From Clostridia bacterium (GTDB lineage: Bacteria; Bacillota; Clostridia; Oscillospirales; CAG-272): DNA of 58,945 bases. Below are positions 1-58,945 of the stretch, one piece after another (position 1 is the stretch's first letter; every line of letters starts with the position of its first letter). Location: the NCBI GenBank assembly GCA_017504995.1, contig JAFVQC010000048.1:1-58945 (forward strand), written 5' to 3'. A model generated the notes under the pieces. That model did no database searches. It was not told the origin of the DNA and was given only the letters and a program-made list of their open reading frames with translations. A program made the position numbers and the translations under genes.

Positions 1-1464
1 ATCAAGAAGGGCGTTCTTGCAGACTACGGCGCAGGCGCGACCTTGGAGAACGTACATCTGTGGGCGACGGTAGACTTTACGGGCGCAACGGGCGCGGTGC
101 GTCTTGGCGGCTTCTTTGGAACGGTAGGGGACGGAGATCTTACCCTGAAGAATTGCTCCGTAAACGGAAGCATGACCCATAATCCCGACACGGCGTTGGC
201 GCAGGAGCACACGGTCGGCTGCTTCATTGGTTGCGTTCCTGCCGCGGTGATTTTGTGCAACGTCTCGTTCAACGACTGCGAAAACAACATGTCGATCACG
301 GACAACAACGGCGCGACGGTCGGCGGCGTAGCAGGCTACGTCGGCTCGGTTGCGGCTTCCGGCATAACCGTTACCGTAAAGGACAGCCTGAATACGGGAG
401 ATATGAACGTTACGATGAATGATGCGGATTCTAACATCGGAAGCTTTGGCGGCTTCGTAGGGTCTTACACCAGCGTGAATTCGAATCTTACCATGACGAA
501 CTGTGTGAACAAGGGTGACATAAAGGGTCTCGCGGGCTACTTTGGCGGCTTGGCAGGCTCGATTGGCGCAGGCGAAAATTATGTCGGTGTAGTAGAAATT
601 ACCAACTGTGTGAATTACGGAGAGGCAGACGGCCCCCGTGCGGGCGGTATTATCGGTCGCGCAACCCCCAATCCATATGATGAAACCTCCTATTGCAACA
701 TTACCAATTGTGTAAACTACGGAACGATTCGGGGAGTCACCCGCGCGGGAGGTATCGGCGTCAGCGGCAATTCACATGTAAACGTTACCTATTGCGTGAA
801 CGCAGGAGAGGTGCTAAATCAGGCTTCCAAAGCATCTCAGGTGGATGCGATTTGGAATACTTCTCAGTACGTAGTACTTCGTAATAACGTAACTTTGACG
901 TGGGCAAAGTACGACAAAGCGAATAAGGTGGATACTTCGCACGATACGGGTGAAGCGCTCCTCTCCCAGACCAACGAAGGCGCAGGCGTTCGTATCGTTC
1001 TTGACGGCAAGGGAACGGGACTTCGCTTCAAGTTCACCATGGACGAAGCTACCGTCAATGCTCTGAAATTGTTGAACGCAAAGGCAGGCGCGATCTTCCT
1101 GCCCACCGAGCTGCTTGAGGCAGGCAAGGACCTGACCGCTGAAAATTACGCCAACGCTCTTGTCATGGAAGGAAACGCTTCCGAGATCAAGGACGGCTAC
1201 TATTATGCATCTCTCGTGAACCTTTTCGAGAATCACTACGAGACCGAATACAGCTGTCAGAGCTTCTGGCGTTATCAGAACGCAGATGGCGAATGGGTCA
1301 CCGTTTACGCAAACAATACGCAGAGCAGAACCATTAAGGATGTTGCTACCGAGGCATTGGCTGCGATTGAAAACGGACAAGACACCAACCACTATACGGA
1401 AGAACAGATCACACTTTTGAACCAATATGCCGCCGGAAACCCGACCGTCGAAGCAACGAACTGA
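1..1464 (+). CDS. GLUG-repeat surface protein (5' end missing)
   Basis: The reading frame is open from the first base, so the start lies outside the window; 487 residues are visible. The first two thirds consist of degenerate repeats with the pattern GGF/LVG or GGIIG followed by TNCVNxG, spaced about 30-45 residues apart, which is the look of GLUG-type repeats in secreted or surface-attached proteins. The last ~170 residues (from about base 950) lack the repeats and form a separate C-terminal domain that I do not recognise. No membrane segment or LPxTG sorting motif is visible at the C terminus. A 47-residue peptide gene starts 11 bases after the stop, probably co-transcribed. An extracellular adhesin or carbohydrate-associated role is inference from the repeat class only. 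Confidence 0.75.
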   Translation: MKKGVLADYGAGATLENVHLWATVDFTGATGAVRLGGFFGTVGDGDLTLKNCSVNGSMTHNPDTALAQEHTVGCFIGCVPAAVILCNVSFNDCENNMSITDNNGATVGGVAGYVGSVAASGITVTVKDSLNTGDMNVTMNDADSNIGSFGGFVGSYTSVNSNLTMTNCVNKGDIKGLAGYFGGLAGSIGAGENYVGVVEITNCVNYGEADGPRAGGIIGRATPNPYDETSYCNITNCVNYGTIRGVTRAGGIGVSGNSHVNVTYCVNAGEVLNQASKASQVDAIWNTSQYVVLRNNVTLTWAKYDKANKVDTSHDTGEALLSQTNEGAGVRIVLDGKGTGLRFKFTMDEATVNALKLLNAKAGAIFLPTELLEAGKDLTAENYANALVMEGNASEIKDGYYYASLVNLFENHYETEYSCQSFWRYQNADGEWVTVYANNTQSRTIKDVATEALAAIENGQDTNHYTEEQITLLNQYAAGNPTVEATN

Positions 1465-1475
1465 GAAAGGAGAGA

Positions 1476-1619
1476 ATGAAAATGAAAAAGATGACTTACG
1501 TAAGTCCCGAGGTTGAGCTTATTGCGATCTCCACCGAGGACGTTTGCACCCTCTCCTTGACAGGCGAGGATAAGGAAGATTGGGAAAAAGAAGAAGCAGA
1601 GGAACAGGGCTTGGTCTGA
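1476..1619 (+). CDS. Short acidic peptide, possible precursor peptide
   Basis: A 47-codon frame starts at ATG 1476 behind an AAAGGAGAG ribosome binding site at about 1465-1472. The sequence begins MKMKKMTYVSPEVELIAIST, then has a single Cys near residue 24 and a strongly acidic tail rich in E, D and K. Peptides with a YxxPEVExI opening, one or few Cys and an acidic end occur next to surface or secretion genes in many gut Clostridia, some annotated as natural-product precursors; that comparison is from memory. No modification enzyme is visible downstream. It could be a precursor peptide or simply a small conserved protein. The reading frame and RBS are clear, the function is not. Confidence 0.6.
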   Translation: MKMKKMTYVSPEVELIAISTEDVCTLSLTGEDKEDWEKEEAEEQGLV

Positions 1620-1728
1620 TTCCCCCGAATTTCATCAACAACACGCGGAGAGCCTTGGCTCTCCGCGTTCTTTCGTTTCCGTTCTTTTTGTCTGTCGCCG
1701 CGAAAGGAAAGATTCTTTTGAAAACGAA

Positions 1729-1877
1729 ATGGACCGCCGAGGACGTCGGTCCCTACAAGATTCAAAAAAATGATCGGACACCATTCTTTTGAAGCACTCG
1801 CAAATGGTGAAGAAACGGTAAGCCGCAACGCGACATTTTTCAAGAGACTGTAGGGACCGACGTCCTCGGCGGTCCAT
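1729..1877. repeat. Palindrome-armed MITE-like element, copy A
   Basis: This 149-bp element has perfect 28-bp terminal inverted repeats (1729-1756 and 1850-1877). Each arm is itself a hairpin, GGACCG...CGGTCC, followed by CTAC toward the inside. The core contains a TTCAAAA tract and the block CGGACACC, shared with copy B (35179-35311) and, inverted, with copy C (16177-16317). The right flank has an AAATTTCCGCAA block that also follows copy B. No coding capacity is seen. Confidence 0.8.
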
Positions 1878-1936
1878 AAAAAACAATCAAATTTCCGCAA
1901 CCAAAGGGCGAACCCAATAAAGCGCAGTTTCCTGCA

Positions 1937-2062
1937 AGCCTTCCTCCGGGAGGAAGGTGGCACGCGGAGCGTGACGGAAGGAGAGTGCGGCAATGAGGAA
2001 AAATCGGTTGTCATGTGGCGAGGGAACCCCCCATGACTCTCCTTCACCGCTTCGCGGTACAA
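1937..2062. repeat. Intergenic hairpin repeat patch
   Basis: Three short hairpins lie in series: CCTTCCTCC/GGAGGAAGG (1939-1957), CACGC/GCGTG (about 1961-1972) and ACCGC/GCGGT (about 2046-2058), with GGAAGGAGAG and CTCTCCTTC further pairing across the patch. The arrangement resembles short dispersed intergenic repeats of gut Clostridia. There is no gene between 1620 and 2122; this patch, element A and the liv terminator fill it. Confidence 0.5.
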
Positions 2063-2076
2063 AGAGCTCATTCCCT

Positions 2077-2113
2077 CAAAAAAAGGGCGAAGAATCGTTA
2101 AAATTCTTCGTCC
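2077..2113 (-). terminator. Terminator of the liv operon
   Basis: On the minus strand an 11-bp stem (2103-2113 with 2085-2095, one G-T pair) with a 7-base loop is followed by a run of T. It lies 10 bases past the livF stop codon. Confidence 0.85.
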
Positions 2114-2122
2114 TTTTTGCTT

Positions 2123-2839
2123 TTATTCCCCAAGGTAAGCCTTTTTGATCCGTTCGTCGTTGACCAGATCGGCGGCGTTGCCCTCGGTGAGGATCGAACC
2201 GGTCTCCAGCACGTAAACGCGGTCGGAGACGGTCATTGCCTTTTTGGCGTTCTGCTCCACGAGAAGCACGGTTTTTCCCGCTTCTCGGAAGGTTTTGATG
2301 ATCTCAAAGATCTCGGATACCAACAGGGGAGACAGACCCATGGACGGCTCGTCCATGACGATCATTTCGGGATCGGAGAGAAGCGCCCGTCCCATGGCAA
2401 GCATCTGCTGCTCACCGCCCGACAGCGTTCCTGCCAGCTGTCTGCGACGCTCCTTCAGGCGGGGGAACTGCTCAAATACCTGCTCCATTTGATCGTTGAT
2501 CTTTGCCTTGTCGTTTTTGGTGTAGGCGCCCAGAAGAAGGTTATCGTAAACCGAGAGGTTCTGGAAGATTCTCCGTCCCTCGGGTACGTGGGCAAGACCC
2601 ATGGAAACGATCTTATGGGGGTGGACCTTGGTCAGATCCTTTCCGTCGTACACGATCGAGCCGTGCTTCGGGCGAAGCAGACCCGTAACGGTGTGTAGGG
2701 TGGTGGTTTTTCCGGCGCCGTTCGCGCCGATCAGCGAAACGATCTCGCCTTTGTTAACGTGGAAGGAAATCCCCTTCAGCGCTTGGATCACGCCGTAGTA
2801 GACCTCCAGATCCTTGACTTGAAGTAAAGGTTCAGACAT
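2123..2839 (-). CDS. livF: Branched-chain amino acid ABC transporter ATPase LivF
   Basis: This 238-residue cytoplasmic ATPase is one of two that drive uptake of leucine, isoleucine and valine (or related substrates) through the LivHM permease. Walker A is GANGAGKTT at residues 38-46, the ABC signature LSGGEQQM is near 140, and Walker B with its catalytic Glu is IVMDEPSMGL near 165. The length is typical of LivF. ATG 2839 follows a CGGAGG RBS. It is the last gene of the minus-strand operon livK-H-M-G-F, 14 bases after livG, with a terminator just past its stop. The family also imports urea, short amides and other amino acids, so the exact substrate is inferred. Confidence 0.95.
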   Translation of the reverse strand: MSEPLLQVKDLEVYYGVIQALKGISFHVNKGEIVSLIGANGAGKTTTLHTVTGLLRPKHGSIVYDGKDLTKVHPHKIVSMGLAHVPEGRRIFQNLSVYDNLLLGAYTKNDKAKINDQMEQVFEQFPRLKERRRQLAGTLSGGEQQMLAMGRALLSDPEMIVMDEPSMGLSPLLVSEIFEIIKTFREAGKTVLLVEQNAKKAMTVSDRVYVLETGSILTEGNAADLVNDERIKKAYLGE

Positions 2840-2853
2840 AGTTTGTGCCTCCG

Positions 2854-3666
2854 TTATTCGCCGATATAAGCCTTGATGACCTCGGGGTCATTCAAGACGT
2901 CAGCCGTTTTACCCTTTGCCAGCTCCGTACCGAAGTTCAGAACGGTCAGGCGCTCACAGATACCTGCGACCAGTCTCATATCGTGTTCGATCAGCAGAAT
3001 GGTGATACCAAAGTGCTGACGAATGAAGGAAATGACGTCCATCAGCTCCTGCGTCTCGTTGGGGTTCATGCCCGCGGCGGGTTCGTCCAGCAAAAGCAGG
3101 GTGGGATTCGTCGCCATTGCGCGGGCGATCTCCAGCTTTCTCTGCTTTCCGTAGGGAAGATTCTGCGCCAGATAGTCGGCAAACTCCGCAAGACCGAATA
3201 CCTCCAAAAGCTCCATGGCGCGGCGGCGGAATTCCGATTCGGTCTTGAAATGTCGAGGCAGACGTAGCATGGATTGAAGCATGCTGCATTCGATCTGATT
3301 GCCCAGACCTACCATGACGTTTTCCAACACGGTCAGGTTATTAAACAGACGAATGTTCTGGAAGGTACGGGCGATTCCCGAACGGTTGATCTCCAAGGGG
3401 GCTTTTCCCGTCAGATCCTTACCGCAGAGGAAGAAGCGACCCGAGGTGGGCTTGTAAACGCCCGTCAGAATGTTGAACGCCGTGGTCTTTCCCGCTCCGT
3501 TGGGACCGATCAGACCGTACAGCTCTCCTTTTTTGATCGATAGATTCAGGTCGTCTACCGCCTTCAGACCGCCGAATTGGATGCAAAGATGATCGGCCTT
3601 TAAAACCAACTGATTTCCCTCGGCATCCAACGGGCAATTCTCATATAATTTTTCATCAAAGGACAT
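2854..3666 (-). CDS. livG: Branched-chain amino acid ABC transporter ATPase LivG
   Basis: This 270-residue ATPase is the partner of LivF. Walker A (GPNGAGKTT) is near residue 55, and the family block IARTFQNIRLF follows it. The signature region reads LPYGKQRKLEIARA rather than LSGG, which is usual for LivG. Walker B is LLLLDEPAAGMNP. ATG 3666 was chosen because AAGAAAGGAA lies nine bases upstream. A longer reading would overlap livM and begins with sequence unlike the family. The LivG-type C-terminal end ADVLNDPEVIKAYIGE is intact. Confidence 0.94.
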   Translation of the reverse strand: MSFDEKLYENCPLDAEGNQLVLKADHLCIQFGGLKAVDDLNLSIKKGELYGLIGPNGAGKTTAFNILTGVYKPTSGRFFLCGKDLTGKAPLEINRSGIARTFQNIRLFNNLTVLENVMVGLGNQIECSMLQSMLRLPRHFKTESEFRRRAMELLEVFGLAEFADYLAQNLPYGKQRKLEIARAMATNPTLLLLDEPAAGMNPNETQELMDVISFIRQHFGITILLIEHDMRLVAGICERLTVLNFGTELAKGKTADVLNDPEVIKAYIGE

Positions 3667-3704
3667 TGTGATATGTTCCTTTCTTGGATCATTCATAGAA
3701 TCTT

Positions 3705-4754
3705 TTAAGATTTTTCTTTTTTGGATTGCAACTTGCTCTTGACGTAGCTCCAATTCATTTTTTCACGCAAGGTGACAAATTTAGGCGATGCGTTGATGAT
3801 CATCATAATGATCAGAATCAAGGCGTATACCAGATTCTTCAAGCCTGCTAGATTGCCAGTCAGCAGAGAACGGAGCTGAACGTTCAGGAAGACGATGATG
3901 ATGGAAGAAATCAAGCTTCCGAATACGCTGCCCATACCGCCCAATACGACCATGACGAGGAACTCGATGGAGTAGTTGTAGTCAAAGATTGCGGGGGCGA
4001 CGGTGGTATAGTTGGCGAAGATCGCGCCTGCGACTCCTGCAAAGAATGCCGCGATGGCGAAAACGATCAGCTTGTAATACGTAATGTTGACGCCCATAGA
4101 GCGCGCAGCGATCTCGTTGTCCTTGATTGCCGTAATTGCCCGTCCGTGTTTACTTTTCGCGATATTCTGTACGCAGAAAATGGTTACGATTACCAAAATA
4201 AAAGCAATCAGGAAAAGATATTTGGAATAAGAGGTGGTCAGATCCTTGATATTGAATCCAACCGCGGGGTTTTTGATCATGTCGCCGACGGTGATATTCT
4301 TCAAAACGCCTCGAACGATTTCTCCAAAGGCGAGGGTTACGATCGCCAGATAGTCGCCCCGTAACCGCAGGGCAGGCAATCCGACGATAAAGCCGAACAG
4401 CATAGCGGCAAGACCGCCCAAAAGCATGGCAATCAAAAAGCGCAGAAGTCCAAAGGGAATGAGGGAGTGTGTATAATACAGAGTTAGCCCCGCTACGTAA
4501 GCGCCGATATACATGAAGCCTGCGTGTCCGAGGGAGAGCTCGCCGAGGAATCCGACCACCAGATTCAAGGATACGACCATGATCATGGTATACGCGATCT
4601 GTGTCAGAAGATCGGGAGTAATGATGGGGGTTCGCTTGGTAATGACTCCAACGCCGACCAGCACGCCCGTAACGATGGTGATAAAAGCCACCAGTAAATA
4701 AGACTTGTTGCCCAGAAGAAGAGTCTTCCAGTCGAAGTTTTTCTTGCTTTTCAT
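3705..4754 (-). CDS. livM: Branched-chain amino acid ABC transporter permease LivM
   Basis: This 349-residue inner membrane permease has about nine hydrophobic segments after a short charged N terminus. The family block SLNLVVGFLGELSLGHAGFM lies at about residues 62-81, and the EAA-like cytoplasmic loop AIKDNEIAARSMGVNI near 230 contacts the ATPases. The C terminus is Lys-rich. It pairs with LivH to form the pore. The gene follows livH by nine bases and uses a GAGGTG RBS before ATG 4754. Confidence 0.94.
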   Translation of the reverse strand: MKSKKNFDWKTLLLGNKSYLLVAFITIVTGVLVGVGVITKRTPIITPDLLTQIAYTMIMVVSLNLVVGFLGELSLGHAGFMYIGAYVAGLTLYYTHSLIPFGLLRFLIAMLLGGLAAMLFGFIVGLPALRLRGDYLAIVTLAFGEIVRGVLKNITVGDMIKNPAVGFNIKDLTTSYSKYLFLIAFILVIVTIFCVQNIAKSKHGRAITAIKDNEIAARSMGVNITYYKLIVFAIAAFFAGVAGAIFANYTTVAPAIFDYNYSIEFLVMVVLGGMGSVFGSLISSIIIVFLNVQLRSLLTGNLAGLKNLVYALILIIMMIINASPKFVTLREKMNWSYVKSKLQSKKEKS

Positions 4755-4763
4755 CGTCGCACC

Positions 4764-5639
4764 TCACACTTTCTCATGGCGCTTCTTGCCCAAAATACCT
4801 GAGGGCTTAACAAGCAGCACCAAAATGAGGATCGCGAATACGATTGCGTCCGAATAAGAGGCAAGAAATTCGTATTTCAGTGCGAATTGCTCTACGATGC
4901 CGAGGATGACACCGCCGATCATCGCACCGGGAATAGAGCCGATCCCACCCAATACCGCCGCAACGAACGCCTTAATACCGGGCATCGCGCCCAAGGTCGG
5001 ATCGGTAACGGGAGCAATGAACAGCATGAAAACGCTGGCAACCGCGGCAAGAGCGGAGCCAATCGCGAAGGTGATGACGATGGTACGGTTGACATTAATA
5101 CCCATCAACTGCGCGGCGCCTCGGTCCTCGCTGACAGCCAGCATGGCTCTTCCTGTTTTTGATTTATTGACAAACACGGTCAGTGCAATCATGACGATCA
5201 TACCGACAACCAGCGTTATAATTGACTCGGTTTTGATGGTGAGCCCGTTGAATTCGATGGAGTTAAACTGAAACATGGTGACCTGCTTGGGGGTAACGGT
5301 GAAGATCAGCTGTGCCACGCTTTGCAGCAGGAAGCTTACGCCGATCGCTGTAATTAAAACCGCCAAGGATGGAGCTCCGCGCAAGGGGCGATACGCAATA
5401 CATTCCACCAATACGCCAAGGATCACGCAGAAAAGAATCGCCAAAAGAATGGCAAGGAAGGGGTTTTTGATGGATTTCATCGTGAAAACAAACAAAACGT
5501 ACGATCCAACCATGATGACGTCGCCGTGGGCGAAGTTCAGCATTTTCGCAATGCCGTAAACCATGGTGTAACCAAGAGCGATCAGCGCATAAACTGCGCC
5601 CATGCTCAAGCCATTGATCAATGTACTGATAATACTCAT
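4764..5639 (-). CDS. livH: Branched-chain amino acid ABC transporter permease LivH
   Basis: The protein has 291 residues from ATG 5639, with a GAAAGG ribosome binding site about 13 bases upstream. It opens with the family hallmark LINGLSMGAVYALIALGYTMVYG and has about eight membrane segments. The EAA-like loop VSEDRGAAQLMGINV is near residue 180. It forms the permease heterodimer with LivM. A 187-base gap separates it from livK and carries a strong stem-loop, so permease and ATPase genes are probably expressed at a lower level than the binding protein. Confidence 0.94.
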   Translation of the reverse strand: MSIISTLINGLSMGAVYALIALGYTMVYGIAKMLNFAHGDVIMVGSYVLFVFTMKSIKNPFLAILLAILFCVILGVLVECIAYRPLRGAPSLAVLITAIGVSFLLQSVAQLIFTVTPKQVTMFQFNSIEFNGLTIKTESIITLVVGMIVMIALTVFVNKSKTGRAMLAVSEDRGAAQLMGINVNRTIVITFAIGSALAAVASVFMLFIAPVTDPTLGAMPGIKAFVAAVLGGIGSIPGAMIGGVILGIVEQFALKYEFLASYSDAIVFAILILVLLVKPSGILGKKRHEKV

Positions 5640-5778
5640 AAAATCAGACCGGCCTTTCAAATAACAAATTAGTGTCTTTGAGAGGAAGGCGATCCTCCAA
5701 AAAACAGAACAAATCCGAAGAGCCGACTTGCGCTTCGGAGGTTAAAAAGTTTCAATACTACTATGTAAGGAGTTGAAT

Positions 5779-5813
5779 CGCACAATGATCGGGGGTCCCC
5801 CGATCATTGTGCG
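5779..5813. promoter_or_regulatory. Stem-loop between livK and livH
   Basis: A perfect 17-bp inverted repeat (5779-5795 and 5797-5813) has only one base between the arms. No T run follows on either strand, so it does not look like a simple terminator. Stem-loops at this spot between a binding-protein gene and its permease genes typically stabilise the upstream mRNA and attenuate the downstream part; that role is inferred here. Confidence 0.7.
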
Positions 5814-5826
5814 AGAAACGGTAAAA

Positions 5827-6963
5827 TTAGTCGATGACGATGGTTACGGGCTGCTTTACAGCGGCACCCTTTTCATCCCAGGTCATGGTACCGGTAACAC
5901 CGACGTACTTAAACTCACCCTGCAGAACAGCGGTGATCTTGTCGCAAAGGTCGGAAGGATCAATGTTCACATCGTCTACTTCTGCTGCCTTCATTGCCTC
6001 GTAGATTACATAGATCGCGTCGTAAGCGTCTGCCGCGAACTGGTCCGGAATCTCTCCGTTGTACTCTGCCTTGTAAGCATCAACGAAGCTCTTGATCTTT
6101 GCGTCGGAGCTTTCTACGTCGATGGGCGCTAGATACTTCAAGCCCTTGATCTGCTCGGACAGAGCGTCGTTGTCAGCAACATGCTTTACGATGCCGTCCA
6201 TACCGTCGCAACCGTAGAAGGCAACGGAATAGTTCTGGCTTGCGGCCTCAGCGATGATGAGGGATGCTTCCTGATAATAAATGGGAAGGAAGATAACGTC
6301 ACAGCCTGCAGCCTTCAGGTCGGAAACCTGAGTGGAGAAGTTAGTCTTGGTGGTGTCGGAGAAGGACTTCTTTACGTAGTTGTCCTTGTTCTGCGCAGCC
6401 ATTTCATCTTCGAAGCCCTTCAGCAGACCCGTGGAGTAAGCGTCGTCCGTGTTGTAGATCACACCGATTTTATTGAATTCGGTTGTGAGAGCCTTAGCGG
6501 CGTACATACCCTGGTCGGGGTCACCGAAGCAGATGCGGTAGCCGTTGGAGTTTGCGATTGCGTCGTCAGTGGAAGCGGAGGGAGTGATGAAGAACAGGTT
6601 GTCCTCCTTGGATTGTGCTGCAAAGGTTAGGCAAGAGCCGGAGGTAACGCTTCCGATTGCCGCAACCATGCCCTTGGACATCAGGGTGTTGTACGCATCA
6701 GTAACCTTATCGCCGGAAGCTTCGTCGTCGATCATCTCGAAGGAGAAGTTCACGCCGTTCAGACCGCCAGCCGCGTTAATTTCCTTGATAGCAAGGTTCG
6801 CGCCCTTTTGTACGGAAAGACCGTAGCTTGCGGCGGATCCCGTCAAGGGTCCCGTTGCGCCAATGACGTAGGTGTCGTTCTTCTTGCCGCACGCAACGAG
6901 GGCGGTGGAAGCAAGAACAAGACACATACACAGAGTAAGAATTCTTACGAGTGTCTTTTTCAT
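5827..6963 (-). CDS. livK: Branched-chain amino acid binding lipoprotein LivK
   Basis: This 378-residue periplasmic-binding-protein type 1 lipoprotein captures substrate outside the cell for LivHMGF. The signal peptide ends in the lipobox LVAC, giving lipidated Cys25. The mature protein opens with VIGATGPLTGSAASYG, the Peripla_BP_6 signature, and keeps the family block AAIGSVTSGSCLTFA. ATG 6963 has a GAGGT RBS seven bases upstream. It is the first gene of the operon, with a good promoter about 75 bases upstream. Confidence 0.95.
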   Translation of the reverse strand: MKKTLVRILTLCMCLVLASTALVACGKKNDTYVIGATGPLTGSAASYGLSVQKGANLAIKEINAAGGLNGVNFSFEMIDDEASGDKVTDAYNTLMSKGMVAAIGSVTSGSCLTFAAQSKEDNLFFITPSASTDDAIANSNGYRICFGDPDQGMYAAKALTTEFNKIGVIYNTDDAYSTGLLKGFEDEMAAQNKDNYVKKSFSDTTKTNFSTQVSDLKAAGCDVIFLPIYYQEASLIIAEAASQNYSVAFYGCDGMDGIVKHVADNDALSEQIKGLKYLAPIDVESSDAKIKSFVDAYKAEYNGEIPDQFAADAYDAIYVIYEAMKAAEVDDVNIDPSDLCDKITAVLQGEFKYVGVTGTMTWDEKGAAVKQPVTIVID

Positions 6964-7038
6964 TTTTTTGTACCTCTTTTGAAAAATTGATTTTTTGTGA
7001 AAGAACAGAGTTTTTCACGGTTTCTTCACATACCATAC

Positions 7039-7067
7039 ATGATATCACACGAAAGCGCGGTTGTCAA
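7039..7067 (-). promoter_or_regulatory. Promoter of the liv operon
   Basis: Read on the minus strand: TTGACA (7062-7067), 17-bp spacer, TATCAT (7039-7044), with TG just before the -10. The rest of the 620-base gap 6964-7583 is very AT-rich, and I see only the promoter of the next gene in it. Confidence 0.75.
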
Positions 7068-7444
7068 GCGTTTTTTTAGAAAAAAACGAATTTTTTTATA
7101 TAATATTTGAAATAAATTGAAAAAGCGAAGAAGGTATGCCGTTTTGCCGTCATAAAACGAACGGAGACGGATATGGCAGAAATGAGATCGAAAGACAATG
7201 AAATATCAAAAACAAACAGAAGCATAGAATGACGATAAATGCAATAAAAATAATTAAAAATTCAAAAAATAATAAATAATACAAAAAATATTAAAATGAA
7301 AAATCCAAAGAATAAAAAACAAATAATAAAAAACAACGATTTCTTTACTTCCAAAAAACGATCGGAGGGAAAAAGTCGCGTTTGCTTTTGGAGCTGCGGT
7401 TTTTAAAAAAACAGAAAAAAGAAGATTTTTCTGCCAAAAAACTA

Positions 7445-7473
7445 TTGACTTGCAACGAAAAAAATGGTAAAAT
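7445..7473 (+). promoter_or_regulatory. Promoter of the giant surface protein gene
   Basis: TTGACT (7445-7450), 17-bp spacer, TAAAAT (7468-7473), with TGG directly before the -10 (extended -10). It leaves a leader of about 105 bases before ATG 7584. Confidence 0.65.
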
Positions 7474-7583
7474 ATAATAACTTATATAATATATTTTTGG
7501 AAGGGACTCCGAAAAAAGGTCGGATTTCCTGCCTTGACAATATTATAATTTTCTCGAAATTTTAGAAAAGCAGGTGGTTGTAT

Positions 7584-10500
7584 ATGAAAAAGTTTTTGAG
7601 CAAGCGAGTGTTGCCCATATTCATGACCGTTGTAATGCTGCTATCGGTGTGCTTACCCATTGGAGCGTATTCGATCTCCGCGCCGAGCGAGAACGCGGAC
7701 GACGTGTATTACAACATCGTCTTTGAGGACGGTCAGCTGCGGATTCAGCTGAATCCGCAAAAGGTCTATGAAATGGTTCGTGACGGAAACGTGACGAAGG
7801 ATGAGCTGTCAAAGTTCATGCCCGAGGACGTTTGGGCGGTTTTGCAGAAGGGTCAAGGCATTGCGCTTGACGACCTGACGGAGCTATTGTCTGCGTACGT
7901 TACTCCCGAGTTGATCGACGAGATCAAAAAGATCGTTCCCATGGAGGTGTTGGCGAGCCGTTTTGATCTTTCGATGTTCGAGGACGTTCTGACGGTTGAC
8001 GAGCTGACGTCGGTGATTTCGGTTGACGAGCTGATGGCGGGCGTAAGCGACGAGGCGATTAGCGGGTTGATCACGGCGGAGGTTCTGGAGCTTCTGCTGA
8101 ACGAAACCGTGAAAAAAGAGGTTTTGACCGAGGAGTTCGTGGAAGAATTGTTGTTTGCCGAAGGCGATAACTCGGTGATCGAAGCGATTCTTGGCGGCGA
8201 TCTGAAGCCTCAACTCGTGGGCTTGGTGGACGACGCAGTGGTCTCTGCGGTGCTGAGCGAATCGACCAATGCGTTGGTCAAGCTGGTGGAGTCAAAGAAG
8301 GATAGCTTGCTTGCCGACTCTCAGGTGTTGACGGGCTTCAGCAACTATTTGAAGGCGCACAAGGACGTTCTGCCCGACTTTCTGTTGCAGGAGCGCGTAA
8401 AGAACGGCTTGAAGCAGCACCCCGAGATTTTCCTACACGAGGATATTATCGAGATTCTTTTGGCGGATAACGTCATCAACGAAGGAAACCTTCTGACGCT
8501 TTTTGATGGAAGCAATGCCGTGATGGCTGAGCTGGAGAGTTTGTTTGACGCGACGGCGATCGAGAAGGTCATGGGCGTACCCTCCTTCGTGAACCGATTG
8601 ACCGCGAATTCTACGCTGATGAGTCAGTTGGTAACGCCCACGCTGATTGATTCTCTTTACGCGACGGGTTGCATTTCCCCCGAGGCGGTTGCGGTAATCA
8701 ACGAGACGAAGATTGATGCGTTGAAGAACGATGCCGCGGCAATGCAGGCGTTCTGCGACGAATACGGAATCGAGCTTGCGGATCTGCAGAAATATCATTT
8801 GGGGCAGATCACCTCAGACGCATTGTTGGCAAACGTTTCGGCGGCAAAGCTGATCGAGGACGGTTATGCAAGCATCAACGAGACGGAAGCGAGAGCGCAG
8901 CTGATCGCGATTCTTACCAACGCGAACCACCCGAAGCGTGGCGAGGTTCTTGCGGCGGTGACCGACAGCGTCAAGGCGGACGGCTTTGATCTGGATACGT
9001 ACTGGGGATTTGTGGACGAGGCGACCTTTGACGTGATCGTGCACGATATCCTGACCCCCGCAAGGATCCATTCATGGTTTGAGGCGCATCCCGAGGTGTT
9101 TGGCACACTGTTCCGATCGCTCAATTCTACTACGGTAGACGGAATTTATAATGCCTTCCACGATATGCCCGAGGAGGATCTCCTTGCGATCATGACGGCG
9201 CACATGAGCGACGTGGCAAGCACCGTGGGAGTGGAAGCGTTCTTTGAATTTGAAAAATTCGATCCCGTTGCGTTGATTCGCGAGATCGGCGGAGAGAAGG
9301 GCTATTTCTACTTTGTTGATAAAAAACACGTGACGGTAGAGGAAATCGCCGCCGCGATCGGAAACGGAAACGCTAGCGAGGGCTATAAAAAGCTTCTTCG
9401 CCTGATCGGCACGGAAACCATTTTGGAAAAGATTGGTGCAGCGCCGTTCATTCCTTACGTAAGCTTTACCGATATCGTTACCGCCGCAGGCGGATACGAT
9501 AAGGCGTTGAGATGGTATACCTATGAAGAAATAGCGGCAATTTTCCGCGAGATCGGAGTCGATAAGCTTCGCGCGTTCCTGACCGACACGGGTATCGTGA
9601 CCGATCTTGACCTAAAGGGAATCGCTACCGAGATCGTTGACTTGCTTCGTGACAAAAAGGATCAATTGAAGGCGTTGGCAAAGGAATGCGTGAATCGCCT
9701 GAGCCAGATCTTCCTTTTGGACGTAGACAGCATTACCGTCAACGGAACGAGAGTGGCGCATTACGGAACGATCGATCTGCAGGCGCTTGTAACCGAGCTT
9801 TTGCAGGCGATTCCCGATATTGACGATTTCCTCGCGATGAGCGAAGGGGATACCTTTGCCGCCCTCGGCTTTGAGGTGATCGGTGTAGACGGATCCTTCC
9901 GTACGGGCTTGCGTGTTTCCGTGGAATTCATCGGAGACTTTACCGAGCTACAGGAATTTGCCGAAGCCTATGCGGATTATTTCCGCTTTGACGTGTCCGA
10001 CGATATGGATATTGCCGTGGAGACGGTGCTGCCTTCGGTTGCTGCCGATCTGTACGAAAAGGCGTTGACCTCGGATCGCGTGCCCGACAGTCTGAAAAAG
10101 AAGCTGTTGGAGCTTCCGAGCATGACGGTGACGGACGCCGCCGAGATGCTTCGTGCGTTGACCGACGAGGAATTGCAGACCGCCGTTGACACCTTCGGTG
10201 AAAAGGCGGAATCGATCCGCGACAAGGCTTACGACGCGATTGACGACAAATTCGGTTCGATCTTTGACAAATTCGGAGCTGCGAAAAAGGCAGAGGAAGC
10301 GGCAAAGGCGGCAGTGGAAAAGATCCTTGGCGCGGTTACGGATATCCAAAAGCTTCGCCGCGCGTTGGATAAGGCGGCGGACGTAATCGAAGCCACCGCA
10401 GGCACGTTCGGCGCGGACACGACTGTTGCTGACTGGTATGTGGCAAACGGACAGTTTGTGACCGATACCTTTGAGCTTGAAGTGAATCTGTATGAAAAAA

Positions 10501-13500
10501 TCAACAAATTCATTTCCTTGCCCGACGATATTCTTCCTATATTTAATAATAATATGACGGTATCGGGTTCGCTGTCTCTTGACGTGACGTTGACCGACGT
10601 ATACCGCCTACAGATTACCGACGAGGAAGCGAATCTACATACCTTCTTCCTTCCCGCGGGCGTATCTGCCGACGTGCTTTCGGATTTCAACCTGAAATAC
10701 GAGTTTGAGGCGGGCTGGACCATGCCTGCGGCGGATACCGAACTGTTTGCTGACAATTTGTTTTTGATCGAATTCTACAGCGAGAACCACGAATTGGTAG
10801 GCACGGTAGGTTATACCGAGGACAAAGCGCCCGACGAGACGCGTTATCCCGCCGTTCCCCAAAAGAACGGATATACGGGCGTGTGGGAGGACTTTACCGA
10901 CCGCCTGTGGACCGAAAAGGTCATCAAGGTATATCCCGTTTATACCGCGGAAATCTATAAGGTTGAGTTCTACGCGGAAGGAAAGCTCGTAGACTTCTTT
11001 ACCTATACCGTGGACGATCATTCCAATCGGTTTACCCCCGACGTTCCCGATCACTCCAATCCCGGTTATATCAACGGAGCGTGGTACGTGAACGGCGTGG
11101 CGTGGGCGGACTACGAGCTGACCTACGGTAATGTGACCGTTACTGCGGTTTACGAGTTGAAGCCGTTCACGGGTTCGATCGTTGCTTACAGCGGTATGGA
11201 TGCTGAAACGGCGCAAAGATGGTCAAATCTGACGTTTGAATATGACGTAGAGCACACGAGGCTGTCGCTGGCTCTTCCCGAGGATCCCACGAACATCATT
11301 TGGGGTTATACCTTCGATACCTTCTATATTGACGAAGACCACAACGGCGTGTTGGATAAGAATATCGATACCCGTTTGGAGAAATACGTTCCCGAAGCGC
11401 AGACCTTCCGTATGTTCCGCATGATGAGAAGTACGGCAATCACGGTGGAATACTCGCTTCCCGAGGGATATCTGATGGATCCCGAGAACGTGCGAGAACT
11501 GGATCTGGTGATGGCGTTCGATCTAAACGAATATTCCGTAACCTTCCTTGACAATAACGGCAATCCCGTGACCGAACAGAACGGCGACTATATCTACACG
11601 ATTCTCGATACGTCGATCACGACTCCCGAAGTGCCCGAAATTGCGGGTAAGACGGGCGCGTGGTACGTTTGCGACGAGGACGGCAACGTGACCGATACGC
11701 TGTGGAGCGCTTACGACATGAGCGCCTCCGCGCGGGATATCGTGGTGCAGGCAGTCTATACGCCCATCGACTATACCGTAACCTTCTTTGATAAGAACGG
11801 CAACGAGGTCGGCAAGTTCACGTATAACGTAGAAGACTATTCTAAGGTCTATACGCCCGATATGCCCGCAACGCCTTCCTATTACGTAGACGGCAGCGGA
11901 AAATGGTATATTTGTGACGAGTACGACAATCCTACCGACGTGGAGTGGAATCCCAACAATCTCTTTATCGGTGACTTTATCGTCAAGGCGGGCTATACGC
12001 CCATTGAGTATACCGTTACCTTTAAGGATGAGGCGGGCAATCCTCTCGGATCGGACACCTATACCGTAGAAGATTACTCTCTTACCGTTCCTTCCTTCGC
12101 GGATAGAACCGCCGAAGGCTACGCGGGCGGCTGGTACGTTTGGGACGAAACGACCCAGAAATGGAACGCATGGAGCGTTCAGTCCTTGACCAACGGCAAC
12201 GTGACCGTGGTTCTCCGCTACGTTCCCATTCAATACACCGTTTCCTTCTGGGCGAACGACGTACTCTACGCGGAGCAGTTCTACACCGTAGACGATTATA
12301 GCGGTCTGCAATTTGTTCCTTCCGTTCCCGCATCCGTACAAGCGGGCTATGGTAACGGAAAGTGGTACGTGTTTGTCGAAGGACAAAAGACGGTTTTGTG
12401 GGCAGATTACGAATACAGGGCATCGATTGGCAATATTGAGGTTCGTGCGGTATACGAGGTGATTCCCTTTACCGTAACCTTCGTGGACGCCAAGACGGGC
12501 AGAGAAATCGATTCGATTACCTATACCGTTAACAACCGTGAGGAAATGACGATCCCCGGCGTTCCTTCTGTGGAATACTACGAGAACGGACGTTGGTGCT
12601 TGAAGGACGGCGACGAATACGAGCTATGGGATCAATCGTTGAATCTGGAAAATCTGACGGTATATGCCGTCTACGACGCGATTCCATACGCCGTAACCTT
12701 CGTAGACGCCAAGACGGGCAATACGCTGAATACGCTGATCTATACCTTCGATAACCGCAACAGCGTAAGCGTTCCTTCCGTTCCCACCAAGACGCATTAT
12801 GAGAACGGCCGTTGGTGCTTGAAGAACGGTGACGACTACGTATTGTGGAATCAGTCGTTGAACTGCGAGAACCTGACGGTATACGCGGTTTACGATGCGA
12901 CGAAATATACCGTAACCTTTAAGGACGCCAAGACGGGCAACACGCTGGACATTCTTACGATCACCTATACCGTCGAGGACGATCTGACGGCGATCACCGT
13001 TTCCGATCCGCCTCAGATGGCATATTATGAGAACGGACGTTGGTGTCTGGATGCCAACGGTACGACCGAGTGGAATGAGTCGCTGAACTACGAGAACCTG
13101 ACGGTATATGCGGTTTACGACGCGACCCTATACACCGTAACCTTCAAGGACGCCAAGACGGGCGCGACGTTGGATACGCTGTCCTATACCGTGGAAAACC
13201 GCGCAAGCGCGACGATTCCTTCCGTTCCCACCAAGACGCATTATGAAAACGGCCGTTGGTGCTTGGAAGCGAACGGTACGACCGAGTGGAATGAGTCGCT
13301 GAACTGCGAGAATCTGACGGTATACGCGGTTTACGACGCGACCCAATACACCGTAACCTTCAAGGACGCCAAGACGGGCACGACGTTGGATACGCTGTCC
13401 TATACCGTGGAAAACCGTGACAGTACGACCGTTCCTGCCGTAGCAAGTAAGCTCCATTACGATACGGACGGCAAGTGGTACAAGGATGCCAGCGGTACGA

Positions 13501-14957
13501 CCGAGTGGAATCAGGAGCTGAACTACGAGAATCTGACGGTATACGCAATCTATTCGCCTCATAACTACACCGCAAGCTACACCTACGGTGACGTCAGCGG
13601 TTCGGTTTCCTTTAACGTAGAGCAGGGCGGCTTCGAGCTTCCCATTCCCACCAAGGAGCACTACGTCTTTGATACGTGGTACATTGATTCCGACGGCGTG
13701 GCAGGACCTTCCGCAGGCGATATCCGTTTGACCATGCAGCAGGCGGCAGCCTTCGGTCTTGCCCGCAATTCCGCGGCGCAGAGCGCTATGTTCCTGTTGC
13801 CCACAGGTACGCAGATGCCCGGCGGTGACGTCAATCTGTATCCTACCTTTACGGCGATATCCTACGATATTTTCTTTGTGGAAGGCGATCAGGTTTCGGT
13901 GATCTTCAGCTACACCATCGAGAATTGGCAGACCATCGTGCCTCCCACGCTGACGTCTCGGGTGGGCTACACCGCGCAGTGGTGCTATCAGAGTGGCGAC
14001 GCATATCTGCCTTGGTCGGTTGATATGCTGCAAAACGGCGGTGACGTGACCGTATACGCGATCTACACGCCCATTACCTACACCGCAACCTTTAAGGCAG
14101 ATGGTCAAGTGGTCGGAACAGTACAATTTACCGTGGAACAGACCGAGCTTCTCGGTATTCCCGCCGTTCCCGCCAAGAAGGGATACAACGGCGTATGGTC
14201 CGCTTACGAGATCAAGGCGGAGGATATGACCATTGAGGCGGTTTATACCTTGATTCAGTATACCGCAACCTTTATCGCGGACGGCATTGAGATCGCGAAG
14301 GTGAACTTTACCGTGCTGGATACCTCCATTGAAGAACCCGAGGTTCCCGCCAAGGAAGGCTATACGGGCGTATGGCAGTCCTACGAGCTGGATGCGGCAG
14401 ACGTGGTGATCCACGCCGTCTATACTCCCATTGATGGGGGAGACGATGGCGAAAAGGGTGGATTCCCGTGGTGGATCCTGATTCTGATCATCGTGATGCT
14501 TCTCGCCGCGCTGATCATCGTGATACTGGTGCTGAAGAACCGTTCGGATGACGACGACGATACGACGCCTCCCGCGCCCGTAGTCGCGCCCGAGCCTGAA
14601 CCCGAGCCCGAGCCTGAAGAGCCCGTGGTACTGGAGACGGTGGACGTGGAAACGGCGGATTCGTTGATGAGTGACGCGGACGCGATCGCGGCAATCGAGA
14701 TCGTATTTGCATCGAGAGTGGAAGGACCGAAGGGAATCGTGAACATTGATGCGATCAACGAAGCCTTTGCGGCAGGAGAGACCGTGGATCTGGATTCCTT
14801 GAAGGCGAAGAAGCTTCTTGCAAAGAAGACCACTCGCTATAAGGTTCTGGCAAACGGACATCTGGATAAGCCCCTGACGGTGGTGGCAGACCAGTTCTCT
14901 GTTCAGGCGATCAAGATGATCACCTTGACAGGCGGTCACGCAGTCCAGAAAAAATAA
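7584..14957 (+). CDS. Giant surface protein with uL15-like cytoplasmic tail
   Basis: The protein has 2457 residues from ATG 7584 (AGGTGG RBS six bases upstream). Residues 1-28 form a signal peptide. Residues ~40-950 are a helical region of many short D/E/L-rich helices that I cannot assign. From base 10760 to 14430 lie about 15 units of 60-75 residues with the plan YTVTFxDxxG...YTVEDxS...VP...GxWY...NxTVxAVYxPI, like Listeria-Bacteroides (Flg_new/InlB B) beta-grasp repeats. Units 8-12 are nearly identical even in DNA. A membrane segment at ~2292-2320 is followed by an Asp run, a Pro-Glu linker and ~75 residues that align by eye with the C-terminal domain of ribosomal protein L15 (VNIDAINEAF, VDLDSLKAKKLL, YKVLANGHLDKPLTV). 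The bulk should be outside the cell and the L15-like tail inside. Function unknown. Confidence 0.85.
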   Translation: MKKFLSKRVLPIFMTVVMLLSVCLPIGAYSISAPSENADDVYYNIVFEDGQLRIQLNPQKVYEMVRDGNVTKDELSKFMPEDVWAVLQKGQGIALDDLTELLSAYVTPELIDEIKKIVPMEVLASRFDLSMFEDVLTVDELTSVISVDELMAGVSDEAISGLITAEVLELLLNETVKKEVLTEEFVEELLFAEGDNSVIEAILGGDLKPQLVGLVDDAVVSAVLSESTNALVKLVESKKDSLLADSQVLTGFSNYLKAHKDVLPDFLLQERVKNGLKQHPEIFLHEDIIEILLADNVINEGNLLTLFDGSNAVMAELESLFDATAIEKVMGVPSFVNRLTANSTLMSQLVTPTLIDSLYATGCISPEAVAVINETKIDALKNDAAAMQAFCDEYGIELADLQKYHLGQITSDALLANVSAAKLIEDGYASINETEARAQLIAILTNANHPKRGEVLAAVTDSVKADGFDLDTYWGFVDEATFDVIVHDILTPARIHSWFEAHPEVFGTLFRSLNSTTVDGIYNAFHDMPEEDLLAIMTAHMSDVASTVGVEAFFEFEKFDPVALIREIGGEKGYFYFVDKKHVTVEEIAAAIGNGNASEGYKKLLRLIGTETILEKIGAAPFIPYVSFTDIVTAAGGYDKALRWYTYEEIAAIFREIGVDKLRAFLTDTGIVTDLDLKGIATEIVDLLRDKKDQLKALAKECVNRLSQIFLLDVDSITVNGTRVAHYGTIDLQALVTELLQAIPDIDDFLAMSEGDTFAALGFEVIGVDGSFRTGLRVSVEFIGDFTELQEFAEAYADYFRFDVSDDMDIAVETVLPSVAADLYEKALTSDRVPDSLKKKLLELPSMTVTDAAEMLRALTDEELQTAVDTFGEKAESIRDKAYDAIDDKFGSIFDKFGAAKKAEEAAKAAVEKILGAVTDIQKLRRALDKAADVIEATAGTFGADTTVADWYVANGQFVTDTFELEVNLYEKINKFISLPDDILPIFNNNMTVSGSLSLDVTLTDVYRLQITDEEANLHTFFLPAGVSADVLSDFNLKYEFEAGWTMPAADTELFADNLFLIEFYSENHELVGTVGYTEDKAPDETRYPAVPQKNGYTGVWEDFTDRLWTEKVIKVYPVYTAEIYKVEFYAEGKLVDFFTYTVDDHSNRFTPDVPDHSNPGYINGAWYVNGVAWADYELTYGNVTVTAVYELKPFTGSIVAYSGMDAETAQRWSNLTFEYDVEHTRLSLALPEDPTNIIWGYTFDTFYIDEDHNGVLDKNIDTRLEKYVPEAQTFRMFRMMRSTAITVEYSLPEGYLMDPENVRELDLVMAFDLNEYSVTFLDNNGNPVTEQNGDYIYTILDTSITTPEVPEIAGKTGAWYVCDEDGNVTDTLWSAYDMSASARDIVVQAVYTPIDYTVTFFDKNGNEVGKFTYNVEDYSKVYTPDMPATPSYYVDGSGKWYICDEYDNPTDVEWNPNNLFIGDFIVKAGYTPIEYTVTFKDEAGNPLGSDTYTVEDYSLTVPSFADRTAEGYAGGWYVWDETTQKWNAWSVQSLTNGNVTVVLRYVPIQYTVSFWANDVLYAEQFYTVDDYSGLQFVPSVPASVQAGYGNGKWYVFVEGQKTVLWADYEYRASIGNIEVRAVYEVIPFTVTFVDAKTGREIDSITYTVNNREEMTIPGVPSVEYYENGRWCLKDGDEYELWDQSLNLENLTVYAVYDAIPYAVTFVDAKTGNTLNTLIYTFDNRNSVSVPSVPTKTHYENGRWCLKNGDDYVLWNQSLNCENLTVYAVYDATKYTVTFKDAKTGNTLDILTITYTVEDDLTAITVSDPPQMAYYENGRWCLDANGTTEWNESLNYENLTVYAVYDATLYTVTFKDAKTGATLDTLSYTVENRASATIPSVPTKTHYENGRWCLEANGTTEWNESLNCENLTVYAVYDATQYTVTFKDAKTGTTLDTLSYTVENRDSTTVPAVASKLHYDTDGKWYKDASGTTEWNQELNYENLTVYAIYSPHNYTASYTYGDVSGSVSFNVEQGGFELPIPTKEHYVFDTWYIDSDGVAGPSAGDIRLTMQQAAAFGLARNSAAQSAMFLLPTGTQMPGGDVNLYPTFTAISYDIFFVEGDQVSVIFSYTIENWQTIVPPTLTSRVGYTAQWCYQSGDAYLPWSVDMLQNGGDVTVYAIYTPITYTATFKADGQVVGTVQFTVEQTELLGIPAVPAKKGYNGVWSAYEIKAEDMTIEAVYTLIQYTATFIADGIEIAKVNFTVLDTSIEEPEVPAKEGYTGVWQSYELDAADVVIHAVYTPIDGGDDGEKGGFPWWILILIIVMLLAALIIVILVLKNRSDDDDDTTPPAPVVAPEPEPEPEPEEPVVLETVDVETADSLMSDADAIAAIEIVFASRVEGPKGIVNIDAINEAFAAGETVDLDSLKAKKLLAKKTTRYKVLANGHLDKPLTVVADQFSVQAIKMITLTGGHAVQKK
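12470..13560 (+). repeat. Near-identical tandem repeats inside the giant gene
   Basis: Five consecutive units with a period of about 216-225 bp encode almost the same repeat domain. The blocks starting near 13116 and 13333 are nearly base-for-base equal. The DNA-level identity points to recent duplication or gene conversion and predicts copy-number variation. Confidence 0.8.
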
Positions 14958-14972
14958 AAAATAATCCCAATC

Positions 14973-15017
14973 GGCGGCGATCTGCTACGGTAGGTCGCCG
15001 CCAAGGCTTTCTTTTTT
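14973..15017 (+). terminator. Terminator after the giant gene
   Basis: The stem GGCGGCGA/TCGCCGCC (14973-14980 and 14995-15002) has a 14-base loop and is followed by a T-rich run. It starts 16 bases past the stop. Confidence 0.75.
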
Positions 15018-15130
15018 GAAAAAATCAAAAAAAATCCAAATTTTTTTGCAAAAAACTCTGTACAAACGAAGAATTTAGTGATAAAATAATAATTGATCTT
15101 TTTATTTATACAAACAAAGGAGTAGGATGT

Positions 15131-15829
15131 ATGAAAAAGCTGTACGCAGGAAAAACGAAGGACGTATACGAGCTGGAAAACGGCAACGTGCTGTTGAAGT
15201 TCAAGGACGATTGCACGGGCAAGGACGGCGTGTTCGATCCGGGTGAGAACAGCGTTGGTTTGACCATTGAGGGAATCGGCAAGGCGAACCTGGAAACCTC
15301 GGTTCACTATTTTGAATTGTTGAAGCAGGCGGGCATCAAGACCCACTACGTCAGCGCAAACGTGGCGGAAGCGACCATGGAGGTTCTTCCCGCGGAGTGC
15401 TTCGGTAAGGCGCAGGGCGGTAACGGTCTGGAGGTTATTTGCCGTTTGGTTGCAACGGGCAGTTTTATCCGCAGATACGGTGAATATATCAAGGACGGCA
15501 CGGTGCTTGAGGGCGGTTACGTAGAGTGCACCTTTAAGAACGACGCAAAGGGCGACCCGTTGGTAACGGGCGAGGGCTTGGCGGCGCTGGGCGTTATGAC
15601 TCCCGCCATGTTCGAGAGCATGAAGGAGCAGACCCTCAAGATCACCAAGATCGTTGCGGACGACCTGAAGTCCATTGGTCTTGATCTGTGGGATATCAAG
15701 TTTGAGTTCGGCTATAACAACGGCGAAGTGATCCTCATTGACGAGATCGCGTCGGGTAATATGCGCGTTTACAAGGACGGCAAGATCGTAGACCCCGTTG
15801 AGCTGACCAAGCTGATTCTGAATCGATAA
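15131..15829 (+). CDS. purC: SAICAR synthetase PurC
   Basis: Phosphoribosylaminoimidazole-succinocarboxamide synthase, 232 residues, joins aspartate to CAIR with ATP in step 8 of purine synthesis in the cytoplasm. The opening [11 protein letters not shown] is the ATP-binding start of the family, and the ends [16 protein letters not shown] and [12 protein letters not shown] are characteristic. ATG 15131 has an AAAGGAG RBS ten bases upstream. The gene stands alone, away from other pur genes. I see no purine riboswitch in the 170-base upstream gap, only a weak promoter candidate (TGTACA, 17 bp, TAAAAT at about 15081-15086). Confidence 0.93.
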
Positions 15830-15837
15830 TTTTAAAT

Positions 15838-15876
15838 AGGATGCGTTAGGACGCGTTAGGACGCGTTAGGACGCGT
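15838..15876. repeat. Tandem 10-bp repeat
   Basis: Four head-to-tail copies of AGGAYGCGTT, the last one base short, lie nine bases after the purC stop codon. Confidence 0.85.
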
Positions 15877-15965
15877 GAAGGGGGAACTTCTTTCGAGAAG
15901 TTCCCCCTTCAAATCCCCTTCAAGAACTTGCTTGCAAGTTCTTGGGGATTCTTATTTCTCTTTTT
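15877..15965 (+). terminator. Double hairpin after purC
   Basis: Hairpin 1 is a 14-bp stem (15877-15890 and 15897-15910) with loop TTTCGA. Hairpin 2, at about 15913-15953, pairs AAGAACTTGC with GCAAGTTCTT inside an outer AATCCCC/GGGGATT stem and is followed by T-rich sequence. Relatives of hairpin 1, with compensating base changes, occur at 43391, 45241 and 49647. Confidence 0.7.
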
Positions 15966-15984
15966 TATTGTTTGTAATGAAAAC

Positions 15985-16079
15985 GGGAGGAGCAAGCCCC
16001 CGCCCTACGGTAAAACAACCGAATTTCCACAATCAATCGGCGAACAGGAAAGGCATCGTTTACCGCAAGGTTCGCCCGC
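15985..16079. repeat. Partial palindrome-armed element (half copy E)
   Basis: A left-type arm (imperfect hairpin 15985-16005 followed by CTAC) leads into the AATTTCCACAATCAATCGGCGAA block that also flanks copies A and B. No matching right arm is found before copy D begins. It appears to be a fragment within a composite of nested elements. Confidence 0.55.
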
Positions 16080-16146
16080 GGGTCATTCGTGAATGACCCC
16101 TACAAAAGATAACACAATCATCGTAGGGGCGATTCATGAATCGCCC
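16080..16146. repeat. Palindrome-armed element, short copy D
   Basis: This copy is 67 bp. The left arm is hairpin GGGTCATTC/GAATGACCC plus CTAC (16080-16103). The right arm is GTAG plus hairpin GGGCGATTC/GAATCGCCC (16123-16146). The arms differ from one another, but each is a perfect hairpin. The core is only about 19 bases. Confidence 0.75.
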
Positions 16147-16176
16147 GCAAAAAACGAAAAATTTGCGAACGAAAAC

Positions 16177-16317
16177 GGGAGCACCAAGGCGCTCCCCTAC
16201 CGTCTCTTGAAGAATATTGTTTTCGGTAGCCGTGAAGATATTCATTGACCGTTGTTTCAAAAGGATGGTGTCCGATGGTTTCCTTCAATCTTGGTAGGGG
16301 AGGGGCTTGCTCCTCCC
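16177..16317. repeat. Palindrome-armed element, copy C (inverted)
   Basis: This 141-bp copy is inverted relative to copy A. The left arm is hairpin GGGAGC/GCTCCC plus CTAC (16177-16200); the right arm is GTAG plus a GGGAGG/CCTCCC hairpin (16294-16317). The core keeps GTCTCTTGAA near the left arm and TTTCAAAAGRATGGTGTCCG near the right, matching copy A read on the other strand. The remaining sequence 16318-16553 has one more GTAG-type half arm (about 16340-16360) and no gene. Confidence 0.75.
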
Positions 16318-16553
16318 GCTTGTTGTCAAGAAATTTTTCACGGTAGGGAGGAGTTCCTTTTTGCAAAGAAAAATCTCTCAATTTGCGAAAATTTCACACA
16401 AAAAACACAGGATTTTTAGGCAAAGTGGGGAGGTGTTCATAAAATGTTTATAATTTTATGCTATACTATACTCTGTGTTGTTGTCTCTTGAAAATCAGAG
16501 CACTTTTCACGGGACAAAAGGACGAAAAAATCAGGAAAGGAACTTCCCGAATT

Positions 16554-17648
16554 ATGATAAAAATCGAACATCTGGTAAAAAACTACGGCTCCAATTGCGC
16601 GGTAGACGATATCAGCTTCGAGGTGAAAAAGGGTGAGATCGTCGGTCTGCTTGGACCGAACGGCGCGGGAAAGAGCACCACGATGAACATTCTGACGGGA
16701 TATCTGTCCGCGACCTCGGGCAGTGTCTCGGTGGCTGGTCTGGACGTGCTGGACAACCCCTTGGAGGCAAAGAAGCATATCGGCTATCTGCCCGAGCAGC
16801 CTCCGCTGTATCTGGACATGACGGTGGAGGAGTATCTGATCTTCAACTACAACCTCAAGGGCTGTAAGCTGAACCGCACCAGGCACCTGGAGGAGATCTG
16901 TGACGTGGTGAAGATCCGCGACGTATACAAGCGAGTCATCAAAAATCTCTCCAAGGGATACCGTCAGAGAGTGGGTATCGCGCAGGCGCTGATCGGCAGT
17001 CCCGAGGTCATCATTTTTGACGAGCCTACGGTGGGACTTGACCCCAAGCAGATCATTGAGGTCCGCAACCTGCTCCGCAATCTGGGCAAGGATCACACGG
17101 TCATTCTTTCGACCCATATCCTTCAAGAGGTGCAGGCGGTCTGCGACCGTATCGTCATCATCAACAAGGGAAAGATCGTGGCGGACGAGCTGACCGAAAA
17201 TATTACCCGCGCGGTAGAAAATAACCGCCGCTTCTCCCTGAAGATCTGCGGACCGCAGAAGGAAGTGCTGAATATGCTTCGTTCCAAGCCGGGCGTGGTT
17301 TACGCGGAGGTAATGCCTCAGAGAGACGGCGACGCGTATTGCTATACCGTGGAAAGCGAGGTGGGGGTCGATATCCGCAAGAGCCTGTTCTATACCCTTG
17401 CCGAAAAGAACTGGCCCTTGGTTGGCATGGAAGCCCTCGGTATGAGTCTGGAGGACATCTTCATTGCCATCGTGGATCAGTCCGCGCCCAAGAACCGTTA
17501 CGAGCGCCGCGAGCGAGTCCGTTCGGGTAAGGGGCATAGCGAAACCCAGCGAGAGATCGCTAAGACCTTGATGGACAACGCGGGCAAGAAGCAGGGTGGG
17601 GAATACTCCGCGCTGTTCGGTGAAGAAGCCGACAAGGATAGTAAGTAA
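16554..17648 (+). CDS. GldA-like ABC exporter ATPase
   Basis: This 364-residue ATPase belongs to an ABC-2 type export system of the Gld kind. Walker A GPNGAGKST is at residues ~36-44, the signature LSKGYRQRVG near 138, and Walker B IIFDEPTVGLDP near 158. The C-terminal ~120 residues form the ATPase-associated extension common in GldA/NatA-type proteins, with a charged tail. ATG 16554 was chosen because the ABC domain begins directly after it and GGAAAGGAA lies about 13 bases upstream. It heads a four-gene operon with permease, GldG-like and DUF4340 genes. The first upstream promoter candidate (TATACT near 16467) is weak. The substrate is unknown. Confidence 0.9.
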   Translation: MIKIEHLVKNYGSNCAVDDISFEVKKGEIVGLLGPNGAGKSTTMNILTGYLSATSGSVSVAGLDVLDNPLEAKKHIGYLPEQPPLYLDMTVEEYLIFNYNLKGCKLNRTRHLEEICDVVKIRDVYKRVIKNLSKGYRQRVGIAQALIGSPEVIIFDEPTVGLDPKQIIEVRNLLRNLGKDHTVILSTHILQEVQAVCDRIVIINKGKIVADELTENITRAVENNRRFSLKICGPQKEVLNMLRSKPGVVYAEVMPQRDGDAYCYTVESEVGVDIRKSLFYTLAEKNWPLVGMEALGMSLEDIFIAIVDQSAPKNRYERRERVRSGKGHSETQREIAKTLMDNAGKKQGGEYSALFGEEADKDSK

Positions 17649-17663
17649 AGAAAGGAACGGATT

Positions 17664-18410
17664 ATGTTTGCGATTTATAAAAAAGAGCTTCGCTCTTATT
17701 TCATCAACGCCATTGGATACGTTTACGTAGGCGTATTTCTCGCGGCGGCGGCGCTTCTGTGCTGTTATACCACCATTGGTTCTCAAAGCTACGACGCCTC
17801 CAATTACTTTACCGCGCTGATCTTTTCCTTTATTATTCTCATTCCGCTTCTGACCATGAAGCTCTTTGCCGAGGAAAAGAAGCTCCGCACCGAGCAGCTG
17901 CTGCTCACCGCCCCCATTTCGATTTGGAGCATGGTGCTTGGGAAGTATCTGGCTGCCGCCACGATGTTCGTTGGAACGGCGATGATCTCCTGTATCAACT
18001 TTTTCCCTATGTATACTTACGCGCGGGAAGAGCGTCTTGCCGCGCCCTACTCCTCGGAGCATTTGGGACCCGTGACGGCGGAGATCATTTCCTGCCTTGT
18101 GGGCGTGATCCTCATTGGACTTGCCTTTATTTCCATCGGTCTGTTCGTTTCCTCTCTCACCGAAAATCAGCTTGCCGCCGCCGTGATCACCGTGGCGATC
18201 ATTCTGGTGATGCTGGTGCTGGAGCTGGTCAATCAGTATATCGATACCTACGCCATTCGCTTCGTGATCGACTGGGTCTGCGTGCTCAGCCGCTTCTCCA
18301 ACTTTACGGTGGGTATTCTTGATTTTTCCGCCATTCTTTACTATCTGTCCATTTCGGGCGTATTCCTTCTCTTGACGGTGCGTGTGTACGACAAGCGCCG
18401 TTGGGGTTGA
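17664..18410 (+). CDS. ABC-2 permease, GldF-like
   Basis: This 248-residue membrane protein has six hydrophobic segments and the short LRSYFINAIGYVYVGVFL opening of ABC-2 permeases. The loop MKLFAEEKKLRTEQLLLTAPI between the second and third segments is the usual contact region with the ATPase in this family. ATG 17664 follows an AAAGGAACGG RBS, 15 bases after the ATPase gene. It likely forms the channel with the GldA-like ATPase. The GldF name reflects architecture, not evidence of gliding. Confidence 0.88.
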   Translation: MFAIYKKELRSYFINAIGYVYVGVFLAAAALLCCYTTIGSQSYDASNYFTALIFSFIILIPLLTMKLFAEEKKLRTEQLLLTAPISIWSMVLGKYLAAATMFVGTAMISCINFFPMYTYAREERLAAPYSSEHLGPVTAEIISCLVGVILIGLAFISIGLFVSSLTENQLAAAVITVAIILVMLVLELVNQYIDTYAIRFVIDWVCVLSRFSNFTVGILDFSAILYYLSISGVFLLLTVRVYDKRRWG

Positions 18411-18432
18411 TGCAGAAAGGCGGTAACGAGAA

Positions 18433-20100
18433 ATGAAAATGAAATCAGTCAATACCAAAAAGCTTCGATACGGCGGCGTCACCGCGCTTTTGACGGCGTT
18501 GGTGATTGCGGCGGTGATCGTAGGAAACGTGATCTTCTCCGCCTTGGCTCAAAAATTTTTGTGGTACGCGGATCTGACCCCCGAGCTGCTCTTCACCCTC
18601 TCCGACGAGTGTGTGGATCTGATCGCCAACGGAGACGATACCTTTGAAAACAGTTCCTCCCCCATTGAAATGGTGGACAAGTATCGGGCGGAAAAGCGGG
18701 AACAGGATCCTTCCTTCCGTAACGAGGATCTGATGATCAACTTTATCTTTTGCGACGAGCCCGACGTATGGCAGTCCTCCGAGTTGCAGAAGTACGTTTA
18801 CGAGACGGCAAAGCAGCTACAGGAAAAATTCCCCGATTATATCAAGATCACCAATCACGATATTATCTGGAATCCCTCCGCAGTGAGCAAGTACGAGGGC
18901 GCGACCACTACCAGCGTGATCATTGAGTGCGGAACCGAATATCGGGTTCGCGCGCTGAAAGACTTCTATTTTTATTCGAGCGATTCCACCACGCCTTGGG
19001 CGTATAACGGCGAAAAGATCTTTGCCGCGGGTATCCTTGCCGTGACCCGCGCCGAAACGCCCATCGCTTGCCTGACCATCAACCACGGCGAAACAGTGAA
19101 GGATTATCCCCAGCTGTTGATGACACTGGAGACGGCGGGCTATAAAGTGCAGGCGCTGGATCTGGCGACCTCCGAAATTCCCGCGGATTGTCGGTTGATT
19201 GTGGTGTTAGATCCCCAATCCGACTTCCGCGTGGCAGACGGCGTATCCGCAGTGAACGAGATCGGCAAGCTGGAAGCCTTTTTGGACGCGTCAAATTCCA
19301 TGATGGTGTTTATGGGCTCGGATACGCCCCTGACCCAATTTGAGTCTTTTCTGGAGGACTGGGGCATCGTCTTTGATCGAAAACAGGAGGGCGGTACCTA
19401 CCATCCCACGATGATCACCGACCCCTCTCAATCCTATTACGGAAACGGCGGTTATACCATTGAAGCCGAGTACGTGACCGACGGCGGTATGGGCGGAAAG
19501 ATCACCGAGCCCTTGCGCCAAAACGTCGTTCCTCCCGCTATCGTATTCGAGGACGCGATGTCGATCTCTTATTCCGAGCAATTCAAAATGACCCACTATC
19601 AGGATGAGAACGATAGCAGCATTGCTTACGATTACGGTTGGTACAGCGTAGACGGCGTGTCCCGTTCGATCTACGACTTGTTCGTGACGTCGGAGAATGC
19701 CGTGGCGATGGCAGGCGGCTCTGCCTACAAGAAGGCAACGGCAAGCACGCCCTTGAAGCTGATGACGGTTTCGATGGAAAGCAAGACCACGCGAGAGGAT
19801 AACTTCTCCAGCTCGACGGCAACGTCCTACGTGCTTGCTTGCGGTTCTCCTGCGTTTGTCAATACCACCGTCATTAACAATAACGCCTACGGTAATAACT
19901 CCTTCCTCGAATACGCCCTGCGCGCCATCGGTCAGGAGCCCGTTCCCGTAGGGCTGGAATTCAAACCCTTTGGCGACTATACCATTGATACGGTGACGAC
20001 TGCCGAGGCGACCCAGTACACCGTGGTTCTGACCGTGATTCCCGCCGTCGTCGCTCTCGTGGCAGGCGTGGTTGTGATCGTTAGGAGAAAGAACAGATGA
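18433..20100 (+). CDS. GldG-family ABC transport auxiliary protein
   Basis: The protein has 555 residues, with an N-terminal membrane anchor (~15-40), a large extracellular domain, and a second membrane segment at the very C terminus (VVLTVIPAVVALVAGVVVIV) followed by a basic tail. This two-anchor plan with a central Rossmann-like ABC_transp_aux domain matches GldG-type proteins that always travel with GldA/GldF. The block CLTINHGETVKDYPQL resembles the family's conserved start of the soluble domain. It overlaps the DUF4340 gene by four bases, so the two are translationally coupled. What it helps move is unknown. Confidence 0.85.
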   Translation: MKMKSVNTKKLRYGGVTALLTALVIAAVIVGNVIFSALAQKFLWYADLTPELLFTLSDECVDLIANGDDTFENSSSPIEMVDKYRAEKREQDPSFRNEDLMINFIFCDEPDVWQSSELQKYVYETAKQLQEKFPDYIKITNHDIIWNPSAVSKYEGATTTSVIIECGTEYRVRALKDFYFYSSDSTTPWAYNGEKIFAAGILAVTRAETPIACLTINHGETVKDYPQLLMTLETAGYKVQALDLATSEIPADCRLIVVLDPQSDFRVADGVSAVNEIGKLEAFLDASNSMMVFMGSDTPLTQFESFLEDWGIVFDRKQEGGTYHPTMITDPSQSYYGNGGYTIEAEYVTDGGMGGKITEPLRQNVVPPAIVFEDAMSISYSEQFKMTHYQDENDSSIAYDYGWYSVDGVSRSIYDLFVTSENAVAMAGGSAYKKATASTPLKLMTVSMESKTTREDNFSSSTATSYVLACGSPAFVNTTVINNNAYGNNSFLEYALRAIGQEPVPVGLEFKPFGDYTIDTVTTAEATQYTVVLTVIPAVVALVAGVVVIVRRKNR

Positions 20101-22406
20101 GTAGCATTGCGGATAAGAAAAAACAAACGCTGATGAAGCGTCGCAAGCGCGCGATCCTTCTTTGCGCCATTGCCGTGATCCTGCTTGCCGTCGCGCTGGT
20201 TTTCGTGATGGATTACGTCCAGACCATTACCGTGGAGGATGTGGACGGTACGACCTACTATATCCGAAAAAAAGACGGTGTTTACGCGCTGTACGACGCG
20301 GATCGGAATTTGCTTAAAACAGACGAGGCGTACGGGTATTACGTTACCGCCCTTGGGACGCTTATCCGCGTGGATGCCGAAACGGGAGAGCACGAGATCT
20401 TTGCCGTGTTGGATACCGAGGGCAACGAGGTCTACGACCTGTTGTATGCTCGCACGCTGATCTTTCCCCATCTGCAACGGGAGGATATTCTGTCTCTTGA
20501 AATTCATAATTCCAATGGAGACGATTACGTATTCCTTCGTTATAATGAAGAAACGGGAGAAATGGACGCGAACGGAGACTTCGTATTGTTGAACTCTCCC
20601 AGCTCTGCCTTTGATCCTGAAAAATTTTCTTCGTTGATCGTCAATACGGGATACGCCATGTCTACCATGAAGCTGAAGGATCCCATCAAGGACGCAAATG
20701 GCGAATTTTCCGAATACGGGTTGGTTCCCGAAACGAGAATCGACGAAAACGGAAAGGAATACGCCTACGAGCCCGCGTATTTTATAGTGACTGAGGTGAA
20801 CGGCGAGCAGCATAAGATTATTTTGGGAGATATGCTTGTTCCCAAGACGGGTTATTACGCGCAATACGTGTCCATCGGAGCAGATGGGACGGAGACCAAG
20901 CGCGACGCGGTTTACGTGTTGGATATGGATGCGGGAGCTGACGTTCTGGCGACGGTAGAACACTACGTTACCCCCATGCTGACCTATCCCATGGAGCTGA
21001 CGAATTTCGTTGACGTGAAAAACTTCAAGGTCTATCAGCGCATAGAGGGTTCAAAGGCTGGGGACGATGCTGCCGTCATGTACGGGAAGCCCGTTGTTAA
21101 TTTTTCCTACGTGGATTTTTCTTTGCGGGAAAATACGCTGAAAGCCTCGTACCCGTACGTTTTTGCGGAGGAGCTGGACGGCTACACGCCTTCCTTCGTT
21201 GGAATCAGCGAGTGCTTGCAGGGCTTGTACGATCCTGCGCTGGTTCAGGTTTGTAAGCTGGGACCGTCCTTGGAGGATATGGCGAAATACGGCTTGTATG
21301 CTCCTTTGCTGAACGAGGACGAAACGCCCAAGACCGATGAGAAGGGGAATATTCTTTACGGAACTTGCGCGGAGTATACCTTCTCCTTTGATTTTGAGGT
21401 CAAGGATGACGACGGCAATGTGTTGCATACCATGAATCACATGGTTCTGGTCAGCGACAAAAAGCTGAACGAGAAGACGGGAGAGTACGAGAAAACGGGT
21501 AGCTATTACGCTTATACGATGTTGACCAAGGTGACAGAGGACGAAAACGGAAAGCGTACCTATGAGGAAACGGAACTGTATAATATGATCGTTGAGGTAG
21601 AGGATCATACCTTGAATTTCCTCACGTGGGATTCCTATGAGTGGATCAATGGCAACTATATTATCGGAAATATCGTATTCTTGACCGAGATCAACGTGGA
21701 AACGAAGAACTATCAGGCAAGCTTCTTTTCCGACAATTCCTTGTCGGATACCACGGATTCCTTGAACTCCAACCATTTGAGTGTGACTGCCTCCGATTCC
21801 AACGGAAAAACGGCGGATACCATCGGATTGATGAAGGTAACGGATAAAAACGGATATATCTGGCACGTTTCTCCAACCGGATTGAAGGTCTTTGACGCAT
21901 CGGGCAAGGAGCTGGAGATGGCAGAGGGCGTTCCTTATTATGCGAATAACGCCATGGGACGGCAGGCGCTTTGCCGAAACGGCTATATTGAGTGCCCGTC
22001 CTATCGGGTAGAGGTGACTGCCAATACCGTCCGCGTGCTTTACCACAACGGACGGGAGGAGGTACACTGTCGGTATCAGAGCGAATTGTTCAAATCGTTC
22101 TATCAAACGCTGGCGACCTCCACCATTGCGGGCGCGTACGAGATGACCGACGAGGCAGAGGCGGCGCTGGTGAGCGATCCCTCCAAGCTTCTCCTGACCC
22201 TGACGGTCAAGACCCGTGACGTGGACGGAAAAGAGTATACGCTGGTTTGCCGCTTTTATGAGATCGAAGGCGCGCCCAGAAAGGCGTATATCACCATCAA
22301 CGGAAACGGAGGCTTCTACGTGATGAGAAGTCGCGTGGATAAGATCGTGGGCGATGCGCAGAACGTCTTTGATCTGAAGCTGATCGATCCTATGGCAAAA
22401 ACTTAA
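20097..22406 (+). CDS. DUF4340 membrane-anchored protein
   Basis: The protein has 769 residues, with one N-terminal membrane segment (~20-42) and a large outside domain containing repeated modules like FSSLIVNTGYAMSTMKLKD and VSPTGLKVFDASGKELE. DUF4340 proteins sit at the end of GldA-GldF-GldG operons in many phyla, and the context supports the call. The start ATG overlaps the preceding stop (ATGA). It is larger than the usual 300-500 residues, suggesting two DUF4340-like units. A strong hairpin terminator follows. Confidence 0.8.
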   Translation: MSSIADKKKQTLMKRRKRAILLCAIAVILLAVALVFVMDYVQTITVEDVDGTTYYIRKKDGVYALYDADRNLLKTDEAYGYYVTALGTLIRVDAETGEHEIFAVLDTEGNEVYDLLYARTLIFPHLQREDILSLEIHNSNGDDYVFLRYNEETGEMDANGDFVLLNSPSSAFDPEKFSSLIVNTGYAMSTMKLKDPIKDANGEFSEYGLVPETRIDENGKEYAYEPAYFIVTEVNGEQHKIILGDMLVPKTGYYAQYVSIGADGTETKRDAVYVLDMDAGADVLATVEHYVTPMLTYPMELTNFVDVKNFKVYQRIEGSKAGDDAAVMYGKPVVNFSYVDFSLRENTLKASYPYVFAEELDGYTPSFVGISECLQGLYDPALVQVCKLGPSLEDMAKYGLYAPLLNEDETPKTDEKGNILYGTCAEYTFSFDFEVKDDDGNVLHTMNHMVLVSDKKLNEKTGEYEKTGSYYAYTMLTKVTEDENGKRTYEETELYNMIVEVEDHTLNFLTWDSYEWINGNYIIGNIVFLTEINVETKNYQASFFSDNSLSDTTDSLNSNHLSVTASDSNGKTADTIGLMKVTDKNGYIWHVSPTGLKVFDASGKELEMAEGVPYYANNAMGRQALCRNGYIECPSYRVEVTANTVRVLYHNGREEVHCRYQSELFKSFYQTLATSTIAGAYEMTDEAEAALVSDPSKLLLTLTVKTRDVDGKEYTLVCRFYEIEGAPRKAYITINGNGGFYVMRSRVDKIVGDAQNVFDLKLIDPMAKT

Positions 22407-22413
22407 GCTAAAA

Positions 22414-22460
22414 AAAGAAACCGCTTTTGCTATCAAAAAGATGGCAAAAGCGGTTTCTTT
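22414..22460. terminator. Bidirectional terminator
   Basis: A 17-bp stem (22414-22430 and 22444-22460), A-rich on the left and T-rich on the right, lies between the convergent DUF4340 and murE-like genes. Confidence 0.9.
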
Positions 22461-22478
22461 CTTTATAGATTTATTGGC

Positions 22479-23969
22479 TCAGGCAAGCTCAAATTGCTTG
22501 CAATATTTTTCGATGATCGCTGCCTCGCTGAATTCCTCTCTTACGCCGCAAATGATCTGGTAGGATTCGTGTCCTTTGCCCGCGAGGAGTACGATGTCTC
22601 CCTTTTGGGAATGAGAAAGGGCGTATTCAATGGCTTTCTTTCGGTCGGCAATCGCTACGTAGGGGCAGGTCCCGTTGGTGAAATAGGTAGCGATCTCTCC
22701 GATGATAGCGGAAGGGGCTTCGTTGTCGGGGTTGTCCGAGGTGAGAATACAGAAGTCGGCGTCCCGCGAGGCGACAAGACCCAACTCCGCGCGGCGGATA
22801 CGGGTTCTTCCCCCCACCGAGCCAAAGAGACAGATCAAGCGATTTGGCTCGTAGGCGCGAAGGGCTTGAAGAGCTGCCTTGAGGCTGATTCCGTTATGGG
22901 CGTAGTCAATGACGGCGGTTGCACCGTTGGGAAGCTCGTAGGTCTCAAATCGTCCCTTGATGCGGATCGTTCGCAGGGTTGCGGTGATCTCTTCAATGGA
23001 AAGACCGAGCCTCGTGCAAACGGCAATGGCGGTCATAGCGTTGTAAACGCTGAACTCGCCGGGGAAGGCGACCGAAACGGGGAAGCTGTCCTCGCCGTGA
23101 TGGCAGGTGAAGCTGACACCGATGGAGCCGGGGGAGCGAAAATAAGTAATGGCTTGCGCGCAAAAATCGGCGGGAGCGTGAATGGCAACGCCGCAATGCT
23201 CCCCTCGATTGCCGCTGATCATTTCCTTGCCGTATTCGTCGTCGGCGTTGTAGACCACGTATTCCGCGCCGTAATCAGTAAAAAGGGAGTGCTTACAGTG
23301 CTTGTAGTCGTCAAAATCGGGATGCTCGTATTCTCCGATGTGGTCGGGAGAGAGATTGGTAAACACGCAGATCTTGAAGCGAATGCCCCAAACCCTCGCC
23401 ATTTTCAATGCCTGTGAGGAAACCTCCATTACGAGGGTCTTGACCCCCGCGTTCAGCATTTTTCTCATGTAATAATGGAGATCGTAGCTCTCGGGGGTGG
23501 TGTTTACCGTTCCAAAGGAATAATCGAGGAAGGAGATACCGTTGGAGCCGATATACCCCGTGGGAATGCCCGCTTCGTTCAGAACGTGATAGATCATTAA
23601 AGAGGACGTGGTCTTTCCCTTCGTGCCCGTGACACCGATGATGGTCATTTCCTCTGCGGGATTGCCGAAAAAGGCGGCGGAGAGCTGCGCCAGCGCCACA
23701 CGGGTATTGGAGGTAACGATCACGAAGGCGTCGTCGGGGAGCTTTGTGGGATGCTCTACCACGAATACGCGGCACATACGGTTATACGCCGCCCAGGCGT
23801 AATCGTGACCGTCGGCAAGAGAGCCCGAGATGCAGACGAAGATCGAGTCGGAAAAAACCTTTCTGGAATCCGAGCAAAGAGAGAGGATCTCAACGCTTGC
23901 GGGATCGATCCCCGATCGGTTGATGACCTCGGTATAAGAGATGGTGTTCATCAGTTCTTGTAGCAGCAT
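22479..23969 (-). CDS. murE: MurE-like UDP-MurNAc-tripeptide ligase
   Basis: A 496-residue Mur ligase that adds the third amino acid to UDP-MurNAc-L-Ala-D-Glu with ATP. The N-terminal UDP domain carries LCSDSRKV and IFVCISG, the ATP loop is GVTGTKGKTT, TTPES follows, and the C-terminal ligase domain keeps the usual motifs. Its specificity motif reads DNPDNEAP; meso-DAP enzymes have DNPR there, and Lys enzymes such as that of S. aureus have DNPAN. The Arg that holds DAP is therefore missing, so the substrate may be Lys, Orn or another residue, or this may be a second MurE. ATG 23969 has an AAGGAAAGGA RBS. It is the last gene of a three-gene operon after an Asp/Glu racemase. Confidence 0.88.
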   Translation of the reverse strand: MLLQELMNTISYTEVINRSGIDPASVEILSLCSDSRKVFSDSIFVCISGSLADGHDYAWAAYNRMCRVFVVEHPTKLPDDAFVIVTSNTRVALAQLSAAFFGNPAEEMTIIGVTGTKGKTTSSLMIYHVLNEAGIPTGYIGSNGISFLDYSFGTVNTTPESYDLHYYMRKMLNAGVKTLVMEVSSQALKMARVWGIRFKICVFTNLSPDHIGEYEHPDFDDYKHCKHSLFTDYGAEYVVYNADDEYGKEMISGNRGEHCGVAIHAPADFCAQAITYFRSPGSIGVSFTCHHGEDSFPVSVAFPGEFSVYNAMTAIAVCTRLGLSIEEITATLRTIRIKGRFETYELPNGATAVIDYAHNGISLKAALQALRAYEPNRLICLFGSVGGRTRIRRAELGLVASRDADFCILTSDNPDNEAPSAIIGEIATYFTNGTCPYVAIADRKKAIEYALSHSQKGDIVLLAGKGHESYQIICGVREEFSEAAIIEKYCKQFELA

Positions 23970-23998
23970 GATTTTTTCCTTTCCTTGGGCGTGGAGTT

Positions 23999-24748
23999 TT
24001 AAGAGGGAAGCCCGACGGGGCAAAAGCGCATCAGCGCGTCGTCAAAGCCCACGGGCTCTTTTCCGCACAAGCGGATCGAGGCGCAGGCGAGGACCTCTAA
24101 GGAGTCCACGAAGCGCTCGTCGAGAGACGCTTCTTTTTTTAAGAGGGACAGCTCGGTACAACCGAGGATCAGACGCTCACAGCCCCGCGCCAGCAGACGG
24201 TCACAGACGGCAAGAAAGGCGTCCGTGTCGGCAGGCTGTCCTTTTTTGATCTCGTCGTAAATGATATGGGAAACGATTGCCTGATCCTCCTCGGTGGGGG
24301 TCAGGTAGGTCAGTCCCGCTTTGCGGCAGACCTCCTCGTACGCCCCCGACAGGATCGTTCCCTCGGTGGCGAGCATGCCCACCGTGCCGATCCCTTCCCT
24401 TTGACAGAAGGCGACGGTCTGTTCGATAATGTTTATCATGGGAACCGCCGAGGCGGCTTGCATGCTTTCATAAAAATAGTGGGCGGTGTTGCAGGGAATG
24501 GCGATCAGCTCCGCACCGCCGCGGATCAGCCGCTTTACCTCGTCGATCATCACGGGAAGGGGACTTTGGGGAGAGCGTCCCAAAATAAAATCGGTTCGAT
24601 CGGGGGTCGTGGCGCGGGAGGAGAGCAAAAAGTCCAGATGGTCGGAATCCCGTTCGGCGCGGGTATGCTCGGTGAGCAGCTCGCAAAAGTAAACGCCCGA
24701 CATCGGACCGAGTCCGCCCAGAATACCCAAAATAGGATTGGCGTTCAT
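23999..24748 (-). CDS. Aspartate/glutamate racemase family protein
   Basis: A 249-residue, cofactor-independent racemase with GILGGLGPMSG at the start, the first catalytic Cys in IPCNTAH (~residue 85) and the second in LGCTELSLL (~residue 195). The GGLGP opening is that of aspartate racemases rather than MurI. It interconverts L- and D-aspartate or glutamate. It lies between an unknown gene and a MurE-like ligase on the same strand, with 18- and 29-base gaps, so a role in supplying a D-amino acid for cell wall precursors is a reasonable inference. Confidence 0.88.
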   Translation of the reverse strand: MNANPILGILGGLGPMSGVYFCELLTEHTRAERDSDHLDFLLSSRATTPDRTDFILGRSPQSPLPVMIDEVKRLIRGGAELIAIPCNTAHYFYESMQAASAVPMINIIEQTVAFCQREGIGTVGMLATEGTILSGAYEEVCRKAGLTYLTPTEEDQAIVSHIIYDEIKKGQPADTDAFLAVCDRLLARGCERLILGCTELSLLKKEASLDERFVDSLEVLACASIRLCGKEPVGFDDALMRFCPVGLPS

Positions 24749-24766
24749 GGAATGTGCCTTTCTGTA

Positions 24767-25168
24767 TTAAAACTCAAGCGTTCCGTTTGCTTGGAAGGGG
24801 AGCTTTTTGGTGACGGTGTGTGGCTCGGAAAGAATGAAACGGCTTTCCAGCTCGGACACGTGGGGGTGGATCAGGTCAAGCATCTCTTTGGTGGTGGGGA
24901 TCAGCACGAAAAGGGTTTCTTCATATTCCTCTGCCAAGAAAAGAAGCTGTTCCTTGAGAAGCCGTCCGTTCTCTCCCAAAAAGAGACGGTAAAAATCGCA
25001 GAAGGGATTCAGCAGGTCCCAAAGGGTCCTGCGGCTTCCGCCCGCGAAGGAGGTAACACCGTATCGAAGATACAGTCTGAATGCAAGGAGATGGGCGCGC
25101 GGACCGTTTCCCAAAAGAATGGGAAGCACCGATTGCTCCAAAAGCTCCGTCCTCTCGTCCTTTGCCAT
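24767..25168 (-). CDS. Conserved hypothetical protein, 133 aa
   Basis: I do not recognise this family. The protein is short and soluble, starting MAKDERTELLEQ, with a Leu-rich helical middle (LLKEQLLFLAEEYEETLFVLIP) and no signal peptide or membrane segment. ATG 25168 was chosen over an upstream in-frame reading because AAGGAAAGGG lies about nine bases before it and the promoter would fall inside the longer version. It is the first gene of the operon with the racemase and MurE-like ligase. Confidence 0.7.
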   Translation of the reverse strand: MAKDERTELLEQSVLPILLGNGPRAHLLAFRLYLRYGVTSFAGGSRRTLWDLLNPFCDFYRLFLGENGRLLKEQLLFLAEEYEETLFVLIPTTKEMLDLIHPHVSELESRFILSEPHTVTKKLPFQANGTLEF

Positions 25169-25207
25169 ACGCCACCCTTTCCTTACGAATAAATTTTTCC
25201 ATATACT

Positions 25208-25236
25208 ATTATAGCACAGCCGAGACGGCTTGTCAA
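25208..25236 (-). promoter_or_regulatory. Promoter of the racemase-murE operon
   Basis: Read on the minus strand: TTGACA (25231-25236), 17-bp spacer, TATAAT (25208-25213). Both boxes match the consensus. Confidence 0.85.
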
Positions 25237-25329
25237 AGGGTTTTGCGTAAAACGAAGCGAAAATCGTCAAAGAAATCTTTCCTTTTGGGGAAGATATGCG
25301 CAAAAATCAAATTATTTTCCAAGAACCTA

Positions 25330-25358
25330 TTGAAAAATCCGATCGGATTGATTATAAT
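25330..25358 (+). promoter_or_regulatory. Promoter of the acetyltransferase gene
   Basis: TTGAAA (25330-25335), 17-bp spacer, TATAAT (25353-25358), about 40 bases before ATG 25398. Confidence 0.8.
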
Positions 25359-25397
25359 GTAAGGTAGAATGATTGGAGTTTAGCCGAGGGGGACGAA

Positions 25398-25997
25398 ATG
25401 AAACGGGAGAGAATCTGTCAAATATTTTCCGATCTGCCAAGGCTGCAAACAGAAAGACTGCTGCTCAGGAGAATGCTGGTCTCGGACGCGGAGGATATGT
25501 TCCGCTATGCCGAGAGAGAGGACGTGACGACCTATCTGTTGTGGTCGCCCCACCCGACCAAGGGATACACCGCCGATTATCTGCGCTATTTGCAGGGACG
25601 CTATTCTTTGGGAGAGTTTTACGACTGGGCGGTGGTGGAAAAGGAAAGCGGCAGAATGATCGGCACCTGCGGCTTTACCCGCTTTGATTTTCCCCATAAC
25701 TGCGCCGAGATCGGCTACGTGCTCAATCCCGACTATCACGGACGGGGATACGGAACCGAGGCGGCGGCGCGCATCCTTCGCTTTGGCTTTGAGGTGCTGG
25801 AGCTTCATCGGATCGAAGCAAAGTTTATGCAGGGAAACGAAGCGTCTCTGCACGTAATGGAGAAGCTGGGAATGACCTTCGAGGGGTATCGGAGAGATGG
25901 AATGCTCGTCAAGCAAGCCTATCGAACCATCGGCGTTTGTTCTATTCTCAGACATGAATTTGAATCGACGGATCACGAGCGTGATCTGAGGTTATAA
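25398..25997 (+). CDS. RimJ/RimL-type GNAT N-acetyltransferase
   Basis: This 199-residue GNAT acetyltransferase transfers acetyl from acetyl-CoA to an amine, often a protein N terminus in this subfamily. It opens with LQTERLLLRRMLVSDAEDMF, the typical RimJ/L start, and has the acetyl-CoA loop HGRGYGTEAAARILRFGF near residue 118 and the end block VMEKLGMTFEGYRRD. ATG 25398 follows GAGGGGG. The next gene starts 18 bases later with its own strong RBS. The substrate is unknown. Confidence 0.88.
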   Translation: MKRERICQIFSDLPRLQTERLLLRRMLVSDAEDMFRYAEREDVTTYLLWSPHPTKGYTADYLRYLQGRYSLGEFYDWAVVEKESGRMIGTCGFTRFDFPHNCAEIGYVLNPDYHGRGYGTEAAARILRFGFEVLELHRIEAKFMQGNEASLHVMEKLGMTFEGYRRDGMLVKQAYRTIGVCSILRHEFESTDHERDLRL

Positions 25998-26015
25998 AAG
26001 TTTAAGGAGGATATC

Positions 26016-28628
26016 ATGTTTTCATTGATTTTTGCGTTGGCGATTCTGGTGATCGTTCTGCTTTTCGTGGGCGTCGGCTTGCTGATCGGACGAAAGTACG
26101 TATGGATCTATTCGGTTGCCAAGGTGGCGGCGCTGGTGGTCACCGCGCCCCTGACGGTATTGCTTGCGTCTCTTGCTGCTCGCGGCGTGGGCGCGCTTGT
26201 CAAGACGCTTTTGGTCAAATCGGGTGCGATGGGGTCTTTTGCGACCCTTCTTGGGGAGATTCCTTCCTTGGGAGACGCTTTGGTGGCGTTGGTTGCCATA
26301 GTCCTTGCTCCCTTGCTGTTCTACGTGATTTTCTTGATCCTTCGTCCGATCCTCTATAAGATCGCCCGAATCATTGTCAAGAGGATTCTTTTGGCAAAGG
26401 GAGAATCCGCATCGGATCAGGTGGCAGAGGAAGTCGTTGTGACCGAGGAAACGGCTGAAGCGGCGGAAGAGCCCGTGGTAGATGCGGAAGCGACCGAAAC
26501 GAAAAAGGAAAAGAAGAAAAAGAAGAAAAAATATCAAGTACTTCGCGCGACGGGGATTAATCCCCTCGGCATGGCGTGCGGCGCGGCAGGCGGACTTCTG
26601 ATGGCGCTGATCCTGCTTAGTCCCTTCGTTGGATTTTTGACGGTGGCGGATCGCGCAATCGGCGTTGCGGACGACGTGAGTGACCTTAAGGTCGTGGAGA
26701 AAATCTGCGAGGTTACCGATGCCGCTGCAAACAACGTCAGCTCTAAAGCGGTTCATCTGCTGGGCGGTAAGCTTGTGTATCGCGGATTGACTACATATCC
26801 CGTGGGAGAGACAAAGGTAAGCCTTTCCGACGAGATCGGCTTGGTGGAATCGGTGGGAGAAGCGGTTGGCGCGGTAAAGGATCGAACCGTTGAACGAGCC
26901 GTTGCGGCGGGCGAGGTCCGTGAAATTTCCGGATCCTTCGCGCAAACCGATCTGATTCCCACCGTGGTGCCCGAGCTTCTGCGGGCGGCGAACGGTTCGT
27001 GGGAAAACGGACAGTCCTTCCACGGACTCCAAAAGCCCGCCGTTGGCGGAGCGTCGGGTTACAAGGTGCTGGATCCCGTCTATTCCTTGCTGGCAACCTC
27101 GGACAGCGAGACCATGAAGGCTGACGTGAATACCATTTTGGACGTGCTTGCCATTCTCGTAGAGGAGGATGCGCTGGGTTCTGTCAAGAGCAATCCCATG
27201 GCGTTGGTGAGCAACGAAAAGGTGACGGCAGAGGCACTTCGCGCCCTGTTGCAGAACGAAAGAACCAAGCCCTTAGTAGGAGAATTGATGCAGATCGGAG
27301 TTGATTTGCTGGGAGATAAGCTGGAGCTCCGTGACAATATGAACGGCTTGTACGACGAGCTTATGCGCGATGCGGCGCAAATGGCACAGCAGGCGCAGAA
27401 TGCCGAGGACGTAAACGGCGCGCTTTTGGCAGGCTATACCGAGCTGATGGATACCTACGGACTGGATCTTTCCAAGGAGTCCTTGGACGCGCTGGTTACG
27501 GGTACTGCCGCAATCGGTGCCGTGGGAGAGGATTCGATCAAGGCGCTGTTCGCAAATACCCCCCTTACCTTGAACGGCGGCAGAACCGTGACGCTGAGTT
27601 CCGAGGAGGCTGTGGCAGACACCAGCGTGCTGGTTTCTATGGACGAATTGACCTTCGATTCCTCTGTGATTGCCGCGGACGAATCGGAGATCGAGGCAAA
27701 GGCGCTGGCGAAGGTCCTTTCCGAAATGGCGAGCATGGTGGATCTGGTGAAGGGCGACGGCTTTAGCTCCGCTACGACCATTCGCGATCTCGGCGCGCTG
27801 ATGGATGCGTTGGCGGCGACCAAGACCGTAGGCAAGGAAAATACCGATCGGCTTCTGATGGGTATGCTACAGTCCGAAAAGATTCACGACCAGATCGGCT
27901 TTAGCGTACTGGAAGCCACCGAGGTGGCGCAGAGTATCGCTCAGAACTCCGTGAACGGCGGATACGTATCGGTGATGAAGGCGTTGGGCAATACCATTGA
28001 GATCGTACAGATGTCCTCGAAGAATGAAAATATTAACGAAAAAATGGACGTTCTGCTCAAGGATCTGACAGCCGAATCCGCTACGGTGCTTCAGACCATG
28101 GCGAAGCCCAGCGTGATGACCAGCCACGGCGTGCCCGAACGGAGCGCCGAGTCCTCGGCAACCATGATGTCCTCCATGTTCGGCAATCTGGCAGATGCCA
28201 AGGCGTCGGGTATGAGTGACGAGGAGTACCAGAAGGAAGCCAAGGCGGTCGCCGATATGACGAATATGGCAATGAAGGCAAGTACGTCGGATTCCGATCA
28301 GGTCTTTGGCGAGGGCGGTATCGTGAACGGAACTGCCGAGGAATACGTTGGAAACGTGTTCGATTCCAAGGTCATGTCCAAGACGCTGGTAGAGACGGTA
28401 TATCCCGACGAAACGGGCGTGCCCGTTTCCGACCCGCTGAATACCCAGAAGAACCTCAACGAGAAGGAAAATGCCGAGCTGATGGACGCGTTGAACAATC
28501 AATGGGCAAACGCGACGGAGGAAGAAAAGGCAGATCCCGAATATAAGAAGACCTACTACGCCATCGGTTCTTTGATGAACGTGGATTCCACGCAGATCGA
28601 TGCGATTTTTGGCGGTGTACAGGCGTAA
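26016..28628 (+). CDS. Large membrane protein with CvpA-like N terminus
   Basis: The protein has 870 residues. Residues 1-125 hold three or four hydrophobic segments in the spacing of CvpA-type proteins, followed by an acidic/Lys-rich stretch (~130-175, with a Lys cluster), one more membrane segment (~185-210), and about 650 mostly helical residues of unknown fold, rich in A, E, D, M and S. CvpA itself is about 160-200 residues, so this would be a greatly extended relative; that match is tentative. AAGGAGG lies five bases before ATG 26016. The charged stretch between membrane segments is probably cytoplasmic, which would leave the long C-terminal part outside. Confidence 0.65.
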   Translation: MFSLIFALAILVIVLLFVGVGLLIGRKYVWIYSVAKVAALVVTAPLTVLLASLAARGVGALVKTLLVKSGAMGSFATLLGEIPSLGDALVALVAIVLAPLLFYVIFLILRPILYKIARIIVKRILLAKGESASDQVAEEVVVTEETAEAAEEPVVDAEATETKKEKKKKKKKYQVLRATGINPLGMACGAAGGLLMALILLSPFVGFLTVADRAIGVADDVSDLKVVEKICEVTDAAANNVSSKAVHLLGGKLVYRGLTTYPVGETKVSLSDEIGLVESVGEAVGAVKDRTVERAVAAGEVREISGSFAQTDLIPTVVPELLRAANGSWENGQSFHGLQKPAVGGASGYKVLDPVYSLLATSDSETMKADVNTILDVLAILVEEDALGSVKSNPMALVSNEKVTAEALRALLQNERTKPLVGELMQIGVDLLGDKLELRDNMNGLYDELMRDAAQMAQQAQNAEDVNGALLAGYTELMDTYGLDLSKESLDALVTGTAAIGAVGEDSIKALFANTPLTLNGGRTVTLSSEEAVADTSVLVSMDELTFDSSVIAADESEIEAKALAKVLSEMASMVDLVKGDGFSSATTIRDLGALMDALAATKTVGKENTDRLLMGMLQSEKIHDQIGFSVLEATEVAQSIAQNSVNGGYVSVMKALGNTIEIVQMSSKNENINEKMDVLLKDLTAESATVLQTMAKPSVMTSHGVPERSAESSATMMSSMFGNLADAKASGMSDEEYQKEAKAVADMTNMAMKASTSDSDQVFGEGGIVNGTAEEYVGNVFDSKVMSKTLVETVYPDETGVPVSDPLNTQKNLNEKENAELMDALNNQWANATEEEKADPEYKKTYYAIGSLMNVDSTQIDAIFGGVQA

Positions 28629-28693
28629 GCGCTTCTGAGGCAGAAAAAAGATAGCCGTCCGTTGCGCTGAGCCGTAACGGGAACGATAAAAAG

Positions 28694-28733
28694 AAAATCC
28701 GTTTTGCTATTTGACGATAGCAAAACGGATTTT
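28694..28733. terminator. Bidirectional terminator
   Basis: A 17-bp stem (28694-28710 and 28717-28733), A-rich and T-rich at its ends, sits between two convergent genes. It touches the stop codon of the minus-strand DUF2752 gene. Confidence 0.9.
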
Positions 28734-29128
28734 TATATGGGAAAAATATTTCTTGCAATTCCATAAGCAATTGCAAGAAAAAGCTCGATCCATATAAAGA
28801 TTTCCCACCGCCCCATTTGTCCGTTTCCGCGCAGAACGTATTTTGCGTCGCGACAAACGAGATAGGCAAGGATAAAAGGACCTGTGATAAAGAGAAACGG
28901 ATTGTGCCAAAAGGCGCTGATAAAATCAAGTCTTACAAGGGAAATCAACATTCTCGATATTCCGCAGCCGACGCATTTCCAGCCCGTTATTTTATAAAAC
29001 AGACAGGGAATTCCCCGATGGGTGTATTGTACGAATATCAAATAAGCGAGTGCGAGACACAGAATAACGGAATACTTGACCGCGATTTTACGTAAGCGTT
29101 TTTTTAACTCGGAATTATTTGTTGTCAA
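28733..29128 (-). CDS. DUF2752 membrane protein
   Basis: This 131-residue protein has three hydrophobic segments and the DUF2752 hallmark GWKCVGCGISRM preceded by IPCLFYKITG. The Cys pairs suggest metal or redox chemistry, but the family has no established function. The likely start is TTG 29128, because no in-frame ATG exists near the N terminus; it overlaps the upstream zinc-ribbon gene by 14 bases and lacks a clear RBS, so translation is probably coupled. Confidence 0.8.
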   Translation of the reverse strand: MTTNNSELKKRLRKIAVKYSVILCLALAYLIFVQYTHRGIPCLFYKITGWKCVGCGISRMLISLVRLDFISAFWHNPFLFITGPFILAYLVCRDAKYVLRGNGQMGRWEIFIWIELFLAIAYGIARNIFPI

Positions 29129-29648
29129 TTGCTTTATTCAGCGTATCCTGCGCCAATCCGTAAACGACGATACCCAGCCCCAAAAAGGTAAGAACAAGAT
29201 AAAGAACATTGGACGAGCCTGTTTCCTTTGCGATGACGTCGCGCTTTTCGCCAAGCTTGTACGCCCAGAAAATTCCATAGATTCCACAGGTCACCAGATT
29301 GAGCAGGAACGCCGTTCCACCGTTCGTGTCGTTGACTCTGCCCGAAGCCTGATTCATCTCGTTGGTAAGGCAGATAAACCAATAAATGGCGTAAATTCCG
29401 CAGGTGACAAGGGAAAGGACGATTGCCGTTGCGATGGATCGGGGCTTTATTCCGGCGGTGTTGACGGTATGGGTTTTCGCGGTATCCGTTTTCAGAGAAA
29501 TACCGCATTTGACGCAGACAACGGCTTCCGTTGCAACCGCATTCCCGCAATTCGGACAGAACGCGTTACCCGTACCAAGCTCTACTCCGCACTTCATGCA
29601 GAACGCTTGATTTTCATTGGCTTGTTCGCCGCAATTTTTGCAATACAT
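29115..29648 (-). CDS. Zinc-ribbon/DUF4234 membrane protein
   Basis: The protein has 177 residues. The N terminus holds Cys pairs (CKNCGEQ, CMKCGVE, CPNCGNA, CVKCGIS), forming two zinc-ribbon units. After a short linker follows a DUF4234 domain with two hydrophobic pairs carrying the repeated LVTCGIY motif and NEMNQASGRVND. ATG 29648 has a GGAGG RBS eight bases upstream. The role is unknown. A divergent XRE regulator shares its upstream region, suggesting direct control. Confidence 0.85.
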   Translation of the reverse strand: MYCKNCGEQANENQAFCMKCGVELGTGNAFCPNCGNAVATEAVVCVKCGISLKTDTAKTHTVNTAGIKPRSIATAIVLSLVTCGIYAIYWFICLTNEMNQASGRVNDTNGGTAFLLNLVTCGIYGIFWAYKLGEKRDVIAKETGSSNVLYLVLTFLGLGIVVYGLAQDTLNKAIDNK

Positions 29649-29681
29649 GATAAACCTCCATGATTTTAGTATAGTCAATGT

Positions 29682-29710
29682 TATTATAGTACAAAAATTT
29701 ACTAAAGTCA
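29682..29710 (-). promoter_or_regulatory. Promoter of the DUF4234-DUF2752 pair
   Basis: Read on the minus strand: TTGACT, 17-bp spacer, TATAAT (-10 at 29682-29687). The -35 lies inside a cluster of AGTAAA/TTTACT repeats. Confidence 0.75.
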
Positions 29711-29757
29711 ATAGTAAATTTTTTTACTTGGTATAATATTTACAAATCAGTAAAAAA
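29698..29757. promoter_or_regulatory. Candidate XRE operator cluster
   Basis: Half-sites TTTACT and AGTAAA recur in the divergent promoter region: TTTACT-9-AGTAAA, AGTAAA-TTTT-TTTACT and TTTACA-4-AGTAAA, overlapping the DUF4234 -35 and the region of TATAAT (about 29735) before the XRE gene. Autoregulation by the adjacent XRE protein is inferred. Confidence 0.5.
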
Positions 29758-29771
29758 AGGGTGTAAATATT

Positions 29772-29984
29772 ATGCTGTCTTATATAAAAAGAATACGTGA
29801 TCTTCGGGAAGATCACGATAAAACGCAACAAGAAATCGCGAACGTATTGGGTACGTCGCAAACGATGTATGCAAGATACGAAAGAGGGGCGAACGAATTG
29901 CCGATCAGACATTTGATTGTTCTTAGCAAATATTATGGCGTAAGCACCGATTATATTTTAGGGTTGAAGGAAACGAGGACATAA
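29772..29984 (+). CDS. XRE-family helix-turn-helix regulator
   Basis: This 70-residue DNA-binding protein is essentially a single Cro/C1-type HTH (residues ~6-62) with the recognition block TQQEIANVLGTSQTMYARYERG and the end LIVLSKYYGVSTDYILGL. Short XRE proteins of this type are usually repressors of themselves and a neighbour. It is divergent from the DUF4234-DUF2752 genes and followed by a strong terminator. The RBS before ATG 29772 is weak (AAAAAGGG). No antitoxin partner is visible. Confidence 0.88.
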   Translation: MLSYIKRIRDLREDHDKTQQEIANVLGTSQTMYARYERGANELPIRHLIVLSKYYGVSTDYILGLKETRT

Positions 29985-30020
29985 AACGGTTTTTGGTGAA
30001 AAGTGAAGAGGGAATAAGTA

Positions 30021-30055
30021 AAAATTCTCGGGAGTGTATCTCCCGAGAATTTTTG
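30021..30055 (+). terminator. Terminator after the XRE gene
   Basis: A 14-bp stem (30021-30034 and 30040-30053) with a 5-base loop, followed by T. Confidence 0.85.
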
Positions 30056-30150
30056 GTAGAATTCGGACTAAAATCCGAACCTTGCCGTTGTGGTATGAAG
30101 TTTGGCTTTGCACTGCACTCCGTCAATGATTGGGTGCAGGCACTGCCTGC

Positions 30151-30226
30151 TGGTGGAGCATAGGGGATTCGAACCCCTGACCCCAACACTGCCAGTGTTG
30201 TGCGCTCCCAACTGCGCTAATGCCCC
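30151..30226 (-). tRNA. tRNA-Ala (anticodon GGC)
   Basis: 76 bases with encoded CCA. The acceptor stem is GGGGCAT/ATGCTCC, the anticodon stem CAACA/TGTTG around loop CTGGCAG, and the T arm CAGGGGTTCGAATCCCCT. The anticodon GGC reads GCC and GCU alanine codons. No terminator-like T run directly follows its 3' end, but hairpins lie between it and the XRE terminator. Confidence 0.95.
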
Positions 30227-30235
30227 GTAGGATAT

Positions 30236-30264
30236 ATTATAACGGAAACCCGTTCGGTTGTCAA
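30236..30264 (-). promoter_or_regulatory. Promoter of tRNA-Ala
   Basis: Read on the minus strand: TTGACA (30259-30264), 17-bp spacer, TATAAT (30236-30241), ten bases before the mature 5' end. Confidence 0.9.
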
Positions 30265-30294
30265 TATTTTTTTGAAAAAATCTTTATCAACGAT

Positions 30295-30338
30295 AAAAAA
30301 CAGCGTAGCCCGAGGTGCATCAGCCTACGCTGTTTTTT
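30295..30338 (-). terminator. Terminator of the polysaccharide genes
   Basis: A 14-bp stem (30295-30308 and 30325-30338) with A and T runs at its ends lies 22 bases past the acyltransferase stop on the minus strand. Confidence 0.85.
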
Positions 30339-30360
30339 GTAAAATGAGTCGATTCGTCTC

Positions 30361-31392
30361 TTATGCCGTCTGTTTTCTCCGTCCAATCAGTCGCATTGCC
30401 GCCGTCCCCACGAAGAACACCACGAGGGAGGAAGCCGCAATCAAGCCGAAGTAAAGCAGGAGCTGTTGGGTTTGGGGAAGGGTATAGAAGTTTTTCCAAA
30501 TCAGCTGTCCCCAATAATAGTGGTTCAGATAGACCACCGTGCTTATCGTTGCCAAATGCTTCGTCCACCTGAACTGTACCAGAATCGTCAGATAGGAATA
30601 TTGGTTAATGCCGATCAGCAAAAGACCGAACATGACGTAAAGCACTGCCGAGTCGTACATGGACTTGGGATATTGGGTCATGATCAGCAGGCAATAGCCC
30701 CAACCAAGCACTTCCAGAAGGGTCAGCGCGATCCGACCTGCTACGGAGGGCTTTTTGTTTTCCAAACGTGTCACGCATTCGTACAGGAAGCAGCCTGCGC
30801 AAAGTCCCGCGATTCCGCGCATCATTCCCGTGTGGAAGAGCCCCAACAACCATTCGTTGGGCACGTTGATGTGTCCGAAGTTATGGGACAGAATGCCCCA
30901 ATAGAAGATCGCTACCAAGGGACAAATGATGAGGGTAAAGGTGGTTTTCAGCTTTCGCGCCAAGGGATAAACGATCAGGGAAGCAAGCAATAATGCGGAG
31001 AGATACCAGGAAACACCCGTGGTGTAAAAACCCGTGTACCCTGCTACCTGCAAGGGAATCCACTCGAAGATCGAAAGCGTTGCCTGCATCAGCACGTCGA
31101 TCGGCTCGCGGGGCATAATGAATACGTAAGCGATACAGCCGATGATGGCGGAGGGAATCAGGAAATACACGATGGATCGGTATTTATGAAGCACGAAGCG
31201 GCCCGTGGAAACGCCAAGGGGCTCGTCGGGATCGGCTTTTTTGACCGAACGCATCAGGAAATATCCCGAGATCATAAAAAACGCTTCAACGACTAAATAA
31301 CCGCCAAGGAAGATAAGGTCGAAATGGTACAGAATAATAATGATAGAAAACAGGAATTTGGCAACGTCAAGATAGCCGTTTCTCTTGTTCAT
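30361..31392 (-). CDS. Membrane acyltransferase (acyltransferase 3 family)
   Basis: A 343-residue integral membrane acyltransferase with about ten hydrophobic segments. The opening YLDVAKFLFSIIIILYHF and GGYLVVEAFFMISGYFL are the family's active-site region, with the catalytic His in LYHFD. Such enzymes O-acetylate or otherwise acylate cell-surface sugars. Its ATG follows the GT87 stop by one base (TGACATG) with a GGAGGA RBS. It is the last gene of a minus-strand operon with GT2 and GT87 genes. Confidence 0.88.
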   Translation of the reverse strand: MNKRNGYLDVAKFLFSIIIILYHFDLIFLGGYLVVEAFFMISGYFLMRSVKKADPDEPLGVSTGRFVLHKYRSIVYFLIPSAIIGCIAYVFIMPREPIDVLMQATLSIFEWIPLQVAGYTGFYTTGVSWYLSALLLASLIVYPLARKLKTTFTLIICPLVAIFYWGILSHNFGHINVPNEWLLGLFHTGMMRGIAGLCAGCFLYECVTRLENKKPSVAGRIALTLLEVLGWGYCLLIMTQYPKSMYDSAVLYVMFGLLLIGINQYSYLTILVQFRWTKHLATISTVVYLNHYYWGQLIWKNFYTLPQTQQLLLYFGLIAASSLVVFFVGTAAMRLIGRRKQTA

Positions 31393-31393
31393 G

Positions 31394-32638
31394 TCAGTCC
31401 TCCAAAGGGTTTTCTTTCGATTTCCGTTCCTGCAAGGTCTGCTTGAGCGCGCGCCATGTATCCTTGACGGTCACAACGGTCAGAGCGATCAGCGCGGGAT
31501 AAACCAGAATGATGTTCGCTGTCACGGGTCCGGGAAGTGGGACGGGGAAGAACAGGAAGGGAATCAGAATGGGCAGAAAATAGGGCAGGTCGTTCTTTCC
31601 CTTTGCCCCCTCGCGGAACAAAAAGATCAAGGGAATCAGGAAGAGCAGCCAAGCGTAGATCGAGGTCAAAGAGGGGAAGGCGATAAAGGCGATACAGCCG
31701 ACGGCCCAGACCTTCCAACGCGGAAGCCCGACGAAGGGCGCGATCACGAAGGTGACGGCGCACAGGAGAAACCAAAGGAGCAATACACCCGTTACCACGA
31801 AGGACGGCAGATGCAGGAAGGAGCTGATCGCGCCCTGTGCACCGCCCGAGCCTGAGGAAAAGGAGAAAATGTTTTGCACGATGGTCCAAAGGATCGAAGG
31901 TCCGCCGAAAGCAAAGGACGGCAGGATCAGCGTTGCCAGACAGTAGACGGCGCAACGGAAAAATTCCTTATATCGCTTATCTCCGATGAGAATCCACGCG
32001 AACAGCACGGGATAAAGCTTTAAGGAGAAGGAGAGCGCCAAGGCGATCAGCCCGATCTCTCGTACAAGCTTGCTCGGAGAATGATAGGTCATGGCGTAGA
32101 TCACAAGGAAGATCAAGGAAAAGATCAGCAGATTGCCCCTCTCCAAGAGATTGAGACAGGGAACGCTTCCCACGAACACCAGCGTCAAAAGGGCGCGGCG
32201 GCGCATGGGAATGGATTTTCCGAGAGAGACGAACCAAGTGACCAACAACAGAATCACACAAACGAGGAGGAAAACGCGAATCAAAAGCACGGTTTCGTCG
32301 TACCTCTGCCAGCGGTAGCGCGCCTCAAAGGAAGAGTTATTATAGTTGTCGGGCGTGAGGAAGGACAGCAGATAGAAGAACAGATTTGCCATGGGCGGAT
32401 AGATCACGTGCCGTTCCAGATAGGCGTCGATGCCTTGCGCCGCGTCCCGAATGGAGTTGAAGAAGTCCATAAAAGCGTCGCCCGTATCCAAAAAGAAGAT
32501 GGTGGGCAGCAGCCGTCCGAGGGAGAGCAAGGAGAGAAGCAGATAGATTCCCGCAAATACCAGTATCGCTTCGATGAACAGGACGCTGTATTCCTTGGTG
32601 ACAAAATGGGTTTGTATGGTTTTTAATACTTTTTTCAA
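31394..32638 (-). CDS. GT87-like membrane glycosyltransferase
   Basis: The protein has 414 residues and about ten hydrophobic segments, with an early extracellular loop DTGDAFMDFFNSIRD and VIYPPMANLFFYL, as in GT87/DUF2029 polyprenyl-sugar-dependent mannosyl/arabinosyl transferases (GT-C fold). The acidic DTGD probably plays the catalytic role. TTG 32638 is the likely start: GAAAGGAG lies seven bases upstream, and the longer in-frame reading begins inside the ribosome-binding region. It should use a lipid-linked sugar donor at the outer membrane face. Donor and acceptor are unknown. Confidence 0.78.
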   Translation of the reverse strand: MKKVLKTIQTHFVTKEYSVLFIEAILVFAGIYLLLSLLSLGRLLPTIFFLDTGDAFMDFFNSIRDAAQGIDAYLERHVIYPPMANLFFYLLSFLTPDNYNNSSFEARYRWQRYDETVLLIRVFLLVCVILLLVTWFVSLGKSIPMRRRALLTLVFVGSVPCLNLLERGNLLIFSLIFLVIYAMTYHSPSKLVREIGLIALALSFSLKLYPVLFAWILIGDKRYKEFFRCAVYCLATLILPSFAFGGPSILWTIVQNIFSFSSGSGGAQGAISSFLHLPSFVVTGVLLLWFLLCAVTFVIAPFVGLPRWKVWAVGCIAFIAFPSLTSIYAWLLFLIPLIFLFREGAKGKNDLPYFLPILIPFLFFPVPLPGPVTANIILVYPALIALTVVTVKDTWRALKQTLQERKSKENPLED

Positions 32639-32669
32639 GGAGAAGCTCCTTTCTGCGTAATTTAGCAAA

Positions 32670-33629
32670 TTAACCGATCAGACGATAAACAAAGATCAGC
32701 AAGCGGTAGCTGAGAAGGAGAGCAACGGCGCTTCCTTTCATGATAACGGAAACGTATCTTGCCGTTAAAAATCCCCAAAGGCCTCGACGAATAAATTGTT
32801 TGATCTCTCGGATCATTTCTTTGTTATAGACTTTATTTCGTCCCATTGCAATGACACAAGCCATATATTCAATGATGAGATAGTTCGTCGCGTCACGCTT
32901 TATATCAGGATGTAGGCCACAGACCATTTCATAGTCTTCTTGATAGTGGCGGTAAGCGCGCAACGTGCTTTCGGAATATCCGCTTCGGCTGGCACTGTTG
33001 TCCGTCATGGCGTAATGGTAGCCGACGAAGTCCAAATACTCGATTTTGTCGGTTTTTTCAAACAATTGCAACAGCATATTATAGTCTTCACCGACAAAGT
33101 TTCCTTCGGGAAATTCTATCGAACGAAGCAATTCCGTACGATAGATTTTGTTCCATGGGAAGGAAAAGATTGCTTGTCTGCGTTGCATATAGCGCATAGC
33201 TTCCTTGCCGCTAAGAGGAAAGGTCTGACCTTTATCAAATCGGTTTTTTACAATGCGAGAGGAGGTGGGACACTCGGTTACGTAATCACAAAAAACGATG
33301 TCGGCATCGGTTTGTATTGCTTTTTCCCACATTTTTTTGTACATATCTGGTTCGGCGCTATCATCAATATCCAAAAAGCCGATAAAGTCACCCGTTGCGG
33401 CTTCAATTCCTTTTCGCCTTGCTCTTGCTGCGCCTGAGTTTTCTTGATCGATGACCTTTAGCGCGGAGTATTTTTCGGCATATTTGTGCAAAAGAGACGA
33501 AGAACTGTCATGGCTTCCATCGTTGACCGCGATCACCTCCATTCCCTCGCAACCGAGGGAAAATAAGGTATCTAAACAGTGGGAAATATACTTCTCCCCG
33601 TTGTATACGGGAATAATGACACTAACCAT
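32670..33629 (-). CDS. Family 2 glycosyltransferase
   Basis: A 319-residue GT-A fold enzyme with VSVIIPVYNGEKYI at the start, the nucleotide-sugar block VNDGSHDSS, the metal-binding DIDDS near residue 92, and a C-terminal amphipathic/hydrophobic helix that could attach it to the membrane. ATG 33629 has an AAAGGA RBS nine bases upstream. It is the first gene of the operon and probably adds a sugar to a surface polysaccharide repeat unit. It is divergent from a flippase. Confidence 0.9.
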   Translation of the reverse strand: MVSVIIPVYNGEKYISHCLDTLFSLGCEGMEVIAVNDGSHDSSSSLLHKYAEKYSALKVIDQENSGAARARRKGIEAATGDFIGFLDIDDSAEPDMYKKMWEKAIQTDADIVFCDYVTECPTSSRIVKNRFDKGQTFPLSGKEAMRYMQRRQAIFSFPWNKIYRTELLRSIEFPEGNFVGEDYNMLLQLFEKTDKIEYLDFVGYHYAMTDNSASRSGYSESTLRAYRHYQEDYEMVCGLHPDIKRDATNYLIIEYMACVIAMGRNKVYNKEMIREIKQFIRRGLWGFLTARYVSVIMKGSAVALLLSYRLLIFVYRLIG

Positions 33630-33674
33630 GTGATCGATCCTTTCTTTGAAACACAATTATTCCATGATACAATT

Positions 33675-33703
33675 ATTATACCCTTTTTCAATTGAAATGT
33701 CAA
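33675..33703 (-). promoter_or_regulatory. Promoter of the glycosyltransferase operon
   Basis: Read on the minus strand: TTGACA (33698-33703), 17-bp spacer, TATAAT (33675-33680), a consensus match. Confidence 0.9.
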
Positions 33704-33770
33704 GTCTTTTCAACAAGAAACCCTATAGAGGAGTGAAAGTGGCTTTTCGGGAAAAATCTCTTTACAAATC

Positions 33771-33799
33771 CATGCGTTCGTGGTATAATAAAATTATAT
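33771..33799 (+). promoter_or_regulatory. Promoter of the flippase gene
   Basis: TTTACA (33771-33776), 17-bp spacer, TATAAT (33794-33799) with an extended TGG. It is divergent from the glycosyltransferase promoter. Confidence 0.85.
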
Positions 33800-33831
33800 A
33801 ATAAGGAAAGGAGCCATTCACGGTAACCGTT

Positions 33832-35094
33832 ATGAGTTCAAAAATCAAAGCCCTTCTTTCTGCGGAAAATAAATCGAAGGTACTCAATCTGATTTACAGT
33901 ATTGGAGCTGCCGCTATTTTCAATATGGTGATTCAGCTTTTGGTGTATCCGTATTTTGAGAGACGGCTGGGATCGGATCGGTATGGCGTGGCGCTTTCCG
34001 TTCTTTCGTTGATCGCCATAACCGCGGGCACTTGCGGTTATGCGGTGAATTGCTCTCGTTTGCTCGGCGTGGAAAAGGGGCGTACCGATAACGGAGATTA
34101 CAATCTGATCCTCTTGTTTATGGGGATTTTGGGAAGTATTATCGGTATTTCCTATCTGTTCTATCTCCAGATCGCGACCCCTCTTTCGATTTTGCTCTAC
34201 GTTGCGCTGATGTTTACCACCATGCTCCGATATTATGCGGAAGTGGAATTTCGTATCAGTACGAACTTTTTCCGCTATATGGTTTATTACGTTTTGATTT
34301 CGGTGGGCTATGCGGCAGGCTTGCTTCTGTTTCGGGTTTCGGGTCAATGGATGTTGACGTTGATTTTGGGCGAGACTCTTGCGTTTTTATACGTTTGCTT
34401 TTGCGGTACGATCTTTCGTCCTCCCTTTTTCAAACGAACCAAACATCTTGTTCCGATCCTTTCCAGTATAGGCTTTGTTTTTCTTTCTGCCTTTATTGAC
34501 AATATTACGCTTCACGCAGACCGTATTCTTTTACTTGCCATTACGGGAGACGGTACGGCGGTTACGACCTATTATATTGCTTCGTTGGTGGGAAAGATCA
34601 TTTCTATGCTGACGCTTCCGATCAACGCCATTATTATCAGCTATTTGGTTCGCTATCGCGGCGGATTGACGGCAAAGATCTGGACGGTGATCGTCGGCGC
34701 GGCAGGAATATTCGGTGTGATTGGCTTTGGCGGTTGTATGTTGGTTTCTCCCATTTTGATCCGTATTCTCTATCCCGACAACGTGGGGGAGGCGATGCAA
34801 TATCTGATGCCTGCCATTCTCGGACAGATTTTCTATTTTGTATCGGGTGTATTGATGATGGTTTTGCTCCGCTTCAAGGGAGAGAAAAAGCAATTTTTCT
34901 TCAACGGCGCGTATGCCGTGGAGTTCTTTGCCTGCGTGGCGGTGGGAACGGTGCTGGGGGGATTGAGTGGCTTCGTCTGGTCGATCCTCATAGCCAACGC
35001 CTTGCGCTTTGTCGCCGCGGTGGCGTGGGGCTTCCTCGGCAAGAAAAAGGACGAGATCCCCATGGTGACGGAGGAATCATCGGGAAACGAGTAA
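33832..35094 (+). CDS. Polysaccharide flippase (MATE-like, Wzx type)
   Basis: A 420-residue membrane protein with about 12 hydrophobic segments and the flippase opening YSIGAAAIFNMVIQLLVYPYFERRLGSDRYGVALS. It belongs to the MOP (PST/MATE-like) superfamily that flips lipid-linked oligosaccharides across the membrane. AAGGAAAGGAG lies 18 bases before ATG 33832, an unusually long gap holding the palindrome ACGGTAACCGT (33819-33829). With the divergent GT2, GT87 and acyltransferase genes it forms a small surface-glycan locus; no polymerase is visible. Confidence 0.88.
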   Translation: MSSKIKALLSAENKSKVLNLIYSIGAAAIFNMVIQLLVYPYFERRLGSDRYGVALSVLSLIAITAGTCGYAVNCSRLLGVEKGRTDNGDYNLILLFMGILGSIIGISYLFYLQIATPLSILLYVALMFTTMLRYYAEVEFRISTNFFRYMVYYVLISVGYAAGLLLFRVSGQWMLTLILGETLAFLYVCFCGTIFRPPFFKRTKHLVPILSSIGFVFLSAFIDNITLHADRILLLAITGDGTAVTTYYIASLVGKIISMLTLPINAIIISYLVRYRGGLTAKIWTVIVGAAGIFGVIGFGGCMLVSPILIRILYPDNVGEAMQYLMPAILGQIFYFVSGVLMMVLLRFKGEKKQFFFNGAYAVEFFACVAVGTVLGGLSGFVWSILIANALRFVAAVAWGFLGKKKDEIPMVTEESSGNE

Positions 35095-35178
35095 CGAATA
35101 AAAAATTCATTTGTGTTTGGAATTAAAAAATATTGTTCATCGCCTCGCCGTTTGATTGCGGTCGACCTTTGTTTCTTT

Positions 35179-35311
35179 CGGGTCGCCGAGGACGTCGACC
35201 CCTACGAGATTCAAAAAAATGACCGGACACCGTTCTTTTGAAACAAAGGGCGAGCCGAAGAACAATAAAATTCTTGTAAAACCCGTAGGGGTCGACGTCC
35301 TCGGCGACCCG
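35179..35311. repeat. Palindrome-armed MITE-like element, copy B
   Basis: This 133-bp copy has perfect 28-bp terminal inverted repeats (35179-35206 and 35284-35311). Each arm is a hairpin GGGTCG...CGACCC plus CTAC. Relative to copy A the hairpin stems differ at paired positions (GGACCG/CGGTCC becomes GGGTCG/CGACCC). The core block around CGGACACC is shared with copy A, as is the right flank AAATTTCCGCAA. Confidence 0.8.
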
Positions 35312-35364
35312 TAAAAACAAATAAATTTCCGCAATCAATCGGCGAGGCGATAAAATCATTTTTG

Positions 35365-35733
35365 CAAGAATTTTCTTTTTGCTTACTTTTTCTTTTTTGA
35401 AAGAAGAAAGCAAAGGGGGATTGAGAATAAACAAAAAATCGCAAAACAAGGAATACAAAACAAATCTCTGCAAGAATTTTCTTTTTGCTTGCTTTTTCTT
35501 TTTTAAAAGAAGAAAGCAAAGGGGAATTGAGAAGAAACAAAAGATCGCAAAACAAGGAAAACAAAACAAATCCCTGTAAAAATTTTCTTTTTGCTTGCTT
35601 TTTCTTTTTTAAAAGAAGAAAGCAAAGGGGAATTGAGAAGAAACAAAAGATCGCAAAACAAGGAAAACAAAACAAATCCCTGCAAGAATTTTCTTTTTGC
35701 TTACTTTTTCTTTTTTAAAAGAAAAAGTAAGGC
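35365..35733. repeat. 106-bp tandem repeat, about 3.5 copies
   Basis: Period 106 is exact: the AATTTTC landmark recurs at 35369, 35475, 35581 and 35687. Copies 2 and 3 are almost identical and copy 1 is diverged. The partial fourth copy ends in a perfect hairpin CTTACTTTTTCTTTT/AAAGAAAAAGTAAG just before mreC. Frames within it are low-complexity and not genes. Confidence 0.9.
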
Positions 35734-35763
35734 GCGTCCTCATATCATAGAAAGGAGGTCAAC

Positions 35764-36606
35764 ATGAAATTTCTCAAATCAAAGCTTTTTCTGATTTGCG
35801 TGGCACTGGTTGCGGCGGTGATCGTGGTCACGGCGCTTTTTGCGGCGTTTGGGATCACAGGACCCGTGCGAAGTGTGCTTCAAACGGCGGCAAAGCCCTT
35901 TGAATGGTGCGGCGCAAAGGTGGCGGCGGCACTCAATGGATTCGTGTCGACCTTCCGTGACTATGACCGCGTTGCCGCCGAAAACGAAGCCCTTCGGGCA
36001 GCGCTTGACTCGATGGCGGAGGAAAGCTACGGCGCGGATTTGCTCAAAGAAGAAAACGAATGGCTCAAGGACTATCTCCATCTTGCCGAGGATCATCCCG
36101 AATTTGCTCTTACCGACGCGCGGATCATTGGGCGCGAGGCGGGAAATTATTCCACGGTCTTGACCTTGGATCGGGGGCGTGTGCACGGCATCAAAGAAAA
36201 AATGCCCGTTCTGACCGAGGACGGCGTGTACGGCTACGTCAAGGAAGTAGGTCTTGACTGGTGTCGGGTGGTGAGCATTCTGGAGACGGCAACCTCGGTG
36301 GGCGCGTATACCGACCGCGGCGGCGCGTTGGGCGTCGTTGAGGGAGACGCGGCGCTTCGCGGCGAGGGGAAATGCCGTATGACCTATATCGAATATACCG
36401 CCGATATTCGGGTGGGTGACCGCGTGTATACCGCAGGCGGTGTGGGAAGCCTGTATCCGTCGGGACTTTTGATCGGCGAGGTGGTTTCCATTGAAGCCGA
36501 TGAATCTCGCAATCTGGTGGCGATCATCGCGCCTGCCGCGGACTTTTCCGAACAGGACGGTGCTTCGCGTATGATGATCGTAAGCGGCTATGCGGAGGGA
36601 TCGTGA
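35764..36606 (+). CDS. mreC: Rod shape-determining protein MreC
   Basis: A 280-residue bitopic membrane protein: membrane helix at ~8-30, then a coiled coil (~60-105, AAENEALRAALDSMAEE...KEENEWLKDYL) and two beta-barrel domains with the family block GREAGNYSTVLTLDRGRVHGIKEKMPV. MreC scaffolds the elongation machinery (MreB, PBP2, RodA) and activates PBP2, so the cell is likely rod-shaped. AAAGGAGG precedes ATG 35764. mreB is not in the window. Confidence 0.95.
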   Translation: MKFLKSKLFLICVALVAAVIVVTALFAAFGITGPVRSVLQTAAKPFEWCGAKVAAALNGFVSTFRDYDRVAAENEALRAALDSMAEESYGADLLKEENEWLKDYLHLAEDHPEFALTDARIIGREAGNYSTVLTLDRGRVHGIKEKMPVLTEDGVYGYVKEVGLDWCRVVSILETATSVGAYTDRGGALGVVEGDAALRGEGKCRMTYIEYTADIRVGDRVYTAGGVGSLYPSGLLIGEVVSIEADESRNLVAIIAPAADFSEQDGASRMMIVSGYAEGS

Positions 36607-36607
36607 A

Positions 36608-37153
36608 ATGAGACGAAGAATCCGCAGAGATGGAGCGCCCATTCGCCCCGAACGAATCAAGCGGGTTGCCGTGTACGGACTGTTGCTTCTGTTTCTGGCG
36701 GCGGCGCAATGCTCCTTTTTTGCACAACTGAATTTCCTGCCCGCTGTTCCCGATCTGATCCTTTGCACCCTCGCGGCGGTTCTGCTGAGAGAAAGCGGCG
36801 GTGTGGCGGCGGTATTCGGCATCGCGGGAGGACTGCTTTTGGACGCCACGGGAGCAGTTGGCGTTTCGATCCGCCCGTTGTTTTATCTTGCGGTAGCGGC
36901 GCTTCTCGGCATCTTGGCGGAGAAAATGCTGCCGAGCATTTGGTCTTGGTTGCTTCTCATGCTTCCGGCCCTGCTCCTGCGCGGGCTATTTACCTTTTTG
37001 GAGCATATTTTATTTGTGAGAGCGTTTACGGCTTTTGCCGTCCTGCAGCGGGTGATCCTGCCCGAGCTGCTCCTGACGCTGCTCTTTGGAATTCCGCTGT
37101 ACGGCATCGTTTCTCTGTGCGCCCGTTTGGCGAAGGATCGGCACAGAGCGTAA
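36608..37153 (+). CDS. mreD: Rod shape-determining protein MreD
   Basis: A 181-residue membrane protein with five or six hydrophobic segments after an Arg-rich start. It contains the family region FLPAVPDLILCTLAAVLLRESGGVAAVFGIAGGLLLDA. ATG 36608 comes one base after the mreC stop, with GGAGG nine bases upstream inside mreC. An in-frame ATG at 36590 lacks an RBS. It works with MreC in cell elongation. Confidence 0.9.
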   Translation: MRRRIRRDGAPIRPERIKRVAVYGLLLLFLAAAQCSFFAQLNFLPAVPDLILCTLAAVLLRESGGVAAVFGIAGGLLLDATGAVGVSIRPLFYLAVAALLGILAEKMLPSIWSWLLLMLPALLLRGLFTFLEHILFVRAFTAFAVLQRVILPELLLTLLFGIPLYGIVSLCARLAKDRHRA

Positions 37154-37194
37154 CCGTTATTCCAAAATCCTGTAATTTTTGAAAGAGGAACTCT

Positions 37195-38241
37195 ATGAAC
37201 GCATTGAAATTTTCCCTTGATCCCGTAGGTGGAACGCTGACCGAGCGAGACGCCAAACGGTATTTTTCGATTTTTGGCTTTGCCGTATTTGCCCTTGTGG
37301 CAGGGCTGCAGCTGGGCGGCTTTTTGTTGTCCTATTTGGTTGGTCGGTTTGCGCCTTGGATCTTTTCCGACGCGTTGCTTTATCAAGTGATTTCCGTGAT
37401 CCCGCTGTACGGTATCGGTGTGCCCCTTTGCCTTTGGGTGCTTGCCCGTCTGCCGAAAGACAGCGTGCTTCCCGAAAAAATGGAAGGCAAGAGCGTGGTC
37501 AAGGGCTTCTGCGTGGCAGTAGCGTTGATGACCGTCGGAAATTACCTGAGCAATATCATCATTTCCTTTTTCGCGGCGGCGAAGGGAGAGATGCTGACCA
37601 ATCCCGTGGAAAGCATGACCGAGGGGAATGCTTGGTGGATCAATCTGATCTTCGTGGCGCTTCTGCCCGCGATTCTTGAGGAGCTGGTATTCCGTAAGCT
37701 TCTTTGCGATCGACTGCTTCCCTTGGGAGAGGGCTACGCCATCGTGCTGTCTGCGGCGGCGTTCGGCTTGGTACACGGAAACTTCTTTCAGTTTGCCTAC
37801 GCCTTTTTCCTTGGCGCGCTGTTCTCGCTGATCTACGTGAAAACAGGTAAGCTGATCTATTCCATTGTCTATCACTTTTTGATCAATCTGCTGGGCGGCG
37901 TGCTGATGGCGTGGCTCGCCCAGCGTCTTGCGCCCCTTCTGAACGAGGAGACGCTGAATCGCTTGATGGAGCTGATGTCCGCAGGTGACGCGGAGGCAGT
38001 ATCCGCGTTGATGGGTGAGTATTTGCAGCCCCTGACGATTCTGGCAGTCTATGAGATCGCCATGACCGTGATGGCGATCTGCGGTGTGATCTTCCTTGTC
38101 TCGGGTCTGAAAAAGACGCGCCTGCAACCGGGACTGCTTCCGCCGCCGAGAGAGGGACGGGTGGCAAACGTGTTCTGTAACGCGGGCGTTGCCGTTGCCA
38201 TCACCGCCTTTGCCGCGGTGTTCGTTTTGTCCGTGCTGTAA
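37195..38241 (+). CDS. CPBP-family intramembrane metalloprotease
   Basis: The protein has 348 residues and about eight membrane segments. The CPBP (Abi/Rce1-like) motifs are present: EELVFRKLL (EExxxR) near residue 162, LVHGNFFQFAYAFFLG (FxxxH-type) near 188, and SIVYHFLINLLGG. The family cleaves or processes membrane substrates, with roles from prenyl-protein cleavage to bacteriocin self-immunity. It follows mreD by 41 bases in the same direction. The substrate is unknown. Confidence 0.9.
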   Translation: MNALKFSLDPVGGTLTERDAKRYFSIFGFAVFALVAGLQLGGFLLSYLVGRFAPWIFSDALLYQVISVIPLYGIGVPLCLWVLARLPKDSVLPEKMEGKSVVKGFCVAVALMTVGNYLSNIIISFFAAAKGEMLTNPVESMTEGNAWWINLIFVALLPAILEELVFRKLLCDRLLPLGEGYAIVLSAAAFGLVHGNFFQFAYAFFLGALFSLIYVKTGKLIYSIVYHFLINLLGGVLMAWLAQRLAPLLNEETLNRLMELMSAGDAEAVSALMGEYLQPLTILAVYEIAMTVMAICGVIFLVSGLKKTRLQPGLLPPPREGRVANVFCNAGVAVAITAFAAVFVLSVL

Positions 38242-38259
38242 GACGGAAAAGGAGATCCT

Positions 38260-38892
38260 ATGAGCGAAAAAACAGAGCTTTTTGTGACGGTGAAGCAGGA
38301 AGCCCACGTGGAATTTGAGGAAAAGCGGTCGGTTTTCCTTGGTCACGCCATTCGAACCGATACCGAGGAAGAGGCGCAAGCCTTTGTCAAGCAAATCAAA
38401 AAGCAGTATCAGGATGCCACCCATAACGTGTTCGCGTATCTGATGCGCGGAGAGACGGTGGCGCGCTATTCCGACGACGGAGAACCACAGGGAACGGCGG
38501 GAATGCCCGTTCTGGACACCATTCGAAAAAGCGGCGTGCGAAACGTTTGCGTGGTGGTGACCCGTTATTTCGGAGGTACGCTGTTGGGCGCTGGAGGCTT
38601 GGTTCGCGCCTATTCCCACGCCGCGTCGCTGGCGCTGGAGGCGGCGGGGATCATTACCTACGAGCCCTATGTGGAGTACGAGCTTAGGTGCGGATATTCG
38701 GAATATCAAAAATATCAGGTGATTCTGGCGGCGGCGGGTGCGGTGATCGACGAGACCGAGTTCGGTGCGTCGGTTTGCGTGCGCTACGCTGTCAAACGGA
38801 CGGCGGGAGAAGCGCTTACGAAAAAGATCGTAGAATGCGGATACGGACGGGATCTGCCTGTGGAACGGGGGGAACGGTTTGACTATCGGTAA
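38260..38892 (+). CDS. yigZ: YigZ/IMPACT family protein
   Basis: A 210-residue cytoplasmic protein of the IMPACT/YigZ family. It has the hallmark blocks KSVFLGH-like KRSVFLGHAIRT, NVFAYLM, YSDDGEPQGTAGMPVLDTI and VVTRYFGGTLLGAGGLVRAYS. Distant relatives bind translation factors or GCN1; the bacterial role is not settled. A GGAG RBS precedes ATG 38260. Its end overlaps the next gene by 14 bases. Confidence 0.93.
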   Translation: MSEKTELFVTVKQEAHVEFEEKRSVFLGHAIRTDTEEEAQAFVKQIKKQYQDATHNVFAYLMRGETVARYSDDGEPQGTAGMPVLDTIRKSGVRNVCVVVTRYFGGTLLGAGGLVRAYSHAASLALEAAGIITYEPYVEYELRCGYSEYQKYQVILAAAGAVIDETEFGASVCVRYAVKRTAGEALTKKIVECGYGRDLPVERGERFDYR

Positions 38893-40411
38893 GCTGTTTG
38901 CAAGAACGACGGCATTTTTGCTTGCCGTCCTGCTTTGTGTTCTTGGTTGCTCCTGCTCTGAAAGGAATGACTATCCGCCCGAATTGACGGCAACGGACGG
39001 ACAAGGGGAGGCGCTCAGCTATCGCATCGTGATTCCTTCTGCTTGCTCGGCGGCGCTGAAGAATGCCGCAGACGGACTTGCCCTGCGGATAGCAGAGCAA
39101 ACGGGAGTGACGGCAACCGCGGTTTACGATACGGAGCCTTTGAGTGAACGGGTGAATGAGACCGAGATCCTTTTGGGTCTGACCAATCGTTCCGTGTCGA
39201 TGGAATCGATGAAAAGCCTGAAAAAGGACGATTATATTTGCCGTGTCGTCAATGGCGCGGTGGTGCTTGGCGGAAAGACCGACTCGGCAACGGTCGTTGC
39301 TGTCGAACGGTTTTGCCGAGAGATCCTTCCCGCCGCTACGGCGGAGCTGCTGATGAGTGAGGACGGCGGATTTTCTCTGTACGGAAGCTATCCTTACGAG
39401 AAGGTTCTTCTGAACGGCTTTGACCTGCACGAATATGGGATCGTTTGTCTCAACAACGCCTCGGAGGAATTGCTCCGTCTGGCAAGCTCGCTTCAAGGGG
39501 CGATTGCCGAAAAAAGCGGATACTGGCTGCGCGTGTCCTTGGAGGCAGATCGCGATAAGACGGGGAAGGGGATCTTTCTTGTGACGGAGAAATCTGAGGG
39601 CGGAAGCGTGTGCGCGCGCTTGATCCCCAACGCACAAGGCGTGACGCTTTGCGCGGAGGATTCTCTCGGAATTTCCGCAGCGGCACGGGAGCTGTTTTCT
39701 TTGTTGTTCGCGCCTGCGGATCAAGGCGTTTGCTCGGCAGTACTTTCCTCGACTCGGGAATGTTCCTACGAGGGAGGCTCCCATCGGCTGGCGTTCGTGC
39801 GCGGTGACGGGTGGTTGACCCAAGCCACGCCGATTGCGGTTACGAGTCAGCTGCAAACGATTTTATCCGAATACTCACCCGATGCGGTGCTTTTTGGCGT
39901 TGCCCCCGCGGAGCGAATGGAATATGTGCAAATGGGGCTGTACGGTTACCAAACCTCGGCGCTTTCCTTGGATGCGGCGCATGCGGTTATCGTTGGCAAA
40001 AAGCAGAGCAGCGTAGAGCTTGTATGGGCAGATCGTGACGGCGAGAGTGGTCTTGCGCGATCGGTATGCCGCGTGGGATCGGAGCGAGATGGGTTCTGGC
40101 TTTTGCAATTGAGTGGAAGGCTTACGAAAAATTGCGAGGTGACGCTTCCGTCGCTTTTGACCGATACGGAGCTTCCCGTTTTGATTTTGGCGCAGGTAAC
40201 AGAGGTTGGCGGTGCGCTGTCATTTTCCGATTTGGCGCAAAGGGAATTTGGGAGGTTGATAGAGCAAACCGATGAGACGGACGGCGCTTGCGCGAGATTT
40301 TCTTGCTATGGAACACAAAACGCGTTTTCGGTTTTAGAGAGCGTGACCGATCACAGTATTAGCTATCGGGAATTGGAGATCCGCAGAAGATCGTTGTTTC
40401 TCGGAAAATAA
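38879..40411 (+). CDS. Secreted lipoprotein of unknown function, 510 aa
   Basis: I do not recognise a named family. The protein starts at TTG 38879 behind GGGGGGAA. The signal peptide ends at LGCSC, so lipidation at Cys ~24 is likely. The mature part begins with a beta-alpha region, SYRIVIPSACS...NETEILLGLTNRSVSMESM...YICRVVNGAVVLGGKTDSATVVAVERF, which looks like the N-terminal domain placed before catalytic domains in some secreted glycosidase-like proteins. The second half (VRGDGWLTQATPIAV...) may be phosphatase- or nuclease-like but is too weak to name. It is translationally coupled to yigZ by a 14-base overlap. Confidence 0.75.
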   Translation: MTIGKLFARTTAFLLAVLLCVLGCSCSERNDYPPELTATDGQGEALSYRIVIPSACSAALKNAADGLALRIAEQTGVTATAVYDTEPLSERVNETEILLGLTNRSVSMESMKSLKKDDYICRVVNGAVVLGGKTDSATVVAVERFCREILPAATAELLMSEDGGFSLYGSYPYEKVLLNGFDLHEYGIVCLNNASEELLRLASSLQGAIAEKSGYWLRVSLEADRDKTGKGIFLVTEKSEGGSVCARLIPNAQGVTLCAEDSLGISAAARELFSLLFAPADQGVCSAVLSSTRECSYEGGSHRLAFVRGDGWLTQATPIAVTSQLQTILSEYSPDAVLFGVAPAERMEYVQMGLYGYQTSALSLDAAHAVIVGKKQSSVELVWADRDGESGLARSVCRVGSERDGFWLLQLSGRLTKNCEVTLPSLLTDTELPVLILAQVTEVGGALSFSDLAQREFGRLIEQTDETDGACARFSCYGTQNAFSVLESVTDHSISYRELEIRRRSLFLGK

Positions 40412-40459
40412 CGCAACGCAAAAACAGAGAAAAAATAATTAAAAATTTTTCAAAACCCC

Positions 40460-40488
40460 TTGAAAAAAGCAAAAAGATGTGTTATAAT
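40460..40488 (+). promoter_or_regulatory. Promoter of tRNA-Trp
   Basis: TTGAAA (40460-40465), 17-bp spacer, TATAAT (40483-40488) with an extended TG, 15 bases before the tRNA. Confidence 0.9.
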
Positions 40489-40503
40489 AATGCGGTATGG
40501 TAT

Positions 40504-40579
40504 AGGGGTATAGCTCAGCTGGTAGAGTACCGGTCTCCAAAACCGTGGGTCGCGGGTTCGAATCCTCCTGCCCCTGCCA
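40504..40579 (+). tRNA. tRNA-Trp (anticodon CCA)
   Basis: 76 bases with encoded CCA. The acceptor stem is AGGGGTA/TGCCCCT with one G-T pair. The anticodon loop CTCCAAA gives CCA for UGG. The T stem GCGGG/CCTCC has one C-C mismatch and the first anticodon-stem pair is C-T, so the fold is slightly irregular. A strong terminator follows at 40582. Confidence 0.92.
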
Positions 40580-40581
40580 AC

Positions 40582-40621
40582 AAAAAACGCACTTTTGTCT
40601 ACCGACAAAGGTGCGTTTTTT
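40582..40621 (+). terminator. Terminator after tRNA-Trp
   Basis: An 18-bp stem (40582-40599 and 40604-40621, one wobble) ending in six T. Confidence 0.9.
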
Positions 40622-40626
40622 GAACT

Positions 40627-40800
40627 AAGTGTTCCGCTTGCACGGAACGTGAAGTATGCTTCGCAAGTGAAGCGCACTTCGTGCGTGAAGTGTGCCTTCG
40701 GCACGATATGCGGAACACTTAACTTCACTTTGCGCCATCGGCGCAATACTTCACTTGGGCGATAGTCCAAACTTCACTGCGGCTTGCCGCAACTTCACTA
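40627..40800. repeat. Hairpin array upstream of the four-helix-bundle gene
   Basis: A chain of short hairpins with different stems (for example CGCAC/GTGCG, GTGCC/GGCAC, TTGCGC/GCGCAA, TGCGGC/GCCGCA) is separated by the spacer AACTTCACT or its complement AGTGAAGT. Stems vary while spacer and length stay constant. No gene lies within it. Confidence 0.8.
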
Positions 40801-40829
40801 TTGAAATATTTGTAAGCATATGATATAAT
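40801..40829 (+). promoter_or_regulatory. Promoter of the four-helix-bundle gene
   Basis: TTGAAA (40801-40806), 17-bp spacer, TATAAT (40824-40829), TG extended, directly after the hairpin array. Confidence 0.8.
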
Positions 40830-40853
40830 ATACTTGAAAGTGAGGTGTATATA

Positions 40854-41204
40854 ATGTCCGAATCCAAACTCCGCTCACAATCCATGGACTTTGCCGTTCA
40901 AATCATAAATCTTGTAAAATCCTTAAAGGAAAAACGCGAATCCATAATATCTAACCAGATCGGCAGAAGTGGCACCTCTATTGGCGCAAACATCCGTGAG
41001 GCACAGTATGCTCACGGTAAGGCGGATTTTATTGCAAAATTGCAAATCGCACTCAAGGAAGCAAACGAAACAGGATATTGGTTAGGGTTATTGTATAAGA
41101 CAAATTACATTACGGAAAGCGAATACAAAACGCTTGATTCCGCTTGCACGAGTATAAGGGTGATGCTGATATCTTCTATCAATACAGCAAAGGAGAGACA
41201 ATAG
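40854..41204 (+). CDS. Four-helix-bundle protein (S23/Avd-like)
   Basis: A 116-residue all-helical protein of the family first seen in intervening sequences of 23S rRNA and related to the Avd accessory protein of diversity-generating retroelements. The hallmark SNQIGRSGTSIGANIREAQYAHGKADFIAKLQIALKEANETGYWL is complete (residues ~41-84), and the usual end SSINTAKERQ is present. ATG 40854 has GAGGTG six bases upstream. The protein probably forms a basic pentamer that binds nucleic acid (family knowledge). It is not in an rRNA gene here and no reverse transcriptase is nearby; hairpin arrays lie on both sides. Confidence 0.93.
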   Translation: MSESKLRSQSMDFAVQIINLVKSLKEKRESIISNQIGRSGTSIGANIREAQYAHGKADFIAKLQIALKEANETGYWLGLLYKTNYITESEYKTLDSACTSIRVMLISSINTAKERQ

Positions 41205-41217
41205 TGTTTACTTTCTG

Positions 41218-41312
41218 TTTGTATATCATCACGCGTTAGCGTGTATTTTCCTGCGGCTTGATGAAATACCGCAACAAGTTGCGGATAACATCCACGCCTT
41301 CGGCGTGATTGT
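41218..41312. repeat. Hairpin array downstream of the four-helix-bundle gene
   Basis: Hairpins ACGC/GCGT, CGCAAC/GTTGCG and ACGCCTTCGGCGT are joined by spacers resembling GATGATATAC. The block from TATATCATC to GATGAAATAC (41222-41270) is nearly the same as 56962-57013 in the array behind tRNA-Glu. Confidence 0.8.
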
Positions 41313-41324
41313 TTACCAAGCCGC

Positions 41325-41353
41325 TTGAAATATTCACTGATTTGTGGTACAAT
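41325..41353 (+). promoter_or_regulatory. Promoter of the GRAM-domain gene
   Basis: TTGAAA (41325-41330), 17-bp spacer, TACAAT (41348-41353) with TGG. Its first ten bases TTGAAATATT repeat those at 40801-40810 on the other side of the cassette. Confidence 0.8.
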
Positions 41354-41381
41354 AAAAAATAAATCTTTTAAGGAGAAAAAT

Positions 41382-41858
41382 ATGACATACAAAAACGGAA
41401 TAAAAGAATATGCGCTTGCAGGAGTAATGTTCGGAGTTCCAATGGGAATTCTGTTCGGTCTTATGCATCTTAGTTTGATACTTGGAATACTCACAGGATT
41501 TTTGTGTGGATTCCTTTTTGCATTGTTGATGTTCCTTTTTATTAAATATCAAGAAAAAAAGTTTGATAAAAAGCGCACTGAAATCGCAAAAGAAAGAAAA
41601 ATAATTTGTGATGGTGGAGCAACTATCAACGGAAATGGTGGTTGGATGTTTTTCACAGAGAATGGCATTGAATTCTATCCTCACAAGATAAACTTTTCAA
41701 CAAAAGAAATTGTAATACCGACGAATACAATAGAATCGGTGAAAACCAATAAAAATCAAATTTTAGTTAGTACAAATGGCAAAGCCGTTGCAATAGTTGT
41801 TTCTCGCAACAAGGAGTGGAAAAAGCAAATCGAAGGTGCTTTGACGGTGCTTAATTGA
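41382..41858 (+). CDS. Membrane protein with GRAM-like domain
   Basis: The protein has 158 residues from ATG 41382 (AAGGAG seven bases upstream). Two adjacent hydrophobic segments (~8-55) are followed by a basic linker and a ~75-residue beta-rich domain, GWMFFTENGIEFYPHKINFSTKEIVIPTNTIESVKTNKNQILVSTNGKAVAIVVS, which fits a bacterial PH/GRAM domain. The coding DNA is visibly more AT-rich than neighbours such as yegS-like or pfkA, consistent with transfer. It sits in the accessory patch after tRNA-Trp. Function unknown. Confidence 0.75.
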   Translation: MTYKNGIKEYALAGVMFGVPMGILFGLMHLSLILGILTGFLCGFLFALLMFLFIKYQEKKFDKKRTEIAKERKIICDGGATINGNGGWMFFTENGIEFYPHKINFSTKEIVIPTNTIESVKTNKNQILVSTNGKAVAIVVSRNKEWKKQIEGALTVLN

Positions 41859-42023
41859 AAACAAGTACATAGTTTCGTTTGCAAGCAAGGAGTGGTCCAT
41901 CGGAAGATAGCGGCGGGGTGCAGCTCCCATCCTCGCCAAGGGATAAGTGTACCCCCACAGCAAAAAAACGCGGACTGTTTTTGTACAATAGTCCTATATG
42001 GATCTATTTTGTAGTGGCATCAC

Positions 42024-42061
42024 AAAAATCGACAAGTTTCGACAGAAGCTTGTCGATTTTT
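42024..42061 (+). terminator. Terminator-like hairpin in the accessory patch
   Basis: Stem AAAAATCGACAAG/CTTGTCGATTTTT (42024-42036 and 42049-42061), 160 bases after the GRAM-domain gene. The sequence 41859-42023 before it shows no supportable gene. Confidence 0.7.
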
Positions 42062-42079
42062 ACTTTCCCGTATATCTTG

Positions 42080-42364
42080 TATAACTTCTATCACGGAGAG
42101 CAGACGGGCTACCGTTACGGAACGCCCGGGCAAAGCTGACGTACCGCCACGACACAATGGGTAGTGAAATCCTTGGTTTCTTTCGTATTCGGCTTAAAGC
42201 CGACCATGGAAGGACTTCGCACGGATCCTTGTTTGCCGCCTGAATGGAAAGAATGCAGTATTCAGAAGAATTTTCGCGGCGGTCTTTACGATGTTTATTA
42301 TCATAATTCCAAGAGTGGTCAAATGCGATGCTCGCACGTAGCGGAGCTTCAAATTCTCCGATAA
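42080..42364 (+). pseudogene. Remnant of a GH94-type glycoside phosphorylase
   Basis: One reading frame carries the far C-terminal end of a cellobiose/chitobiose phosphorylase-like GH94 enzyme. GYRYGTPGQS, a TGA at 42137-42139 where the family has Trp, and RTATTQW are followed by FGLKPTMEGLRTDPCLPPEW and NFRGGLYDVYYHN. Intact enzymes are about 800 residues, so roughly nine tenths are gone, and no start or RBS is present. The frame after the stop stays in register, which shows a nonsense change rather than chance similarity. It is likely the scar of a lost phosphorylase gene. Confidence 0.8.
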
Positions 42365-42432
42365 GAACGTCATCTGTTTTTCAAATTGACTTTTTCAGAC
42401 AAAACCCCAAAATTGACTGACAAAATCAAACG

Positions 42433-42480
42433 ACAAAAAACGACGGAATTCTTGAAAATTTCGTCGTTTTTTGTTAAAAT
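42433..42480 (+). promoter_or_regulatory. Promoter of the lipid kinase gene overlapping a hairpin
   Basis: TTGAAA (42452-42457), 17-bp spacer, TAAAAT (42475-42480). A hairpin, ACAAAAAACGACG/CGTCGTTTTTTGT (42433-42474), spans the -35 and spacer and could end transcription from upstream. Confidence 0.65.
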
Positions 42481-42525
42481 GATAAGGAAGAATGAAAAAT
42501 TCGATTTGGAAGGAGAACGGTCATC

Positions 42526-43380
42526 ATGATGACGTATGCGTTATACAATCCTCATTCGGGTAACGGAAAGGGAGAAGAATACGCCAAGGAGTTGCGCGCC
42601 CTGCTTGGTGAGGCGCCGCTGACCTTTGTCGATCTGACCACGCTGGACTATCCGTCCTTTTTCGGAGGCCTTGAGGTACAGGATCGAGTGATCCTGTGCG
42701 GCGGCGACGGTACGCTGAATCGCTTTGCTACCGATACGAAGGAGATCGACTACGGCAGAGAGATCGAATATTACGCCGCGGGAACGGGCAACGATTTTCT
42801 TCACGATCTGGGAGGCAAGCGGGGCGACGCGCCCGTGAAGATCACGCAGTATCTGAAGGAGCTTCCTTCGGTGACGGTAAACGGCAAGGAGTCCCTTTTC
42901 ATCAACGGCGTAGGGTACGGCATTGACGGCTACTGCTGTGAGATCGGCGACGAGCTTCGCAAAAAATCCGATAAGCCCGTCAACTACGCGGGGATCGCCA
43001 TCAAGGGGCTGCTTTTTCATTTCAAGCCGAGAAACGCCACGGTGACGGTGGACGGAAAAAGCTATTCCTTCCGAAAGGTATGGATCGCTCCCGTGATGCA
43101 CGGCAGATTTTACGGCGGCGGTATGATGATGGCACCGGATCAGAAAAGAAACAACGCGGACGGCACGCTGTCCCTCGTTATGTTCCACGGTACGGGTAAG
43201 CTGAAAACGCTGATGGTCTTTCCCTCTATTTTTAAAGGGGAGCACGTGAAGCAGAAAAAAGCGATCACGGTTTTGAAGGGCAAGGAGTTTGAGGTCGCCT
43301 TCGATCGTCCCACCCCCTTGCAGATCGACGGCGAAACCGTCCTCGGTGTGGAGAAATATTCTGTAAAAAGCGCGAATTAA
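42526..43380 (+). CDS. Diacylglycerol/lipid kinase family protein
   Basis: A 284-residue kinase of the YegS/DagK catalytic family. It opens YALYNPHSGNGKGEEYAKEL, the nucleotide loop is CGGDGTLNRFA (~62-72), and AAGTGNDFLHDL follows near residue 88. It phosphorylates diacylglycerol or a similar membrane lipid at the cytoplasmic face. ATG 42526 (or the adjacent ATG 42529) follows GGAAGGAG. The exact lipid is unknown. Confidence 0.92.
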   Translation: MMTYALYNPHSGNGKGEEYAKELRALLGEAPLTFVDLTTLDYPSFFGGLEVQDRVILCGGDGTLNRFATDTKEIDYGREIEYYAAGTGNDFLHDLGGKRGDAPVKITQYLKELPSVTVNGKESLFINGVGYGIDGYCCEIGDELRKKSDKPVNYAGIAIKGLLFHFKPRNATVTVDGKSYSFRKVWIAPVMHGRFYGGGMMMAPDQKRNNADGTLSLVMFHGTGKLKTLMVFPSIFKGEHVKQKKAITVLKGKEFEVAFDRPTPLQIDGETVLGVEKYSVKSAN

Positions 43381-43384
43381 AAGA

Positions 43385-43426
43385 ATGCCTTGAGGGAAGC
43401 TTCCTTTGAGAAGCTTCCCTCAAACT
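43385..43426. terminator. Hairpin after the lipid kinase gene
   Basis: Stem TTGAGGGAAGCTTC/GAAGCTTCCCTCAA with a short TTTGA-type loop. It is a covarying relative of the hairpins at 15877, 45241 and 49647. No strong T run follows. Confidence 0.65.
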
Positions 43427-43530
43427 CCCTTGTTGACCCGTCGAGGTCCTTACTCAAGGGTCGTCAAACGGTTACATAGCCTTGCAAAAAATGAATTTTC
43501 TATGAATTTTCAGAAAAATAAAAAAATGCC

Positions 43531-43559
43531 TTGATTTTTCGGAAAAGATATATTAAAAT
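43531..43559 (+). promoter_or_regulatory. Promoter of pfkA
   Basis: TTGATT (43531-43536), 17-bp spacer, TAAAAT (43554-43559), 62 bases before the start codon. Confidence 0.75.
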
Positions 43560-43621
43560 AATAAGGATGATTTTATATCGGTACAAGAATACCGATACCA
43601 AGATAAGAGAGGTAGTTCACT

Positions 43622-44710
43622 ATGCAACAATTCAGAAGAATCGGCGTGCTTACCTCGGGCGGCGACGCCCCCGGTATGAACGCGGTCATCCGCGCCATTG
43701 CGAGAAAAGCGAAAAAGCAGGGCGTGGAGGCGGTCGGTATCATCGGCGGATACAGCGGTCTGATCAACGAAAAGATGATCCCCTTGACCACCACCACCGT
43801 TTCCAATATTATTTCCCACGGCGGTACGATCCTGTATTCCGACCGTTGTCCGGAATTTAAGACCGAAGAGGGAATGCAAAAGGCGATCGAAACCTGTAAA
43901 AACAATCAGATCGACGCTATTGTTGCCATCGGCGGCGACGGAACCTTCCGCGGCGCGACGGACTTGGCGATCCGCGGGATTCCCACCATCGGCGTAACGG
44001 GTACCATCGACAATGACATCACCGCCACCGACTACACCGTGGGCTTCGACACCGCTATGAACACCGTGGTTGAGGTTCTGGATAAGCTCCGCGACACCTG
44101 CGAATCCCACGCCCGTTGTAACGTGGTTGAGGTCATGGGTCGCGATTGCGGTCAGATCGCCCTCCGCGCGGGCATTGCCGCAGGCGCAATGGCGGTTGCG
44201 ATCCCCGAGCTTCCTTTTGACGAGGACGCGATGATTAATCGCATCAAGGCGGCTAAGCTGCGAGCCAAGAGAGGTATGCTCATCGTCGTCAGCGAAGGCT
44301 TGAACACTGTAGACGAGAACGGCAATAAGATCCGTTACGGAGAGATCCTGCAGAAAAAGATTCAGGAAGAAACGGGTATCGAGACGAAGTTTGCCCGTTT
44401 GGCGCACATCGTCCGCGGCGGTACGCCTACTCTGCGCGACCGTCTTACCGCGTCCCAAATGGGCGTGAAGGCAATCGATCTCATTCTGGAGGGCAAGAGC
44501 AATCTGGTGGTCGTGGAAGAGGACGGCAAGATCGCAAGCAAGGATATCGTGTTTGCCCTGACCGCCGACCGTATGTATAAGAACAAGCTGCAGGACGGCG
44601 ATCTGGACAAATTCAGCGCCGAGGACGTGGCAGAAATGGAAGCGCTTTGCGAAAAACGCCGCAAGGAGATCAAGGAGCTTTACGACATCATCAACGATAT
44701 CGCGCTGTAA
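43622..44710 (+). CDS. pfkA: 6-phosphofructokinase
   Basis: A 362-residue kinase that phosphorylates fructose 6-phosphate to the 1,6-bisphosphate in glycolysis. SGGDAPGMN is at 12-20, GGDGT at 104-108 and the catalytic TIDND at 128-132. Gly at position 107 (not Asp) indicates ATP rather than pyrophosphate as donor. MGRDCGQIAL near 170 binds the substrate. It is about 40 residues longer than the 320-residue E. coli type, with the extra at the C terminus. AGAGAGG precedes ATG 43622. Confidence 0.95.
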   Translation: MQQFRRIGVLTSGGDAPGMNAVIRAIARKAKKQGVEAVGIIGGYSGLINEKMIPLTTTTVSNIISHGGTILYSDRCPEFKTEEGMQKAIETCKNNQIDAIVAIGGDGTFRGATDLAIRGIPTIGVTGTIDNDITATDYTVGFDTAMNTVVEVLDKLRDTCESHARCNVVEVMGRDCGQIALRAGIAAGAMAVAIPELPFDEDAMINRIKAAKLRAKRGMLIVVSEGLNTVDENGNKIRYGEILQKKIQEETGIETKFARLAHIVRGGTPTLRDRLTASQMGVKAIDLILEGKSNLVVVEEDGKIASKDIVFALTADRMYKNKLQDGDLDKFSAEDVAEMEALCEKRRKEIKELYDIINDIAL

Positions 44711-44717
44711 CTTCAAT

Positions 44718-44750
44718 AAAGGGGGGCTGTTTCTTGGAGATAGCCCCTTT
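44718..44750 (+). terminator. Hairpin after pfkA
   Basis: AAAGGGG-GCT pairs with AGCCCCTTT (44718-44728 and 44742-44750). It lies directly before the luxS RBS, so readthrough is possible. Confidence 0.55.
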
Positions 44751-44773
44751 GATCGTATTCAAAGGAGGATATT

Positions 44774-45229
44774 ATGGAACGAATCACCAGCTTTTGCGTC
44801 GATCACGACAAGATCGGGAAAGGCATTTACGTTTCCCGTATCGACGGGGATATTACCACCTACGACATGAGAACCCGCATACCCAACGCGGGAGAGTATA
44901 TGGACAACGTGACTATGCACTCGGTGGAGCATATGTTCGCCACCTACGTCCGCAATTCCGCCATCGGCGAGAGGGTGATCTATTTCGGACCGATGGGCTG
45001 CCGTACGGGCTTTTACCTCTTGGTGCGGGATACGCCGAAGGAGGTCGTGCGGGATACCGTCCTTGACGTACTGCAAAAGATCGTCGCCCACGAGGGCGCG
45101 ATGTTCGGGCAGTCCCGAAAGGAGTGCGGAAATTACCGCGAATTGGAGCTTTCTGCCGCCAAAGCCGAGTGTGCCGCCTACCTTTCGGTTCTGCAAAATA
45201 ACGAGATTACCTTCGCTTACCCCGATTGA
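44774..45229 (+). CDS. luxS: S-ribosylhomocysteine lyase LuxS
   Basis: A 151-residue metalloenzyme that splits S-ribosylhomocysteine to homocysteine and the autoinducer-2 precursor DPD. The metal ligands are His49 and His53 in MHSVEHMFA and Cys118 in KECGNY; catalytic residues Cys76 (GCRTGF) and Glu52 are present. The length is normal for the family. AAAGGAGG precedes ATG 44774. It indicates the activated methyl cycle and possible AI-2 production. Confidence 0.96.
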   Translation: MERITSFCVDHDKIGKGIYVSRIDGDITTYDMRTRIPNAGEYMDNVTMHSVEHMFATYVRNSAIGERVIYFGPMGCRTGFYLLVRDTPKEVVRDTVLDVLQKIVAHEGAMFGQSRKECGNYRELELSAAKAECAAYLSVLQNNEITFAYPD

Positions 45230-45240
45230 GGGAACGAGAA

Positions 45241-45284
45241 ATGCGGTAGGGGGAGCTTCTTTCGAGAAGCTCCCCCTACCGCAT
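45241..45284. terminator. Long bidirectional hairpin
   Basis: A perfect 19-bp stem (45241-45259 and 45266-45284) with loop TTTCGA lies between convergent luxS and AEC transporter genes. Confidence 0.8.
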
Positions 45285-45287
45285 TCT

Positions 45288-46280
45288 TTATAATTCTATG
45301 ATTTTCTGCGCCAGCCAGATGACGCAGGGCATGGTTGCGATGGAGATCAGCGAGGTCGTGCCGACGGCTTGGGCGGCGTAGCCGGGGGAGATATCGTGAA
45401 GCTCCGCCAGCATCGTCACGGTAGACGCGGACGGCATAGCGATGATGACCACGGCGAACTGTATCCACATGGGATCAAAGCCGATGAGCTTCATGAGTGC
45501 GCAGACAAGCAGAGGTGTGAGGACCAGCTTGACGGCACAGAGGTAGTAGATCTTTCCCGATCCGAGGATCTGCGACAGGCTTCTGCTTGCCAGCAGTGCG
45601 CCCGTGATCAGCATGGAGATCGGCGTACAGAGGGACGCCACGTAGGACAGCGTGGAGAGCACCGAAGGCGCGGCGGCGGACAGTACGTTCGTCACCCCCG
45701 TAGGCAGAACCGAGGGGAGCAAGCCTCCCAAAACGAAGAGCACGAAGCCGATGAGGCAGGGGACCGTTCCGTAATTGAGGAAGATCTTCTTGGGGGTTAG
45801 CTTGATGTCGTCCCGCTTCCGCGCGAGGATCGCAATGCCCCAGGTCCAGAGGGTCAGGTGGAAGCTGATGATAAAGAACGCCCCCATGAACAGCCCGCGG
45901 TCGCCGAGGATCGAGCTGAGGATCGGGAAGCCCACAAAGCCCACGTTGCCGAACACGGCGGAGAACTCCGAGAGCTTTCTCTCGTCCAAATTGCGGAAGG
46001 GGGTAAAGGCAAAAAAGGCAATCACAGCAAGAAAGCCGTGGATCGCAAGACCAAGCAAGAGGGTCAGCAGCCCAAGTCGCAGGTTCTCGGGGGAATACTC
46101 CATTTTCACCAGCGAGTCGATGATCAGGGCGGGCTGGGCGATGGCGATGATCAGGCGGGAAAGGTTTTTGGAGGCCGTTCCGTTTATGATCCCCAGCTTG
46201 CCCGCTACAAAGCCCACCGCCATCAGAAAGAAGAGGGTGGCGATGGTGGTCAGCAGAGAAGGGAAATTCAGACTGATCAT
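45288..46280 (-). CDS. AEC-family transporter
   Basis: A 330-residue permease with about ten hydrophobic segments of the auxin efflux carrier (Mem_trans) family. It opens LLTTIATLFFLMAVGFVAGKLGIINGTASKNLSRLI, and the second half mirrors the first. Bacterial members export or exchange malate, other organic acids or amino acids; the substrate here is unknown. Its ATG overlaps the UDG stop (ATGA), with an AGGAGA RBS. It is the last gene of the NUDIX operon. Confidence 0.9.
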   Translation of the reverse strand: MISLNFPSLLTTIATLFFLMAVGFVAGKLGIINGTASKNLSRLIIAIAQPALIIDSLVKMEYSPENLRLGLLTLLLGLAIHGFLAVIAFFAFTPFRNLDERKLSEFSAVFGNVGFVGFPILSSILGDRGLFMGAFFIISFHLTLWTWGIAILARKRDDIKLTPKKIFLNYGTVPCLIGFVLFVLGGLLPSVLPTGVTNVLSAAAPSVLSTLSYVASLCTPISMLITGALLASRSLSQILGSGKIYYLCAVKLVLTPLLVCALMKLIGFDPMWIQFAVVIIAMPSASTVTMLAELHDISPGYAAQAVGTTSLISIATMPCVIWLAQKIIEL

Positions 46281-46849
46281 TGTGCACTCTCCTGTTTCAG
46301 CTCGTCCAGCTTGGCGCGGATCATTTTCATATCGGCAAGCATCTCTTCTTTTTTACGTGGATCGCGGAGCAGAAGGGCGGGGTGATAGACGGCGGTAATG
46401 AGGAAATTGCCTCGTTCTACCCATTCACCGTGCTCCTTGGTGATCTTGAAATCGGGTCGGATCAGCCGCATGGCGGAGATCCTGCCAAGACAAACGATGA
46501 TCTTGGGTTGGATCAGCTTGACCTGACGGCGCAAGAAGTCCATGCAGGCGTCCTCCTCGGCAGGCAGGGGGTCCCGATTCTTCGGGGGACGGCATTTGAG
46601 AATATTGGCGATATAAACGCTCTCGCGGGGAATATCTACGGCGAACAAAAATTTGTCCAGCAGCTGTCCCGCCCTGCCCACGAAGGGCGTTCCCGTTTTG
46701 TCCTCGTTCTCGCCCGGGGCTTCTCCCACAAAGAGAATATCGGCGTTCACATTGCCCGTACCGAACACGCAGTTGGTACGGCTTTTATGTAGCTCGCAAG
46801 CCTTGCAGGCGCAACAGTCCTGCAACAGTTGATTCCAGTTATCGGTCAT
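46277..46849 (-). CDS. Family 4 uracil-DNA glycosylase
   Basis: A 190-residue DNA repair enzyme that removes uracil. The motif VGEAPGENEDKTGTPFVGRAG is present, and a second catalytic loop is at VYHPALLLR. Cysteines for the 4Fe-4S cluster are visible: CCACKACEL near the start, KCRPP near 86 and IVCLG near 102. The extra Cys at the N terminus is usual for the thermostable-type UDG4 found in anaerobes. It overlaps the AEC gene by four bases. Confidence 0.93.
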   Translation of the reverse strand: MTDNWNQLLQDCCACKACELHKSRTNCVFGTGNVNADILFVGEAPGENEDKTGTPFVGRAGQLLDKFLFAVDIPRESVYIANILKCRPPKNRDPLPAEEDACMDFLRRQVKLIQPKIIVCLGRISAMRLIRPDFKITKEHGEWVERGNFLITAVYHPALLLRDPRKKEEMLADMKMIRAKLDELKQESAQ

Positions 46850-46864
46850 GATCGTTTCCTTTTT

Positions 46865-48136
46865 TTACGGTTGTTTTGGTTGAATACGGCGGCACTCCAT
46901 ATAGTACCGCTTGTCGGTGGCGTGTCCCATGGAAAAGGTCTTTCTGGGGAGCGCGCCGTCGAATACGACGGTGGGGAAGAGCTGATCCTTTGCCATGCCC
47001 GAAAAGAGGAAGCCGATGGCGCTCTCCTTTTGGCACAGGGTACGGAGCGATTCTTCGCCGTGAATATAGTCCACCTCCGCGCCCGCGTGGCGGGAGAGGT
47101 AGCCGTCGATAAAGTCCTGCAGCGTTCCCACCGTCAGCTGACGAAGGGGAGAGGGTACGGCCAGCGTTCCTTCTTCGTTGTCAAACAGATAGGTTACAGT
47201 CTGCGGCTCTGCGTTTCCCTTCAAGGAGGACAGATATGCTTCAAGCTCGGTCAGCACGTCGGCGGGTTCTACTCCGAACATTACGCGGTAGATCGGCTCA
47301 AAGGCAAGGGCGGGGTCGTGAACGTTTACCACCTCGGCAAGGGCGTATCGCGCGGGGTGGGATTCGGCGGCTTCCGCGCCGATGGCGGCTTTGACCTCCT
47401 CGTACGCCGCCTTGGCAGAGGCGAGGGAGTGGTTGCCGTCGCCCACGGCGAAGAGCAGAGGAGCCAGCCCCGATTTGCCGTAGCGCTCCTTGGTTGCCTC
47501 GGGGGTGATCAGCGCGTCCAAGGATCGCTCTACCCGACGGATCTCGGCAGCATCCAGAAACCTTCCCTTCAGGTGACCGCCGCCCAGCATCAGCTCGGTG
47601 TCGTAGGCAAGCTCACCCATGGAGGAGTCTGCCAATGGTTCGATGACGGTATGGCGGGGATCGTCAATGAGAAGCATCACGTGGGGGGCTTCTACCACCG
47701 CTTCCCGACGGATCGCCACCCGAGGGGGAATCCGTTCCACTACGGTGGCTTCGGTGGCGCGAATCAGGGAATCCGCCCCCTTTCTATAGTCGTAGCACTC
47801 CAGATCGATCGCCAGAACGATACCCCGACGGATGCTGCCGTCGGACTGGGTCCTCTCCACGTAGATCATGGAATCGGTATGGGGAAGCAGAAGGCTGTCC
47901 GCATAGTGGCGCATCATTTCGTTGATGCGTCCGATGCGCTCGCCTGACTCGGCAAGGTAGACCTCGGGCAGGATCATGCGCAACGTCGAGGGCGCGTCGC
48001 CCACGAACGCCTCCGCCTTTTGCCAGTATTCGGGTTCGCTGGTGAATTGATCGCAAGCCACTACCGCCCATTTGGCGGGATCGATGACCTCAAAGTTTGG
48101 CAGAAGAATATCTGCCGCTTGATAACATTTTTTCAT
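46865..48136 (-). CDS. DUF1015 family protein
   Basis: A 423-residue soluble protein with the DUF1015 hallmarks DQFTSEPEYW near the start and FAVGDGNHSLASAKAAYE in the middle. The family is proposed to act on phosphoserine/serine-type metabolites in some lineages, but this is not secure. ATG 48136 follows AAAAGGAG and overlaps the GDPD gene by four bases. An upstream in-frame extension would run inside the GDPD gene and was rejected. Confidence 0.88.
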   Translation of the reverse strand: MKKCYQAADILLPNFEVIDPAKWAVVACDQFTSEPEYWQKAEAFVGDAPSTLRMILPEVYLAESGERIGRINEMMRHYADSLLLPHTDSMIYVERTQSDGSIRRGIVLAIDLECYDYRKGADSLIRATEATVVERIPPRVAIRREAVVEAPHVMLLIDDPRHTVIEPLADSSMGELAYDTELMLGGGHLKGRFLDAAEIRRVERSLDALITPEATKERYGKSGLAPLLFAVGDGNHSLASAKAAYEEVKAAIGAEAAESHPARYALAEVVNVHDPALAFEPIYRVMFGVEPADVLTELEAYLSSLKGNAEPQTVTYLFDNEEGTLAVPSPLRQLTVGTLQDFIDGYLSRHAGAEVDYIHGEESLRTLCQKESAIGFLFSGMAKDQLFPTVVFDGALPRKTFSMGHATDKRYYMECRRIQPKQP

Positions 48137-48984
48137 ATTTTTCGACTCCTTTTTTGGGATAAAGTAGACCTTGGTCGGATTTCCTCGAATACCGAGTACC
48201 AGCCCCGCTTTCTTGCCTGACGGTAGCCATGGCTCGTTCGCACCGTCCACACAAAGCCCGAAACGCCGAGTAGACGGCGGCAAAGGAAAAATACGGGACG
48301 GCGGTAAATCTTTTCGTTGACCGACAGAAAATCGGGACGGGAAAATCCGTTGAGAAGCATATGGGAGAGCAGGAAGGATACCGCGCGGCGCCCCGCGCCC
48401 TGCCCTTTTTTTGTTTTGGTGACCAGCTGTCCCCGCGCAAAGCCCGGGCGGTAACGCTTGAACCAGCGGAGGATCAGAGGATTGAAGGAGATTACCGAAA
48501 AGGGACCCGCGTAGGTGTCCAGCAGCTGGGCGGCGGCAAGACAGAGGGCTGGGTTGGGGGTCTCCCCCTTACATTCGATCATGAGGGGGACCCGTCCCCG
48601 CACCAGCGCCAGCACCTCGGCGAGAGTGGGTACGGTTTGCGACGTGCCCTTCAAGGAAAGGGCTTGCAGCTCGGCGCACGTCAGGTCGCCAAGACGGCGG
48701 CGCACGCCGCACATTCTCGTGAGAGTATCGTCGTGAAAGACCATCACCTGCCCGTCGCGGGAAAGCTGAATATCCAACTCAATGCCCACGCCTGCCCGAA
48801 CGGCTTTGGCGAAGGCGGCAAGAGAATTTTCGGGAGACGCCGTATCCCAAAGCCCCCGATGGGCGTAATGGGTGCGAATATATTGCAGATCCGCGCCTCC
48901 CGCAAGCCTCGGTAGGATCAAAAAGAGATAAAGAAGCGCCAAAAGCGCGGCAATCAGCGCCAAAAGACCCAAGAGAAAGCCCAT
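48133..48984 (-). CDS. Glycerophosphodiester phosphodiesterase
   Basis: The protein has 283 residues. An N-terminal membrane anchor (~2-24) is followed by a GDPD TIM barrel: AHRGLWDTASPENSLAAF, ELDIQLSRDGQVMVFHDDTL, and MIECKGE for the metal. It hydrolyses glycerophosphodiesters to glycerol 3-phosphate and an alcohol, probably outside the cell or at the membrane. ATG 48984 shares a base with the NUDIX stop (TAATG), so translation is coupled. Confidence 0.9.
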   Translation of the reverse strand: MGFLLGLLALIAALLALLYLFLILPRLAGGADLQYIRTHYAHRGLWDTASPENSLAAFAKAVRAGVGIELDIQLSRDGQVMVFHDDTLTRMCGVRRRLGDLTCAELQALSLKGTSQTVPTLAEVLALVRGRVPLMIECKGETPNPALCLAAAQLLDTYAGPFSVISFNPLILRWFKRYRPGFARGQLVTKTKKGQGAGRRAVSFLLSHMLLNGFSRPDFLSVNEKIYRRPVFFLCRRLLGVSGFVWTVRTSHGYRQARKRGWYSVFEEIRPRSTLSQKRSRKI

Positions 48985-49553
48985 TACGGCAACCGTCCTT
49001 CCAAAAGCTTCGATGCCCGAAGCGCAGCCGCCTGCGTCTTTCCGTCGGGGATCTCGCCCCGAAGAACCATGTCGCAAAGGGTGGAGAGGGGCAGACGAAC
49101 CGCTTCAAGAAATTCGTCCTCGTCGGGATCGGTGTCGGTGAAGGTCAGCTCCTCGGCAAGATACATATGGATCGTCTCGTCCAGAATGGCGGGAGAGCCG
49201 AAATATTTGCCAAGGTAGGTCAGCTTGCCTGAGACCGCGCCCGTTTCCTCACGTAGCTCTCGCAAAGCGGCTTCGCGGGGATCTTCGTCGGGATTGTCCA
49301 GCTTCCCAGCGGGGATCTCCAGAAGCAGCTCGCCCACGGCGTAGCGGTATTGGCGAACGCATATCACCTCTCCCTTGGCGGTGATGGGGATCACGCAGAC
49401 CGCGCCTACGTGACGGTTCAGCTCCCGAACGGAGACGTTTCCGTCGGGCAGAGTCACCTCGTCCCGAAAGACGCGGATCACCTTTCCGTCGTAGATCAGC
49501 TCCGACGAACGCTTCGTTTCCATAAAAGCGGAAAGATCTTTTTGTTCTTCCAT
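48984..49553 (-). CDS. NUDIX hydrolase, ADP-ribose pyrophosphatase type
   Basis: A 189-residue hydrolase with the NUDIX box GKLDNPDEDPREAALRELREETG at ~92-115 and the ADP-ribose pyrophosphatase features VRQYRYAVGELLLEIPAG before it and PAILDETIHMYLAEEL after. It likely splits ADP-ribose to AMP and ribose 5-phosphate. AAGGAG precedes ATG 49553. It is the first gene of the operon GDPD-DUF1015-UDG-AEC. Confidence 0.93.
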   Translation of the reverse strand: MEEQKDLSAFMETKRSSELIYDGKVIRVFRDEVTLPDGNVSVRELNRHVGAVCVIPITAKGEVICVRQYRYAVGELLLEIPAGKLDNPDEDPREAALRELREETGAVSGKLTYLGKYFGSPAILDETIHMYLAEELTFTDTDPDEDEFLEAVRLPLSTLCDMVLRGEIPDGKTQAAALRASKLLEGRLP

Positions 49554-49588
49554 GAGACTTCTCCTTCTTCTTTTACTATAACTTCTCT

Positions 49589-49617
49589 ATTATACAACAA
49601 ATCCCCGAAAAAATCAA
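49589..49617 (-). promoter_or_regulatory. Promoter of the NUDIX operon
   Basis: Read on the minus strand: TTGATT (49612-49617), 17-bp spacer, TATAAT (49589-49594). It overlaps the terminator-like palindrome of the upstream VWA operon. Confidence 0.8.
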
Positions 49618-49680
49618 GAGGGCTCTTCATTTTTTCGGGGACGTTTGAAGGGAGAGCTTCCGAAAAGAAGTTCTCCCTTC
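49603..49680 (-). terminator. Double hairpin after the VWA operon
   Basis: Hairpin 49647-49680 (GAAGGGAGAGCTTC with GAAGTTCTCCCTTC, one wobble) is followed on the minus strand by palindrome 49603-49640 (CCCCGAAAAAAT/ATTTTTTCGGGG with inner AAGAG/CTCTT). The second is a good terminator and also covers the next promoter's -35. Confidence 0.75.
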
Positions 49681-49687
49681 ACGTATC

Positions 49688-51217
49688 CTATACTAATGTC
49701 TCAATCAAGTTTTTGAATTCGGACTTATCCCCGTCCCCCGCAAGGTCGAGGGTGGAGAGGGTATCGAGAACGGCGGCAAGTGAGACGTTTTTCTCGTTAT
49801 AGCTGCTGCCGTTGACGATCATTGCCGTTTGAATGACTGCGGCAAGGAAGCGCGCGTCGTCGGTGGGCGCATCGGTCAGAAGCGAGCCGCCCAGCACCAG
49901 CTCCTTTAAGGTACTGTCGTTGCTTTCGGGAAGCTTGTAGCGCATGGCAAGCTTCATCCAGTCGGCGGTCTTACCCCCGTCGGTGAGGGCATTTTCCGAG
50001 AGCTTTAGCTCGTAGCAGACGGTCAGGGTATGCCCCGCGCCAACCTCCCCCGCGTCCTTGGTATCGTCGTCAAAATCTTCGGTCTTGAGCATACGGTTCT
50101 CGTATCCGATGAGGCGGTACTCGGTCACGTAGGCAGGATCAAAGGTGATCTGAAACTTCACGTCCTTGGCGACGGTATAGAGCGTCGCGACAAGATCGGT
50201 TCCCAGCACCTTTTCGGCTTCCCGCGCGCTGTCGATATAGTAATACACGCCGTTGCCGTTTTGCGCCAGCGCACTCATGGTATCGTCGCGGTAATTACCT
50301 GTTCCGAAGCCGAGGACGGACAGATAGATCCCCGCGTTCCGCTTCTCGGCGATATAGTTTTTCAGCTCCTCGGGAGAGGAAATGCCCACGTTCAAATCAC
50401 CGTCGGACGCCATGACGATGCGGTTGTTTCCGCCCTCAACGAACTGCTCCGCGGCGATCTCGTAGGCTTTCTGCAAGCCCGACTCTCCGTTGGTAGAGCC
50501 GCTTGCGGTCAGGGCTTGAATGGCGTTCAGGATCTTCTCGGGCTGACTTCCCTTACAGCCTCGAAGCACCACCTCCTCCTTGCCCGAATAGGTCACGATG
50601 GAGACGGTGTCGTTCTCCCCAAGGGACGAGACGAGGCAGGCAAAGGCGTTTTTCAAGAGAGGAAGCTTATCGGCGGATGCCATCGAGCCGGATACGTCAA
50701 TGAGAAAGACCAGATTGTTGGCAGTCCTCTCGGCGGGTGTCTCGGTGGCAAGCCCCAAGGTCAGAAGATACGTGCCGTCGTTCCACGGCGCTCGGGTGAT
50801 GCTTGCCGTCGTGCCGAACACCTCGCCTGCGGCGGGGGCGGCGTAGTTGTAGTCAAAATAGTTGAACATCTCCTCGGTTCGGAAGGGCGCATCTGCGGCG
50901 AAGTCCTTCAGATCGGAAAGCCGATAGCCCGCGGTTACCAGCCTGCGGAACAGGGCGTAGGACGCGGTGTCCACGTCCGCCGAAAAGGTGGAGACGGGGG
51001 CATTCGCAACCGAGACGAAGGGATTTTCCCGCAGGATCGTACCGTCTGTAGCCGTTGCCGACGCGGAAGCGTCCGTAAAGGCTTCCTTTTCCGCGGGAGC
51101 CATCCCGCCGTCGTTCTCTATGGAGGACTCACTTTTCGAGGCGCAGGCAGACAGAGACAGCCCCAGAAAGACAAGGGCAAGCAATAAAGATAACAGTTGT
51201 TTCGTTCGTTTCATCAT
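49688..51217 (-). CDS. VWA-domain lipoprotein (YfbK-like)
   Basis: A 509-residue lipoprotein with lipobox LSAC (Cys24). After the linker comes VSTFSADVDTASYALFRRLV and EEMFNYFDYNY, the YfbK-type N-terminal domain; a von Willebrand A domain with the metal site FLIDVSGSM (DxSxS) and MASDGDLNVG; and a DUF3520-like C-terminal part. It is exposed at the cell surface and probably binds a protein partner through Mg. The start MMKR at 51217 follows AGAAAGGA. The gene lies 23 bases after the anti-sigma-like gene. Confidence 0.9.
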   Translation of the reverse strand: MMKRTKQLLSLLLALVFLGLSLSACASKSESSIENDGGMAPAEKEAFTDASASATATDGTILRENPFVSVANAPVSTFSADVDTASYALFRRLVTAGYRLSDLKDFAADAPFRTEEMFNYFDYNYAAPAAGEVFGTTASITRAPWNDGTYLLTLGLATETPAERTANNLVFLIDVSGSMASADKLPLLKNAFACLVSSLGENDTVSIVTYSGKEEVVLRGCKGSQPEKILNAIQALTASGSTNGESGLQKAYEIAAEQFVEGGNNRIVMASDGDLNVGISSPEELKNYIAEKRNAGIYLSVLGFGTGNYRDDTMSALAQNGNGVYYYIDSAREAEKVLGTDLVATLYTVAKDVKFQITFDPAYVTEYRLIGYENRMLKTEDFDDDTKDAGEVGAGHTLTVCYELKLSENALTDGGKTADWMKLAMRYKLPESNDSTLKELVLGGSLLTDAPTDDARFLAAVIQTAMIVNGSSYNEKNVSLAAVLDTLSTLDLAGDGDKSEFKNLIETLV

Positions 51218-51240
51218 ACGTCCTTTCTGCTCGTAGAGCG

Positions 51241-51906
51241 TTAAGAGAGTACGTCGCAAATAAGCTCGGTCAGCTCGTCGGTGGGCTCGATCTCCGGCTC
51301 GTAGTCAAACAGCTCGCCGTAGCCTACGTTGCCCTTCGATGCTTCCAGGCAGGGGGAGATCACCCGTCCGTCGCCGAGGGTGATCCAGATCCCCTCTACC
51401 GTATTGCCGTCGGAAGCCTCGCCCGACACGGGGGTAGCGTTCTCTTGACGGTTCAGAAGCGGAAGCAGACGGTCTGTCTCGGCGGCGCTCAGACGGCGCA
51501 CGCGGTAGGTATCCTCGTCGGCGTACTTCCAGACGATCTGCGCCGTACCCGAAAACAGCTCCACCTTCTCCTTGGGCGTCACGCAATCCTCGGTAGCTTC
51601 GCGAAGCTCTTGCAACCGCAGAGAGATTCCCACGGGGGCGGTCGATCCCGACTGCTGGGTCACCATGGCATTGCCGATCTCGTCCCCTGCCTCGTCCCGT
51701 CCTGTCATGCGATTGCCGATCCATACACCAAGCACCGCTGTCAGCGTCAGGGTCAGCGAGACACCGACCACGACCATGCGGCGCAGGGACAGCGCTCTTG
51801 CCTTCCTTTCGTAGGGGCGTTCGGCTTCGGCTACGAAATCGTCGCGAATGCCTCCGATCTCGTCGAAAAGGTAGTCGGCAAGACGGGCTTTATCCCAATT
51901 TGTCAT
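51241..51906 (-). CDS. Anti-sigma factor-like membrane protein
   Basis: The protein has 221 residues: a cytoplasmic start (MTNWDKARLADYLFDEIGGIRDDFV), one membrane helix at ~43-65, and an extracellular domain (~75-221) that I cannot name. Position directly after an ECF sigma gene with a four-base overlap is the usual arrangement for a regulator that holds the sigma factor at the membrane. There is no visible ZAS zinc motif (HxxxCxxC), so the binding mode may differ. The role rests on context. Confidence 0.75.
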   Translation of the reverse strand: MTNWDKARLADYLFDEIGGIRDDFVAEAERPYERKARALSLRRMVVVGVSLTLTLTAVLGVWIGNRMTGRDEAGDEIGNAMVTQQSGSTAPVGISLRLQELREATEDCVTPKEKVELFSGTAQIVWKYADEDTYRVRRLSAAETDRLLPLLNRQENATPVSGEASDGNTVEGIWITLGDGRVISPCLEASKGNVGYGELFDYEPEIEPTDELTELICDVLS

Positions 51907-52457
51907 ATCGTCACGCCCTCCTTCTCCAAAAATTCTCTCAGCTCATTCCGCAGACGGTGCAGCGTGGTTTTGACCTTGGAGGGAGAGATCTGCATTCGCT
52001 CGGCGATCGCCGCCACCTCGTCGGAATAGAAATACCGTCTGACGAAGATCCGCCTCTTCTCCTCGGAAAGTCCCGCGAGGAATCGGTTCAGCGCGTCGGC
52101 AAGCAGACCGTTTTCGTAGTCCTTGTGAGGATCCCAACCGTCGGGAATACAGTCGGTCAGCTCCTCGGTCACCCGTCCCATGCCGCCTCGCTTTTGCCGA
52201 TGCTCGGCGCGAAAGCGGCTGATGGAAAGACAGCGAACGATCTTTGAGAGATACGCCCCAAGATAGGCGGGACGATCCTCGGGCATTCGTCCCCATGCCT
52301 CCAGATAGGTGTCGTTGACACATTCCTCCGCGTCCTCCCGCGAGGAAAGGAGCGAATAGGAAATGCCGTGCAGCATTCTGCCGTATTTGCGCGAGGTTTC
52401 TCCGATGGCGTCCTCGGACCTACTCCAATACAGATCGACGATTTGATAATCCTCCAT
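51903..52457 (-). CDS. ECF-type RNA polymerase sigma factor
   Basis: A 184-residue sigma-70 family protein with region 2 (YGRMLHGISYSLLSSREDAEECVNDTYLEAW) and region 4 helix-turn-helix (YFYSDEVAAIAERMQISPSKVKTTLHRLRNELREFL). It lacks regions 1 and 3, as expected for ECF. ATG 52457 follows ACGGAG. It heads the operon with the anti-sigma-like and VWA lipoprotein genes and has a housekeeping-type promoter. Confidence 0.92.
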   Translation of the reverse strand: MEDYQIVDLYWSRSEDAIGETSRKYGRMLHGISYSLLSSREDAEECVNDTYLEAWGRMPEDRPAYLGAYLSKIVRCLSISRFRAEHRQKRGGMGRVTEELTDCIPDGWDPHKDYENGLLADALNRFLAGLSEEKRRIFVRRYFYSDEVAAIAERMQISPSKVKTTLHRLRNELREFLEKEGVTI

Positions 52458-52567
52458 GACAGTCTCCGTTTCTTTTTTGCGACCTTCACCCATACAGTCG
52501 CTCTTTTGGGGTGAAGGGTTACAGATTTTTAGAAAAAAGATAAAATTTTTTTAAATCTTCTACCATC

Positions 52568-52596
52568 ATTATAAACGGAAGGGGCAGATTTGTCAA
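52568..52596 (-). promoter_or_regulatory. Promoter of the ECF sigma operon
   Basis: Read on the minus strand: TTGACA (52591-52596), 17-bp spacer, TATAAT (52568-52573), a full consensus match, so basal expression probably uses the main sigma factor. Confidence 0.88.
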
Positions 52597-52654
52597 TTAA
52601 GGAAGGAGATTTTTATGAATTTTGAGAAAATTTGAAAAAAATGCGAAAACCCTA

Positions 52655-52683
52655 TTGATTTTTCTTTTGATTTGTGGTACAAT
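52655..52683 (+). promoter_or_regulatory. Promoter of secG
   Basis: TTGATT (52655-52660), 17-bp spacer, TACAAT (52678-52683) with TGG; the 12 bases up to the end of the -10 equal those before the GRAM-domain gene. Confidence 0.8.
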
Positions 52684-52750
52684 AACCCTGTTCATGACTA
52701 TTTCTGCCCTATGGGCGTTATAAAAACCAAGGATTGGGAGGTGTTTTTCC

Positions 52751-52987
52751 ATGGTTATCGCATTGGGAATCGTACTTTGTATTCTGGCGGTTGCTCTGAT
52801 TACGTGCGTGCTGTTGCAGTCGGGCAAGGATAAGAGCTTGTCGGGAAGCATTACGGGCGGCGCTGCCGAGAGCTTTTTCGGCAATAGAAAAAGCAAGGCG
52901 AAAGAGAAGAGACTCAGCCACGTGACGACTGCGCTTTCGTTCGTATTCGTCATTTTGGTCGTGGTCATGTATATCGTGGTGGCGTAA
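52751..52987 (+). CDS. secG: Protein translocase subunit SecG
   Basis: This 78-residue protein has two membrane helices (~2-21 and ~56-77) around a cytoplasmic loop with the SecG hallmark LLQSGKDKSLSGSITGGAAESFFG. It assists SecYE in moving proteins across the membrane. ATG 52751 follows GGGAGGTG. In many Firmicutes secG precedes rnr and smpB; here it stands alone. Confidence 0.95.
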   Translation: MVIALGIVLCILAVALITCVLLQSGKDKSLSGSITGGAAESFFGNRKSKAKEKRLSHVTTALSFVFVILVVVMYIVVA

Positions 52988-53018
52988 GCCGATCTGACCA
53001 AACGAAAAAGAATATGTT

Positions 53019-53060
53019 AAAAACCGCTTTTCCTATCGTTGGATAGAGAAAGCGGTTTTT
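53019..53060 (+). terminator. Terminator after secG
   Basis: A 12-bp outer stem AAAAACCGCTTT/AAAGCGGTTTTT (53019-53030 and 53049-53060) with an inner CTATC/GATAG stem. Confidence 0.88.
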
Positions 53061-53156
53061 GCCGTTTATTCAGTTGGTGGGATATGAGCTGATTCAAGGT
53101 TGCTTTTACGGCGAGGAAAACAATCGGCGGGTGACGCAAGGTTACCGTCCTTTCCT

Positions 53157-53188
53157 TTTTTGAAACACGCTGTGGCGTGTTTCAAAAA
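53157..53188. terminator. Perfect hairpin upstream of the SDR gene
   Basis: A 14-bp stem (53157-53170 and 53175-53188) with loop TGTG, directly before the next promoter. It may insulate that gene from readthrough. Confidence 0.7.
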
Positions 53189-53190
53189 GA

Positions 53191-53219
53191 TTGACAGAGA
53201 GGTTCTTTTGTGGTAAAAT
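53191..53219 (+). promoter_or_regulatory. Promoter of the SDR gene
   Basis: TTGACA (53191-53196), 17-bp spacer, TAAAAT (53214-53219) with an extended TGG. Confidence 0.85.
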
Positions 53220-53256
53220 AAAAGCAACGAGAATTACAATCGGAAAGGATACGGAT

Positions 53257-54018
53257 ATGAAAACGGTTATCGTAACGGGCGCGTCGTCGGGACTTGGACG
53301 GGAATTTGCCGAGGCGCTTGGCAATCTTCCCTCGGTGGAGGAGGTCTGGGTCATCGCCAGACGGAAGGAGAGACTGGAGGAGCTGCGAAGCACCGTTGGC
53401 GCGACGGTCGTTCCCTTGGAGCTGGATCTTAGCCGCAACGAATCGCTGGACACCTATCGCAATTATCTTGCCGACCGCACCCCTCAGGTGGTGGCGCTGG
53501 TCAACGCCGCAGGCTACGGCTGTATGGGCGAGGTGGAAAATCTTTCTCTGTCCGATCAGCGCGGTATGATCGATCTAAATATCACCGCCCTGACCGCCAT
53601 CACCAAGCTGACCCTGCCCTATATGGGTCAGGGAGGGGAGATCTATCAGCTCGGTTCCTTTTCCGCCTTTGAGCCGCTGCCCTATATGAGCGTTTACGCC
53701 GCCACCAAGGCGTACGTCCTCAGCTTTTCCCGTTCCCTGAATCGGGAGCTGAAATCGAGAGGGATACACTCCATGGCGGTCTGTCCCTCTTGGGTGAGAA
53801 CCGAGTTTTTGGACCGCGCCGCTACCTATCGGGACGTGATCGTCTATTTCGACCGTTTTTATACGCCGAAGCAGGTGGTCGGTCGGGCGATGCGGGACAT
53901 GAAGCGAGGAAAGGACGTGTCGGTCTGCGGCGCGAAGCATCGCTTCCTTCGCCTTCTTACCAAGCTTTTTCCCCATCGTTTCGTTATGAGCATTTGGTGC
54001 TTCCAGCAAAAGAAATAA
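53257..54018 (+). CDS. Short-chain dehydrogenase/reductase
   Basis: A 253-residue NAD(P)-dependent oxidoreductase. The cofactor motif TGASSGLG is at ~8-15, VNAAGYG near 85, and the catalytic Tyr-Lys in YAATKAYVLSFS near 147-151, with a Ser in QLGSFSA upstream. The C-terminal region KHRFLRLLTKLFPHRFVMSIW is basic and hydrophobic. It resembles the DltE/YqjQ-like ketoreductases, but the substrate cannot be read. ATG 53257 follows GGAAAGGA; a longer reading would start in the -35. Confidence 0.9.
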   Translation: MKTVIVTGASSGLGREFAEALGNLPSVEEVWVIARRKERLEELRSTVGATVVPLELDLSRNESLDTYRNYLADRTPQVVALVNAAGYGCMGEVENLSLSDQRGMIDLNITALTAITKLTLPYMGQGGEIYQLGSFSAFEPLPYMSVYAATKAYVLSFSRSLNRELKSRGIHSMAVCPSWVRTEFLDRAATYRDVIVYFDRFYTPKQVVGRAMRDMKRGKDVSVCGAKHRFLRLLTKLFPHRFVMSIWCFQQKK

Positions 54019-54021
54019 CGG

Positions 54022-54050
54022 TTGACACGGGCACGGTTTTGTGCTATAAT
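54022..54050 (+). promoter_or_regulatory. Promoter of the exonuclease-thiI operon
   Basis: TTGACA (54022-54027), 17-bp spacer, TATAAT (54045-54050), the best match in the window, four bases after the SDR stop. Confidence 0.92.
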
Positions 54051-54091
54051 AATCTTTGTATGATTTTTGATAGAACACAGGAGGAATTCCT

Positions 54092-55171
54092 TTGGAAAAC
54101 GAAATGAAGCTTCGCTCGGGCGCAACCATTCGACAGGTGGGCGGCGAGGAAGCGTCCCGTAAAAAATATCTGACCCGTCAGACCCTTTCCAAGCTCCATC
54201 TGATGCCTTCGGGAGATCCCGTGGCGTACGACGTAGCTCCCGACGGACAGATCATCTACTACTTCGATCCCGGTCGGGTGGTGGAAGCGCCTCCCGAAAT
54301 GTGGTATTTCCCCAACGCGAAACGGGATACCATGACTCTGCCCAGCGGCACGGTGATCGAGCGCATGAGCACGAAAAACGCCGCCGCAAACGGATACTAT
54401 ACCAGAGAAAAGCTCTGCCGTATGCACTACGAGGTGGTGGAAGAACCCGTGGCGTATACCCTGAGATCCGATAAAAGCGTGCTTTATTTCTTTGATAAAA
54501 AGACCGCCAAGCGCCTGCCTCTCAATTGCGTGCGTTGCGGAAAGGACATCCGTTACAAGAAAAAGCTTTGCCGCGCCTGCTACGAGGAGGAGCTGGCAGT
54601 TCGCCGCGCCGAGGGAGACGCTCACCGCGCCGCCCACTACGGCATGAAGCGGGAAAAGGTGCTGTTCTTCGATCTGGAGCTGACGGGCTTCTACGATCAC
54701 GACGAGATCCTTTCCATCACCATCGTGGACGCCACGGGCAGACTGATTTTAGATACGCTGGTGAAGCCCAGAAAGAAAAAGAAGTGGAAGAATACCGAGA
54801 AGGTTCACGGCATTACCCCCGAGATGGTGGCGGACGCCCCCACGATGGCGGAGCTGGAGCCGAAGGTCCGCGCCATCTTCGACGATGCCGAAAACATCAT
54901 TGCCTACGGCGTTTCCACCGATTACAGCCATATCAAATACTTATACGAGGGCGAGGAGCAGGAGCGCTTCCATGAGAAGATCCGCTGCTGCGCCAACGAG
55001 TACGTCCGTTACATCACAGAGCACCGCCCCGATCTCTCCCACGCGTCGCTGACCGACGCCATGAGCTGCTTTGAGATCGAATGGGACGGCGTGGCGCATA
55101 CCTCCATGGCAGATACCGTGGCTTGTATGAAGGTTTGGGAAGTTCTTTTCCCCAACTATTACGCCGATTAA
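54092..55171 (+). CDS. DEDDh-type 3'-5' exonuclease with zinc ribbon
   Basis: The protein has 359 residues. Two similar ~56-residue units (5-62 and 81-138, each ending YYFD or LYFFD) are followed by a Cys4 zinc ribbon (Cys146, 149, 160, 163) and an RNase T/DnaQ-like exonuclease domain: FFDLELTG with Asp194 and Glu196, VHGITPEMV, GVSTDYSHIKYL, and HTSMADT at the end (His and Asp of DEDDh). It probably trims DNA or RNA 3' ends. TTG 54092 is the likely start: AGGAGG lies seven bases before it, while ATG 54104 would be 19 bases away. The N-terminal duplicated domain is unfamiliar to me. Confidence 0.85.
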   Translation: MENEMKLRSGATIRQVGGEEASRKKYLTRQTLSKLHLMPSGDPVAYDVAPDGQIIYYFDPGRVVEAPPEMWYFPNAKRDTMTLPSGTVIERMSTKNAAANGYYTREKLCRMHYEVVEEPVAYTLRSDKSVLYFFDKKTAKRLPLNCVRCGKDIRYKKKLCRACYEEELAVRRAEGDAHRAAHYGMKREKVLFFDLELTGFYDHDEILSITIVDATGRLILDTLVKPRKKKKWKNTEKVHGITPEMVADAPTMAELEPKVRAIFDDAENIIAYGVSTDYSHIKYLYEGEEQERFHEKIRCCANEYVRYITEHRPDLSHASLTDAMSCFEIEWDGVAHTSMADTVACMKVWEVLFPNYYAD

Positions 55172-55192
55172 GCATCAAAAAGGAGAAACAAA

Positions 55193-55462
55193 ATGGATTC
55201 TTTGTTCGGATTAGACCGTCCCGCGATTCGGGACGAGGAGCTGGCGCTTGCCGCCACCACCGACAATCATATTCAGATCATGATCTGGGAGTCCTTGCTT
55301 CGGGACGCGGAGATCCCCTATCTCTTGAAGGAAAGAGGCTCGGGCAGCGCGATGAAGGTCATCGGCGGTTACTCGGTATTCAATACCGATCTTTACGTCC
55401 GTCGGGAACAGCTGGAGGCGGCGCGGGAGCTGCTGACCGCCCCCATGGAGGAGGATGAATGA
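55193..55462 (+). CDS. DUF2007-like small protein
   Basis: An 89-residue soluble protein with LAATTDNHIQIMIWESLLRDAEIPYLLKERGSG and NTDLYVRREQLEAARELL, the plan of DUF2007 (putative signal transducing) proteins. AAAAAGGAG precedes ATG 55193. It lies 21 bases after the exonuclease gene and overlaps thiI by four bases. Confidence 0.8.
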   Translation: MDSLFGLDRPAIRDEELALAATTDNHIQIMIWESLLRDAEIPYLLKERGSGSAMKVIGGYSVFNTDLYVRREQLEAARELLTAPMEEDE

Positions 55463-56640
55463 TCAAGGAGATTTTACTTTGCAAATACGGCGAGATCGTC
55501 CTCAAGGGAGCAAATCGGAAAAGCTTTGAGGATATGCTCAGCCGCGAAATGAAAAAGCGCGCCGCCTGTTACGGCAAATTTGACGTTTACCGCGCCCAGA
55601 GCACCATCTATATCGAGCCGATGGACGAGGAGGCGGATCTGGACGGTATGTTCGAGGCAGCGTCCAAGGTGTTTGGCATCGTTGCCATCGCCCGTTGCGC
55701 CGTGTGCGAAAAGAACATGGAGGAGATTGCCCGTACCGCGCGGGAATACGTTCCTCAATTCCTTTCGGACAAGCAGACCTTTAAGGTGGAGGCAAAGCGC
55801 TCGGATAAAGCGTTTGCACTCAATTCCATGGAAATTTCCCGAGAGATCGGCGGAGAGATCCTTTCGGTCTGTCCCCATATCCGCGTGGACGTGCATCACC
55901 CCGACGTGATCGTCAAGGTGGAGATCCGTGAGTTCGGCGCGTATATCTCGGCGGGACAGTTCAAGGGCGCGGGCGGTATGCCCGTAGGAAGCAACGGCAA
56001 GGGACTGCTTCTTCTGTCGGGGGGCATCGACTCCCCCGTGGCAGGCTACATGATGGCAAAGCGGGGCGTGCGGCTGGACGCCGTTCACTTTGAGTCCTTC
56101 CCCTATACCAGCGAGCGAGCAAGGGAAAAGGTTTTGGAGCTTGCGCAGATCGTCTCGGAGTATTCGGGAGATATCTTCGTTCACGTGGTCTCCCTGACCC
56201 ATATTCAGGAGGAGCTGGTCAAGGCGTGCGAGGAGGACTATTTCACCCTTCTGCTTCGCCGCTATATGATGACCATTGCCGAGCGAATCGCGAAAGAGAA
56301 GGGCTGTATGGCGCTGATCACGGGCGAAAGCCTCGGACAAGTGGCATCCCAGACCATGCAGGCGCTTGGCGTGACCGACGCGGCGGTGAGTCTGCCCGTG
56401 TTCCGTCCCTGCATCGGCATGGATAAGGAGGAGATCGTGACGGTCGCCAGAAAGATCGGAACCTTTGAGACCTCGATCCAGCCCTACGAGGACTGCTGTA
56501 CCGTCTTTACACCCAAGCATCCCCGAACCAAGCCGGAGCTGGAGAAGGTATTGATTCAGGAAAACAAGCTGGATTTCGCCGCCCTCGTGGAGGAAGCCTT
56601 GGGCACGGCGTATACCGTTCATATCAAGGCGGAATATTAA
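55459..56640 (+). CDS. thiI: tRNA 4-thiouridine synthase ThiI
   Basis: A 393-residue enzyme that thiolates U8 of tRNA and can pass sulfur to thiamine synthesis. It has an N-terminal ferredoxin-like start (LLCKYGEIVLKGANRKSFE), a THUMP domain (~60-165) and a PP-loop ATP pyrophosphatase LLLLSGGIDSPVAGYM near 178. It ends without the rhodanese domain of E. coli ThiI, as usual in Firmicutes, so sulfur relay relies on another protein. No iscS-like gene is adjacent. Start ATG overlaps the previous stop. Confidence 0.95.
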   Translation: MIKEILLCKYGEIVLKGANRKSFEDMLSREMKKRAACYGKFDVYRAQSTIYIEPMDEEADLDGMFEAASKVFGIVAIARCAVCEKNMEEIARTAREYVPQFLSDKQTFKVEAKRSDKAFALNSMEISREIGGEILSVCPHIRVDVHHPDVIVKVEIREFGAYISAGQFKGAGGMPVGSNGKGLLLLSGGIDSPVAGYMMAKRGVRLDAVHFESFPYTSERAREKVLELAQIVSEYSGDIFVHVVSLTHIQEELVKACEEDYFTLLLRRYMMTIAERIAKEKGCMALITGESLGQVASQTMQALGVTDAAVSLPVFRPCIGMDKEEIVTVARKIGTFETSIQPYEDCCTVFTPKHPRTKPELEKVLIQENKLDFAALVEEALGTAYTVHIKAEY

Positions 56641-56648
56641 ATCTTTTA

Positions 56649-56676
56649 CCCCCCGTTTAACGGGGGGCGCTTTTTT
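56649..56676 (+). terminator. Terminator after thiI
   Basis: Stem CCCCCCGT/ACGGGGGG (56649-56656 and 56660-56667), followed by CGC and a run of T. Confidence 0.92.
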
Positions 56677-56731
56677 ATCCTCCCGCAAAACCATAGTTAA
56701 AAAATTTTTTCAACTTTTTTTCAAAAAAGTA

Positions 56732-56760
56732 TTGCAATTTGAAAAAAGATATGATATAAT
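56732..56760 (+). promoter_or_regulatory. Promoter of tRNA-Glu
   Basis: TTGCAA (56732-56737), 17-bp spacer, TATAAT (56755-56760) with TG, 20 bases before the tRNA. Confidence 0.88.
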
Positions 56761-56780
56761 ACTAAAGCTGTCAAGCAGAC

Positions 56781-56855
56781 GGCCCGTTGGTCAAGCGGTC
56801 AAGACGCTAGCCTCTCACGCTGGAAACATGGGTTCGATTCCCGTACGGGTCACCA
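56781..56855 (+). tRNA. tRNA-Glu (anticodon CTC)
   Basis: 75 bases with encoded CCA. The acceptor stem is GGCCCGT/ACGGGTC, the anticodon stem CTAGC/GCTGG around CTCTCAC gives CTC (reads GAG), and the T arm is ATGGGTTCGATTCCCGT. A strong terminator follows directly. Confidence 0.94.
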
Positions 56856-56891
56856 AAAAATTCGACAAGTTTTGACTTGTCGAATTTTTTT
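56856..56891 (+). terminator. Terminator after tRNA-Glu
   Basis: A 15-16-bp stem with TTTG loop (arms ending at 56870 and starting at 56875), closed by T. Confidence 0.9.
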
Positions 56892-56893
56892 AT

Positions 56894-57080
56894 CCAAGCC
56901 GCAGGCTTGGCATATCATCGACGCACGAAGTGCGGCGTATATCATAAGCCCCCTGTGGGGCTGTATCTCATCACGCGTCAGCGTGCATCTTCCTGCGGCT
57001 TGATGATATACAAAACTTCGTTTTGATGATATGCAAGGCTTTCGCCTTGATGATATACACGCCTTCGGCGTGATTGGGAC
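56894..57080. repeat. Hairpin array behind tRNA-Glu
   Basis: Seven or more small hairpins (for example GCACGAAGTGC, AGCCCCCTGTGGGGCT, ACGCGTCAGCGT, AAAACTTCGTTTT, AAGGCTTTCGCCTT, ACGCCTTCGGCGT), many with TTCG-type loops, are separated by a spacer close to GATGATATAC. It shares a block with the array at 41218-41312. Confidence 0.85.
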
Positions 57081-57096
57081 GCGAAAGGAGAACGAT

Positions 57097-57277
57097 ATGG
57101 CAAAGAATTTATTGCTTGAATGTTCCGAACAGTTAGCTTGCGAGATCGCAAAGCTGGCTCAAACTGATCTTTTCTTCGGAAAGTATCAATGAGGAAGCAT
57201 TTAAAAGGGATCGTAATCTTTGCGGTAGAATACGAAGGATGTTAACGTCTTCGTGTATCACAATTGAAAACAAATGA
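57097..57277 (+). pseudogene. Broken four-helix-bundle (S23/Avd-like) gene
   Basis: The first frame from ATG 57097 (GAAAGGAG RBS) reads MAKNLLLECSEQLACEIAKLAQ, like the first helix of the family, and stops at 57190-57192. In the next frame, 57194-57277 reads EAFKRDRNLCGRIRRMLTSS and ends CITIENK, matching the last helix (family ends like RMLxSSxxTxKEN). The central hallmark RSGTSIGANxxEA is missing, so about 60-70 residues were deleted along with a frameshift. It sits right after a hairpin array, as the intact gene at 40854 does. Confidence 0.75.
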
Positions 57278-57710
57278 AAGCAAGGCTGAAAGGCTCTCCT
57301 TTTCTTATCCAACCGTAACACCAAACAGGGAATTCCCCTTTTGCTTGATCTTTTTACGCTCTGCTCAATTATTGGAATATAAGCACTTCCTTATATTTTT
57401 TCTTCGACGATTGAGCAGAGCGTTTATATCAGCGTGTCGATAAAGCATCGACACGCTTTTTATATGTTTTACTAAACAACGCCCCGCCGACACACTTGCG
57501 TGTGTCGGGCGAAATAGACTTTTTCGACAGACTGATATATTTTTATTTTTTTGCGACTCCTCCCACACGGCGGAAGAACCCGTGGTGACCTATGGCTGGT
57601 GGAAAGCGTGAACAACGTATCCTTTGAAATTTTTAAACACTCTCGCCGAAAAGAGACAAAATCCGCGAGGGGAATGGGATATAATAAGAGGGAAAGACGA
57701 GGAGGGGGAT
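57278..57710. other. Gene-free gap with inverted repeats
   Basis: I see no gene here. The gap holds a 14-bp inverted repeat ACGCTCTGCTCAAT/ATTGAGCAGAGCGT (57356-57369 and 57410-57423) around a smaller ATATAAG/CTTATAT hairpin, a terminator-like stem AGCGTGTCGAT/ATCGACACGCT (57431-57457) with T run, a CCGACACAC/GTGTGTCGG hairpin (~57488-57510), and a candidate TATAAT at 57680-57685 upstream of spoIIGA. Confidence 0.7.
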
Positions 57711-58586
57711 ATGGAACGGGTCGTATACGTAGATTTATTTTTCCTGATCAATTTCAGCATGGACTTTCTCGGGTTGTTTTTGACGGCGAAGCTGCTTTCC
57801 CGCAAGCTCTCTCTTGGGCGAGGACTGTTGGGGGCGGCGATTGGCGGACTGTACGCCGATCTTGCCTTGTTTTTGCCCCTTCGTTCGGTGGCGGCGGCTT
57901 TGCTTGTGGACGCTTGCGCCTGTGGACTAATGTGCGCCGTGGTATTCGGAGAGCGCAGGCGGTGGCGGGAGCTTCCTCTATACATACTGGTTTACACGGC
58001 GATCTCTATGGCGCTGGGCGGCTTTATGACGGCGCTGTTTTCTCTGCTCAACCGTTCGCCGTGGTTTGAGGGCGTGGAAAATACGTCGCCTGACGGGATC
58101 TCAGTGTGGGTATTTGCCTTGCTGGCAGGGATCAGCGGTCTGATTACCCTGCTTGCGGGTCGGTTCTTCGTGGCAAGGACGGCGCAGAGAAACGCGCAGC
58201 TCGAACTGCGGTACGGTGGAAAGAGCCTGATGCTGCGCGCTATGACGGACAGCGGAAATCTTTTGTGTGAGCCGATCAGCGGCAAGCCCTGCATCGTGGC
58301 GGATATCGGGTCGCTTCGGGGGCTGTTGCCCGAGGAGATTTTGCGGGCGGCGCGGAAGGGAGCGACGGAGATCGACAGGGTCAGCCATCGTCACGCGGGG
58401 AATCTTCGCCTGATTCCAACCAACACCGCCTCGGGTCAGGGACTGTTGCTGGGGGTTCGCATGGAACGGATTACCGTAGACGACGGACGGGGCGCGAGAG
58501 AGGTAGACGCTCTCGTGGCGCTCGCCGAGCTTGGCAAGGGCGCGGACGGCAACGAGGCGCTTCTGCCGCCAAGGCTGTTGATATAA
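57711..58586 (+). CDS. spoIIGA: Sporulation sigma-E processing peptidase SpoIIGA
   Basis: A 291-residue membrane aspartic protease that cleaves pro-sigma-E at the forespore septum. There are five hydrophobic segments in residues 1-152 (opening VVYVDLFFLINFSMDFLGLFLTAKLL), then a cytoplasmic protease domain with catalytic Asp180 in MTDSGNLLCEPISGKP. ATG 57711 follows GGAGGGGG. It is directly upstream of sigE as in other spore formers. Activation in the family needs SpoIIR from the forespore, not visible here. A longer reading from 57624 would pass through the promoter region. Confidence 0.93.
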   Translation: MERVVYVDLFFLINFSMDFLGLFLTAKLLSRKLSLGRGLLGAAIGGLYADLALFLPLRSVAAALLVDACACGLMCAVVFGERRRWRELPLYILVYTAISMALGGFMTALFSLLNRSPWFEGVENTSPDGISVWVFALLAGISGLITLLAGRFFVARTAQRNAQLELRYGGKSLMLRAMTDSGNLLCEPISGKPCIVADIGSLRGLLPEEILRAARKGATEIDRVSHRHAGNLRLIPTNTASGQGLLLGVRMERITVDDGRGAREVDALVALAELGKGADGNEALLPPRLLI

Positions 58587-58615
58587 CCGAAGAAACGAAG
58601 GAGGATCGGAGACGT

Positions 58616-58945
58616 ATGGAAACAAAGAAGCGGATCGGACGGGTGCTGTCCGTACCCCTTGGCTGGCTTCAGACCTTGGGCGAATGGATCGGCGGCATGG
58701 GGGCGCGGATCGCCGAGACGGCAAAGGCGGTCAAGCGGCGGTGGTTTTGCCGTCGGAAGGGGGTCTACTATATCAACGGCGCGGAGGTGCTGCCCGCGCC
58801 TCTCAGTCGGGAGGAGGAGGCGGCGATCATTTCGCGCCTTGGCTCTGACGTCGAGGCGAGACAGACCCTGATCGAGCATAATCTGCGGCTGGTGGTTTAC
58901 ATCGCCAAGCGTTTTGAAAATACGGGGGCGGGGCTGGAGGATCTG
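58616..58945 (+). CDS. sigE: RNA polymerase sigma-E factor (3' end missing)
   Basis: The first 110 residues are visible from ATG 58616 (AAGGAGGA RBS). An N-terminal pro-region of about 50 residues (GWLQTLGEWIGGMGARIAE, amphipathic, later removed by SpoIIGA) leads to VYYINGAEVLPAPLSREEEAAIISRL and the start of sigma region 2, LIEHNLRLVVYIAKRFENTG. It controls early mother-cell gene expression in sporulation. It is cut only by the window edge. Confidence 0.93.
   Translation, partial: METKKRIGRVLSVPLGWLQTLGEWIGGMGARIAETAKAVKRRWFCRRKGVYYINGAEVLPAPLSREEEAAIISRLGSDVEARQTLIEHNLRLVVYIAKRFENTGAGLEDL

Follow-up and report, generated by a model that had tools for sequence, protein, structure and literature searches.

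The giant predicted surface protein of a Clostridia bacterium ends in a tail that, as profile and tree comparisons show, is a homologue of the C-terminal half of ribosomal protein uL15, is devoid of its basic N-terminal half and falls on a branch separate from the ribosomal gene rplO. The same kind of comparison shows that the last helix of this uL15-like domain is rewritten, that a conserved segment is added in front of it, that the domain recurs with or without an ectodomain, and that its genes adjoin those of predicted surface and matrix proteins in a good part of the loci. We propose, with moderate confidence, that the uL15 fold has been reused here as a docking module in the cytoplasm that serves surface-protein assemblies and is likely no longer ribosomal. 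If true, this would be a striking new use of a ribosomal-protein fold in a dedicated family of predicted membrane proteins, and it would provide a handle on the organisation of surface proteins and TasA-like fibres in uncultured gut Firmicutes.

A giant surface protein with a uL15-like tail

The window, i.e., the whole stretch of 58,945 nucleotides that was analysed, carries the gene as an open reading frame whose extent from its ATG confirms the 2457 residues given in the original prediction. The order of elements described there, a membrane segment followed by an acidic Pro-Glu linker and then the domain, was correct, and all four sequence blocks that it had named are found in the tail. The gene and its parts are laid out as follows:

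7584..14957, + strand: coding sequence of the giant surface protein, 2457 residues, ATG start, with an in-frame TTG at 7578
7608..7664, + strand: N-terminal hydrophobic segment, residues 9-27, likely a signal peptide (hydropathy scan)
13131..13331, + strand: best of eight PF09479 repeat stretches, residues 1850-1916 (Pfam profile)
14475..14531, + strand: C-terminal membrane segment, residues 2298-2316 (hydropathy scan)
14532..14639, + strand: acidic Pro/Glu linker, residues 2317-2352 (sequence)
14640..14711, + strand: conserved pre-domain segment, residues 2353-2376, VDVETADSLMSDADAIAAIEIVFA, probably a helix (conservation, covariation)
14736..14942, + strand: uL15 C-terminal-like domain, residues 2385-2453 (PF00828)
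14898..14930, + strand: rewritten last helix, residues 2439-2449, SVQAIKMITLT (helix by analogy with uL15)

The ectodomain contains eight repeat stretches of PF09479 (Listeria-Bacteroides, Flg_new; 95.7 bits for the whole window protein). Since the membrane segment at residues 2298-2316 is followed by KNR, the tail is predicted to be cytoplasmic. The window gene seems to stand alone. A protein identical to its product is present in public data (P0002), and the same protein cluster is found in three contigs.

A uL15-type C-terminal domain had been recognised in the tail by eye, and this assignment is borne out by PF00828 (Ribosomal_L27A, the uL15/L18e family), which matches the last 83 residues with 55.7 bits (E 6.5e-15) against a gathering threshold of 21.5, and the whole window protein with 47.3 bits. 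The rplO equivalog model TIGR01071 gives 46.7 bits, below its cut-off of 77.95, and because this match spans only positions 74-142 of the 144 in the model, the tail corresponds to the C-terminal half of uL15. With phmmer, 46 PDB sequences were matched at E <= 1, the best of which (5.5e-9) is a mycobacterial uL15; the matches listed go by the names uL15/L15, L27a and L18e/eL18, with one entry also labelled L14.

The genome has a normal rplO of 150 amino acids elsewhere on the same contig (C12:76750-76950), and the tail is therefore not its sole uL15-type gene. The two are 45% identical over 67 residues. With bacterial rplO proteins the tail has in common the core residues N2387, V2401, L2406, K2420, G2425 and K2429 as well as S2439, A2442 and G2450-G2451. 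The likeness to rplO (TIGR01071; PF00828) thus lies in the C-terminal domain, model residues 74-142, and its shared core residues, whereas the tail differs in being devoid of the basic N-terminal half, in its predicted membrane anchoring, in the changed last helix and in the added pre-domain segment.

The tail is under purifying selection, with a dN/dS of 0.10/0.54 against the tail of locus L032 and of 0.26/1.46 against that of L033. In six relatives (P0004-P0007, P0009, P0013) the uL15-like domain is 67-85% identical to that of the window protein, while the ectodomains are 36-69% identical; for the close relative P0003 the respective values are 96% and 89%.

Departure from ribosomal uL15

The N-terminal half of uL15 holds the rRNA-binding extension of the protein. 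In the genome's own rplO this half has a net charge of +13 and includes a basic extension with the motif GxGxGxGKT, and the C-terminal domain has a net charge of 0. The extension is absent from the tail, whose domain carries +2 and is preceded by 59 residues (2317-2375, the linker and pre-domain segment) with a net charge of -16.

The last helix of the domain reads similarly to AKEKIEAAGG in the 36 rplO proteins compared, and A[IV]KMIxLTGG in the tails. Column by column before the GG, the rplO proteins (n=36) have K (94%), E (75%), K (100%), I (100%), E (100%), A (81%) and A (97%), and the tails (n=100) have I or V (100%), K (100%), M (100%), I (98%), T (58%), L (100%) and T (93%). K2444, M2445 and L2448 are accordingly invariant across these 100 signature-bearing tails, a set from which four signature-less tails (P0053, P0075, P0086, L030) were dropped and of which 24 rows came from a signature-based search. 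In tails of giant proteins that were not selected by signature, the position of M2445 is methionine in 76 of 79, as against lysine in 36 of 36 rplO proteins. The window tail has the signature, A[AILVM]KM[ILV], as AIKMI at residues 2442-2446.

In a tree of 140 domains, one branch parts 104 tails from 36 rplO proteins with an SH-aLRT support of 98. A second tree, to which the genus set was added and from which the divergent L168 and the window's own L002 were dropped, separates 102 tails from 36 rplO proteins with a support of 97. All rplO rows in these trees come from one order, and the columns are so few (79-80) that the inner forks are unresolved. Some early-branching tails, such as L141, have kept an rplO-like helix.

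The segment in front of the domain has the conserved motif VSAEEADxLMSDxxAxxLIE, which the window tail carries at residues 2353-2376. Its association with the helix signature was evaluated in 37 tails that were picked by PF00828 and not by the signature (35 from the genus and, from the wider family, one tail of G030 and one of G031; L168, as divergent, and the window's own L002 are not in the set). The A-x-K-M signature is present in 26 of them and absent from 11, and a motif profile, whose training set holds relatives of these 26, scores at least 5 bits in 25 of the 26 and in none of the 11. In the 26th signature tail (L160) the motif is visible by eye. The 11 signature-less tails sit in few branches, several of them near the base, such that these counts represent few events rather than 37.

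Furthermore, the motif covaries with the end of the domain. Of 473 input rows, 17 without the signature were dropped, and the remaining 456 gave 380 unique signature tails (Neff 195) for a mean-field analysis, a sample that can hold phylogenetic signal. The pairs obtained between motif and domain are D2359-Q2441 (7.9 sd), A2376-D2436 (5.1) and I2371-I2443 (4.2), and the partners of the motif lie within residues 2432-2443. The last of these pairs displays a size exchange, with V-I in 93 tails, I-V in 90, V-V in 58 and I-I in 11. Shuffling of the motif rows in 20 trials gave maxima of 1.4-2.0, though this control also breaks relatedness. Among the 1800 pairs, D2359-Q2441 came first or second in nine of ten half-samples of clusters and 20th in the other; A2376-D2436 and I2371-I2443 were unstable, with ranks of 2-538 and 2-952 of 1800. 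Many of the strongest pairs inside the domain are 30-36 residues apart, as strand or repeat pairing would give. On a simple reading of these patterns, the pre-domain segment would be a helix that packs on the strand at 2432-2436 and the last helix at 2439-2449, i.e., on the face that has been rewritten.

Spread, protein forms and gene neighbourhoods

Within the genus, 22 of the 30 genomes, our own among them, carry one or two uL15-like tails. A survey of the order (297 genomes including our own) yielded 13 genomes in which a match at E <= 6.9e-26 extends over the pre-domain segment; every one of these is from the window's own family, which accounts for 38 of the 297. Weak matches in long frames also occur in two further genomes of this family, G314 and G319, and the matches listed for the other families are rplO-sized. 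The exact pattern A-[IVM]-KMI-x-L-x-GG, sought in 398 genomes of the phylum, occurred in our own genome only and in none of the 397 others, which include few close relatives. A peptide pattern run over 84,980 species genomes gave 277 stretches, 266 of which were confirmed, and the best 80 of these 266 were analysed. These 80 loci come mostly from Clostridia/Oscillospiraceae metagenome-assembled genomes (MAGs), many from the guts of ruminants and other herbivores, and a few come from Bacilli, Anaeroplasmataceae, Borkfalkia and Limihabitans.

The domain occurs in three settings: in giant surface proteins, in proteins of about 175 amino acids that consist of a membrane segment and the domain, and in proteins of 365-855 amino acids that also contain a domain which we call X. 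A protein search found 102 giant relatives, own included. A 178-residue query gave 457 matches at E <= 0.001, the best 120 of which were taken as small forms (matches beyond these 120 may include true rplO), and a 377-residue query gave 937 matches at the same threshold, the best 120 of which were taken as medium forms. At least 342 members have thus been counted (102 giant, 120 small, 120 medium), and the family probably has over a thousand. Sought in the whole protein, the A[AILVM]KM[ILV] signature is present in 98 of the 102 giant relatives and, among the matches listed, in 120 of 120 small and 119 of 120 medium forms.

The small forms of 168-192 amino acids (L057, L065, L072, L077, L078, L080, L087, L110) comprise a single membrane segment followed by linker, motif and domain. 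Proteins with domain X are mostly 365-580 amino acids long, with three more at 815-855, and L079 has X without a membrane segment. Domain X was present in 56 of the 194 tail sequences examined (a redundant set). It had no Pfam match in the four proteins tested and no relative at E <= 1 among solved structures, and a search without a positive control did not find it in the genomes of eight relatives. A protein with BspA-type leucine-rich repeats (P0076) carries the same uL15-like domain and has no membrane segment. P0076 has a TIR-like look by eye, and a TIR domain is absent from its Pfam matches at E <= 0.001.

A membrane segment precedes the domain in 101 of the 102 giant relatives and, among the matches listed, in 120 of 120 small and 112 of 120 medium forms; its lack in one giant and eight listed medium proteins suggests that anchoring may not be needed by every member. 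The C-terminal flank of this segment is the one richer in K/R in 64 of 101 giant proteins and, again among the matches listed, in 116 of 120 small and 112 of 112 medium forms. Nearly all members seen have the domain downstream of their last membrane segment and at, or close to, the C-terminus. We infer that it resides on the cytoplasmic side of the membrane, as predicted for the window tail.

With respect to gene neighbourhoods, 42 of the best 80 loci encode proteins without a membrane segment beyond residue 200, and the other 38 were left out of the context count. Ten of the 42 are cut on the 5′ side and were also left out, such that 32 loci were evaluable. In six of these (L057, L065, L072, L077, L078, L080), the first 4 bp of the uL15-like gene lie within the end of a gene for a SipW-like signal peptidase. 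The best NCBIfam match of the upstream gene is signal peptidase I SipW in all six, at 52.7-75.1 bits, as against an equivalog cut-off of 190; these genes are also below the cut-off of the archaeal-type signal peptidase model, and a Pfam search of the one from L065 found no peptidase family. All six are followed downstream by TasA/camelysin-like genes, and in each locus one match or more exceeds a curated TasA/camelysin or SipW-signal cut-off (PF12389 at 26.0-37.1 bits in L057, L065, L077, L078 and L080, and TIGR04088 at 20.1 in L072). The tails of these six loci are only 48-62% identical to each other, which argues that the linkage is not recent.

In seven other loci (L055, L075, L084, L090, L092, L105, L107) the uL15-like gene begins 2-12 bp after the gene of a separate protein that ends in a membrane segment. 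In the six of these partners that were tested (all but L107), PF09479 repeats were found, as in the window protein, and the pairs resemble the window gene split in two. A comparable neighbour, without PF09479, is located at a distance of 66 bp in L047, from a Bacilli MAG, and in L089 a 214-residue membrane protein is encoded 12 bp upstream. The remaining 17 of the 32 evaluable loci have no such neighbour immediately upstream, which counts against the docking proposal. The window gene itself is not part of a SipW/TasA operon arrangement, which is found, with SipW below cut-off, for its small paralogues in the six loci, and SipW (NF046067) had no match in our own genome, which is 77% complete.

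These six loci resemble the tapA-sipW-tasA operon, which is the matrix operon of B. subtilis, and the sipW-bsaA operon of C. perfringens (PMC7395162), in that a SipW-like signal peptidase gene adjoins TasA/camelysin-like genes with SipW-type signal peptides. They differ in that a gene for a membrane segment and uL15-like domain sits between and has a 4-bp overlap with the sipW-like gene. A word search of the C. perfringens paper found neither "ribosomal" nor "L15" (PMC7395162). A broader likeness exists to LPXTG and PEP-CTERM, C-terminal tags common to diverse surface proteins, since there too one conserved C-terminal module stands behind many ectodomains. However, the uL15-like tail is a folded domain of about 70 residues, is predicted to be cytoplasmic, and also occurs as a stand-alone predicted membrane protein.

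Possible functions of the tail

In the docking proposal, the added helix would take the place of the N-terminal extension that was lost and would close or pair the fold, and the completed domain would bind a partner, which may be another tail or a cytoplasmic protein. In this way, giant surface proteins, TasA-like fibre subunits and the signal peptidase could be held together at the site of export. The contact between segment and domain might be made within one chain or between chains, both of which the proposal allows. A more far-reaching and, in our estimation, rather doubtful version is that the tails form a self-assembling scaffold, in which the rewritten last helix of each tail receives the ADxLMSD segment of its neighbour. 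This would create a polymer-like lattice beneath the membrane that serves as a membrane skeleton, organises the cell surface and is common to the giant surface proteins, their partners with a membrane segment, domain X and uL15-like domain, and the SipW/TasA-like fibre assemblies.

Next after the docking module ranks a transmembrane sensor, in which a ligand bound by the ectodomain would prompt the uL15-like domain to signal to a cytoplasmic effector. Variable ectodomains on a conserved cytoplasmic domain would fit such a role, and P0076, with its leucine-rich repeats and no membrane segment, and the X-domain proteins share the domain, and the X-domain proteins could be effectors. However, the forms of about 175 residues have no ectodomain, six of them lie in SipW/TasA-like gene clusters, and no catalytic or regulator domain scored above its Pfam cut-off in the proteins searched (the window protein, P0095, P0091, P0071, L079, P0077), so that we regard a sensor as improbable. 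Lower still we place a passive anchor, i.e., a fast-folding C-terminal domain of unimportant identity that stops export and retains the protein in the membrane. This would explain why the domain follows the last membrane segment and sits at or close to the C-terminus, but not why it is more conserved than the ectodomain, with K2444 and other residues invariant in the tails compared, and in the minimal forms there is nothing outside the cell to be held.

The original prediction had considered that the tail could tether or sense ribosomes or rRNA. A tether would bind 50S subunits, assembly intermediates or partners of uL15 at the membrane, and it draws support from the true homology to uL15, from the retained rplO core residues, among them K2420, G2425, K2429 and S2439, and from the rplO-like helix of early-branching tails such as L141. 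The tail anatomy speaks against it: the half with a charge of +13 is gone, a stretch of -16 is in its place, the domain is near neutral, methionine replaces the lysine of all 36 rplO proteins in 76 of the 79 tails from giant proteins, and 98 of 102 giant relatives bear the changed helix signature. Moreover, the site in mature ribosomes would already be filled by uL15 itself. A ribosome tether is thus unlikely, even more so than a passive anchor. That the tail is only a reused fold, as had also been considered, holds as far as the reuse is concerned; the "only" understates a distinct conserved family, a covarying added segment and the repeated link to surface-protein genes. A mis-assembly or chance fusion of an rplO fragment might be suspected in a genome fragmented into 121 contigs, but the tails in 22 of 30 genus genomes, the purifying selection and the P0002 cluster in three contigs make this extremely improbable, and the spread of the architecture refutes it. 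The docking module is the reading that we prefer.

In line with the original prediction, similar annotations do exist and no function has been described for the family in the literature searched. A description of the family was not found there (subscription papers were mostly outside its scope), nor was a paper using the phrase "uL15 family ribosomal protein". In the parts available of a review of extraribosomal functions, uL15 is named once, in the spc operon (PMC10931766), and those of another paper deal with differences in the uL15 C-terminal domain in Enterococcus ribosomes (PMC7530986). It is NCBI that names some relatives "uL15 family ribosomal protein", and these MAG proteins are members of the window tail's own family. 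The name implies a ribosomal role that the predicted anatomy of the tail argues against. There may also be a practical consequence for genome quality estimates: PF00828 is listed among 16 single-copy marker genes in PMC10102025, and because uL15-like tails score above the Pfam cut-off of PF00828, a genome that carries them could be scored as contaminated.

Genus tails without motif and signature

Among uL15-like tails from the window genome's own genus, the pre-domain motif and the last-helix signature are both missing from L139-L145, L148, L153, L163 and L169. Some of these retain an rplO-like helix (e.g., L141) and branch near the base in the tree of tails and rplO, which makes them look like intermediates on the way from rplO to the full tail.

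Additional domains and a recurrent neighbour

Alignments of tail proteins delineated domain X, which sits after the membrane segment and before the uL15-like domain:
L049:5482-5991, domain X; also in L061, L079, L083 and others

Its consensus includes YYSxLKNxLLSYxxVKxRxSW...GRK...RGKTLxLYLAL...KYAKELI, followed by YPYDTTxxLVxRxLIK. Pfam gave no match in the four X proteins tested, and a search among solved structures found no relative at E <= 1. Small membrane proteins of one uncharacterised family (MKRISFFSTPFYMYLTEVPF...) are encoded near tail genes in 10 loci (L051, L056, L071, L074, L082, L086, L094, L100, L102, L106), seven of which have a tail with domain X.

A second unannotated domain, Y (..NYLxxKYKDEVxxNxRxNxTxTGLPLADTH..), precedes the uL15-like domain in three copies in L070 and in one in the related protein P0077. 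P0076 (1801 aa) combines BspA-type LRR with a uL15-like tail and has no membrane segment; the module thus also occurs outside surface proteins.

Ectodomain and flanks of the giant gene

Over its N-terminal ~900 residues, where a Pfam search returned nothing above cut-off, the giant protein carries putative long helical repeats through which 'GGY' turns recur. These and the flanking features were identified by eye:
4764-6963, minus strand (opposite to the giant gene), LivH/LivK-like transport genes
7740-10500, plus strand, putative helical repeats
14972-15003, downstream of the giant gene, GC-rich inverted repeat, then T-rich sequence
15131-15829, plus strand, purC-like gene

A terminator scan restricted to loops of 3-8 listed nothing at 14972-15003; by eye, the inverted repeat is a putative terminator. 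The giant gene appears to be on its own.
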